A stretch of DNA of 40,838 nt, taken from contig JANYIJ010000175.1 in assembly GCA_025362095.1 (NCBI GenBank), positions 1-40,838 on the forward strand. The letters run 5' to 3'. The stretch comes from Gemmatimonadota bacterium. GTDB lineage: Bacteria > Gemmatimonadota > Gemmatimonadetes > Gemmatimonadales > Gemmatimonadaceae. Positions 1 through 40,838 of the stretch are shown piece by piece (within the stretch, counting starts at the first letter, position 1; each line of letters starts with the position of its first letter). The notes beneath the pieces are model-generated. The model saw nothing but the letters and a program-made list of their open reading frames with translations. It ran no database searches and was not told where the DNA came from. Position numbers and translations under genes: made by a program.

Positions 1-318
1 CGCTTTCGCGAGCGCGCGATAGTACTTCAGGATGTCCGCATAGTACGTCAGCTTCGCGGGCGCGCCGATGTAGTAGCCGAGCGCTTCTTTCGGCGTCGGG
101 ATTCCGGAGACGAGCGGGAGGTGATCGACGAGCGGGCTGCCGTAGCGGGCCTCGCCGGTCCAGGTGGCGTAGAGTTTGGCGAACGCCTCGTCCTGTTTCT
201 GGTTCGGGTCGCGGGTTTCGTTGACCATCGCCTGCGCGAAGGCCGAGGAAACCGTGATCAGCGAGAGCGCAGTCGCAGTAAGAACAACGCGCAAGAGTCG
301 GGCGGGGGAATGAAACAT
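1..318 (-). CDS. M14-family zinc carboxypeptidase, N-terminal part (cut by window start)
   Basis: The first 106 codons of a leftward gene that continues past base 1. The ATG at 318 opens a signal peptide (FHSPARLLRVVLTATALS then a cleavage-like AFAQA). The mature N-terminus contains SPLVDHLPLVSGIPTPKEAL, then GYYIGAPAKLTYYADI and a YYRALAKA stretch. I recognise this lead-in from exported M14 metallocarboxypeptidases of Gemmatimonadota and Acidobacteria, where the zinc-binding HxxE...H domain follows directly. That domain lies outside the window, so the family call rests on the N-terminal pattern alone. A GGAG lies about 12 nt before the ATG. The gene sits 81 nt downstream of the co-oriented M28 peptidase gene, and no clear terminator was seen in that gap, so co-transcription is possible. 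It would remove C-terminal residues from peptides in the periplasm or outside the cell. Confidence 0.6.
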   Translation of the reverse strand, partial: MFHSPARLLRVVLTATALSLITVSSAFAQAMVNETRDPNQKQDEAFAKLYATWTGEARYGSPLVDHLPLVSGIPTPKEALGYYIGAPAKLTYYADILKYYRALAKA

Positions 319-399
319 TTAAGAAGCAGTCTCCGTGAATATCCGGCAGTTAATTCGCGAAAATCCGTGACAAGGCCTTTGTAGTTGCTGTTGTTGTTC

Positions 400-2316
400 C
401 TATCGGCAAACAGGATACGATGGATCGGCTCCAGAGATCGCCGGCCGATCCTTTCTCATCGCTATCGCCCACGAGATATCGTGCACGAACCGCCCGAGTC
501 GCGCTGCGTGATCGTATTCGATGTACTGCGCTTCATCCGTGGGCTGGTGATAATCCTCGGCGTACCCGAGCGAGAAATACGTCACCGGCACGTCGTGCTT
601 CACGTAGTTCACCTGATCGCTGCGGCAGAAACGATTCATCGGGTTCGCGCTGACATCCCACGTGCGATCGATGGCCATCGTTTCGGTGCGGGTGGCATTT
701 ACAGAATCGATGATGTCGCCGAACTGACGAGAGAGGCGGCGCGCACCAAGCGTTTGAATCGACGTCGGGCCGCCGAACTTCACCTGATCCACGCGACCCT
801 TGCCGACCATGTCCATGTTCAGCGCGGCGGCGATCGAGTTGAGCGGAATCGTGGGGTGATCCGTGAACCAGCGCGAGCCGATCAATCCGCCTTCTTCTCC
901 CGTGTGAGAAACGAAGATGATCGAGCGCGCCGGTTTTTCGTGCGCGTACTGCTCCGCGATCTCGAGGAGAACGGCCGTGCCCGAGCCGTCATCGTCGGCG
1001 CCGTTCATGATCGAGTCGCGGCGCGGCGGACGGATGCTGCGCGCCCGCGCGATCAGCGAATCGATCCTGTGTTGCTGCTCATCCGTGGGACGGCAGAGCG
1101 GGTCGTTCGCGCCCTGCGGCCTGGTGACGATGTTGAACGCGCGCAGCGAATCGTGTTCCACTGCCGCCGGGTTGATTCCGTTGTGATCGTTGTGCGCGCT
1201 GATCAGCACGTACTCTGCGGCGCGCGCTGGATCCGTGCCGGGCATCACCGCGATCACGTTACGCGCCGGAGTTTTCGACATTTGCCACTCATACTGCCAC
1301 GAAGCGGAAACGGACTGTCCCGCCGCGCCGCTCGAGAGCTGATCAACAGGCTTCCCAAACAAGCGCTCCGCTGCGGCCGGCGTGATTGCGCTCGCGCCGA
1401 TCGTACCGGGCGCAGGCGTGACCATCGCGGTCTGGAGCGAGTTGCGTCCGTTGAAGGCGCCGGTGAGCGTGGCCGCCGGAATCGAATCCGTTGAAACGAT
1501 CAGAACTGCGACCGCGCCCGCCGCCTGCGCACGCAGATCGCGCGCCGGTCCGCCAGCGCCGCCTGCCCGGCCACCGCCGCCCGCTGCCGCACCGCCGCGA
1601 CCTCCGCGTCCGGCCGCACTGTCGGCGCGCACGCGCGCTTCTTCGTTCGCCGCTGCCGCCGCGCCGAATTTATCCGGCACGGAATCGCAGCGCAGTACGC
1701 GCGCGGCACCGCGGCCGCCGACGATCAAACCCGCACCGGCCGCGGTGGACGTGAACACCGCGATCTTTCCCTTGAACAGCGCCGGGTCGAGCGTCACGCT
1801 CGAATCGCGCCAGCGCCCCGCATACACAGTCTGGATTCCGTTCAGCTGTGCGCCGAGTCCGAGTCCGTTCGCCGCTGTTGGTGCGATTGGAATCCAGTCG
1901 CGCTTCGGCGCCAGCGTCGCGCTGCCGGCGGTGAGCTTGGACGACGTGCTGTCGAATCCCATCGGCCCGAATGCAAGCTCCTGGAAATACGAGCCGTTGT
2001 CGCCCGCCGGCTTCAAGCCGAGCCGCTTGAACTCCGCCGCGATGTAGGTGGTGACTTTGAAGTTGCCGAGTTCGCCGACGCGGCGGCCGAGCATCGAATC
2101 GTCGGCGATCTGATAGAGGCGGGTGCGGAGATCGTTCGCCGTAATCGCGGGGACTGTTGGTCGGGGCGCCCAAGTTCGCGGGCCCTCGTCGGGCCACACC
2201 GTCTTCGATGAGGCCTGAGTTGGCGCACTCTTTTTGGGCGCGTCGGGTGCATTCTGCGCGGAGGCGGTCCCCAGGGCGCACAGCGCCAGGGCGAAAGTGA
2301 ACGAGATCCGTGACAC
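400..2316 (-). CDS. Exported M28-family metallopeptidase (aminopeptidase) with PA-like insert and Gly-rich loop
   Basis: A 638-residue exported di-zinc aminopeptidase. GTG start at 2316 with AAGGAA about 8 nt upstream; signal peptide FTFALALCALGTASA. The catalytic M28 domain occupies about residues 350-615. Likely metal ligands and base are His375 (SAHNDH), Asp442 (GADDDGSG), Glu473/Glu474 (TGEEGG), Asp502 (NMDMVG) and His590 (DYHQPTDE), the standard M28 order, all intact. Residues about 150-340 form a protease-associated (PA)-like insert, interrupted at about 235-257 by a Gly/Arg/Ala-rich segment. Substrate specificity cannot be read from sequence; relatives remove N-terminal residues from peptides. 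The gene is divergent from the S9 peptidase gene (78-nt gap) and is one of four M28 genes in the window. It resembles the ones at 5710-7434 and 19975-21801 (DDSM-GR-VG and YFQ motifs). Confidence 0.9.
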   Translation of the reverse strand: MSRISFTFALALCALGTASAQNAPDAPKKSAPTQASSKTVWPDEGPRTWAPRPTVPAITANDLRTRLYQIADDSMLGRRVGELGNFKVTTYIAAEFKRLGLKPAGDNGSYFQELAFGPMGFDSTSSKLTAGSATLAPKRDWIPIAPTAANGLGLGAQLNGIQTVYAGRWRDSSVTLDPALFKGKIAVFTSTAAGAGLIVGGRGAARVLRCDSVPDKFGAAAAANEEARVRADSAAGRGGRGGAAAGGGGRAGGAGGPARDLRAQAAGAVAVLIVSTDSIPAATLTGAFNGRNSLQTAMVTPAPGTIGASAITPAAAERLFGKPVDQLSSGAAGQSVSASWQYEWQMSKTPARNVIAVMPGTDPARAAEYVLISAHNDHNGINPAAVEHDSLRAFNIVTRPQGANDPLCRPTDEQQHRIDSLIARARSIRPPRRDSIMNGADDDGSGTAVLLEIAEQYAHEKPARSIIFVSHTGEEGGLIGSRWFTDHPTIPLNSIAAALNMDMVGKGRVDQVKFGGPTSIQTLGARRLSRQFGDIIDSVNATRTETMAIDRTWDVSANPMNRFCRSDQVNYVKHDVPVTYFSLGYAEDYHQPTDEAQYIEYDHAARLGRFVHDISWAIAMRKDRPAISGADPSYPVCR

Positions 2317-2394
2317 GGTCGTATTCCTTGCTAGAGTGGCTGAGCAGACCGAACAAAGCTACTGTATGACCGAGCCTCCATCAAAGGAAAACCG
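2317..2394. promoter_or_regulatory. Divergent intergenic region between M28 and S9 peptidase genes
   Basis: These 78 bp separate the GTG start of the leftward M28 gene and the ATG of the rightward S9 gene, so both promoters should lie here or in the flanking coding ends. Visible elements are ribosome sites on both strands: AAGGAA for the leftward gene, and AAAGGAAA five nt before the ATG at 2395. A loose inverted pair CGGTCGTA (2317-2324) and TATGACCG (about 2365-2372) could be an operator. No convincing -35/-10 pair was found. Confidence 0.4.
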
Positions 2395-5300
2395 ATGCGC
2401 CGTCTCTTTTCATTGATCGCTGTCGCAACCGTCTCATCGTCCGCGATTTCGGCCGGGGCACAACAGCCCGCCGCAACGCCGCCGGTTACGCCGGTTACGA
2501 ACCCGAACGTCAACCTTCCATTCGGCGCCTCGAGCGCCGCGCCGGTCTCGAAGTGGACGCCACCTGCGTCCGCAGGCCGGCAACTCACGCTGAACGATCT
2601 GCTCACGTGGAAGGGAATCCGATCGCCCGCGCTGTCGAATGACGGAAAGTGGTTCGCGTATATTCTCGCGCCGAACGAAGGCGACGCCGAGCTGATCGTG
2701 CGCGGCACCGCCGCGAGTGCGAAGGAAACGCGCTATCCGATCGGCGACGCATCTGGTGGCGGTGGCGGCGGCGGGCGCGGTGCCGGCGCGCCGGTGAATG
2801 GGGCAAGCCCAAGTATCTCGGGCAACAACAAGTGGGTCGCGTTTCTCGAGTATGCGAGTGGACAGACTGCGGGTCGCGGCGGACGCGGCGGTCGTGGCGG
2901 CGCGGCGGGAGCCGCCCCAGCCGTGCCGGCCGCGGGTGGTCCGAAGCTCGCGATCGTCGAACTTTCGACGGGAACGAAGCGCGAATTCGAAAGTGTTCGC
3001 AGCTTCCGATTCGCCGGCGACAAATCTGATTGGCTCGCTGTTTTGCACAGCGCGCCGGCAGCAGCGGGCGGCGCGGCCGCAGGTGGTGCCGCAGGTGGCG
3101 CCGCAGGTGGTGCCGCAGGTGGTGCCGCAGGTGGTGCCGCAGCGGCACGCGCAAACGGCACGACGCTGGAACTGGTGAATCTCGCGGGCGGCATCTCGGT
3201 GCCGATCGGCGATGTCTCGGAGTTCGCGTTCGACAACACCGGTGACTGGCTCGCGTACGCGGTGACCGCGGCCGGTGATCTCGGAAACAGTGTTCAGCTG
3301 CGTCAGCTCTCGACGAGCATTTCGCGGCCGCTCGACGTGGGCAAGGGACAGTATCGCCGCCTTGTGTGGAGCGATTCGACGGACGCGCTCGCCGCGATCC
3401 GCGCGATCAGCGACACGAGCGGCGCCGATGAAGACGCGTCGATAGTCGCATGGACGCACGCATCGCGCCCCGGCGACAAGACGCTCGAAGTCTCGGCCAA
3501 GACAGCCGGCGTGAGCGGCGGCCTAGTGGTGAGCAGCGACCGCAACCCCGAGTGGGGCGAGCACGAGTCGGCGATTTATTTCGGACTCCGCGAGCCGCGG
3601 CCCGCGCGTCCGCGTGCGACTGGCGCGCCGTTCGTTCCGCCGAATCCCGGTGGAGTTGCTCCGGGCGCAGGCGCGAGCGGACAGGTTGCCGCCGCTCCGC
3701 AGACCGATGCAGAAGTGTCGTCATTGATTCTGTGGCACTGGAAGGACTCGCGTCCGCAGTCGCAGCAGCAGGTGCAAGAAGCAGTGGATCGCGCATTCAG
3801 TTACTACGCCGCCTTCCACGTGAGCGGCGGGAACGTGACGCGACTTGCCGACGAGTCGTTGCGCAACGTGACGATCGGCACGCGCGACCAGTGGGCGGTG
3901 GGCACCGACGTTTCACCGTACGAGCGCGAGCAGGGCATTAGAGGTTTCGCGTTCCGCGACATCTACGCAGTGAACCTGAGCACGGGCGAAAAGAAACTCA
4001 TCCAGAAGAAGGTGCCGGGCAATGGCGGCGGCGGTGGACGCGGCGGCGGTGGCGCGGCGTCGAACTTCTCCCCCGACGGCTCTCACTATCTCTATTACGA
4101 TGCCGGCGAATACAAGGTGTATGATTTCGCAGCCGGCACGACGAAAACGATTACGACCGGCGTTCCCTCGAAATTCTGGAACACCGAGGACGATCACAAC
4201 GAAATCAAGCCTCAGATCAACGGCGCGCTCGTCGGCTGGTCGAAAGACGGCTCAGCCGTGTACGTGAAGGACAATTGGGATGTGTGGCGCCTCCCGACGA
4301 GCGGCACGGGCGCCGTGAACATCACCGGCAACGGGCTCAGGGATCAAATCAGATATCAGCAGCGCTCGATCTCGGATCCGCGCGATCGCGGGATCATCGA
4401 TCCTGCGAAACCGCTCTACTTCGAGACGTACGGCGAGTGGACGAAGAAGGAAGGGCTCGCGCAGGTCGACGCGATGAAAGGCGGCGTGAAAGTCATGTCG
4501 TGGGAAAACGACAAGGTCGACTATCGTCACGCGCGCGATGCCGACGTCTGGCTCTATCAGCGCCAGACGGTGGTGAAGTATCCCGATTGGTATGCGGCCG
4601 ATGGCGACCTTTCGAGCGAGCGCAGGCTGACCGACGCGAACCCGCAGCAGAAAGACGTCGCATGGACGCCGGGTGCGCGCCTCATCGACTATACGTGCGA
4701 GAATGGCGGCGGGCATCATCAGGGAATCCTGACGCTTCCCGCGGGATACGAGGCGGGGAAGAAGTATCCGATGCTCACGTACATCTATGAGAAGCTCTCG
4801 CAGGGATTCAATCAGTACGCGGAACCAAACGAAACGCGCTATTCAAATCCGAGCGTGTACACGAATCGCGGCTACGCGTTCTTCCAGCCGGACATCGTGT
4901 ATCACGTGAACGATCCAGGCCGTTCGGCGGTGTGGTGCGTGGTGCCGGCCGTGAAGGCCGCGATCGCCACTGGTTTGATCGACGCCGAGCGCGTGGGCCT
5001 GCAGGGACACAGCTGGGGCGGCTACCAGACGACATTCATCACGACGCAGACGAAGATCTTCAAGACGGCTGTGGCCGGTGCTCCGCTTACCGACATGGTC
5101 TCGATGGCCGGCTCCATCTATTGGAACACGGGCACGACTGACAATTCGATCTTCATCGCGAGTCAGGGCCGCTTTACCGGCGGACCAAACGACGTGCCGG
5201 AAGCCTACGCGAGAAACTCACCGCAGAACTTTGCGCAGAATCTCTCGATTCCGTTCATGTTGCTCAGCAACGATCGCGACGGCGCCGTGGATTTCAATCA

Positions 5301-5577
5301 GGGCATCACGTACTACAACCACCTGCGCGATTTGAACAAGGATGTCATCCTGCTCGAGTACGCGGGTGAGAACCACGGTCTCGCGCGGCCGGCGAACCAA
5401 AAGGATTACAATCTCCGCATGACGGAGTGGTTCGATACGTTCCTGCGTGACCAGCCGGCGCCGGATTGGCTGAAGAACGGCGTGCCGCGGCTCAAGATGG
5501 AGGATCATCTGAAGGAGCGGCGGCCAATGGTGGATCCGAAGGCGACTCCGCCGGCTCCTCCGAAGATCGTGCCGTAA
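2395..5577 (+). CDS. Exported S9-family (prolyl oligopeptidase type) serine peptidase
   Basis: A 1060-residue secreted serine peptidase: signal peptide (FSLIAVATVSSSAISAGAQ), a beta-propeller gate domain to about residue 760, then an alpha/beta-hydrolase domain. The triad is Ser873 (GHSWGGYQ), Asp962 (NDRDGAVDF, aligned by pattern with the DPP-IV acid) and His994 (ENHGLA). The family cleaves oligopeptides, often after proline or with acyl- or dipeptidyl-peptidase specificity; which applies here is not visible. It is longer than typical S9 enzymes (about 650-800) because low-complexity loops are inserted: Gly-rich near residues 120-130, Gly/Arg/Ala near 160-185, an (AGGA)n tract near 222-250 and Gly/Arg near 542-555. 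ATG start with AAAGGAAA five nt upstream. Followed by a long palindrome. Confidence 0.9.
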   Translation: MRRLFSLIAVATVSSSAISAGAQQPAATPPVTPVTNPNVNLPFGASSAAPVSKWTPPASAGRQLTLNDLLTWKGIRSPALSNDGKWFAYILAPNEGDAELIVRGTAASAKETRYPIGDASGGGGGGGRGAGAPVNGASPSISGNNKWVAFLEYASGQTAGRGGRGGRGGAAGAAPAVPAAGGPKLAIVELSTGTKREFESVRSFRFAGDKSDWLAVLHSAPAAAGGAAAGGAAGGAAGGAAGGAAGGAAAARANGTTLELVNLAGGISVPIGDVSEFAFDNTGDWLAYAVTAAGDLGNSVQLRQLSTSISRPLDVGKGQYRRLVWSDSTDALAAIRAISDTSGADEDASIVAWTHASRPGDKTLEVSAKTAGVSGGLVVSSDRNPEWGEHESAIYFGLREPRPARPRATGAPFVPPNPGGVAPGAGASGQVAAAPQTDAEVSSLILWHWKDSRPQSQQQVQEAVDRAFSYYAAFHVSGGNVTRLADESLRNVTIGTRDQWAVGTDVSPYEREQGIRGFAFRDIYAVNLSTGEKKLIQKKVPGNGGGGGRGGGGAASNFSPDGSHYLYYDAGEYKVYDFAAGTTKTITTGVPSKFWNTEDDHNEIKPQINGALVGWSKDGSAVYVKDNWDVWRLPTSGTGAVNITGNGLRDQIRYQQRSISDPRDRGIIDPAKPLYFETYGEWTKKEGLAQVDAMKGGVKVMSWENDKVDYRHARDADVWLYQRQTVVKYPDWYAADGDLSSERRLTDANPQQKDVAWTPGARLIDYTCENGGGHHQGILTLPAGYEAGKKYPMLTYIYEKLSQGFNQYAEPNETRYSNPSVYTNRGYAFFQPDIVYHVNDPGRSAVWCVVPAVKAAIATGLIDAERVGLQGHSWGGYQTTFITTQTKIFKTAVAGAPLTDMVSMAGSIYWNTGTTDNSIFIASQGRFTGGPNDVPEAYARNSPQNFAQNLSIPFMLLSNDRDGAVDFNQGITYYNHLRDLNKDVILLEYAGENHGLARPANQKDYNLRMTEWFDTFLRDQPAPDWLKNGVPRLKMEDHLKERRPMVDPKATPPAPPKIVP
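3079..3138 (+). repeat. In-frame 12-bp tandem repeat (five units) in the S9 peptidase gene
   Basis: Five consecutive units of GCAGGTGGTGCC (the second has GGCGCC) encode Ala-Gly-Gly-Ala each time. The 12-bp period keeps the frame, so copy number can change by slippage without breaking the gene. The tract lies in a loop of the propeller domain. Confidence 0.9.
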
Positions 5578-5593
5578 GGTTTTTTGGTCTGAA

Positions 5594-5701
5594 GTCTGTG
5601 TCTTGAAGTCTGACGTCTTTAAACCTGCCGTTCGCCGTTCACAGCTGTGAACTACGAACGGCGGGTTTTAAGACTCCAGACAGAAGACCCCCGACACAGA
5701 C
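5594..5701. terminator. Nested long palindrome between convergent peptidase genes
   Basis: A symmetrical structure between the stop codons of the S9 gene (5577) and the leftward M28 gene (5710). The centre is a perfect 16-bp palindrome at 5637-5652 (GTTCACAGCTGTGAAC). It is flanked by 14-nt arms 5621-5634/5655-5668 (one G-T pair), shorter matches 5608-5619/5670-5681, and perfect 9-nt outer arms GTCTGTGTC (5594-5602) / GACACAGAC (5693-5701). The position suggests a bidirectional terminator. A T6 run at 5580-5585 lies outside the stem, so classical intrinsic termination is not certain. It may instead be a repeat element. Confidence 0.6.
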
Positions 5702-5709
5702 ACAACTTC

Positions 5710-7434
5710 CTACTGCTGACAAGCTCCCTTAGGATCCGGCTTCGGCTTGTCCACCACGATCCGATGATCGAGGTTGCCGACCCGCAGCGCCAGCGCAAAC
5801 ACGAACTTGTCGATCTGCGCCATGTGGTCGTAGTCGATGTATTGCGGCTCGTCCGTAACCTGGTGATAGTCCGCGTGACCGCCCGTCGTCATGAACGCCA
5901 CGGGAATGCCCCACTTCGCGTACGACCAGTGGTCGCTGCGGCAGTAGATGTTCTGCGGATGGCCGTTCGCGTCGAGGTTGTAGTCGAAGTTGAATCCGAA
6001 TTTGCTCTCGGTGTTCACCTTCTCGACGAGATCGCCGAGCTCGGTCGAAAGTCTCCGCGACCCTACGAGCTGCAGATATCCCGGCCCGCCATGCAGCAGG
6101 CTGCCGTCCTTCGCCGTGCCAGTTGCGTCCGTGCCGCGGCCGCGGCCGACCATATCCATATTCAGCTGTGCAACAATCGAATCACGCGCAACGCTCGGCA
6201 ACGGGTGATCGGTGAACAGACCCGAGCCGAGCATGCCCGCTTCTTCGCCCGCGTGCCAGACGAAAACGATCGAGCGCTTCGGCTTGATCTTCCCGCGCGC
6301 GAACGCTTCGGCGATTTCAAGAACCGAAACGGAACCGGAGCCGTCGTCGTCGGCGCCGTTGTAGATCGAATCGACGCGCGCGCCGCCATGCAGTTTGTGC
6401 AGGCTGTCGGTGAGCGCTCGCACCTGCGCGACCTGATCCGCCGTCGGCTGTGTCGGCCCGTTGTCCGCGCCCTGCGGCCGCACGAGCTGCATGAACGCCT
6501 TCACCGAATCGTGGTCCACCGTGCGACCCGCGCGGAATCCGATGTGATCGTTATGTGCGCCAATCGCGACGAACTGTCCTTTGAGTTTTGAATCCGTGCC
6601 CTCGAGGATCGCCACCACGTTGCGGCCGACGATGCGCGAGCCGTCATCGGAGAACTTGATGTTCGACGAGAGCGCTTTGCCCGCGGCGCCCTTCGTGATG
6701 CCGTCAATCGGCCCGCCGAAAATCGCTTCGGCGGCCTTGTTGGTTAGCCCGATCGCGGGCGGATTCGTGTTGTCGCGCAGAAAAATTGGGTTGACCGGAT
6801 GCAGCAGCTGGTTGAGCGCGACCGGATTGATCTGATCGCCCGCAATCGACGCGGTGACCGCGCCGTTTAGTGCGGCTTGATAGCGCCGGAAGCCGTCGGT
6901 CTGAAAGAGCGCCTGTGTCAGCGGCGCGCCAGGACGTAAAATCACGAGCTTGCCGCGCATCTGATCGGTCGTGAGTATGTTCGTCGTGTCGAACGCGATG
7001 CCGCCGTATACGGTGGGCATGTCCGCGAATGGCGTCGGATGTCCGTTCGACTGTGCGATGAAATCGATTCCCCCGTGCAGCGTCGTGCCCCCAACCGAGA
7101 GCGTCGACGATGTGTCGAGCGCGCGGAGCACATATGGCAGCGTCTGGAAGTAGCCGCCGTTTTCGCCGCCCGGCTTGAGTCCGAGCTTCTTCACCTCTGC
7201 GGCGATGTAGTCGGTGCCCTTGTTGTTGTAGATGGTGCCGACCTGCCGGCCCATCATGGAATCGTCGGCAAAGATGTAGAGCCGGGTCATGAGATCGCCG
7301 GCCGTGATGTCAGCCGTAGTGGCCGGTCCGACGTACTTGAGCGGGAGTTCCTTGGCGACCTGCGCGGCGAGCGCCAAGGGAAGAACCGCGGCCAGGGCGG
7401 CGGTACGAAGAATCAGGTTCAGTCGGGTTAGCAT
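5710..7434 (-). CDS. Exported M28-family metallopeptidase
   Basis: A 574-residue exported aminopeptidase-type enzyme. I place the start at the ATG at 7434, which gives a clean signal peptide (LILRTAALAAVLPLALAAQ) with AAGGA five nt upstream. The frame stays open far upstream (to about 8922), but that part is antisense to the divergent gene and is Arg/His-rich nonsense. M28 ligands are complete: His294 (GAHNDH), Asp362 region (GADDDGSG), Glu397/Glu398 (AGEEAG), Asp427 (NMDMVG) and His524 (DYHQVTDE). Unlike its relatives at 400-2316 and 19975-21801, it lacks Gly/Arg-rich inserts, which shows these loops are dispensable. It would release N-terminal residues from peptides in the periplasm or outside the cell. 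Divergent from another M28 gene with only 42 bp between starts. Confidence 0.9.
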   Translation of the reverse strand: MLTRLNLILRTAALAAVLPLALAAQVAKELPLKYVGPATTADITAGDLMTRLYIFADDSMMGRQVGTIYNNKGTDYIAAEVKKLGLKPGGENGGYFQTLPYVLRALDTSSTLSVGGTTLHGGIDFIAQSNGHPTPFADMPTVYGGIAFDTTNILTTDQMRGKLVILRPGAPLTQALFQTDGFRRYQAALNGAVTASIAGDQINPVALNQLLHPVNPIFLRDNTNPPAIGLTNKAAEAIFGGPIDGITKGAAGKALSSNIKFSDDGSRIVGRNVVAILEGTDSKLKGQFVAIGAHNDHIGFRAGRTVDHDSVKAFMQLVRPQGADNGPTQPTADQVAQVRALTDSLHKLHGGARVDSIYNGADDDGSGSVSVLEIAEAFARGKIKPKRSIVFVWHAGEEAGMLGSGLFTDHPLPSVARDSIVAQLNMDMVGRGRGTDATGTAKDGSLLHGGPGYLQLVGSRRLSTELGDLVEKVNTESKFGFNFDYNLDANGHPQNIYCRSDHWSYAKWGIPVAFMTTGGHADYHQVTDEPQYIDYDHMAQIDKFVFALALRVGNLDHRIVVDKPKPDPKGACQQ

Positions 7435-7476
7435 CGCGTCCTTGCGGTGTGAGGTGCGGCGGGAAAAGTTTCCAAC
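7435..7476. promoter_or_regulatory. Very short divergent region between two M28 genes
   Basis: Only 42 bp separate the two start codons, too little for two non-overlapping promoters plus 5' leaders. Promoter elements must overlap each other or extend into the coding ends. The region holds AAGGA for the leftward gene and the near-palindrome GGAAAAGTTTCC (7462-7473) just before the rightward ATG. No -35/-10 pair could be assigned. Confidence 0.4.
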
Positions 7477-9012
7477 ATGAAAACAATACTCTATCGACTC
7501 GCCAATCTGCCACTGTTCCTGCTCGCAATGCCCCTTGGGGCACAGGCGGCCAAGGGCGCGCAGAAAAGTGCCTCCGTTCCCGCCGCGATCGCTTCCATTC
7601 GCGAATCCGACCTCAAGCGTGACTTGTACGCGATGGCCGGTCTCGACATGCGCGGCCGAGAGGCCGGTACCGTGGACGAAATGCGCGCTTCGATGTGGGT
7701 GGCGGATCAGTTTCGTTCCATCGGAGTTAAGCCCAGTGGGAATGATGGAACGTATTTCCAGTGGTGGAACATGCGCCGCACGCGCATCTCGACCATCTCG
7801 AGTTCGGTGACGCTCGACGGGAAGCCGATCGTGCTCTGGACCGAGATCTCGCCGACGACGAATCTCGGCGGCGACGTCTCGGCGCAGACCGTTTTTGTGG
7901 GCGACGGCCGCGATACGACGGTCGACGTAAAGGGAAAGGTCGCCGTGGTGATCATGCAGCCGCCGACCACCGCGCTGCGCAGCACGACCAACACGTACGA
8001 GTACCGGTATGCCCGCGCCGGAATCACGGCGACGGGGAACGCGCTCTCGCGGCGCGGCGCGGCGGCGGTGATCGTCGTCGCGGATTCCACTGCGGACATC
8101 GCATACGAGGGCGTCTGGAGACTTCAGGAGCGCGGTGGGTACGACGTGATTGGCGGAGTGCCGCGCAACGCGGTGACTGCCACGCCGGCGCCGGCGCCTC
8201 GTCTCACTGGAACACCCGTGCTGTTCGTCCAGCGCTCTGCCCTTGGAGCGTATCGCGAGAACGGCCACACCGTCGCGATTCACCTGACGGTTGAGAGCTT
8301 CGATTCGCCGTCGGTAAATATCATCGGCGTCGTGCGCGGCACTGATCCCAAGCTGCGCGACGAATATGTGCTGTTCAGCTCGCATCAGGATCACGACGGC
8401 GTGCGCTACCCCGTGAACGGCGACTCCACTTGGAGCGGCGCCGATGACAACGCGAGCACGAGCGTCGCGCTGCTCGCGATCGCGCGCGCGTTCGTAAAGC
8501 AGCCGGGGAAGCGATCGGCGTTGTTCGTGTTTCACGGCGCAGAGGAGCGCGGCCTGCTCGGCTCGCGGTATCACGCCGCACATCCAGTGGTGCCGATTGG
8601 CAGCATCGTCGCCGTGCTCAACGGCGACATGATCGGCCGCAACAACCCGGATTCGGCGGCGCTGCTCGGATCGCAGCCACCGCATCGCAACTCGACTGAC
8701 CTGGTGCAGATGGCGCTCGACGCGAACGCCGCAACGGGGAAGTTCATCATCGATTCGCTCTGGGACCGCCCGACACATCCGGAAGGCTGGTACTTCCGCA
8801 GCGATCACGTTCCGTACGCGCGGCTCAACGTGCCGGCGCTGATGTTCTCGACGAATCTGCATCCAGATTACCACACGCCGCGCGACAAGCCTGAAAACAT
8901 CAACTACCCCAAGCTCACGCACATGACGAAGTGGATGTACATGACGGGGTGGTACGCGGCCAACTCTGCCAAGCGGCCGGGGATCGACCCGGGATTCAAG
9001 CTGGAGCGCTGA
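7477..9012 (+). CDS. Exported M28-family metallopeptidase, divergent subfamily
   Basis: A 511-residue M28 enzyme with signal peptide (LYRLANLPLFLLAMPLGAQA). A PA-like region at about residues 110-270 precedes the catalytic domain at about 285-490. Ligands are His303 (SSHQDHDG), Asp323/Asp324 (GADDNAST), Glu356/Glu357 (GAEERGLLGS), Asp384 (LNGDMIGRN) and His466 (DYHTPRDKP). It differs from the other three M28 proteins here: GADDNAS instead of GADDDGSG, a GAEERG base motif, and no Gly-rich loop. This suggests a separate subfamily rather than a recent duplicate. The M20 dipeptidase gene starts 3 nt after its stop, so the two are almost certainly one operon acting in sequence on peptides. Confidence 0.88.
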   Translation: MKTILYRLANLPLFLLAMPLGAQAAKGAQKSASVPAAIASIRESDLKRDLYAMAGLDMRGREAGTVDEMRASMWVADQFRSIGVKPSGNDGTYFQWWNMRRTRISTISSSVTLDGKPIVLWTEISPTTNLGGDVSAQTVFVGDGRDTTVDVKGKVAVVIMQPPTTALRSTTNTYEYRYARAGITATGNALSRRGAAAVIVVADSTADIAYEGVWRLQERGGYDVIGGVPRNAVTATPAPAPRLTGTPVLFVQRSALGAYRENGHTVAIHLTVESFDSPSVNIIGVVRGTDPKLRDEYVLFSSHQDHDGVRYPVNGDSTWSGADDNASTSVALLAIARAFVKQPGKRSALFVFHGAEERGLLGSRYHAAHPVVPIGSIVAVLNGDMIGRNNPDSAALLGSQPPHRNSTDLVQMALDANAATGKFIIDSLWDRPTHPEGWYFRSDHVPYARLNVPALMFSTNLHPDYHTPRDKPENINYPKLTHMTKWMYMTGWYAANSAKRPGIDPGFKLER

Positions 9013-9014
9013 CG

Positions 9015-10577
9015 GTGCGAGTGGCGTTCGGCCGCGCGCTCGTCGGCGCGGCGCTCATGGTCTGCGCGTTGCCGGCCGTGCACGCGCAGTCGGTGACGCC
9101 CGCCGTGCGCGCGTGGCGCCAGCAGCACGAAGCAGAGATCGTGCGCGAGCTCGCGGATCTCGTCGCGATTCCGAACATCGCGCGCGACCTGCCCAACATT
9201 CGCAAGAACGCTGAGCTGATCCGCACGATGCTCGAGCGCCGCGGCGTCAGCGCGCGAGTGTTCGACAACGGCGACGCGCCACCGACCGTGTTCGGCGAGC
9301 TGCGCGCCGCGGGCGCGACGCGCACGGTGGGACTCTATGCGCACTACGACGGCCAGCCTGTGAACCCGCCCGATTGGGCGTCGCCGCCGTTCCAGCCGAC
9401 GATGCGAGCGCAGCCGAGCGCCGACGGTACGCTTGGCGCGATTCAAACGCTTCCCGCTTCCGGCCGCGTGGATCCCGAATCACGCATCTACGGCCGCGGC
9501 GCAGGAGACGACAAAGGCCCGCTGGTCGCGATGCTCGTCGCACTCGATGCGCTGAGGGCAACGGGTAACAAGCCCACGGTGAACCTGAAATTCTTTTTCG
9601 ACGGCGAGGAAGAGGCGGGCTCGTCGCACGTGCGCGCGCTGCTCGAGCGTGAGAGAGAACTCATGCACGCCGATGTCTGGCTCTTTGCCGATTCACCCGT
9701 GCATCAGAGCCGCCGCATGCAGGTGGTGTTTGGCGCGCGCGGCGCGATGGGAGTCGAGATGACCGTCTATGGGCCAGCGAGAGCGCTGCACAGCGGCCAC
9801 TACGGCAACTGGGCGCCGAATCCCGGCGTGTTGCTCACCGATGCAATCGCGTCGATGCGCAGTGGCGACGGCCGGATTCTCATCGATCACTTTCTCGACG
9901 ACGTCCCGCCGATTTCGGCGACGGATCGCGCCGCGATTCGCGCGCTCCCTGTGCTCGACGACGAACTCAAACGCGAACTGCTCCTTGGCGGGAGCGAAGC
10001 GAACAACGCCCTGCTCGCCGAACGGATTCTCCTGCCGGCGGTGAATCTCCGCGGCATTCGCTCCGGACAGGTGGGGAATCTTGCATCGAACGCGATTCCC
10101 ACTGATGCGTCGGCGTCGATCGATTTCCGGCTCGTGCCCAACCAGACGCCGGCGCACGTGCGCGAACTGGTGGAGGCGCACCTTCGCACGCGCGGCTGGT
10201 TCATCGTGCACGACGTGCCAGCGGATTCCGTTCGCCTCGCACACGAGAAAGTGATGCGGCTTGCGTGGGGCGGAGGCGGGTCCCCTGCGGTGAAGACCTC
10301 GATGGACCTGCCCATTTCCAAGGCGATTCGCGGCGTTGTCTCCGAGGCGACTGGATCCACTGTGCTGGCGGTTCCGATGATGGGCGGGAGTTTGCCCATC
10401 GAAAGTTTCGAACAGGTGCTGCGGGTTCCGCTGATCATCGTGCCGACGGTCAATCACGATGACAATCAGCACGCGAAGGATGAGAATCTTCGCGTGCAGA
10501 ATTTGTTCGATGGCATCGAGGTGTTCGCCGCCCTGATGACGCGGCTCGGGCCGGCTTGGAGCGGCGTGGTCCCCTAG
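9015..10577 (+). CDS. Exported M20-family dipeptidase/carboxypeptidase
   Basis: A 520-residue di-zinc peptidase. I chose the GTG at 9015: GGAG lies 8 nt upstream, it follows the M28 stop by 2 nt, and it gives a signal peptide (FGRALVGAALMVCALPAVHAQ). Starting further upstream would overlap the M28 gene and destroy the signal. Metal ligands and base by pattern: His110 and Asp112 (LYAHYDGQPV), Asp165 (GAGDDKGP), Glu198/Glu199 (DGEEEAGS), Asp226 (FADSP) and His486 (NQHAKDENL). The dimerisation (lid) domain lies at about 235-375 and contains HSGHYGNWAPNP. The family hydrolyses dipeptides or trims acyl-amino acids. It would finish the work of the M28 enzyme encoded just upstream. Its stop is 6 nt from the stop of the convergent gene at 10584, leaving no room for a terminator. 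Confidence 0.9.
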   Translation: MRVAFGRALVGAALMVCALPAVHAQSVTPAVRAWRQQHEAEIVRELADLVAIPNIARDLPNIRKNAELIRTMLERRGVSARVFDNGDAPPTVFGELRAAGATRTVGLYAHYDGQPVNPPDWASPPFQPTMRAQPSADGTLGAIQTLPASGRVDPESRIYGRGAGDDKGPLVAMLVALDALRATGNKPTVNLKFFFDGEEEAGSSHVRALLERERELMHADVWLFADSPVHQSRRMQVVFGARGAMGVEMTVYGPARALHSGHYGNWAPNPGVLLTDAIASMRSGDGRILIDHFLDDVPPISATDRAAIRALPVLDDELKRELLLGGSEANNALLAERILLPAVNLRGIRSGQVGNLASNAIPTDASASIDFRLVPNQTPAHVRELVEAHLRTRGWFIVHDVPADSVRLAHEKVMRLAWGGGGSPAVKTSMDLPISKAIRGVVSEATGSTVLAVPMMGGSLPIESFEQVLRVPLIIVPTVNHDDNQHAKDENLRVQNLFDGIEVFAALMTRLGPAWSGVVP

Positions 10578-10583
10578 CTCGCG

Positions 10584-11246
10584 TCAGGACGGGCCGACGC
10601 GGCGGCGCTGCTGCTGGAGGCCGCTGACGATGAACACGTTGATCCCCGTGGCCGCGGCGAGGAGGACCACGCGCGAAAACTGATCGGACCACTGGAATCG
10701 CCCGTAGCCAGCAACGTCGCCGACCGCGGCGACGTCGAACGAGTGGGTGACGAGAAAAACGGATCCAATGAACTGAAGAATCGTCGTGATGCCGGCGACG
10801 AGCGCAATGCGCCGGTCGAATCGCAGGCACGTACCCACGAGCGCCACGAAGTACGTGTCGAACGTGAGCCGGTTGTTGAGCAGGACCATCGGGTTCACCA
10901 GGTACGCGTACAGCAGCTGCGTTAGCGTGATGAACGAAACGTCGAACAGGCTCGTTGCCATGGGGAGCCAGCGCTCGCGGCGATCGCGCTGCACCATGAA
11001 GAGGATCCCCCATGAGAGCGCGAACGCCGCGAATGTGACCGTGAGTCCGATCCAGCGCATCGGCCGTCCGGCGCGCGCAGCCTCGATGTTTCCGGCGATC
11101 GGCACCAGCAAGAGGAGGCCGGTGACGCTCACGCGGATCTTCGCGATCACGAGCTCGCCGTCCTTGCCGGCGTCGAGCAACACTTGCTCGGGGCGCTTCC
11201 AAAACGGGGCCGGTCCGGTCGGCGACTGTTTGATCGGGTCTTGCAT
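10584..11246 (-). CDS. Multi-pass membrane protein of unknown function (220 aa)
   Basis: No function recognised. After a soluble N-terminus containing RPEQVLLDAGKDGEL there are about six hydrophobic segments (about residues 38-55, 65-85, 95-115, 125-145, 148-168 and 188-210) and a short Arg/Gln-rich tail. The layout resembles the membrane input part of bacterial adenylate/guanylate cyclases or sensor kinases, but no output domain follows. It may be a truncated receptor or a stand-alone membrane protein. ATG at 11246 has only a weak ribosome site. It lies 57 nt downstream of a shortened paralogue (11304-11507) with the same N-terminal block. Confidence 0.6.
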   Translation of the reverse strand: MQDPIKQSPTGPAPFWKRPEQVLLDAGKDGELVIAKIRVSVTGLLLLVPIAGNIEAARAGRPMRWIGLTVTFAAFALSWGILFMVQRDRRERWLPMATSLFDVSFITLTQLLYAYLVNPMVLLNNRLTFDTYFVALVGTCLRFDRRIALVAGITTILQFIGSVFLVTHSFDVAAVGDVAGYGRFQWSDQFSRVVLLAAATGINVFIVSGLQQQRRRVGPS

Positions 11247-11303
11247 GGTCAGCTAATCTGGGGCGCGGTGACACAATCGCGCCACCGGCAAAAACTTACG
11301 ACG

Positions 11304-11507
11304 TCAGAGGAAGTAGGTATCGAACGAGAGCCGGTCGTTGAGCAGTACCACCGGCCCGACGAGAATACCGTACAGCAGCAGCACGAATGTGAGTGCGACG
11401 CGAATCTTCGCGATCAGCAGCTCGCCGTCCTTGCCGGCGTCGAGCAGATACTGTTCGGGTCGCGCCCAGAACCGGGGCGGTGCCTCTGCGGCGTTCAGTT
11501 CACTCAT
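11304..11507 (-). CDS. 67-aa internally deleted paralogue of the neighbouring membrane protein
   Basis: The first 45 or so residues match the 220-aa neighbour (ARPEQYLLDAGKDGELLIAK against KRPEQVLLDAGKDGELVIAK). The sequence then jumps at LLY to a match with residues about 112-130 of the neighbour (GPVVLLNDRLSFDTYF against NPMVLLNNRLTFDTYF) and stops. The join removes roughly 65 residues in frame, and a stop cuts the rest. The two DNA stretches are similar as well, pointing to a tandem duplication followed by deletion. The intact ATG means a small two-helix membrane protein could still be made; a decaying remnant is equally likely. Confidence 0.5.
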   Translation of the reverse strand: MSELNAAEAPPRFWARPEQYLLDAGKDGELLIAKIRVALTFVLLLYGILVGPVVLLNDRLSFDTYFL

Positions 11508-11516
11508 GCGATCGGA

Positions 11517-12569
11517 TCAGTTCTTCCGCGCCGAGTCGAGCGCCTGCAGCCCTTTCAGCACCCACATCGGCGCAAGGAACGCCGACCCGTGGCGCATGCG
11601 TGGCGCGTGGAGCGAATCGGTGAACGGCTCGAAGCGCTGAAAGTCTTTGGTGCGCACGGCTCCGTAGCGGCCGCGTGTGTATTCGTCGTAATAGACGTAC
11701 GACCACTCCGGCGTCTGCAGAATCGACGGGCCCTCGGTGTCTTTCGCGGTGAACGACGGCGAGGCCGGACCGTATGGGCCCGTCGCGTGCTTGCTCGACG
11801 CGATGCGCAGGTTGCGGGTCTGCACGGGATAGAACGTCTCGTCCTTCATCACGAGGTAGTACGTGTCGCCGCGTTTGGTGATCGTTCCATCGATCGCGCA
11901 GAAACCGCCGTCGTACAGAAGGGCGGCGCGCGAGTACTGCTTGAAGTCTTTCGTCGTGACGTAGTAGAGGCGGTGGTCGGCGCGGCCGCGCGAAGTCTTC
12001 TGCGCCACGCTGTCCGTCGCGGGGAAGCGCCCGGGAATCGAAGTGGCCCAGACGATGACGTATTCGCGCTTCACGTCATCGTAAAAGAGATCGGGAGCCC
12101 ACGAGTTGAGCGCGTTCGGCTCGTGATCCATGACTGGCACGCGGGCCTGTGACGACCAGTGAACGAGATCCGGTGAGTGCGCAACGCCGATGCCGTGATC
12201 CGTCCACGCGACAGTCCATACCATGTGAAACTGTTTGTCGGGACCGTAGATGATGCTCGGGTCGCGCATCAGCGCGCCTTTGGAGTTCCAGTCCTGCCAC
12301 CCAATGCCGTCGCCGGTGATCGCCGGCGTGATAACGGATTTGCCGCCGTTCAGCGCGGACCATGAGATCCCATCGGCGCTCCACGCGAGGTGGACGCCGT
12401 CGTCGCCGTTACCGCGGAAATAACTGAACAAATAGGCGGGGTTTTCCGGCGACCGAGGATCGAAGGCCGAAGACCGCGTCCTGCCGCTTGCGCATGCACC
12501 GACGGCGAGCGCGAGGAGAATCGAAATTCCGCCTCGCACTCGCCGTCGAACAGCAAGCCGCACGATCAA
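11517..12569 (-). CDS. GH43-like exported lipoprotein (arabinosidase/xylosidase type)
   Basis: A 350-residue five-bladed-propeller glycosidase-like protein. The lipobox LAVGAC (Cys26) predicts a membrane-anchored lipoprotein. The three acidic positions of clan GH-F can be proposed: Asp103 (MRDPSI, base), Asp227 (IDGTI, pKa modulator) and Glu279 (TEGPSI, acid), with APDLFYD at about 158-164 also typical. Members hydrolyse arabinofuranosyl or xylosyl linkages in plant polysaccharides; the exact substrate is unknown. The TTG start at 12569 overlaps the amidase stop (TTGA), indicating translational coupling; a GTG at 12563 is an alternative. It is the only carbohydrate-directed gene in a peptidase-rich window. 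Confidence 0.75.
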   Translation of the reverse strand: MIVRLAVRRRVRGGISILLALAVGACASGRTRSSAFDPRSPENPAYLFSYFRGNGDDGVHLAWSADGISWSALNGGKSVITPAITGDGIGWQDWNSKGALMRDPSIIYGPDKQFHMVWTVAWTDHGIGVAHSPDLVHWSSQARVPVMDHEPNALNSWAPDLFYDDVKREYVIVWATSIPGRFPATDSVAQKTSRGRADHRLYYVTTKDFKQYSRAALLYDGGFCAIDGTITKRGDTYYLVMKDETFYPVQTRNLRIASSKHATGPYGPASPSFTAKDTEGPSILQTPEWSYVYYDEYTRGRYGAVRTKDFQRFEPFTDSLHAPRMRHGSAFLAPMWVLKGLQALDSARKN

Positions 12570-14425
12570 ATCGACGGACGCTTCAGGTGAATGTCCGTGT
12601 TGACCTGATACAAATGCGCGACCGACAAAATCTTGTCGTCGTTGTAGAGCTGGCCGATGATCGTCGCGCAGATCGGCTGCGGCTTGAGGTCAAGCGCAGG
12701 CGCTGGGGCGCCACCGCGTCCGCCGCCACCACCACCGCCGCCGCCGCCGCCGCCCTGCGCGGGCACATCAAACTTGTACTGCACGACCGCGCACGGATGA
12801 CCGGTCTGCGAGTTCGCACCCACGTCGCCGGACGGCGCGCCGATGAACATGTCGAGATCCTTCATGTACTTCGCCCACTCGCTGATCAGCATATAGCGAC
12901 GGCGCTGGCCCTGGATGTAGTCGAACGCGCGCGCTGTGCGGCCACTGACCATCCGCGGATTCCAGTCCGATCCCGCGAGCGGATTCGGCGGCGGAGTCGG
13001 CGCACCGGTAGCAGCAGCGGCAGCACCGGCAGCTCCACGACCGCCGCCACCACCTCCACGTCCGCCGGGAACGGGTTCCGGCAAACTATTGAGATCGAGC
13101 CCGATCTCCTTCGCCTTGATCTGCACGAACGAGTCGAATGCTGCGGCATCTTCCACGTTCAATCCGCTGTTCGCGCCGCCGACCGTCGGTCGCGGCCCGA
13201 CCTCCTTCGGGTTCATCCCAAGCTCCTTCAGCTTGTCGACGAACTCTTTCGGCGCGTTCGCGTCGACGCCGATGCGCAACGCCGCAAGATTAATCTTGCG
13301 ATCGAATTGGAACGGCGTCATCACGGTCGACGGATCCTTCTCGTCCACACCGTGAATCACGTTGAACACCATCGCCGCGTCCTCAACCGTGCGCGTGATG
13401 GGCCCGACGCGATCCATCGACCAGCCCAGCACCATGCCGCCCTGCCGACTCACACGGCCGAACGTCGGACGCAGCGCGCTCAATCCGCAGCGTGTGGCTG
13501 GCGAGACGATCGAACCCGACGTCTCCGTTCCGATGCCAAACGCGACGCACCCCGCTGCCGTCGCGGACGACGGACCCGCCGACGAACCGCTCGAGCCGAG
13601 CGCGAGATTCCACGGGTTGTTCGTGCGGCCGCGGAACCACTGATCGCCCTGCGCGAACAAACCGGTCGAAAGTTTCGCAATCAACACCGCGCCCGCTTCG
13701 CGAAGACGCACCACGACCTCGGCGTCTTCATCAATAATGCGGTTTTCGAAATCCTTCGAGCCCCACGTCGTGACGACTCCCTTGGTGGAGAACAAATCCT
13801 TTACGCCATAGGGAAGGCCGTGAAGGGGTCCGCGATATTTCCCGGCCTTGATCTCCTCGTCCGCTTTCATCGCCTCGGCTCGAGCGGAATCCTTCATGAT
13901 CGTGACGGCGCACAGCAGCGTCGGGTTGAGACGCTCGAGCCGCGCGAGGTACATATCTGTGAGTTGCAGCGAGGTGACCTTCTTCGCCTTGATCAGCGCC
14001 GAGAGCCGGTGCGCCGGAAGAAACGCGAGATCTTCCGGATTCGTCGGCACGGCGCCGTTCCATTTCTCCACCGTGAACACCGCGCGGTCGAATGCGGCGC
14101 GGCCGCGCTCTTTCGCGAGTTTCTCCATGTATGCGCCCGTTCCGCCGGGGTACGGCTGGAACTGAAGTGCCGGCGCTTCTCCGTTGCCGAGCGAAACCGG
14201 CGGAGCCTGCGGCTGCTGTGCCCGTCCACCTCCGCCCGCGGCGGCTCCCGGCGCTCCGGCGCCTCCCTGCGCGCGCGCTTTCTCCGCGCCGAACGCCGTC
14301 GCAGCTGCGGCGACGAGGGAGAGAAACATGAATTGCCGGCGATCCATTCCCGACAGCTCCTCGTCGTAGTCGGAGTTGATCAGGTCGATCTCGGTTTGAT
14401 CGAGCAGTTCTTCGGGCGTTGGCAT
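12566..14425 (-). CDS. Exported amidase-signature enzyme, Tat-type signal
   Basis: A 619-residue amidase-signature hydrolase. The Ser-cisSer-Lys triad is visible: Lys209 (LPYGVKDLF), Ser281/Ser282 (GSSGSSAG) and nucleophile Ser305 (GTETSGSIVSP). An N-terminal twin-arginine-like motif (MDRRQFMFLS, residues 27-36) followed by an Ala-rich hydrophobic stretch suggests Tat export, which argues against a GatA role in tRNA amidation. Low-complexity Gly/Arg/Ala inserts occur at about 53-68, 453-475 and 557-572. The family cleaves carboxamides, including peptide amides and aryl amides; the substrate is unknown. ATG at 14425 with GAGGA six nt upstream. It heads a leftward run with the GH43 gene and two small membrane protein genes. 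A possible -35 (TTGATA) lies on the leftward strand about 70 nt upstream, but no good -10 was found. Confidence 0.88.
   Translation of the reverse strand: MPTPEELLDQTEIDLINSDYDEELSGMDRRQFMFLSLVAAAATAFGAEKARAQGGAGAPGAAAGGGGRAQQPQAPPVSLGNGEAPALQFQPYPGGTGAYMEKLAKERGRAAFDRAVFTVEKWNGAVPTNPEDLAFLPAHRLSALIKAKKVTSLQLTDMYLARLERLNPTLLCAVTIMKDSARAEAMKADEEIKAGKYRGPLHGLPYGVKDLFSTKGVVTTWGSKDFENRIIDEDAEVVVRLREAGAVLIAKLSTGLFAQGDQWFRGRTNNPWNLALGSSGSSAGPSSATAAGCVAFGIGTETSGSIVSPATRCGLSALRPTFGRVSRQGGMVLGWSMDRVGPITRTVEDAAMVFNVIHGVDEKDPSTVMTPFQFDRKINLAALRIGVDANAPKEFVDKLKELGMNPKEVGPRPTVGGANSGLNVEDAAAFDSFVQIKAKEIGLDLNSLPEPVPGGRGGGGGGRGAAGAAAAATGAPTPPPNPLAGSDWNPRMVSGRTARAFDYIQGQRRRYMLISEWAKYMKDLDMFIGAPSGDVGANSQTGHPCAVVQYKFDVPAQGGGGGGGGGGGGRGGAPAPALDLKPQPICATIIGQLYNDDKILSVAHLYQVNTDIHLKRPSI
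12721..12754. repeat. CCG/CCA triplet run in the amidase gene
   Basis: A 34-bp run of CCG and CCA triplets (plus strand) that encodes part of the polyglycine tract near residue 560 of the amidase. It is prone to in-frame slippage. Confidence 0.75.
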
Positions 14426-14515
14426 GGAGATCCTCGAGGGCGGGGCAGGGCGAGATTGTTCGGTGACTAATTGACCACCAAAGGCACGTCGGTATCAAGT
14501 ATCGAAAAGATGAAC

Positions 14516-14568
14516 GGCGAGTGAAAGCGTTAACGACTAACAGTGCTTCACGATTGCACTCGCCTTTT
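14516..14568. terminator. Short hairpin related to the long palindrome family
   Basis: Perfect 8-nt arms GGCGAGTG (14516-14523) and CACTCGCC (14557-14564), followed by TTTT on the plus strand. It lies downstream of the leftward DUF1624 gene (stop at 14580) and upstream of the amidase gene. The left half, GAGTGAAAGCGTTAACGACT and the next three bases (14519-14541), resembles the outer left arm of the copies at 21848 and 37482. It looks like a shrunken member of that family. On the leftward strand T-rich sequence comes only after a short gap, so terminator strength is uncertain. Confidence 0.5.
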
Positions 14569-14579
14569 CCGTCCGAGAC

Positions 14580-15764
14580 CTAGAGGTAGCTCAGCCAAAC
14601 ATCATTCCGCCGACGCTTAACACCCGCAAACCACCGGCAGAGCGGAGACAGCGCCGCCACCACGGCAAACCACCAGAAGTAGACCGACGTCAACTGGAGC
14701 CCCCACCCGGGCGGCCGCGTGAACGGTGTGTTGCCGAGATCCGGCGATTCGTACATCCAGTGAATCGCACCATTCTGGTAATAGCAAATCGCGGTCGCGA
14801 TCAGATGGATGAGCGACAGATGCAAGATGTAATAGAACAGCGGCACTTTTCCGAACGTGAGCGCGGGCCGAAGAATTTTTGGTGAGCCGCCATCGACAAC
14901 TCGCAAGAACAACAGCGCCGGCCCGAGCGTCATCAACAGAAAGAGCAGCGACGGCGGATACTTGTTCGTGTTCAGAAACGAAAGCGCAGTGAAGAGCGGC
15001 GATCGCTGCGCGCTCCAGCGAACGGGGTCGCCGTACACGTTCAGCGCGCGCAGCGCCACGAACGCGACCGTCAATGAGATCCCTGTTCGCAGCAGAAAAC
15101 TCTTTCTGCGCTCCGCCGGCCACTCGAATACCTGTCCGAGCCCGAACCCCACCGCCGTCACTCCTATCCACGGAATCAGCACATATGCCGCAAACACGAC
15201 GTGCGTCTTGTCAGCGTAGACCACACCCGGCGCGTGCAGCATCGTCCAGACCGGAGCGAACATTCCAAACGAGGCCGCCTTCACGGAATCGAACGCATTG
15301 TGCGTCAGGACCATGGCGGCGCCGACCCCGGTGACAATCCCAATCGGCAGGCGCACCAGGACCGAGAGCGAGATCATCGCCCAGCCGAGCGCCCAAAGTA
15401 TATAGAAGAGGGTGGCGTGGAAATCGAGATTGAACTGGAAGCCGATCACGCGGACGACGACCAGTTCGAGAAAGATCATCCATACGCCACGCGTGAACAG
15501 GAAACGTGAGAGTTCGCGCTTTGATTTGTTCCGCAACGAGAGAAACGCGCCCGTCCCCGTTAGCAGGAAGAACGTCGGCGCGCAGAAGTGCGTAATCCAA
15601 CGAGTGACGAACAATGCGGCCGACGCCTTCGACAGGTCGGTCGGATTGTCGGCCGTGCCCAAATAGTCGCGGACGTGATCTAGCGCCATGAGGATCATGA
15701 TGGCGCCGCGCAGGACGTCGACGGACTCAAGGCGCTCGCGCTTGGGATCGCTGACGGCTATCAT
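14580..15764 (-). CDS. DUF1624 / heparan-alpha-glucosaminide N-acetyltransferase-like membrane protein
   Basis: A 394-residue inner-membrane protein with about ten hydrophobic segments. The N-terminal signature SVDVLRGAIMILMALDHVRD (residues about 14-33) is typical of DUF1624 (heparan-alpha-glucosaminide N-acetyltransferase-like) proteins, which are thought to move acetyl groups across the membrane to sugars. The His in LDHVRD is the usual conserved residue. No substrate can be assigned. Divergent from the Asp-box protein gene (60-nt gap). The ATG at 15764 has no strong ribosome site. Confidence 0.8.
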   Translation of the reverse strand: MIAVSDPKRERLESVDVLRGAIMILMALDHVRDYLGTADNPTDLSKASAALFVTRWITHFCAPTFFLLTGTGAFLSLRNKSKRELSRFLFTRGVWMIFLELVVVRVIGFQFNLDFHATLFYILWALGWAMISLSVLVRLPIGIVTGVGAAMVLTHNAFDSVKAASFGMFAPVWTMLHAPGVVYADKTHVVFAAYVLIPWIGVTAVGFGLGQVFEWPAERRKSFLLRTGISLTVAFVALRALNVYGDPVRWSAQRSPLFTALSFLNTNKYPPSLLFLLMTLGPALLFLRVVDGGSPKILRPALTFGKVPLFYYILHLSLIHLIATAICYYQNGAIHWMYESPDLGNTPFTRPPGWGLQLTSVYFWWFAVVAALSPLCRWFAGVKRRRNDVWLSYL

Positions 15765-15824
15765 GGCGCAAAACTATCGCGGTGCCGCCGCGGTGGCGAA
15801 TCCCACTCGTGAGGATGTGATCTC
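15765..15824. promoter_or_regulatory. Divergent intergenic region (DUF1624 / Asp-box protein)
   Basis: A 60-bp gap between divergent starts. It contains GAGGA eight nt before the rightward ATG at 15825. Both promoters are expected here, but no clear promoter boxes or operator symmetry were seen. Confidence 0.35.
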
Positions 15825-18800
15825 ATGCTGAAGCGCATTCTGCACCCACGAAAAAGCAACCTGCTCACCGGCGCCGCGATCGTCGTCGCGCTCGTCACGG
15901 TCGGCGCTGCGTCACCGCTCGCGCCGAATCTCATCTCCGGTCTGCAGTGGCGCATGATCGGGCCTTTCCGCGGCGGTCGCGTGTCCGCGGTGACCGGCGT
16001 GATCGGTCAGCCCGGCACGTTCTACATAGGGCTGCCACTCGGCGGTGTGTGGAAGACGACGAGCGCGGGCACCACGTGGTACCCGATCATGGATGCCGTG
16101 AAGGAAGTGTCGTCCGTGGGGGCGGTGCAGGTCGCGCCATCGGATCCGAATGTGATCTACGTCGGGACGGGCGATTTGATCACGGGCGGCGGCATCAACG
16201 AAGGCAACGGCATGTACAAGTCCGTCGATGCCGGCAAAACGTGGATGCACCTCGGACTCGATGAGACGAAGCAAATCCCGTCGATCCTTGTCGATCCAAA
16301 AGATCCGAACCTCGTGCTGATCGCCGCGCAGGGAAACGTGCACAAGCGCAGCGAGACGCGCGGCGTGTACCGCAGCACCGACGGCGGAAAGAATTGGACG
16401 CGCACGTTGTTCTTCGACAACGAGGCCGGCGCGCAGGAGGTCGCCTGGGCGCACGACAATCCGAAAGTCGTGCTCGCGGTCACGGTGCAGCACTACAGCG
16501 ATCCGCTGGCCGGCCGCGGCGGCGGAGGCGGTGGCGCCGCGGGGGGTCTTCCGCCGGGCGTGTCGCGCACAAAGCTCTTCAAGTCGACGGACGAAGGAAT
16601 CACCTGGAACGAAATCCAGCTGCACGGATTGCCCCCGCTCACCGGCCGCACGTCGATCGCGATTGCGATGAACACTAACAGTCAGCGGATGTTCATCATC
16701 GGCAACTTCGGTCTCTATCGCTCCGACGATGGCGGCGGAACGTGGCGGCAGATGGCGGCGAGCGACCGGCGCATTGCGAACGGACAGAATGGCTACAACT
16801 GCGGCGTGTACGTGGATCCGTCGAATCCCGATATTGTCTACACGATCAACACGTCGAGCTTCAAGTCGACGGACGGCGGGAATACCTTCACCGGACTGAA
16901 GGGCGCGCCCGGCGGCGACGATCCACAGCAGATGTGGATCGATCCCACCAACGGGCAGCGCATGCTGCTCGGCGTCGATCAGGGCGCGACCGTCTCACTC
17001 GACGGCGGCCGCACCTGGAGTTCGTGGTACAATCAGGCGACCGAGCAGGTCTACCACATCTCCGCCGACAACTCGTTCCCGTACTGGGTGTACGCGACGC
17101 AGCAGGACGCCGGCACCGTGGGAACGCGCAGCCGCGGCGATCTCGGCACGGTGAACTGGATGGACTGGATGCCTGTTCCCGGATATGAGTTCGGCTCGAT
17201 CGTCGCCGATCCGCTGAATCCGAAAGTCATTTATTCGGGTGGACCGTCCGCAGGAGTCGTGAAGATCACGTATCCGAGCGGGCAGTGGATCAACATCAGC
17301 CCGAACATGGACACGAGTCTCGCGCTGCGAAAAGTCGGAAACCAACCGATGAACTGGAGCGCGACGAATCCGCGCGAGCTGCTAATCGGGTTCCAGTACA
17401 TGATGTCCACCACCGACGGCGGCGCGCACTGGAAAAAACTCAGCCCCGATCTCGGATATCCCAAGGGCGTCACTCCGCCGCCGAGAGGAACGGCGCCGGC
17501 CGGTCGCGGCGGCGGAGCGGGCGCTCCGGGCGCGCCGGCGCCGGGCGGGTCGATCGAATCGTTCTCCACGTCGAGCGTCGCGGCCGGAGTGATTTGGGTG
17601 GGCACGAACAACGGGCTGATCAAGCTGACGAAGGATCACGGTGTCACGTGGAGCGACGTCACGATTCCCGATCTGCAGAACCCAACCCGCGCGGATATTT
17701 CGACGATCGACGCGTCGCATCACGACGCGGGCGAAGCGTACGTCGCGATCGACTATCACACGATTGGCGAGTACACGCCGTTCTTCTATCGCACGAAAGA
17801 CTACGGCAAGACGTGGACGAAGATCGTCGGCGGCATGGCGACGGATCAGCCGAGTGGAAGTTTTGCGCGCGTGATCCGCGCTGACACCAAGAAGGCGGGA
17901 TTGCTGTTCGCTGGAACAGAGAGCTCGATGTACGTCTCGTTCAACGACGGCGACGACTGGCAGTCGCTGATGCTCAACCTGCCGAACACGTCGTATCGCG
18001 ATATCGTGATCAAGGACAACGATCTCGTGGTGGGAACGTACGGCCGCAGCTTCTGGGTTCTCGACGATATCTCGCCGCTGCGGCAGATGACGCCGGCGAT
18101 CGCGTCGGAGGCGGTGCACTTCTTCAAGCCCGGTGACGCATGGCGCGTGCGGCGCGACGTGAACGGCGACACGCCGTTCCCACCCGAAGTTCCGCACGCG
18201 GACAACCCGCCGCTCGGCGCGGTGCTGTACTACTGGCTCGGCTCGAAACCGGCTGGCGATATCACGCTCGAGATTTCAGATGCGAGCGGAAAAACGATCC
18301 GGCACATGTCGAGCGCGCCGGCCGCCGTGATCGCGGATTCGCTGCAGCCGATCCCGGAATTCTGGAAGCAGATTCCAAGGCCGATGCCGACCGAAGTGGG
18401 AACGAACCGGATCAGCTGGGACATTCGTTACGACAATCCGCCGACGTTCACGCACAGTTTCTCGAGCGTGATGGGCGCGGTGCCATTCGACACGCCGTGG
18501 ACACCCGAAGGGCCGCTGGCGCCGCCTGGCGTCTACACCCTCAAGCTCACCGTCGACGGCAAGAGTTACGCACAGACCGTAACTGTGAAAAACGATCCGC
18601 GTTCGCCGGCGACCGCAGCGGAGCTCGCGACGCAGCACGAGTTACTTGCGAAGTTGTATGAGGGTTCCAAGACGGCCTACACTGGATACCAGCAGGTCAC
18701 GGCGATGCGCTCTTCACTCGGAGAGTTGAGTGCGGCGAGCGCGCCTGCCGAAGCATCAGCGGCGATCGCGGCCTTCGGTGCGAAACTTGTAGCGGTCGGT

Positions 18801-19142
18801 GGAAATCCAGCGGCGGGCGGACGCGGAGGTGGCGGCGGAGGACGCGGCGGTCCCGCGGGTCCTCCGCCCGTTCCGAATTTCGCAGGGCTGGTTGGAGCGC
18901 TGAACAGACAGCTCGAGGGATTGGACTATGGAGATATGGCGCCGACGGAAGCAATGGTGCGCACGTGGGCGTTTGGGTGCGCGGATCTGCGGACCGCAGT
19001 TGCGAACTGGAAGAACTTGAACGGCGCCGAACTCGCCGCATTAAACGGGCTGCTCACAAAAAACGGGATGAAGGCGATTCCGGCGGCGACGCAGACTCTC
19101 GCGGCGCCGGTTTGCTCGGCGGGGTCAGCTGTGAAACGATGA
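15825..19142 (+). CDS. Exported sortilin/VPS10-like Asp-box beta-propeller protein
   Basis: An 1105-residue exported protein. An N-terminal hydrophobic segment (LLTGAAIVVALVTVGAAS) serves as signal peptide. The body (about residues 40-740) has at least nine Asp-box motifs of the S-x-D-x-G-x-T-W type (for example KSVDAGKTW, RSTDGGKNW, RSDDGGGTW, RTKDYGKTW). This marks a large multi-bladed propeller of the sortilin/BNR kind, often labelled glycosyl hydrolase in databases although no glycosidase residues are evident. The C-terminal third resembles a beta-sandwich (PPGVYTLKLTVDG near 900) and a helical tail. Gly/Arg-rich loops occur at about 225-235, 555-575 and 1003-1022. The function is unknown; a ligand-binding or peptide-handling surface role is a guess. 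GAGGA precedes the ATG by 8 nt. A paralogue lies at 37638-40838. Confidence 0.82.
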   Translation: MLKRILHPRKSNLLTGAAIVVALVTVGAASPLAPNLISGLQWRMIGPFRGGRVSAVTGVIGQPGTFYIGLPLGGVWKTTSAGTTWYPIMDAVKEVSSVGAVQVAPSDPNVIYVGTGDLITGGGINEGNGMYKSVDAGKTWMHLGLDETKQIPSILVDPKDPNLVLIAAQGNVHKRSETRGVYRSTDGGKNWTRTLFFDNEAGAQEVAWAHDNPKVVLAVTVQHYSDPLAGRGGGGGGAAGGLPPGVSRTKLFKSTDEGITWNEIQLHGLPPLTGRTSIAIAMNTNSQRMFIIGNFGLYRSDDGGGTWRQMAASDRRIANGQNGYNCGVYVDPSNPDIVYTINTSSFKSTDGGNTFTGLKGAPGGDDPQQMWIDPTNGQRMLLGVDQGATVSLDGGRTWSSWYNQATEQVYHISADNSFPYWVYATQQDAGTVGTRSRGDLGTVNWMDWMPVPGYEFGSIVADPLNPKVIYSGGPSAGVVKITYPSGQWINISPNMDTSLALRKVGNQPMNWSATNPRELLIGFQYMMSTTDGGAHWKKLSPDLGYPKGVTPPPRGTAPAGRGGGAGAPGAPAPGGSIESFSTSSVAAGVIWVGTNNGLIKLTKDHGVTWSDVTIPDLQNPTRADISTIDASHHDAGEAYVAIDYHTIGEYTPFFYRTKDYGKTWTKIVGGMATDQPSGSFARVIRADTKKAGLLFAGTESSMYVSFNDGDDWQSLMLNLPNTSYRDIVIKDNDLVVGTYGRSFWVLDDISPLRQMTPAIASEAVHFFKPGDAWRVRRDVNGDTPFPPEVPHADNPPLGAVLYYWLGSKPAGDITLEISDASGKTIRHMSSAPAAVIADSLQPIPEFWKQIPRPMPTEVGTNRISWDIRYDNPPTFTHSFSSVMGAVPFDTPWTPEGPLAPPGVYTLKLTVDGKSYAQTVTVKNDPRSPATAAELATQHELLAKLYEGSKTAYTGYQQVTAMRSSLGELSAASAPAEASAAIAAFGAKLVAVGGNPAAGGRGGGGGGRGGPAGPPPVPNFAGLVGALNRQLEGLDYGDMAPTEAMVRTWAFGCADLRTAVANWKNLNGAELAALNGLLTKNGMKAIPAATQTLAAPVCSAGSAVKR

Positions 19143-19146
19143 AACG

Positions 19147-19295
19147 CGAGTGAACTGTTAACCACTAACTGTTGGTTGGTTAACTAAGGTGTGTCAATTA
19201 GTTGGGGCCGCGCACCGAGAGTTTGGTGCTGCGGCCCCTACTAATTCGTAGACCTTAGTTAACCGACCAACAATTAGTGGTTAACAGTTCACTTG
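19147..19295. repeat. Long intergenic palindrome, copy A
   Basis: Arms 19147-19190 and 19252-19295 pair over 44 nt with one true mismatch (C19169/A19273) and two G-T pairs. The 61-nt core (19191-19251) contains its own stem (AATTAGT...ACTAATT outside, GGGGCCGC...GCGGCCCC inside). It lies between the convergent Asp-box gene (stop 19142) and the DUF4412 gene (stop 19308). Copies B and C are at 21848 and 37482. Possible roles are bidirectional terminator, structured RNA or palindromic mobile element. Confidence 0.92.
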
Positions 19296-19307
19296 CTGTA
19301 GCTGTTT

Positions 19308-19934
19308 TTACGGCCTCTTCGGCATTGCAAAGCTCTGGTATCCCTCCGGCGGCGCGAACAGTGCGGCATCGAGCGATTTTTTCTCGATCGCTGTGACTTC
19401 CATGACCACCTTTCCGCCTTTCGTAACCTTCAGCGGAAAATTGTTTGGGCCGAGTTGCGTCATCCAGCCGGGTTCCTTTTGCGGTGACATTGGATTGCTC
19501 GCGGCAGGCATGCGGAATGCGCCGAGTTCCGACGACAGGCAGCTGTCCACCGCGCTCCCGTCGTCATCGGTGATCGTGACGTGCTCGCACTTGTAGCCCG
19601 CCACCGTCTCCATCCTGCCCGTTCGGACCACTGATGGATTCTTCATGCCTGCTTGCTGCTGTGCCGAGGCGACGGCGCTCGCGAACTCACGCTCCATGTA
19701 CATCCGTTGCGCGTTCATGATCACGATCATGCGCTGCGCGGTCGGGTCGAGCACGACGCTCATTTGGCCACTCCCTATGTCGAACCGCATCTTGCCACCC
19801 TTGATCATGTAGCTGATCGGGTGCGGCGTGCCGTTGTCGGAGTAGGTGCTCATCGTCACCGACCCCTCGAACGCTTGCGCCGCGAGCGGCGACGCCGCGC
19901 AGAGAAATGTCAGGACGAGTGTTTTGATTTTCAT
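19308..19934 (-). CDS. Exported DUF4412-domain protein
   Basis: A 208-residue secreted protein. I place the start at the ATG at 19934: GGAG lies 9 nt upstream and it gives the signal peptide KIKTLVLTFLCAASPLAAQA. The upstream ATG at 19967 would add 11 residues and spoil the signal. The mature part has the DUF4412 pattern: an opening strand FEGSVTMS, YMIKGGKMRFDIG, a MIVIMNAQRMYM strand, and a late GGKVVMEVTAIEKK. The family is related to outer-membrane lipoprotein carrier folds and its function is unknown. A Cys pair (YKCEH, DSCLSS) may form a disulfide. The gene lies 40 nt downstream of the M28 gene 19975-21801, probably in the same transcript. Confidence 0.75.
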   Translation of the reverse strand: MKIKTLVLTFLCAASPLAAQAFEGSVTMSTYSDNGTPHPISYMIKGGKMRFDIGSGQMSVVLDPTAQRMIVIMNAQRMYMEREFASAVASAQQQAGMKNPSVVRTGRMETVAGYKCEHVTITDDDGSAVDSCLSSELGAFRMPAASNPMSPQKEPGWMTQLGPNNFPLKVTKGGKVVMEVTAIEKKSLDAALFAPPEGYQSFAMPKRP

Positions 19935-19974
19935 TTGAAGATGCTCCGTTGCAGAGACCGCCCACACGTTCCGA

Positions 19975-21801
19975 TCAGGGTACCACGGTCTTCGGCGGCT
20001 TCGCCGGTTTCGTGCCGTTCATTCGCGGGCGTGGGCCGTTCGCAACTTCGACGGTCACATCGCGGAGGTAGTTCGTGATCTTCGCGTAATGCGGGTAGTC
20101 GATGAATTCGGCCTCGTCCGTGCGCTGGTGATAGTCACCGTGCAAACCCGTGAAGAAGAACGCGATCGGCACGCCCTGCAGCGCGTAGTTGTAGTGATCG
20201 CTGCGACGGTAGATGTTGTCGTACCCGGTCCACGTAAGAGTGGTGTCGTAGCGATAGTCGAAGTCGAGCGGCTTCGCGCGCTTCTTGTTGACGCTCGCGA
20301 CCGTCTCGCCGAGGTCTTTCGAATCGAAGTACGATCCGACAACCCCGAGGTAGTCGGGTCCGCCGCCGGGAAGATCTTCGGCGCGGCCACGACCGATCAT
20401 GTCGATGTTGATCTGCGCGACGATCGAGTCCATCGGCAGCGTCGGGTTGTGCGTGAAAAAGTTCGAACCCACGAGACCGGCTTCCTCGCCCGTGTGCCAC
20501 ACGAACAGCACGGAGCGCTTGGGCTTCACTTTCATCGACTGGATGTACTCGGCAATCTCCAGCACGCCCATCGATCCGGAGCCGTCGTCATCGGCGCCGT
20601 TGCTGATTGAGTCGACGCGTGGCTTCGGGAAGAGTTTGCGCACGCTGTCCATGTTCACATGAATCGCCGCGAGCTGTTCCGGCGTGAGCTGGATCATGTT
20701 GTTCGCGATCAGAATCTTGTTGCGCGCGTCGTTGAACGCCTTGAGTGAATCGTGGTCGACGGCGGCGGCGGTCATGCCGATGTGATCGTTGTGCGCGCCG
20801 ATCGCGACGTACTGGTGTTTCAAAACCGGATCGCTGCCGGGAATTACGGCGACGACGTTCCGCGCCCATTCCGATGGCGTCTCGACAAAATCGAGCGATG
20901 CATTCACGGAGCCGCCGGCGATTCCCGGCGTGATGCCGTCGATCGTGGAGCGGCCGAAGAGTCGCGCGGCTGCGGCGCGCGTGAGACGAATCGTTGCTGC
21001 GGGGGCGAGCGCGTCGATTTGCGCGTGAAGAATTGCGAGCGAGTCGACCGGCGCGGGCGCTGCGCCGCCGCGTCCGCCTCGCCCGCCACCACCGCCCGCG
21101 CGTCCCACGCTCTGCGTCGCGACCGTCGGCACGTTGATGGCCGTGCGCTGCGCGGGCGTGAGCGCGTCGAGATCAATCGTTGCGACCGCCGCCGCTCCGG
21201 CAAAGCGGTTTGGTCCGCCGCCGAATCCCCCGCGGCCCGCTCCGCCGCCACCGCGTCCGCCCGCGGGCGCTGCCTGCGGCGCAGCGGGGAAGAGCACGAC
21301 GAACTTTCCGTTCGCTTGCGCGGCCGAGATTTGCGAGAGCGTGTCACCGGTCGTTCCGCCGAAGATCACGTCTGCCGTGCTGATCGCACGCGGAGCGCGT
21401 GCGCCCGGCACTGCGACCCAGTCCTGCTGCCACACGAACGGGTTGCCGTTCGCCGTGAGACGTGAGTGGCTCGTGAACGCGTGCAGGTGGTACGGCAGCA
21501 CTTGGAAGTAGGTGCCGTTGTCACCGGCCGGTACGAGGCCGAGTCGTTTCACTTCGGCGGCGATGTAGTTCGTCCCCTTCATGTTTCCGACGCGGCCGAC
21601 CTGACGGCCCTGCATGGAATCGTCGGAGAACTGATAGAGGCGGATCTGGAGATCGCGAACGCTGATCGCAGAGGCGGTCGGCGCCGGGGCGACTCTCGGC
21701 GGGTTGCCGTACTTGTTGAGTTTTTCGCTCTGGGCTCTCAGGGCGAGAGGTGCGGCGAGCGCGATGATCACGAAGTTGGTGAGACGCACGCGAAACTCCA
21801 T
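19975..21801 (-). CDS. Exported M28-family metallopeptidase with Gly/Arg-rich loops
   Basis: A 608-residue exported aminopeptidase-type enzyme. Signal peptide RLTNFVIIALAAPLALRAQ. Ligands are His337 (GAHNDH), Asp404/Asp405 (GADDDGSG), Glu439/Glu440 (TGEEAG), Asp467 (NIDMIG) and His558 (DYHQRTDE). The PA-like insert (about 110-300) carries two Gly/Arg-rich tracts (about 181-197 and 234-248). It closely resembles the proteins at 5710-7434 and 400-2316. The ATG at 21801 has no strong ribosome site. The 198 bp upstream contain palindrome copy B, then the stop of the copper protein gene. Confidence 0.9.
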   Translation of the reverse strand: MEFRVRLTNFVIIALAAPLALRAQSEKLNKYGNPPRVAPAPTASAISVRDLQIRLYQFSDDSMQGRQVGRVGNMKGTNYIAAEVKRLGLVPAGDNGTYFQVLPYHLHAFTSHSRLTANGNPFVWQQDWVAVPGARAPRAISTADVIFGGTTGDTLSQISAAQANGKFVVLFPAAPQAAPAGGRGGGGAGRGGFGGGPNRFAGAAAVATIDLDALTPAQRTAINVPTVATQSVGRAGGGGGRGGRGGAAPAPVDSLAILHAQIDALAPAATIRLTRAAAARLFGRSTIDGITPGIAGGSVNASLDFVETPSEWARNVVAVIPGSDPVLKHQYVAIGAHNDHIGMTAAAVDHDSLKAFNDARNKILIANNMIQLTPEQLAAIHVNMDSVRKLFPKPRVDSISNGADDDGSGSMGVLEIAEYIQSMKVKPKRSVLFVWHTGEEAGLVGSNFFTHNPTLPMDSIVAQINIDMIGRGRAEDLPGGGPDYLGVVGSYFDSKDLGETVASVNKKRAKPLDFDYRYDTTLTWTGYDNIYRRSDHYNYALQGVPIAFFFTGLHGDYHQRTDEAEFIDYPHYAKITNYLRDVTVEVANGPRPRMNGTKPAKPPKTVVP

Positions 21802-21847
21802 CTGCGGTGAGGGACAGATGGAAACTAGTGGGCGAATTCTCTACAAG

Positions 21848-21997
21848 CGAGTGAAACCGTTAACTACTAACTGTTGGTTGGTTAACCAAGGTGAAATAAT
21901 TAGTAAGGGCCGCTGCACCAGACATTCGGTGCGCGGCCCCTACGAATTTGTAGACCTTGGTTAACCAACCAACAGTCAGTTGTTAACAGTTCACTCG
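21848..21997. repeat. Long intergenic palindrome, copy B
   Basis: Arms 21848-21892 and 21954-21997 pair along their length with one bulged base and a few mismatches; the inner segments GGTTAACCAAGGT and ACCTTGGTTAACC pair perfectly. The core is 61 nt (21893-21953) with an inner GGGCCGC...GCGGCCC stem. It lies 2 nt after the stop of the copper protein gene (22000) and 46 nt before the start of the M28 gene (21801), so here it separates co-directional genes. Confidence 0.9.
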
Positions 21998-21999
21998 TT

Positions 22000-23328
22000 T
22001 TATCGGCTGCCCTGCGGCATGGTCATGCCCGTCATTTTCTGACTCTTCCTCGCCGCTAACAGCTTATCGAACTCCGGCTGCTCCATGTACGTCACGTCAA
22101 TCCAGCAGTGCGCCATTTCGTCCACGGTGCGATCGCCCCAGCCGACCCACTGATTCGGATCCGGATTGTTCGCGTTCGATGCCGTGTTGTCGTGCCATGC
22201 GGTGAACACGAGCGTGGTGCCCTTCGGAAGCAGCGGCGCGACGGAATCGGCGTAGACGTAGTTCACGTGCCAGCGCCACTGGAAGTTGTTCACCGCGCTG
22301 AGCAGCTCGCGGCGGCCGTCGGGATAAATCGCCTCCATCGTCATCGCCTTGCCGCGCATGTGCATGTGCGGCTGGAAATTCTCGATGCGCGCGGGCGCCT
22401 GCATCACGTAAAAATTCTGCGTAATCGACTTTTCGTTCGGCGCGATATCGAGATCCGAGCCGTGCGTCACGTCGAACATTTTCAGAACGGTCCGGTGCGG
22501 CGGGACGAAGCCCTTGGGATAGAAGTACACGGCGAGCTCCACCGTGTTGTCCTTGGCTTCTTCGCCCATCGCGTGCACGTGGATTTCCCACTTGATGCGC
22601 GCGCCGGGAAGAATGAGCTTGCCGGCGTCGGGCGGAAAAATCTGTCCCGTCTTGCCGACGGCCCACTCCATGAAAAGTCCGGGCCCCATGTTCATGTCCA
22701 TGGCGGTGGACGCGAGTCCGGTCACGCCCTTTTCGTCCTGCAACAGATATGCGAGCGCGTGGTGCACCACCTTGCGACCGTTCGGGAATGACGGCTTCAC
22801 CTCGATCGCGCGAATCCAGCGCGGCTCGGTGACCCCGGTCTCGACGAGCGGACGGAACCACTTGTCCTCGCCCTTCGCCGGCATCGTGAAGTTCTTCGAT
22901 GAAATCACGAGGTCGGGCGGACCAAACGTCTCGGCGAGCTGCCAACGATTCGGGTCCGGAAACTTCGCGGCGGCAGGCATGTCTTTCGCATCGCCCATCG
23001 GCGCGCCCGCATCGACCCATTTTGCAATCGTCGCGATCTGCGCATCGCTGAGGCTGCGGTCGTTCTTGAACGATTGAATACCGACAGATTTGTCGATATG
23101 CCACGGCGGCATCACCCGCGCGACGACGCGCGCTTTGATTTTCGATGCGTTCTTCTTGGCGTCGTCGTACGAGATCAGCGACATCGGCGCGATCGAGTTC
23201 GGCTGATGGCAGACTTGGCACTTTGCCTGAAAGATCGGCGCGACGTCCTTCGCGAACGTCGGGCCGGGGGTCTGCGCATGGGCGATTCCGGCGGCGCATA
23301 CGAACAGCGCGGCGAGTGCAGGTTTCAT
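22000..23328 (-). CDS. Cytochrome c fused to PHM-like type II copper monooxygenase module
   Basis: A 442-residue exported protein. ATG at 23328 is preceded by GAGGAG six nt upstream and gives a signal peptide (ALAALFVCAAGIAHAQ). An ATG at 23346 overlaps the upstream stop (ATGA) and is the alternative. Residues about 25-115 form a c-type cytochrome: haem site CQVCH (Cys37, Cys40, His41) and a candidate axial Met73 (RVMPPWH). Residues about 140-420 match the pattern of peptidylglycine alpha-hydroxylating monooxygenase: His189-His190 (VVHHAL) and His250/His252 (IHVHAMG) for one copper; His321 and His323 (QPHMHMRG) and Met405 (TVDEMAHCW) for the other. All ligands expected from PHM appear present. 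The predicted role is an oxygen- or electron-coupled hydroxylation in the periplasm with the haem delivering electrons; the substrate is unknown. Confidence 0.78.
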   Translation of the reverse strand: MKPALAALFVCAAGIAHAQTPGPTFAKDVAPIFQAKCQVCHQPNSIAPMSLISYDDAKKNASKIKARVVARVMPPWHIDKSVGIQSFKNDRSLSDAQIATIAKWVDAGAPMGDAKDMPAAAKFPDPNRWQLAETFGPPDLVISSKNFTMPAKGEDKWFRPLVETGVTEPRWIRAIEVKPSFPNGRKVVHHALAYLLQDEKGVTGLASTAMDMNMGPGLFMEWAVGKTGQIFPPDAGKLILPGARIKWEIHVHAMGEEAKDNTVELAVYFYPKGFVPPHRTVLKMFDVTHGSDLDIAPNEKSITQNFYVMQAPARIENFQPHMHMRGKAMTMEAIYPDGRRELLSAVNNFQWRWHVNYVYADSVAPLLPKGTTLVFTAWHDNTASNANNPDPNQWVGWGDRTVDEMAHCWIDVTYMEQPEFDKLLAARKSQKMTGMTMPQGSR

Positions 23329-23342
23329 ACGACGCTCCTCGA

Positions 23343-24215
23343 TCATTGGGAGACCTTCACTTTCACAAAGCCGTTCGTCCAGCAGCACTGCGCATGCCCC
23401 GAGCCGGTCACACCCGACGCGTCGTTCGCGCGAACACGAATGATGTAGTCACCCGGAAGCGTGAACGTCACGTTGGTGGACGACTTGCCGCCCGTCGGCG
23501 TGAGACGCGCCGTTGGCGGAGTGAACGTTGCGTCGCCCGGACCCTGGTGCTTGAACCAGGTGAGTGTCACGGGGGTGGATGACCGTGCTTCCGATGCCAT
23601 CGCTCCAGCGGCGTTGCCATCGTCTGTCGCCCAGATATTTATGGCGAGCGGCGCGCCAACTTTCGTGGTCATCGGACCGACCGTGATGCCCAGCGGTCCC
23701 GCGCCATCCGGACCAGTCTCGCTGAATTTGATATTCGGCGGCGTGTTGCCCGAACCCGCCTCGCCTTCGAGCGCGTCGATCTGCCAGTCGGGTTTGAGAT
23801 TTCCAGGAATCGCGTACGTCTCGCCGCGAATCCGCACGGTCCACGTCACCGTCTTGAAGCCGAAGTCCGCGGGCACTTTCACCGCGAACACGCCCCAATG
23901 GCGCTTCGTGTAGAAGCGCGTCGGCTGCCCCTGATTCTGCTCGCCTGGCGAAACGAAGTTGTCGGGCCCGACTGGAATGTCGATGATCTCGTCGGAGTTC
24001 CGGTTATAGTAGCCGAACGCAATGCTGAACGTGCCGTCCTTGTTCTGATACCAGCCCTCAAACGCCGGCGACACAGTCCGCCCTTTCGTGCTCGCCGGCG
24101 CGAACGACTGGGCCGCCGCCGGCGCGGCAGCAACCACAATGACAACCAAAACGACAACCACAACCAGCATGAGCGCGCCCGTAAGCGCCGCGCCGCGCCG
24201 TGCGTTTCGCTGCAT
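23343..24215 (-). CDS. Secreted beta-rich protein of unknown function
   Basis: 290 residues, function not recognised. An N-terminal hydrophobic run (LMLVVVVVLVVIVVAAAPAA) acts as signal or anchor. The middle contains GWYQNKDGTFSIAFGYYNRN and FYTKRHWGVFAVKVP. The C-terminus looks like an Ig/PKD-type domain (GDYIIRVRANDASG) with an adjacent Cys pair (AQCCWTNG). ATG at 24215 with GGAG 9 nt upstream. Its stop overlaps a potential ATG of the cytochrome c/copper gene (ATGA at 23343-23346), so the two are surely co-expressed and may form a complex. I recall similar pairs in acidobacterial and gemmatimonadal genomes, but cannot verify this here. Confidence 0.7.
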   Translation of the reverse strand: MQRNARRGAALTGALMLVVVVVLVVIVVAAAPAAAQSFAPASTKGRTVSPAFEGWYQNKDGTFSIAFGYYNRNSDEIIDIPVGPDNFVSPGEQNQGQPTRFYTKRHWGVFAVKVPADFGFKTVTWTVRIRGETYAIPGNLKPDWQIDALEGEAGSGNTPPNIKFSETGPDGAGPLGITVGPMTTKVGAPLAINIWATDDGNAAGAMASEARSSTPVTLTWFKHQGPGDATFTPPTARLTPTGGKSSTNVTFTLPGDYIIRVRANDASGVTGSGHAQCCWTNGFVKVKVSQ

Positions 24216-24285
24216 TCTTTAACTCCGAATGATTCGTCAGTCGCAAACATAACTCTTACGGCTCTCATACACGAACGACCACCAA
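24216..24285. promoter_or_regulatory. Divergent intergenic region with small palindrome
   Basis: A 70-bp gap between divergent starts (secreted protein and DNA glycosylase). It contains the 11-bp palindrome CGAATGATTCG (24226-24236) next to the leftward ribosome site; this could be an operator or chance. No promoter boxes assigned. Confidence 0.3.
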
Positions 24286-24717
24286 ATGCGCCTGTGGACC
24301 TTGCACCCCAAATACCTCGACGCGAAAGGGCTCGTCGCGCTCTGGCGCGAAGCCCTGCTCGCGCAGGCAGTTCTCGCCGGACGCACGCGCGGCTACCGGC
24401 ACCACCCGCAGCTCATTCGATTCCGCCGCGACGAGCGTCCGCTCGCGTCAATCGCCGCGTACCTCCGAGGCGTGCATGAAGAGTCGCTCGCGCGAGGATA
24501 CCATTTCGATGCCAAGAAGATCAGCCGCTCAGCCTTCGATGGACCGATCGCAGCGACCCGCGGACAGGTCGCCTTCGAGTGGACTCACCTGCTCCATAAA
24601 CTCCGAGTTCGTGATCCCACGCGCTGGTCGGTTCTCAAGTCCGTTACATGGTCGCAGCCGCACCCGCTCTTTCGCCTGCGCGCCGGTCCGGTCGCTGATT
24701 GGGAAGTTCAGCCTTGA
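24286..24717 (+). CDS. Pyrimidine dimer DNA glycosylase / endonuclease V family protein
   Basis: 143 residues, the usual size of this family. The start MRLWTLHPKYLDAKGLVALW and the LLAQAVLAG and GYRHHPQLIRF segments are the signature of T4 endonuclease V (DenV)-like proteins (Pyr_excise). Family members excise UV-induced pyrimidine dimers or damaged bases and nick the abasic site; in T4 the N-terminal Thr amine is the nucleophile. Here Arg2 follows the initiator Met, so the catalytic residue is not confirmed by position and activity is inferred from family. Cytoplasmic, with no signal and no Gly-rich loops. The start lacks an obvious ribosome site. Confidence 0.8.
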   Translation: MRLWTLHPKYLDAKGLVALWREALLAQAVLAGRTRGYRHHPQLIRFRRDERPLASIAAYLRGVHEESLARGYHFDAKKISRSAFDGPIAATRGQVAFEWTHLLHKLRVRDPTRWSVLKSVTWSQPHPLFRLRAGPVADWEVQP

Positions 24718-24801
24718 CGGGACCGCCCAAAGGCACAATCGTAGTGCCGCTATGCACGGCAGCGTTGTCCGGCTGGCCCACTGAAAACCCCCGAGGTCGT
24801 C

Positions 24802-25365
24802 ATGACAGGAATGCATGCGCTCTGGATACCGATAGTACTCTCGGCAGTGATCGTGTTCATCACGAGCTCGATCATTCACATGGTGCTCTCGGGATGGCAC
24901 GCGAGCGACTACGGCAAGCTTCCCAATGAGGACGCCGTGATGGATGCGCTCCGCCCGTTTGCGATCCCGCCCGGAGACTACGTGACGCCGCGGCCGGCAA
25001 GCGCGGCCGACCTGCGAACACCGGAATACAAGGCGAAAAACGACACGGGACCGCGCATCATTATGACCATCTTGCCGAACGGGTTCACCGGCATGGGCGC
25101 GCAACTCGGCCAGTGGTTCGTCTACTGTCTCGTCATCAGCGTATTCTCGGCGTATGTTGCCGGGCGCGCGCTGCCGATGGGCACGACCTACCTGCACGTA
25201 TTCCGCTTCGCCGGTGTGACTGCCTTCCTCGGCTACTCGGCTGCGCTTTGGCAGCTCAACATCTGGTACAAGCGCTCGCTCACGACCACGATCAAGGCCA
25301 CGATCGACGGATTCATCTTCGCGCTCCTGACCGCCGGGACGTTCGGCTGGCTCTGGCCGCGATAG
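24802..25365 (+). CDS. Small multi-pass membrane protein of unknown function
   Basis: 187 residues, family not recognised by name. The first membrane helix at about residues 7-28 ([20 protein letters not shown]) is followed by a soluble loop (about 30-90), then helices at about 103-122, 130-150 and 163-184. ATG at 24802 with GAGG five nt upstream. The gene follows the DNA glycosylase gene by 84 nt and is closed by a strong terminator. The loop has no metal-binding or catalytic motif that I can see. Confidence 0.65.
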
Positions 25366-25384
25366 ACTGACTCCAGGAGGGACG

Positions 25385-25433
25385 TCCGGCCCGGCGGTGG
25401 AACTCAACCATCGCCGGGCCGGATGCGTTTTAT
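25385..25433 (+). terminator. Strong Rho-independent terminator
   Basis: Stem arms of 16 nt, TCCGGCCCGGCGGTGG (25385-25400) and CCATCGCCGGGCCGGA (25408-25423), loop AACTCAA, followed by TGCGTTTTAT. One G-T pair. It ends the membrane protein transcript. Confidence 0.88.
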
Positions 25434-25517
25434 AGCGTGGACACCACTATAGATGCATGTTTAGTGACGACGGACGGCGGACGACGGTTGGGTCATCATC
25501 CACTCGAGAGAGCTCTT

Positions 25518-26708
25518 TTGCGCGCAATTAATCTCGTGCTCGTAACACTCGCAGCGGCATCGCCGCTGTTCGCGCAGGCCGACATGAAGCCCACCAACGA
25601 CTTTCCGAATCCGTATCGGACGGTCGAAGGCTGGCCGAAGATGCCCGAGGGGCGCACGTGGGGATCCACAAGCGCCGTCGGGATCGATCGCGACGGACAG
25701 AGCGTCTGGGTTGCGGAACGGTGCGGCACGAACAGCTGCGTCGGCTCGACGCTCGATCCCGTGCTGCACTTCGACAAGAGCGGCACGCTAATCAAGAGCT
25801 TCGGAGCCGGGATGATCTTGTCGCCGCACGGGATTTACGTAGATAAGGACAACAACATCTGGGTCGTCGACTGCGCGTGCACCGGCGGCGGTGGCGGAGG
25901 TCGCGGTCGCGGCGGCGCTGGAGGAGCGGCGGGTGCTGCGCCCGGAGCGGCGCCGGCAGCTGCCCCCGTTCCCACACCCGCCCCGACGGCCGGCCATCAG
26001 ATCTTCAAGTTCAGCCCCGACGGCAAACTGCTCATGACGCTCGGAAAGGCGGGCGGCGGTCGCGATCCCGAATTCTTTTTCCAGCCGAACAACATGATCA
26101 TCGCGGCCAACGGCGACCTTTGGGTCGTTGAGGGACATGGGTCGCAGGCTGGCGTCTCGCCCGCGCGGGTTCTTCGGTTTGATAAGACGGGCAAGCTGCT
26201 CGGCCAGTGGGGCACTGTTTACGATCCGGCGAAGATCGACGAGCCGTACGCCTTCAACCAGCCGCACGCGCTCGCATTCGATTCGAAGGGCCGCCTGTTC
26301 ATTGCCGACCGCGGCTACAACCGGATCAAGATTTTTGATCCGTCGAACATGAAGCTGCTCGACACCTGGTACCAGTTCAGCCGGATCAGCGGACTCTGGA
26401 TCGACGGCAGTGATACGATTTACGCGGCCGACTCCGAGTCCGAGACGGTGTCGCGCAATGCCGACGGCACGCCAAGTCGCACGGACTGGAAGCGCGGCAT
26501 CCGCATCGGCAGCGCCCGCGACGGCAAGGTCGTGTCGCTCATTCCCGATCCGTGGTCGCGCTGCCAGCAGGGACAGCAGTGGACGGCAGCGTCGCCGTGC
26601 TCGCCCAGCACCAGCGCCGCGGAAGGGATCGCAGTAGACTCCAAGGGCGTGATTTACGGAGCAGAGGTCGGCCCGAAGGCACTCAAGCGTTACGAAAAAA
26701 AGCCTTAA
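25518..26708 (+). CDS. Exported NHL-repeat propeller, amidating-lyase-like (copy 1)
   Basis: A six-bladed NHL propeller of 396 residues. I prefer the TTG at 25518, which gives the signal peptide [19 protein letters not shown] and has GAGAGAG upstream; the frame is open to a GTG at 25437, but that adds an unlikely N-terminus starting next to the terminator. Blades resemble peptidyl-alpha-hydroxyglycine amidating lyase (PAL): His104 (SPHGIYVD) and His250 (QPHALAFD) fit two PAL zinc ligands and Arg265 (IADRGYNR) fits a PAL active-site Arg; the third His is replaced by Glu369 (AAEGIAVD). A Gly/Ala/Pro-rich insert fills about 123-157. First gene of an operon with the molybdenum hydroxylase. Its role is uncertain: lyase, binding protein or sensor. 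Confidence 0.75.
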
Positions 26709-26728
26709 GAAAACCATCAGGGAGAGCC

Positions 26729-27193
26729 ATGACAGTCACGTTCAAGGTCAACGGCAAGTCCAGCACCGTCGACGTCGCCGACGACACGCCGCTCCTCTGG
26801 GTGTTGCGCGACCATCTCGATCTCAAGGGAACGAAGTTCGGCTGCGGTGTGGGGCAGTGCGGAGCGTGCACCGTGCACGTCAACGGCACGCCGACCCGCT
26901 CGTGCCAGCGCCGCGCGTCTACGCTCTCGGGAGTCGAGATAACAACGATCGAAGGACTCTCGCCCGACGGCACGCATCCGCTGCAGCGCGCGTGGGAAGA
27001 ACTCGACGTGCCGCAGTGCGGCTACTGTCAGGCGGGCCAGCTGATGGCGGCTTCCGCGCTTCTCAAGAAGACGCCGAAGCCAACCGACGACGACATCGAT
27101 CAGACGATGACCAATATTTGCCGCTGCACGACGTATATCCGCATTCGCGCGGCGATCCATCGTGCCGCGCAGTTGGCGGGAGCGGGCTCATGA
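26729..27193 (+). CDS. 2Fe-2S subunit of molybdenum hydroxylase (isoquinoline oxidoreductase alpha type)
   Basis: 154 residues with both [2Fe-2S] clusters of the xanthine dehydrogenase family: Cys39, Cys44, Cys47 and Cys59 (plant-ferredoxin type, CGVGQCGAC) and Cys97, Cys100, Cys131 and Cys133 (CGYC, CRC). It passes electrons from the molybdenum centre to an outside acceptor. There is no FAD subunit gene nearby, matching the two-subunit IorAB/aldehyde dehydrogenase type that uses cytochromes. ATG at 26729 with GGAGAG upstream; 20 nt after the NHL gene, and its stop overlaps the next ATG. Confidence 0.93.
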
Positions 27194-29478
27194 CTACTTC
27201 CATCAAGCCATCGGGCGGCAACGCGCCAGGGCGCACTAGCTCGAACTTGGACCGCCGCAACTTTTTCAAAGTCAGCTCGATCATCGGCGGCGGCATCATG
27301 TTTTCGGCGTACATCGACACGCTCGGTGCAGCTACCGCGTGGGCCGCAGCGCCCGCGGGCGAGTTCACGGCGAATGCGTTCGTGAAAATTTTCCCGGATG
27401 GAACCGTTCAGATCGTCGCGAAGAATCCGGAAATTGGGCAAGGTGTGAAGAACATGCTTCCCATGATCATCGCGGATGAACTGGATGTGGAGTGGAAGAG
27501 CGTGAAGGTGGAGCAGGGACTGTTCGACATGCGCGTCTTCCAGAATCAGGGCGCGGGCGGCAGCACGGCGACTCCATCCAACTGGATGCCGATGCGCCGC
27601 GTGGGAGCTGCGGCGCGCGCGATGCTCGTCACCGCGGCCGCGAACTCGTGGAAGGTCCCGGAGTCTGAGTGCTCGACCTCTGCTGGTGTCGTTTCGCACA
27701 CGAGCGGCAAGAAGATCAAGTACGGCGATCTGTGCGCCCTCGCGGCGAGCGTTCCCGCTCCTGATCTCGCGACCGTAAAACTCAAAGATCCGAAAGACTT
27801 CAAGATCATCGGCACTAGTCAGAAGGGCGTCGACAATCACCTCGTCGTGACCGGCAAGCCGCTCTACGGCATCGACATGACGCTGCCGGGAATGCTCTAC
27901 GCGTGCTTCCACAAATGCCCGGTGTTCGGTGGCAAAGTGGTGAGCGCGAACGTGGACGAGATCAAAGCGATGCCAGGCATCAAGCACGCGTTTGTTGTCG
28001 ATGGCCTCACGCCGCTCCAGCTCACTAGTCTCGTGAGCGGCGTCGCGATCGTTGGCGATAGCTGGTGGCAGGTGCAGACCGCGCGCAAAAAGCTGAACGT
28101 CACATGGGATGAAGGTCCGACGGCGACGCAGAGCAGCGTTGGTTTCGCAGCGAAGTCGCTCGAACTTTCCAAGCAGCCCTCGCAGCGTTCGCTGCGCAAA
28201 GACGGCGATTTCGACGGCGCACTGAAATCCGCGGCGAAAACCGTCGAGGCCGCGTACTTCTATCCGTTCATCTCGCACGCGCCGCTCGAGCCGCAGAACA
28301 CGACGGCGCATTTCAAAGACGGCAAGCTCGAGATCTGGTCGCCCACGCAGCAGCCGCAGAGTGGCTCGCGTCAGGTGGCCGCCGCGCTCGGCATTCCCGA
28401 AACAGACCTCACGATTCACATCTCGCGCAGCGGCGGCGGATTCGGACGCCGGCTGAGCAACGATTACATGATCGAGGCCGCGTACATCGCGACGAAAGTT
28501 CCCGTCCCGGTGAAGCTGCTCTGGACACGTGAAGACGACATCCAGCACGATTTCTATCGTCCCGCTGGCTGGCACTACTTCAGCGGCGGTGTCGATGCCG
28601 CAGGCAAGCTCATCGCGTGGCGCGATCACTTCGTGTCGTTCGGTGAAGGCAATGCCTTCGCATCGAGCGCGGGACTCAATGGCGGAGAGTTCCCCGCGGG
28701 ATTCATTCCCAACCTCGCGCTCGATGCCTCGGTTATGCCACTCGGCGTCCCGACCGGCGCGATGCGCGCGCCCGGAAGCAACGGTATCGCGTTTGCGATT
28801 CAGGGTTTCATCGATGAACTCGCGCATGCCGCAGGAAAAGATCCGGTGCAGTTCCGGCTCGACCTTCTTGCCAATCAGGCACCCGCAACTCCACCGGCAG
28901 CGCCTCCGCCGGGAGCAACACCGGGTGGAGGTGGGCGTGGCGGGCCGCAGCGGTACGACGCGGCGCGCGCAACGGGCGTCGTGAAGGCTGTCGCCGAGAG
29001 ATCCGGATGGGGCAAGACCAAGCTTCCCAAAGGCACGGGAATGGGCGTCGCGTTCCACTTCAGCCACGCCGGATATTTCGCCGAGGTCGTGCAGGCGACG
29101 GTCTCGAAGGATGGAGCAGTGAAGGTCGACAAGGTTTGGGTCGTCGGCGACATCGGCAGCCAGATTATCAATCCGATCCACGCCGAGAATCAGACGCAGG
29201 GCGGCGCGCTTGATGGCATTGCTGCCGCGCTCGGTCAGGAGATCACGATCGACAAGGGCCGCGTGGTACAGACGAACTTCAATAACTTCCCGTTGCTGCG
29301 CATGAAGCAGTCGTGCCCGGTAGACGTGAGTTTCTTGAAGACGGACAATCCGCCGACTGGACTCGGCGAGCCGTCGCTGCCGCCGGTCATTCCGGCACTG
29401 TGCAGCGCGATTTTCGCGGCGACTGGAAAGCGTGTGCGCACGCTTCCGATTTCCAAGATGGATTTGAGCTGGTCGTAA
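27190..29478 (+). CDS. Tat-exported molybdopterin-binding subunit (isoquinoline oxidoreductase beta / aldehyde oxidase type)
   Basis: 762 residues. A Tat signal ([19 protein letters not shown], about residues 19-37) exports the folded enzyme, with the 2Fe-2S partner probably hitch-hiking. Molybdopterin-binding motifs: GGGFGRR near 415, MRAPGSN near 525, and catalytic Glu727 (GLGEPSLPP). The enzyme hydroxylates N-heterocycles or oxidises aldehydes using water oxygen; the exact substrate is unknown. A short [18 protein letters not shown] insert sits near 570-590. The ATGA overlap with the 2Fe-2S gene indicates coupled translation. The alternative upstream frame (from about 26857) overlaps the 2Fe-2S gene and is not used. 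Confidence 0.92.
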
Positions 29479-29527
29479 CTGGAACCGAAGACTGAAGACC
29501 GAAGACCGACACTACACGGGGGTGGCT
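29479..29527. other. Spacer with GAAGAC(C/T) repeats
   Basis: A 49-nt spacer between the molybdopterin subunit gene and the aminotransferase gene. It carries GAAGACT-GAAGACC-GAAGACC (about 29486-29507) and then GACAC. The same vocabulary occurs in the arms of the palindrome at 5594-5701. No promoter was seen; the ribosome site GGGGGTGG precedes the next ATG. Confidence 0.5.
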
Positions 29528-30712
29528 ATGGACGAGTTGAATGTTTCACGCCGGAAGTTCGTGGGCGGAGTGGCGGCCGCTGCTGGAGTGATCGGGCTCG
29601 CGCCGCACGAACTTTTCGCGATGCGCGCGAAAGTGACGCCGCGCGATCTGGAAATCGCGCGCGATGCGCTCGACGACTACGACGCGTATGCGAAGATCTC
29701 CTTCAATGAGAATCCGTACGGTCCGCCTGAGTCCGTCATGAAGGCGATGACCAAGGCGTTCAAGTATGCGAACCGCTACGGCTATCCCGATGGCGGAATC
29801 ACGGAGGCGATCGCGAAGCTGCACGGCGTGAAGCCGGAGAACATCCTGCTCTCCGCCGGATCGGGCGAAATGCTCGATGTGATCGGCACGACATTCACGC
29901 AGGGCAACAAGAAAGTGATCGGCGTCTCGCCGTCATACATGCAGGTGTACGAGCACGTGACGAGCGTGCGGGCCGAGGCGATCACGCTTCCGCTCACGGC
30001 GGATTACAAGCAGCCTATTTCCGATCTCATCAAGGCCGCGAAGCAGCACTATCGCGACCTCGGGTTCATTTATCTTTGCAACCCGAACAATCCCACGGGC
30101 CGCATCGTCACGAAATCGGAAGTGAAGGAGCTGCTCGATGGCATTCCGGCCGACGTCCCGGTGCTGATCGATGAGGCGTACCATCACTTCGTCGACAACT
30201 CAGAGTACGCATCGTCGGTGCCCTACGTGCTCGAGGGCCGCCCGGTGATCGTCACGCGCACCTTCTCGAAGATCGCCGCGCTCGCCGGCATGCGCCTCGG
30301 CTACGCGATCGCGAGAAAGGACATCATCCAGCAGATGCGCCCGTACAGCATGGGGAGCATCAGCGCCGTGGTGAAATGGGGCGGCGTGGCCGCGCTCGCG
30401 GATACGGAATCGCAGGCGAAGGTGAAGAAGGTGACGATCGATCTGCGTCAATCGACGATCGCGCACCTCAAGACGCTCGGCTACGAGTCGATTCCGTCGG
30501 ACACGAATTTCTTCATGGTGCACATCAAGCGCGATGTGGTGCCGGTGATCGAAGCGTTCCGCAAGAAGGGCGTGCTGGTCGGACGTCCATTCCCGCCGAT
30601 GACCACACACCTGCGCGTGTCGATCGGAACGCCGGACGAGATGGAGCGGTTCAAGGTTGCGTTCAAGGAGATTATGGGAGCGGGCGCGGTTGGGTCGGGG
30701 AATAACGGCTAA
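29528..30712 (+). CDS. Tat-exported PLP aminotransferase, histidinol-phosphate aminotransferase-like
   Basis: 394 residues, fold type I aminotransferase. Motifs: NENPYGPP (about 57-64), the substrate/cofactor block NPNNPTGR, DEAYHHFV, and the Schiff-base Lys248 (TFSKIAALAGMRLGY). The N-terminus carries a twin-arginine signal (VSRRKFVGGVAAAAGVIGL), unusual for an aminotransferase, which implies a folded, PLP-loaded enzyme in the periplasm. ATG at 29528 (GTG at 29522 is an alternative). Last gene of the molybdenum operon. The biosynthetic histidine role is unlikely given the export signal. Its last codons and stop lie at the edge of a repeat element. Confidence 0.85.
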   Translation: MDELNVSRRKFVGGVAAAAGVIGLAPHELFAMRAKVTPRDLEIARDALDDYDAYAKISFNENPYGPPESVMKAMTKAFKYANRYGYPDGGITEAIAKLHGVKPENILLSAGSGEMLDVIGTTFTQGNKKVIGVSPSYMQVYEHVTSVRAEAITLPLTADYKQPISDLIKAAKQHYRDLGFIYLCNPNNPTGRIVTKSEVKELLDGIPADVPVLIDEAYHHFVDNSEYASSVPYVLEGRPVIVTRTFSKIAALAGMRLGYAIARKDIIQQMRPYSMGSISAVVKWGGVAALADTESQAKVKKVTIDLRQSTIAHLKTLGYESIPSDTNFFMVHIKRDVVPVIEAFRKKGVLVGRPFPPMTTHLRVSIGTPDEMERFKVAFKEIMGAGAVGSGNNG

Positions 30713-30886
30713 TCGCGAATCACTACGGCGAATAGCTAGTTGGGACTGGCGACCAACGGCGAATCGCAAGTCGGAATTGGCGAGCGAATCGCGAGTTGGG
30801 ACTGGGCAGCAAAAAGCGACGGGCGAGTGGAACTCCACTCGCCCGTCGCCAATTGCTCGCCAATTACGACTAGCGATTCGCCGTAG
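30713..30886. repeat. Composite repeat: ~30-bp direct units, perfect hairpin and inverted unit
   Basis: Fills the gap between convergent genes. Direct units at about 30725-30755, 30756-30785 and 30786-30810 share a pattern (ACGGCGAATCGC, AGT, TTGGCGAGC). An inverted unit occupies 30855-30884; its reverse complement differs from unit 2 at two of 30 positions. Between them is a hairpin with perfect 16-nt arms (30816-30831 / 30834-30849) and a 2-nt spacer. Outer arms 30723-30740/30869-30886 also pair with one mismatch. A partial unit (ACGGCTAATCGCGAATC) includes the aminotransferase stop. It probably acts as a bidirectional terminator; the origin may be a palindromic element. Confidence 0.85.
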
Positions 30887-33178
30887 TTACGGAAGCTTGA
30901 GAGCTACCAGCTTAGTGCTCTCGCCCGCCCCTGTCGCGAACACAATGTACTGCTTGCCGTTGTACAAGAACGTCATCGGCACCGCGCTCGTCGAGCCTGG
31001 AATCGTCACGGCACCCACCTGCTTGCCTGTGGCCTTGTCGAACGCGTAGAGCTGAGCCGCCGGTGCCGCAGCAGCAGCGCGTCCACCGCCGGCACCACCA
31101 CCACCGCGCGCGCCACCACGCCCGCCACCACCGCCGCCGCTGCGGCCGGTGCCATTGATCAGCAGCGTCTTCGTCACGATGACCTGCGGCTGGCTCGTGT
31201 TGTTCGGAACCTTCGGCAGCGTCACGCCTGCGAACATGGGGTCGTTCGTCGGAACCGCATCACGCCAGATTCCACCGTTCGGCTGCCACCACTTCCTATC
31301 GCCCGTGTTCAGGTTGTATGCCGTGATTCCGCCAAGCTCCTGCGGCTTGAAGATCGAGATTCCGCCGATGGAGTTGGCGACTTGTACGCGATTGAACGCG
31401 CCCGATGACCCGCCTTCTTGCGGCGCGTTGTAGTTCGCGGGCGTAGGCTGCGCGCCCGGCTTGCCGCAGCTGTTGTGCGGCGAGCCGTACGGAATCTCGG
31501 AGCACGGATCGTGCACCACCGAGATCACGCTCATTCCTGACTGCGCGCCGACGTACACCATTCCGGTTTCCGGATCCGCCGCCGTGCCCCCGTCGATGTT
31601 CACGCCGCCCGACGCGCCCGGCGCATACCACGAGCAGCTGTACTGCGCAGGACCGTTCTTGCCCTTGCCGTCGAGCGGCGAACCAGGGATGAAATACGGG
31701 CCCATGCGGCACTTCTTCGCGAGCTTCAGTGCGGAGTCCTTGATGGCCGGCGTGTAGTCGATCAGGTCCTTCTCCATCAGTCCCATCTGCGAGTACGGAA
31801 CCGGACGCGACGGAACCGGCTGCGTTGGCGACGTCACCTCGCCCGGGACTTCGGTCTGCAGCACCGGCGTTTCCGGAATCGGCCAGATCGGTTCGCCCGT
31901 GACGCGGTCGAGCACATACAGCCAGCCGATCTTCGTGCTCGACGCGATGATCTTGCGCGGCCTGCCATCGATCGTGACGTCGAGAAGGTTCGGCGCCATC
32001 GGAATGTCGTAGTCCCAGATGTCGTGGTGCACCATCTGGAAATTCCACTTCCGCTTGCCGGTCTTCACATCGATCGCGACGACGTTGTTTGCGAACAGGT
32101 TGTTGCCGGGGCGATGGCCGCCGTACTCGTCCATGATCCCTTCGCCGACCGGGATGTAGACGAGCCCAAGATCCGGGTCCGCACTGTACGTCGCCCACGG
32201 ATCCACCTTGCCCGTTCCGGGATCGCCGTGCTTCGAGCCGTTCTTCCAGGTCTCTGAGCCGTATTCGCCGGGGAGCGGGAGCAGATTGAACTTCCAGAGC
32301 TGCTTCCCGGTCTTGATGTCGAAGCCGCGGATCGTGCCAGAGATGTTGTGATTGTTCAGAACGTAGTAGCCATGAATCGCCGAGTTGCCGACGATAAACG
32401 TGTTGCCCACGACGATGCCCGGCGAACTGTTCGCGACCTGACCCTCGGCGGGATCGATGCCGATCGTGCCGTCAGCGCCGGTCTTTTTCACTGCGTCCCA
32501 CTTCTCGCCGGGCTTTGCCTTGCGCGCCGGGTAGGCTTCGCTGATCTCAAGCGGATTGGAATCGTCGACCGCGAGCGGGACGAGCGGATATCCGAGCCCG
32601 TCCATCAGATCGACCACGCCGTCCTTTCCGAACTTTGGATCTGCCTTGCCAGTCTTGGCGTCGATCGAGACGAGGTGATACCCCGGCGTGACCACGAGCG
32701 CGCGCTCTGCGCTGCCGTCCGTCCAGTACGCGAGCCCGCGTCCGGAGAACTGGCGGGGCGCTTTCTGCCAGCGAATTCCCTCGTCTAACTTGTAGCTCCA
32801 GAGTGTGGAGCCATCGGCAGGATTAATCGCGTAAGCGTAGCGATGCGTCGTCGCGACCGTGAGCAGGCGTCCGTTCGCGAACAGCGGCGTGGTGCGATAG
32901 TACTCGTCGTTGCCGTCTTTCGCCGCGTCCCACTGCCAGGCGACCTGGAGCGAGCTGAAGTTCGACGCGTTGATCTGGTCGAGCGGAGAGTACCGTGTGC
33001 TCCACGCGTCGGCGCCCCAGGCACGCCACTCGCCGGCGACGTTTCCACGGACGACTGCCTTGCCCTGGCGAGCGTTGGAGACGGTTGCCGCGGCGCCGAA
33101 TACGACGGCGACCACCGCGCCCGCGAGCGCGACCGATCGAAGAAAGAAACGGGTGAAACCGAGCTGTTTGCGGTTCAT
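30887..33178 (-). CDS. Periplasmic PQQ-dependent dehydrogenase
   Basis: 763-residue quinoprotein with N-terminal hydrophobic signal/anchor (residues about 11-36). It is an eight-bladed propeller with tryptophan-docking-like repeats and the diagnostic HHDIWDYD motif (384-391), followed by PQQ-contact segments such as IGWLYVLDR. No haem domain is fused; the electron acceptor is likely the cytochrome c encoded just upstream. A Gly/Arg-rich insert (about 683-708) lies before the last blade. Family substrates are alcohols or sugars; no specificity can be assigned. The ATG overlaps the cytochrome stop (ATGA at 33175-33178). Its stop directly abuts the repeat element. Confidence 0.92.
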   Translation of the reverse strand: MNRKQLGFTRFFLRSVALAGAVVAVVFGAAATVSNARQGKAVVRGNVAGEWRAWGADAWSTRYSPLDQINASNFSSLQVAWQWDAAKDGNDEYYRTTPLFANGRLLTVATTHRYAYAINPADGSTLWSYKLDEGIRWQKAPRQFSGRGLAYWTDGSAERALVVTPGYHLVSIDAKTGKADPKFGKDGVVDLMDGLGYPLVPLAVDDSNPLEISEAYPARKAKPGEKWDAVKKTGADGTIGIDPAEGQVANSSPGIVVGNTFIVGNSAIHGYYVLNNHNISGTIRGFDIKTGKQLWKFNLLPLPGEYGSETWKNGSKHGDPGTGKVDPWATYSADPDLGLVYIPVGEGIMDEYGGHRPGNNLFANNVVAIDVKTGKRKWNFQMVHHDIWDYDIPMAPNLLDVTIDGRPRKIIASSTKIGWLYVLDRVTGEPIWPIPETPVLQTEVPGEVTSPTQPVPSRPVPYSQMGLMEKDLIDYTPAIKDSALKLAKKCRMGPYFIPGSPLDGKGKNGPAQYSCSWYAPGASGGVNIDGGTAADPETGMVYVGAQSGMSVISVVHDPCSEIPYGSPHNSCGKPGAQPTPANYNAPQEGGSSGAFNRVQVANSIGGISIFKPQELGGITAYNLNTGDRKWWQPNGGIWRDAVPTNDPMFAGVTLPKVPNNTSQPQVIVTKTLLINGTGRSGGGGGGRGGARGGGGAGGGRAAAAAPAAQLYAFDKATGKQVGAVTIPGSTSAVPMTFLYNGKQYIVFATGAGESTKLVALKLP

Positions 33179-33618
33179 TGTGGGGGCCTCTTGTCGCGTG
33201 AGTCGATGAGAATCTTTTTCATGGCCACGGTGTCGGGAGCGAGTTCAGTCGTGCCCGCCGGCATCGCGTAGACCTTCAGCAAATACGCCGTCACGTCAGC
33301 TGCGTCGTTCGGGTCGAGCGAGCCAGGATTGTCCTGCGGCATCTTCTGGCTGATGTACAGATACAAATCGGACAGCGGGTGCGACCGCCAATTCTGGTCA
33401 TACATCGCGCCCTGATGCGACGATGGCGTGTGACAACTCAGGCACACGCCTGCATACGTTTGAGCCCCGCGTTTCGCTTGCACATCCGTGTACACGCCGA
33501 GCTGCGTGGAGCGCATCGAGTCGGGCTTCGTCGCGGGCGCGTCCTGCGCGCGGGCGAGTCCACCGACGCTGCTGATTATGCATGCGGAGAGCGCGATCGT
33601 CCATCCCGTGCACTTCAT
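33175..33618 (-). CDS. Periplasmic c-type cytochrome, partner of PQQ dehydrogenase
   Basis: 147 residues from the ATG at 33618: signal peptide (TIALSACIISSVGGLARA), haem site CLSCH (Cys59, Cys62, His63) and axial Met93 (SQKMPQDNPG). It is a single-domain class I cytochrome. Both ends overlap neighbouring genes by ATGA, so it is translated in step with HupE-like and PQQ proteins. Probable role: accept electrons from the PQQ enzyme and pass them to the respiratory chain. The frame is open upstream into the HupE gene, but that extension removes the signal peptide and is rejected. Confidence 0.92.
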   Translation of the reverse strand: MKCTGWTIALSACIISSVGGLARAQDAPATKPDSMRSTQLGVYTDVQAKRGAQTYAGVCLSCHTPSSHQGAMYDQNWRSHPLSDLYLYISQKMPQDNPGSLDPNDAADVTAYLLKVYAMPAGTTELAPDTVAMKKILIDSRDKRPPQ

Positions 33619-34988
33619 GAATCTGCTCCATTCCTGGTGTTGAGCTTGTTGTACACGCCAAACAGCAGCCAGAGCGCGCCGGCCAGCACCAGCAAGAGTA
33701 TGATCCCGCGCATCGCGCCCGCCGCGAAGGCCGCATCGAACACCGGCCGCTGAAAATTGAACTGCCGCAGCACCACCCACCGCTCGAGCATCCAGTGCCA
33801 AGCCGTATGGGCGACGAGCGCCGAAAGCAGGATCGTCCCCATGCGCTCAGCCACCACGTACTTGAACAACGCATTGAGCAGCGGAATCGCTACGAGCAGG
33901 CAAGCCAGCTGGCCCAGCTCCACACCGATGTTGAACCCGAGAAGCGAAGTCACGAGATGTGTCCCGGCAAACTGGAGCGACTCGCGCAGCGCGAACGAAA
34001 AGCCGAAACCATGGACGAGTCCGAACGCGAATGCGATCAGCCAGCGCCGCTCGAGCTTCGGTCCGACGATGTTTTCGAACGCCATGTAGACAATCGACAG
34101 CGCGATCAGGACCTCGATCAGCGGCGGAAACCACAAGGCGCTCGGCGCAAACCCCAGAGCGGATGCGAACAGTGTGATTGAGTGCGCCACCGTGAACGAC
34201 GTGATGATCGCGATCAGCGGCCGGATCCGCCTGAACGGAATCACAAGGCACACGATGAACAGCAGGTGATCGATGCCGTCGAGAATGTGCGCGAAGCCGA
34301 GCTGGATGAAACGCCAGAGCGCTTGACTCCAGCGCGGATCGAGATGGACGAGGCCGGGATCGCCGCTGTACTCGAACGCGCGCTCGGCGCCGCCGGCAGG
34401 GATGAAGCGCAGGATCGTGTTCGTGCGCACGCCGAGGCGCGCGAGCGCGGGGTTGATGGAGAAACGAGAGCTGTCGGAGGAAATCGGATACTCGAACAGC
34501 ACATCAATCATCGCCTGCTGCCACGCGAGTTCGGTGGTTGATGGAAGTCCGGGGCCGGTGACGTGCGTGACCGCGGATTCGTAATTCTCGAACGAGCGAT
34601 CCGACGGCAGCGCCACATGCGCCGCGATGATCTGCGCGTTTGCGAGCTTTGTAGTGCCCTCGTAGACGTCCACCTGATTCGCGATCCAGGTGCGCGCGGC
34701 GTCGGGGACCAGGGAGTCGATTCCGGGAAAGTTCAGATACGACGCGCCGTGCAGTGGGTACTGCATGTCGCGCATCGCTTCGAGTGGCACACGCACGAGG
34801 AGATGAAGCTTGTGACCCTCGGGTTTCACGAAGGCGAGGATCGTGACGCGCGCGGGAATCTCGTGCGCGGACGGTGCCGACGGCGTCGCCAACACGAGTC
34901 CCGCCGCGAGCAGAACGCTCCAGCGCAGGCGCTTCGGCCGGCCCTCTAACGAATGGCCGATGTGGGGCGTAAAATGGGAGCGTTGCAT
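33615..34988 (-). CDS. HupE/UreJ-family membrane protein with large periplasmic N-terminal domain
   Basis: 457 residues. After a signal-like segment (RWSVLLAAGLVLATPSAPSA) a soluble domain of about 190 residues begins with HEIPARV, followed by seven or so membrane helices (about 245-455). The helices contain the HupE/UreJ pattern: ILDGIDHLLFIV, FTVAHSITL and GLVHGFGFSFAL, rich in His and Asp that could bind metal. HupE/UreJ relatives transport nickel; this two-part form is uncharacterised. First gene of a coupled operon with cytochrome c and PQQ dehydrogenase, so it may supply a metal or take part in their maturation. ATG at 34988 has no clear ribosome site. Confidence 0.82.
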   Translation of the reverse strand: MQRSHFTPHIGHSLEGRPKRLRWSVLLAAGLVLATPSAPSAHEIPARVTILAFVKPEGHKLHLLVRVPLEAMRDMQYPLHGASYLNFPGIDSLVPDAARTWIANQVDVYEGTTKLANAQIIAAHVALPSDRSFENYESAVTHVTGPGLPSTTELAWQQAMIDVLFEYPISSDSSRFSINPALARLGVRTNTILRFIPAGGAERAFEYSGDPGLVHLDPRWSQALWRFIQLGFAHILDGIDHLLFIVCLVIPFRRIRPLIAIITSFTVAHSITLFASALGFAPSALWFPPLIEVLIALSIVYMAFENIVGPKLERRWLIAFAFGLVHGFGFSFALRESLQFAGTHLVTSLLGFNIGVELGQLACLLVAIPLLNALFKYVVAERMGTILLSALVAHTAWHWMLERWVVLRQFNFQRPVFDAAFAAGAMRGIILLLVLAGALWLLFGVYNKLNTRNGADS

Positions 34989-35040
34989 TCGACCATAAGT
35001 AAACGCCAAGTATACGCCGCTCACCACCAGGAGAATCGCG
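34989..35040. promoter_or_regulatory. Divergent control region with tandem 11-bp repeat
   Basis: A 52-bp gap between the HupE and NHL copy 2 starts. Two adjacent direct repeats, AAGTAAACGCC (34997-35007) and AAGTATACGCC (35008-35018), are one helical turn apart, as for a dimeric regulator. The second contains TATACT on the leftward strand, a possible -10 for the HupE operon. AGGAG lies 7 nt before the rightward ATG. Confidence 0.45.
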
Positions 35041-36327
35041 ATGAGAAGCAGATTCTGGCCCACACTTTTGCTAAGCGCGTTTGGGGCCGTTGCGGTGGGT
35101 GCGCAAGTGCCGCGGTTCCAGGTGAACATGCTCTGGCCGAAGCCGATGCCGGAGCGGTGGATTCTCGGATCGACGGTCGGCGTGGCCGTCGACGCGAACG
35201 ACCACATCTTCGTGCTCAACATTCCGGACGCGTTCAACTCTCGCACGGAAATCGGCGCGGCCCCGCCGGCGGGCGTCGCGGTGACTGGTGAATGCTGCGT
35301 GGGCGCACCGGCCGTTCTCGAGTACGATCAGGCGGGCACGGTCGTCGCGCACTGGGGCGGAGCGGGCGCGGGCTACACATGGCCGCAGCGGCCGAGTGGA
35401 ATTGCGATCGACAAAGCGGGGAACGTGTGGATCGGCGGCAGTGGACCGAACGACACGCAGATCCTGAAGTTTTCGCACGACGGAAAATTTCTAATGGCGG
35501 CCGGGAAGATCGTCGCCGCGCCTGCCGCACCGGCGGCCGCTCCAGTCACGCCTGACACCGCGTATCAGGGCGTCAGTGGTGCAGGGAGGGGCGCTGCGCC
35601 AGCCGGTCGTGGTGGACGCGGCGGCCGCGGAGGGCGCGGCGGACCACCACCGACTCCGGCGAACAGCGCGAGCACGGAAAGCTTCGGGGGCGTGACGCGG
35701 ATTTCGTTCGACGAGAGCGCGGGTGAAGCGTTCGTCGCGGACGGCTCTCGCAACCATCGCGTTGCGGTTGTCGACATGAACACGGGCGCGATCAAGCGCT
35801 TCTTCGGCGCGTACGGCAAGGCGCCGTCGGATGCAGCGTCTGCGGCGTATTCGCCCGACGCGCCGGCATCACAACAGTTCGGTGCCGTGATGTGCGCCGC
35901 AGTGAGCAGCGACGGCATGGTCTACACCTGCGACCGCACCAACGATCGCATTCAGGTCTTCAAGAAAGACGGCTCGTTCGTGAAAGAAGGAACGGTGATG
36001 CCCAAGACGATCCGCGAAGGGTCGGTCTCCGACATCGCTTTCTCGCGCGACACGAAGCAGAAGTATCTCTACGTCGCCGACGGCATGAACAATCAGGTGC
36101 ACGTGCTCGATCGCGCGACGTTCGCGATGGTCACGCACTTCGGCGACGGCGGCCGCGTGCCGGGCGAGTTCGCATTCCTCCACAGCATTGCGACCGATTC
36201 CAAAGGCAACATCTACACGGGCGAAACCTACGAGGGCAAACGCGTGCAGAAGTTCACGTATCAGGGGCTCGGCACGGCAAGCACGAAGGCCGTCCTTTGG
36301 CCCGCAGCGACGGGAGCCAAGCCATGA
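35041..36327 (+). CDS. Exported NHL-repeat propeller, degenerate amidating-lyase-like (copy 2)
   Basis: 428 residues with signal peptide (FWPTLLLSAFGAVAVGAQ). It aligns closely with the next gene's product, but a Gly/Arg/Pro-rich insert (about 180-203) extends it. Positions where the neighbour keeps PAL-like residues are changed here: Ser119 for His (RPSGIAID), Ser236 for Tyr (ADGSRNHR), Met284 for His (AVMCAA), and NIPD for HRAD. Only Arg299 (CDRTNDR) and His381 (FLHSIATD) remain. This suggests a non-catalytic partner or binding protein. It keeps an ECCVG Cys pair shared with copy 3. ATG start with AGGAG; its stop overlaps the next ATG. Confidence 0.78.
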   Translation: MRSRFWPTLLLSAFGAVAVGAQVPRFQVNMLWPKPMPERWILGSTVGVAVDANDHIFVLNIPDAFNSRTEIGAAPPAGVAVTGECCVGAPAVLEYDQAGTVVAHWGGAGAGYTWPQRPSGIAIDKAGNVWIGGSGPNDTQILKFSHDGKFLMAAGKIVAAPAAPAAAPVTPDTAYQGVSGAGRGAAPAGRGGRGGRGGRGGPPPTPANSASTESFGGVTRISFDESAGEAFVADGSRNHRVAVVDMNTGAIKRFFGAYGKAPSDAASAAYSPDAPASQQFGAVMCAAVSSDGMVYTCDRTNDRIQVFKKDGSFVKEGTVMPKTIREGSVSDIAFSRDTKQKYLYVADGMNNQVHVLDRATFAMVTHFGDGGRVPGEFAFLHSIATDSKGNIYTGETYEGKRVQKFTYQGLGTASTKAVLWPAATGAKP

Positions 36328-37466
36328 ACCGCAGGACGATTCTCGGCGCGGCGACGTTCGTCGCCGCCATCTCCGCGCTGTTCGTCGGACAGCGCGCGCT
36401 CGATGCGCACGCGCGAGTCGGCGCCGTGACGGCTCCTACGTTTGAAGTGGATCCGATGTGGCCCAAGCCGCTCCCGAATCACTGGGTGCTTGGCAACGTG
36501 ATCGGCGTCGGCGTCGACGCGCGCGATCACGTGTTCATCGTGCATCGCGCGGATACGGCAGACTCGCTGACGACCTGCTGCGTCGCCGCGCCGCCGGTGA
36601 TCGAGTTCGATCCGCAGGGCAACGTGGTCTCGGCGTGGGGCGGGCCGCACGAGGGCTATGTGTGGCCGGGCTCGAACCACGGCATCGCGATCGACAACAA
36701 AGGCAACGTGTGGATCGGCGGCAACGGCAACACCGATTCGCACATTTTGAAATTCACGCACGACGGAAAATTCCTCGCGCAGATCGGCATTCCGAACCAG
36801 GCGGCAAACAGCAACGCGCTCGATCATTTCGGGCGCGTTGCGAAGATCTCGTTCGACTTCGCGGCCAACGAGGCGTTTGTCGCCGACGGCTACATCAACA
36901 AGCGAATCGCCGTGCTCGACATGGACAACGGCAAGATCAAGCGCTTCTGGGGTGCGTACGGCCACGTGCCGTCGGACTCGAACCTCGGCCCGTACAACCC
37001 CGACGCGCCGATCGCGCAGCAGTTCAGAAATCCCGTGCACTGCGCCGAGCCGAGCATGGACGGACTCGTGTACGTGTGCGACCGCCCGAACGACCGCATT
37101 CAGGTGTTCAAGAAGGACGGTTCGTTCGTGAAGGAAAAGATTCTCTTCCCGAAAACGCTTGGCGACGGCTCGGTGTGGGACATCGCGTTCTCGAAGGACA
37201 AGGATCAGAAGTACATCTTCCTCGCCGACGGCAAGAATGAGCATGTGTACGTGATGGATCGCGCGTCACTGGAGATTCTCACGATGTTCGGCGACGGCGG
37301 GCGGCAGCCGGGGCAGTGGTTCGCGGTTCACTCGATCGCGACTGACTCGAAGGGGAACATCTTTACGACTGAGACTTACGAGGGCAAGAGACTACAGAAG
37401 TTTGTGTATCAGGGGTTGAAGAGTGTGGCGGCGATGAATCAGGGTGTGGTTTGGCCGAAGAAGTAA
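36324..37466 (+). CDS. Exported NHL-repeat propeller, amidating-lyase-like with complete active-site set (copy 3)
   Basis: 380 residues from the ATG at 36324 (ATGA overlap with copy 2; GGGAG upstream). Signal peptide RRTILGAATFVAAISALFVG. By pattern comparison with animal PAL from memory, it keeps an Arg (Arg75, VHRAD), three zinc-type His (His119 SNHGIAID, His239 PVHCAE, His336 AVHSIATD), a Tyr (Tyr190, ADGYINKR) and a second Arg (Arg254, CDRPNDR). PAL splits alpha-hydroxyglycine peptides into amide and glyoxylate. A lyase function here is plausible but unproven; many bacterial NHL proteins are only binders. No Gly-rich insert. Followed by palindrome copy C. Confidence 0.78.
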   Translation: MNRRTILGAATFVAAISALFVGQRALDAHARVGAVTAPTFEVDPMWPKPLPNHWVLGNVIGVGVDARDHVFIVHRADTADSLTTCCVAAPPVIEFDPQGNVVSAWGGPHEGYVWPGSNHGIAIDNKGNVWIGGNGNTDSHILKFTHDGKFLAQIGIPNQAANSNALDHFGRVAKISFDFAANEAFVADGYINKRIAVLDMDNGKIKRFWGAYGHVPSDSNLGPYNPDAPIAQQFRNPVHCAEPSMDGLVYVCDRPNDRIQVFKKDGSFVKEKILFPKTLGDGSVWDIAFSKDKDQKYIFLADGKNEHVYVMDRASLEILTMFGDGGRQPGQWFAVHSIATDSKGNIFTTETYEGKRLQKFVYQGLKSVAAMNQGVVWPKK

Positions 37467-37481
37467 AACCCCCCGTACAGA

Positions 37482-37626
37482 AGTGAACTGTTAACGACTA
37501 ACTGTTGGTCGGTTAACGAAGGTTAAATGATCAGCCCGGACTCCGAATCGTTTCGAACGGTTCGTGGCCCGGGCTGATTTTCACACCTTGGTTAACCGAC
37601 CGACAGTTAGTGGTTAACAGTTCACT
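37482..37626. repeat. Long intergenic palindrome, copy C
   Basis: Arms 37482-37523 and 37585-37626 pair over 42 nt with two clear mismatches. The 61-nt core (37524-37584) has a sequence largely unlike copies A and B but folds similarly: ATCAGCCCGG...CCGGGCTGAT plus an inner CGAA...TTCG. It lies between convergent stops (37466 and 37638). Confidence 0.92.
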
Positions 37627-37637
37627 CGTCGTATACC

Positions 37638-40600
37638 CTATTTGCCAGCCGGCACCGTAATGACGATGTCGTATTTCTTCAGCTCAGCGCTCAACGTAGC
37701 CAGCTTCGGCATCAGCGCATTAGCATCAGCGATTGCCTTGTTGAGTGCCGCCCTCGCCTCCGTCGCCTGCCGGAGCGATGCCGCGCTCGGTGTCTCCCAC
37801 ACTCCCATCAGCGAGCTCTTGATCGCACCCGTGCGAGCGAGAGCGTTCGACGGATCGGCACCGCCGCGGCCGCCGCCGCCGCCCGCGCGGCCACCAACCG
37901 GAATGCCAACTCCAAACTTCACGCGCACGCTGTCGAACTGCTTGCTCACGTCTGCGAACTGAGTCTTCACGGCATCGGGTACGTTCGTCGCCGCTTTGAT
38001 CTTCGTCGCCGCGTTCACCATGTCGGTGTTGAGCGGGCTGAGCTTCCGCTCCATCGCATTGCCCGCCCGCTGTGCATCCTGCAGCTCGAGAATCACTTCG
38101 TTCCAGCGGCGGTGCGCCGCGTCGGTGAACGTCGGGATCCCCGGATCCATGATGACCTTGATCGACTTGCTGTCGAGTGTCTTGCCGCCGGAGACGAGCG
38201 CCACGTTGTACGTGCCCGGCACGACGTGCGGTGCGAGGTTCGCTGCCACCGCGTTTCCTCCGAACGGACCGTTGCCCGAGCCGGGCGCTTCGCCGGTGCA
38301 CGGATCAATCGGCATGTACCCCGCTTGGTTGGGCGGCACTGGCACTCCCGGCACAGCCGCAGCGCCACGGCCGCGACCCCCACCACCGCCACCACCTGCA
38401 CGCCCGGCGCCCGCGGCGGCTGAATCACCCGACAGCGGCTCCAGACGGAAATCCCAGCAGATTGTCTGGATTCCGGTCTGGAGTTGACGGCTCGTGGCCG
38501 TGAGTTCGCGCACGAGTTTGCCCGAGCCGTCGGTGATGCGGAACTTTGCGTCGCCGAGCGGCTTGTTCACCTGATAGTTGATGAGCGCGTCGTATGTCGG
38601 GTTCTCGCCGAGGAAGTACTGGTGTCCCCAGAACTCGTAGTTCGTGTTGCTCTTCGATTTCCACTGAAGCGCCGTGGGAATCGTGTAGAGTCTTGCATCT
38701 CCAGCGGCCTTCGCCGCAGCGTACTCCTGGATCGGCTCGACGTGATCGAGAATCCAGAGCGCGCGCCCGTGCGTCGCGATGATCATCGCGTTGTCACGGT
38801 GATGGAGCGTGATCTCGTCGACGCGCACCGACGGAAAGTTCGCGTGAATGCGGCGCCAGCTGTTGCCGCGATCCAGCGAGACGAACAAGCCCGTCTCCGT
38901 GCCGATGTACAGCACGTCGGCATTGCGCTGGTCTTCGGTGATCGTCTTCACCGACTCTCCGTGCAGGTTCGCGCGGAGCGAGTGGAACGTCGCGCCGAAA
39001 TCGTTTGACGCCCAGATGTACGTCTCGTAGTCGTTGAGGCGGTGGTTATCCACGGTGACGTAGACGGTTCCCGCGTCGTAGCGCGACGGCGCGATCCTGC
39101 TGATCCAGCCGCCGTACGGGTTGCCGGGGAGATTCTTCGTGATGTTTGCCCATGATCCGCCGCCGTTGCGCGTGACGCTGAGCACGCCGTCGTCGGCGCC
39201 TGCGTAGAGCACGCCCGCCTGCTTCGGTGATTCCGCGAGCGAGACGATGGCCGGCCACTGGCTGACGCCGTCGTTCTTCGAGACGGTGATGTCCGCGCCT
39301 TTGAGCCCCATCGTGGTGACCGTGTCGCGGTTCACGCTGGTGGTGAGGTCCGGGCTGATCACGGCCCATGAGTCGCCGCGGTCAGTCGATTTGAAAACTT
39401 TGTTGCCGGCCGTGTACAGCACGCCGTTGTCGTGCGTCGAGATCATGATCGGCGTGTCCCACTCGAAGCGATACGCTTCGCCCGCTGCGGGAACGGGCGT
39501 GACGTTCAATGCAGTGGGGCGGATGCTCTTCGACTCGCCCGTGACTTTGTCACGGCGCATCATGTTGCCGTCCTGAGTCTCCGTATAAATGATCTTGGAA
39601 TTATTCAGATCGGGGAGCGACACGAATCCGTCGCCGGTCGCGATCTGGAACCACTCGCTGTTCAGAATGCCCGCGGAGAGCCGCGTCGCGCTCGGCCCGC
39701 ACCAGTCGTAGTTGTCCTGCATGCCGCCGCAGACATTGTACGGAATCTCCATGTCGTAGCCGACATGGTAGAAGAGCCCGACCGGCAGATTCGCCGCGAA
39801 CACCCAGGTCTTCGCCTGATCGTAGCTGACGCCGATTCCGCCGTCGCCGCCGATGAGCACGTGATCGGGATTGTGCGGGTCGAGCCAGATCGCGTGGATG
39901 TCGTCGTGAATCGTGTTCGACGCGCTCGTCTCCATCGTTTTTCCGCCGTCGACCGTCATCTGCATCTTCACACCGCCCATGTACACGCGGTCGGGTGTCG
40001 ATGGATCGATGCGCACCTGCGAGAAATACATCGGGCGCGGATTGACGCTGCTCACTTTGCGCCACGACGCTCCACCGTCGTCGGAGCGGTAGAGTCCGGA
40101 GGAACCCGCGTCCGCTGCACCACGTCCGCCGCCGCCTCCGCCGCCGCCGCCGCCGCCGCCGCCGGCACCTTCGATTCCGGCGTAGACGATGTTCGCGCTG
40201 CCGCGATAGATGTCGAGCGAGATGCGGCCGAGCGGAGACGCGGGAAGTCCACCGGCGAGCTTCGTCCAGTTTTCACCGCCGTCTATCGATTTCCAAATCG
40301 CGCTGCCGGGTCCGCCGCCGTTCATGCAGCAGGCCGTGCGGCGGCGCTGATACATCGCCGCGTACATCACTTCCGGGTCTGTATACGACATGCGCAGGTC
40401 GTTCGCGCCCGTGTCCTGATCGCCTTTGAGCACGTTGCGCCAGGTCTTGCCGCCGTCGGTCGTCTTGTAGACGCCGCGCTCCCCACCCGGGCCGAACAGC
40501 GGTCCGCCCGCGGCGACGAACACCACCTCGGGATTTCGCGGATCGATCACGATCCGGCCAATGTGCTTCGAGTCGCGCAGTCCGACGTGCGTGAACGTCT

Positions 40601-40838
40601 TTCCACCGTCGGTCGACTTGTAGAGGCCTTCGCCCCACGAAGTCGTCTGTCTGTTGTTCGCCTCGCCGGTGCCAACCCAGACGATGTTCGGGTTGTTCTG
40701 CTGCACCGCGACGGCGCCGATGGAGAGCAGCCCTCGGTCCTGGAGCAGCGGCATGAACTGCGCGCCGTTGCTGGTCGTCTTCCAGACGCCGCCGTGCGCC
40801 GTGCCTACATAGAAGATCGCCGGATTCGCCTCGTACAC
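37638..40838 (-). CDS. Sortilin/VPS10-like Asp-box protein, N-terminus beyond window
   Basis: 1066 or so residues of a leftward gene whose start lies beyond base 40838. The GTG at the very edge is an internal Val, since relatives have a signal peptide and a WRxIGPxxxGGR block before this point. At least ten Asp boxes (KSTDGGKTF, KTTDGGKTW, RSDDGGASW, KSTDRGDSW and others) form a large propeller to about residue 700. A beta-sandwich region and a helical tail follow, as in the protein at 15825-19142. Gly-rich inserts lie at about 227-239, 830-845 and 985-995. Cysteines in TACCMNGG and NVCGGMQDNYDWCG may form disulfides. The function is unknown; a surface or periplasmic binding role is inferred from the family. 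Confidence 0.82.
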   Translation of the reverse strand: MYEANPAIFYVGTAHGGVWKTTSNGAQFMPLLQDRGLLSIGAVAVQQNNPNIVWVGTGEANNRQTTSWGEGLYKSTDGGKTFTHVGLRDSKHIGRIVIDPRNPEVVFVAAGGPLFGPGGERGVYKTTDGGKTWRNVLKGDQDTGANDLRMSYTDPEVMYAAMYQRRRTACCMNGGGPGSAIWKSIDGGENWTKLAGGLPASPLGRISLDIYRGSANIVYAGIEGAGGGGGGGGGGGGGRGAADAGSSGLYRSDDGGASWRKVSSVNPRPMYFSQVRIDPSTPDRVYMGGVKMQMTVDGGKTMETSASNTIHDDIHAIWLDPHNPDHVLIGGDGGIGVSYDQAKTWVFAANLPVGLFYHVGYDMEIPYNVCGGMQDNYDWCGPSATRLSAGILNSEWFQIATGDGFVSLPDLNNSKIIYTETQDGNMMRRDKVTGESKSIRPTALNVTPVPAAGEAYRFEWDTPIMISTHDNGVLYTAGNKVFKSTDRGDSWAVISPDLTTSVNRDTVTTMGLKGADITVSKNDGVSQWPAIVSLAESPKQAGVLYAGADDGVLSVTRNGGGSWANITKNLPGNPYGGWISRIAPSRYDAGTVYVTVDNHRLNDYETYIWASNDFGATFHSLRANLHGESVKTITEDQRNADVLYIGTETGLFVSLDRGNSWRRIHANFPSVRVDEITLHHRDNAMIIATHGRALWILDHVEPIQEYAAAKAAGDARLYTIPTALQWKSKSNTNYEFWGHQYFLGENPTYDALINYQVNKPLGDAKFRITDGSGKLVRELTATSRQLQTGIQTICWDFRLEPLSGDSAAAGAGRAGGGGGGGRGRGAAAVPGVPVPPNQAGYMPIDPCTGEAPGSGNGPFGGNAVAANLAPHVVPGTYNVALVSGGKTLDSKSIKVIMDPGIPTFTDAAHRRWNEVILELQDAQRAGNAMERKLSPLNTDMVNAATKIKAATNVPDAVKTQFADVSKQFDSVRVKFGVGIPVGGRAGGGGGRGGADPSNALARTGAIKSSLMGVWETPSAASLRQATEARAALNKAIADANALMPKLATLSAELKKYDIVITVPAGK
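40126..40163. repeat. CCG triplet run in the Asp-box gene
   Basis: About 38 bp of nearly uninterrupted CCG triplets (plus strand), encoding the polyglycine loop near residue 230 of the leftward protein. A candidate site for in-frame length variation. Confidence 0.8.

Follow-up and report, generated by a model that had tools for sequence, protein, structure and literature searches.

How electrons reach, and cross between, the two separated coppers is an open question for PHM (peptidylglycine alpha-hydroxylating monooxygenase) and DBH (dopamine beta-hydroxylase), both of which are textbook enzymes. The locus described here raises a particular form of this question, namely whether an enzyme of this type could be supplied with electrons by a haem that is part of the same polypeptide. 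The locus lies in a stretch of DNA of 40,838 nucleotides (referred to below as the window), taken from a metagenome-type assembly of 3.0 Mb in 253 contigs, whose nearest named relatives are Gemmatimonadota. The preferred reading, with a probability of roughly 0.55, is that the gene would encode an exported, self-contained dicopper monooxygenase or hydroxylase supplied through its own fused haem.

The fusion gene occupies positions 22000..23328 on the minus strand (stop codon 22000-22002, coding sequence 22003-23328) and encodes a protein of 442 amino acids. A ribosome-binding-like GGAG is found immediately 5' of the ATG. The domain order is a signal peptide, a c-type haem domain and then a beta-rich copper module at about residues 138-417. 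The signal peptide comprises residues 1-19 (MKPALAALFVCAAGIAHAQ; 23272..23328, minus strand) and was recognized by inspection of the sequence; pLDDT is low for residues 1-18. Read in this way, the protein is probably exported and extracytoplasmic. The fusion of a c-type cytochrome with a PHM-like module had been proposed in the original prediction, and it is borne out by the translation, by conservation and by the fold match of the AlphaFold model.

Structure prediction followed by comparison with PHM had been suggested as the means of checking that proposal, and the outcome is a PHM/DBH-type fold. The AlphaFold2 model of the fusion protein has a mean pLDDT of 82, was obtained from an input alignment of only 14 rows, and contains poorly predicted loops around residues 212-214, 289-291 and 399-401, the last of which is near Met405. 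All top Foldseek matches of the model are PHM or DBH structures, the best seven having E values of 3e-12 to 8e-12. In VIA-align comparisons, PHM and DBH structures give Z scores of about 16-20 over 226-295 residues, whereas PNGase F, the family next in rank, reaches 9.0. The likeness to PHM (1phm, 1sdw) includes both the double jelly-roll fold and the order of the copper ligands: the module (residues 138-417; 22078..22917, minus strand) aligns with 1sdw at Z 18.8 and an rmsd of 3.0 over 244 residues. The best fold match is DBH (4zel, Z 20.1). The overall fold is also that of PNGase F and further double jelly-roll proteins, but these match much more weakly (Z about 9), and the copper sites are those of PHM and DBH; PHM and PNGase F are placed in one Pfam clan (PMC8812541).

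Comparison at the sequence level leads in the same direction, provided that a profile is used. A search of solved structures with the fusion protein as a single sequence retrieved nothing, and only a profile, built from 14 rows, retrieved human DBH, its best match (E 7e-12), with five of the six copper ligands aligned residue by residue. The Pfam copper monooxygenase models PF03712 and PF01082 have no match in the window protein, although related fusions of the phylum match PF03712 weakly (6 of 14 relatives). Because the family profile finds DBH, this Pfam miss is read as a limit of model sensitivity.

The copper ligands are H107, H108, H172 / H242, H244, M314 in PHM, where the coppers are 11 A apart (PMC6123673), and H262, H263, H333, H412, H414 and M487 in DBH (PMC4846438). 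In the fusion protein, the CuH site would be formed by H189-H190 (22759..22764, minus strand), aligned to the HH of dopamine beta-hydroxylase, together with H250 (22579..22581, minus strand), the equivalent of PHM H172, which is aligned to the His of DBH LEVHY. The CuM site would comprise H321-x-H323 (22360..22368, minus strand), aligned to the HTH of DBH, and Met405 in DEM (22114..22116, minus strand). The alignment with 1sdw ends at model residue 419, corresponding to PHM 328, and this register places Met405 on PHM M314. Every one of these residues is conserved in 95/95 relatives. The family alignment of 95 rows includes 80 from a scan that used a [DE]EM pattern, and for these rows the conservation of M405 is partly built in; the rows collected without the pattern retain M405 as well.

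Only seven His and Met residues are the same in every one of the 95 relatives, namely M73, H189, H190, H250, H321, H323 and M405, and they are exactly the predicted metal ligands. Such agreement is far beyond chance; the fusion and its predicted ligands are genuine, and strong selection maintains them. The residues named in the original prediction (HH at 189-190, H250/H252, H321/H323 and Met405 in DEM) are all found at those numbers in the translation, with the exception that H252 does not hold as a ligand. Position 252 is His in 72 of the 95 relatives, the others having S, T, F, R, G or Y there; consequently, it cannot be a required ligand, and the third CuH ligand is H250. Judged by predicted fold and ligand conservation, the protein belongs to the copper type II (PHM/DBH-type) monooxygenases.

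The haem domain carries the attachment motif CQVCH at residues 37-41 of the translated protein (23206..23220, minus strand). C37, C40 and H41 are present in 91/95 of the called ORFs. The four rows without CxxCH result from start codons called too far downstream, and the motif was located upstream in all four, being reached via a frameshift in L028 and standing directly after a stop codon in L092. Met73 of MPPW (23110..23112, minus strand; 95/95) is the probable second axial ligand of the haem. The Pfam model Cytochrome_CBB3 matches residues 27-105 of the window protein below its cut-off, while 11 of 14 relatives give a match to it at E<=0.01. The features of a c-type cytochrome are thus found in this protein and its host, including CxxCH with a Met axial ligand, the signal peptide (by inspection) and assembly machinery, represented in the window genome by Cytochrom_C_asm (cytochrome c assembly) genes. 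The haem domain and the copper module remain fused across the family, as almost all phylum-wide matches start within the haem domain.

In the proposed mechanism, the N-terminal monohaem c domain (His41/Met73) would draw electrons from the respiratory pool of the periplasm and pass them singly to CuH (H189, H190, H250). The electron would then cross from CuH to CuM (H321, H323, M405), as in PHM and DBH. At CuM, O2 would be activated, and the substrate would be hydroxylated at one of its C-H bonds. Such a cycle would involve export, loading with copper and haem, electron transfer from haem to CuH, and hydroxylation. If the mechanism is true, the covalently attached haem donor would allow each electron step to be followed by haem spectroscopy.

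The source of electrons is the point at which the best-surviving alternative departs from this mechanism. PHM and DBH use ascorbate (PMC6123673, PMC4846438), and a PHM-type monooxygenase could still receive its electrons from a small diffusible molecule, with the haem domain only docking to a redox partner or stabilizing the protein. The N-terminal DOMON domain of DBH, which has a cytochrome-domain fold yet lacks haem ligands (PMC4846438), calls for caution in assigning haem supply, as it indicates that an N-terminal addition need not be the electron source. However, the haem ligands are retained family-wide, and docking alone would not call for them. Moreover, the window genome has no match to the ALO family (terminal ascorbate-synthesis oxidases), a result that is compatible with the use of ascorbate that is imported or present in the environment, or of some other small reductant. 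The fusion, the assembly genes and the absence of ALO fit a haem-fed enzyme, without proving it, and a diffusible reductant is considered unlikely.

The fusion protein is not a single curiosity but a member of a large family that is common among bacteria of soil and sea. Of 200 Gemmatimonadota genomes searched with a profile and with single sequences, 70 contain relatives, and a single genome may have as many as 13. When one genome of each species was scanned, at least 568 further relatives came to light, most of them in Acidobacteriota, and the haem domain is present wherever checked. The best 80 of these at least 568 are mainly from Acidobacteriota and Gemmatimonadota; some of their records bear the label Proteobacteria. 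The plasmids searched contained no relative of the fusion protein. Standard Pfam models largely miss the family, the PF03712 cut-off being passed in only 20 of the 200 genomes compared with 70 for the family profile. Searches of the open-licence literature in PubMed Central turned up no published work on a haem c-PHM fusion and no report of an assayed family member, which is weak evidence. If the preferred reading is true, the family would represent a widespread uncharacterized C-H hydroxylation system in the abundant soil phyla Acidobacteriota and Gemmatimonadota.

Two individual relatives deserve mention. The gene L009 (1456-3159, minus strand) has an AhpC/Redoxin domain ahead of the cytochrome c and copper modules, giving a three-part redox fusion. 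The record of L093 is titled as a Bordetella parapertussis MAG, yet the gene groups with Acidobacteriota, and the label or the binning is doubtful.

The fusion gene also has a constant partner. This gene (23343..24215, minus strand), located 14 bp upstream, encodes a protein of 290 amino acids with an N-terminal signal or anchor and two Ig-like beta-sandwich domains. An invariant Q-C-C-W motif is found near its end (residues 276-279; 23379..23390, minus strand), in 80/80 homologues and in 38/38. The structure model of the partner has a pLDDT of 85, and fold searches return generic Ig-like matches only, at Z about 8-10 over about 100 residues. There is no Pfam or NCBIfam match, and the partner family is unnamed. 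The link between the two genes is new here, the original prediction having made no mention of the partner.

The two genes form a unit. Of the 87 loci in the subfamily of the window gene, 85 have a partner homologue adjoining the fusion gene in the same orientation, the exceptions being L055 and L098, the latter of which is cut 0.2 kb downstream; in the set of 80 loci, the pair is always co-oriented. Approached from the partner, 88 of the 95 strong matches in the phylum sample have a fusion gene within 1.5 kb and always on the same strand, while the remaining 7 have no fusion match on their contig among the matches listed. The fusion gene is upstream in 51 of these 88 cases and downstream in 37. 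Since the gene order varies between lineages, the pair is probably held together by selection and not simply inherited as one operon. In a FastTree tree, which has long branches, the partnerless members fall outside a branch with a support of 100. The partner may itself be the substrate, may present the substrate as a subunit or may load the metals. Across the 80 loci, no third gene accompanies the pair constantly, the only recurrent families being a PQQ-enzyme family (10/80) and a TonB-type receptor (15/80).

The substrate site separates the partnered subfamily from PHM. The peptide-carboxylate anchors of PHM are presumably R240, N316 and Y318 in PHM numbering. Counted from the ligand anchors, these positions are occupied in the fusion protein by Q319, H407 and W409, each conserved in 87/87 members of the partnered subfamily, and positions 319, 407 and 409 differ in the other subfamily. 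With invariant Q, H and W in place of the anchors, peptidylglycine is unlikely to be the substrate, and the idea that glycine-extended peptides might be hydroxylated finds no support. The chemistry is probably shared with PHM and DBH, while the pocket, as read from the sequence, does not appear to be that of a peptidylglycine enzyme.

Several differences in architecture accompany this change of pocket. Compared with PHM, the fusion protein has an additional haem c domain, altered carboxylate anchors and no disulfide-stabilized core; in 88 of 95 relatives there is no Cys after residue 135, and the window protein has one. DBH resembles it in having an extra N-terminal domain ahead of the CuH and CuM domains. 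However, that domain is a haem-free DOMON beta-sandwich in DBH and a helical c-type cytochrome in the fusion protein, which also lacks the C-terminal dimerization domain and the copper-module disulfides; DBH has several disulfides (PMC4846438). Within the PHM/DBH-type copper monooxygenases, haem c supply and the partner would set the fusion protein apart, and by its substrate site it is not PHM. A broader proposal can be put forward only tentatively, at somewhat less than even odds. According to it, the family would be a large ascorbate-independent bacterial class of dicopper hydroxylases, in which the fused haem c feeds CuH directly, the QCCW partner is part of the working enzyme, and the Gln/His/Trp substrate site is distinct from those of both PHM and DBH.

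The partner and the substrate site bear in opposite ways on another alternative, in which fold and copper sites persist in a protein that is no hydroxylase. It would instead sense redox state through its copper and haem, or act as an oxidase or reductase (one making H2O2, for instance), with the QCCW partner downstream. The constant pairing with a non-catalytic-looking Ig-type protein bearing a Cys-Cys motif would suit such a role, as would the lack of a constantly linked substrate or pathway gene. However, both copper sites are strictly conserved, including the Met of CuM, which in PHM serves the chemistry of O2, and the invariant, subfamily-specific Q319, H407 and W409 beside the sites point to a specific substrate. 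This alternative is therefore regarded as improbable, more so than the diffusible reductant.

The window also encodes NHL propellers with PAL-like features, at distances of 2 and 12-13 kb from the fusion gene. Two are in tandem on the plus strand (35041-36327 and 36324-37463), and solved structures of PAL (peptidyl-hydroxyglycine lyase) are among the matches of the 36324 propeller; the 35041-36327 propeller gives its profile match in two separate segments, and its reading frame may be broken. The third (25437-26708, plus strand) matches PAL at E 2e-12, yet by inspection it lacks the third His and the Tyr.

These genes would allow a bacterial PAM-like pathway, in which the fusion protein is the hydroxylating half and a nearby PAL-like propeller (36324-37463 or 25437-26708) cleaves the hydroxylated product. 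In the window genome (G000), all matches of the propeller profile A4 share the 40-kb contig with the only PHM-like gene, PAL structures are among the matches of both propellers, and a propeller match occurs in 63 of the 66 genomes with a listed PHM-like match, compared with 95 of 200 overall. Three His and one Tyr are invariant among four homologues of the 36324 propeller, with spacings that fit what are presumed to be the zinc-site residues of PAL. Attractive as it is, this pairing is rejected as very unlikely: phylum-wide linkage is at chance (1 pair within 5 kb vs 0.9 expected, 6 within 25 kb vs 4.3), other NHL proteins outscore PAL, the co-occurrence is confounded by ancestry, and the PHM peptide-anchor positions are altered.

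Other features of the window are the following. M28-type peptidases are encoded on the minus strand at 400-2316, 5710-8922 and 19975-21801, and the last of these stays beside the fusion gene in the closest relative. A PQQ-type dehydrogenase (30887-33178, minus strand) is accompanied by a small cytochrome c (33175-33801, minus strand), and 10-13 of 80 related loci have a homologue of the PQQ enzyme close to the fusion gene. Finally, a 146-bp imperfect palindrome with 59-nt arms occurs three times in the window (19149-19293, 21850-21995 and 37482-37626) and, in both orientations, at many other places in the genome; it is a dispersed element, possibly MITE- or REP-like.
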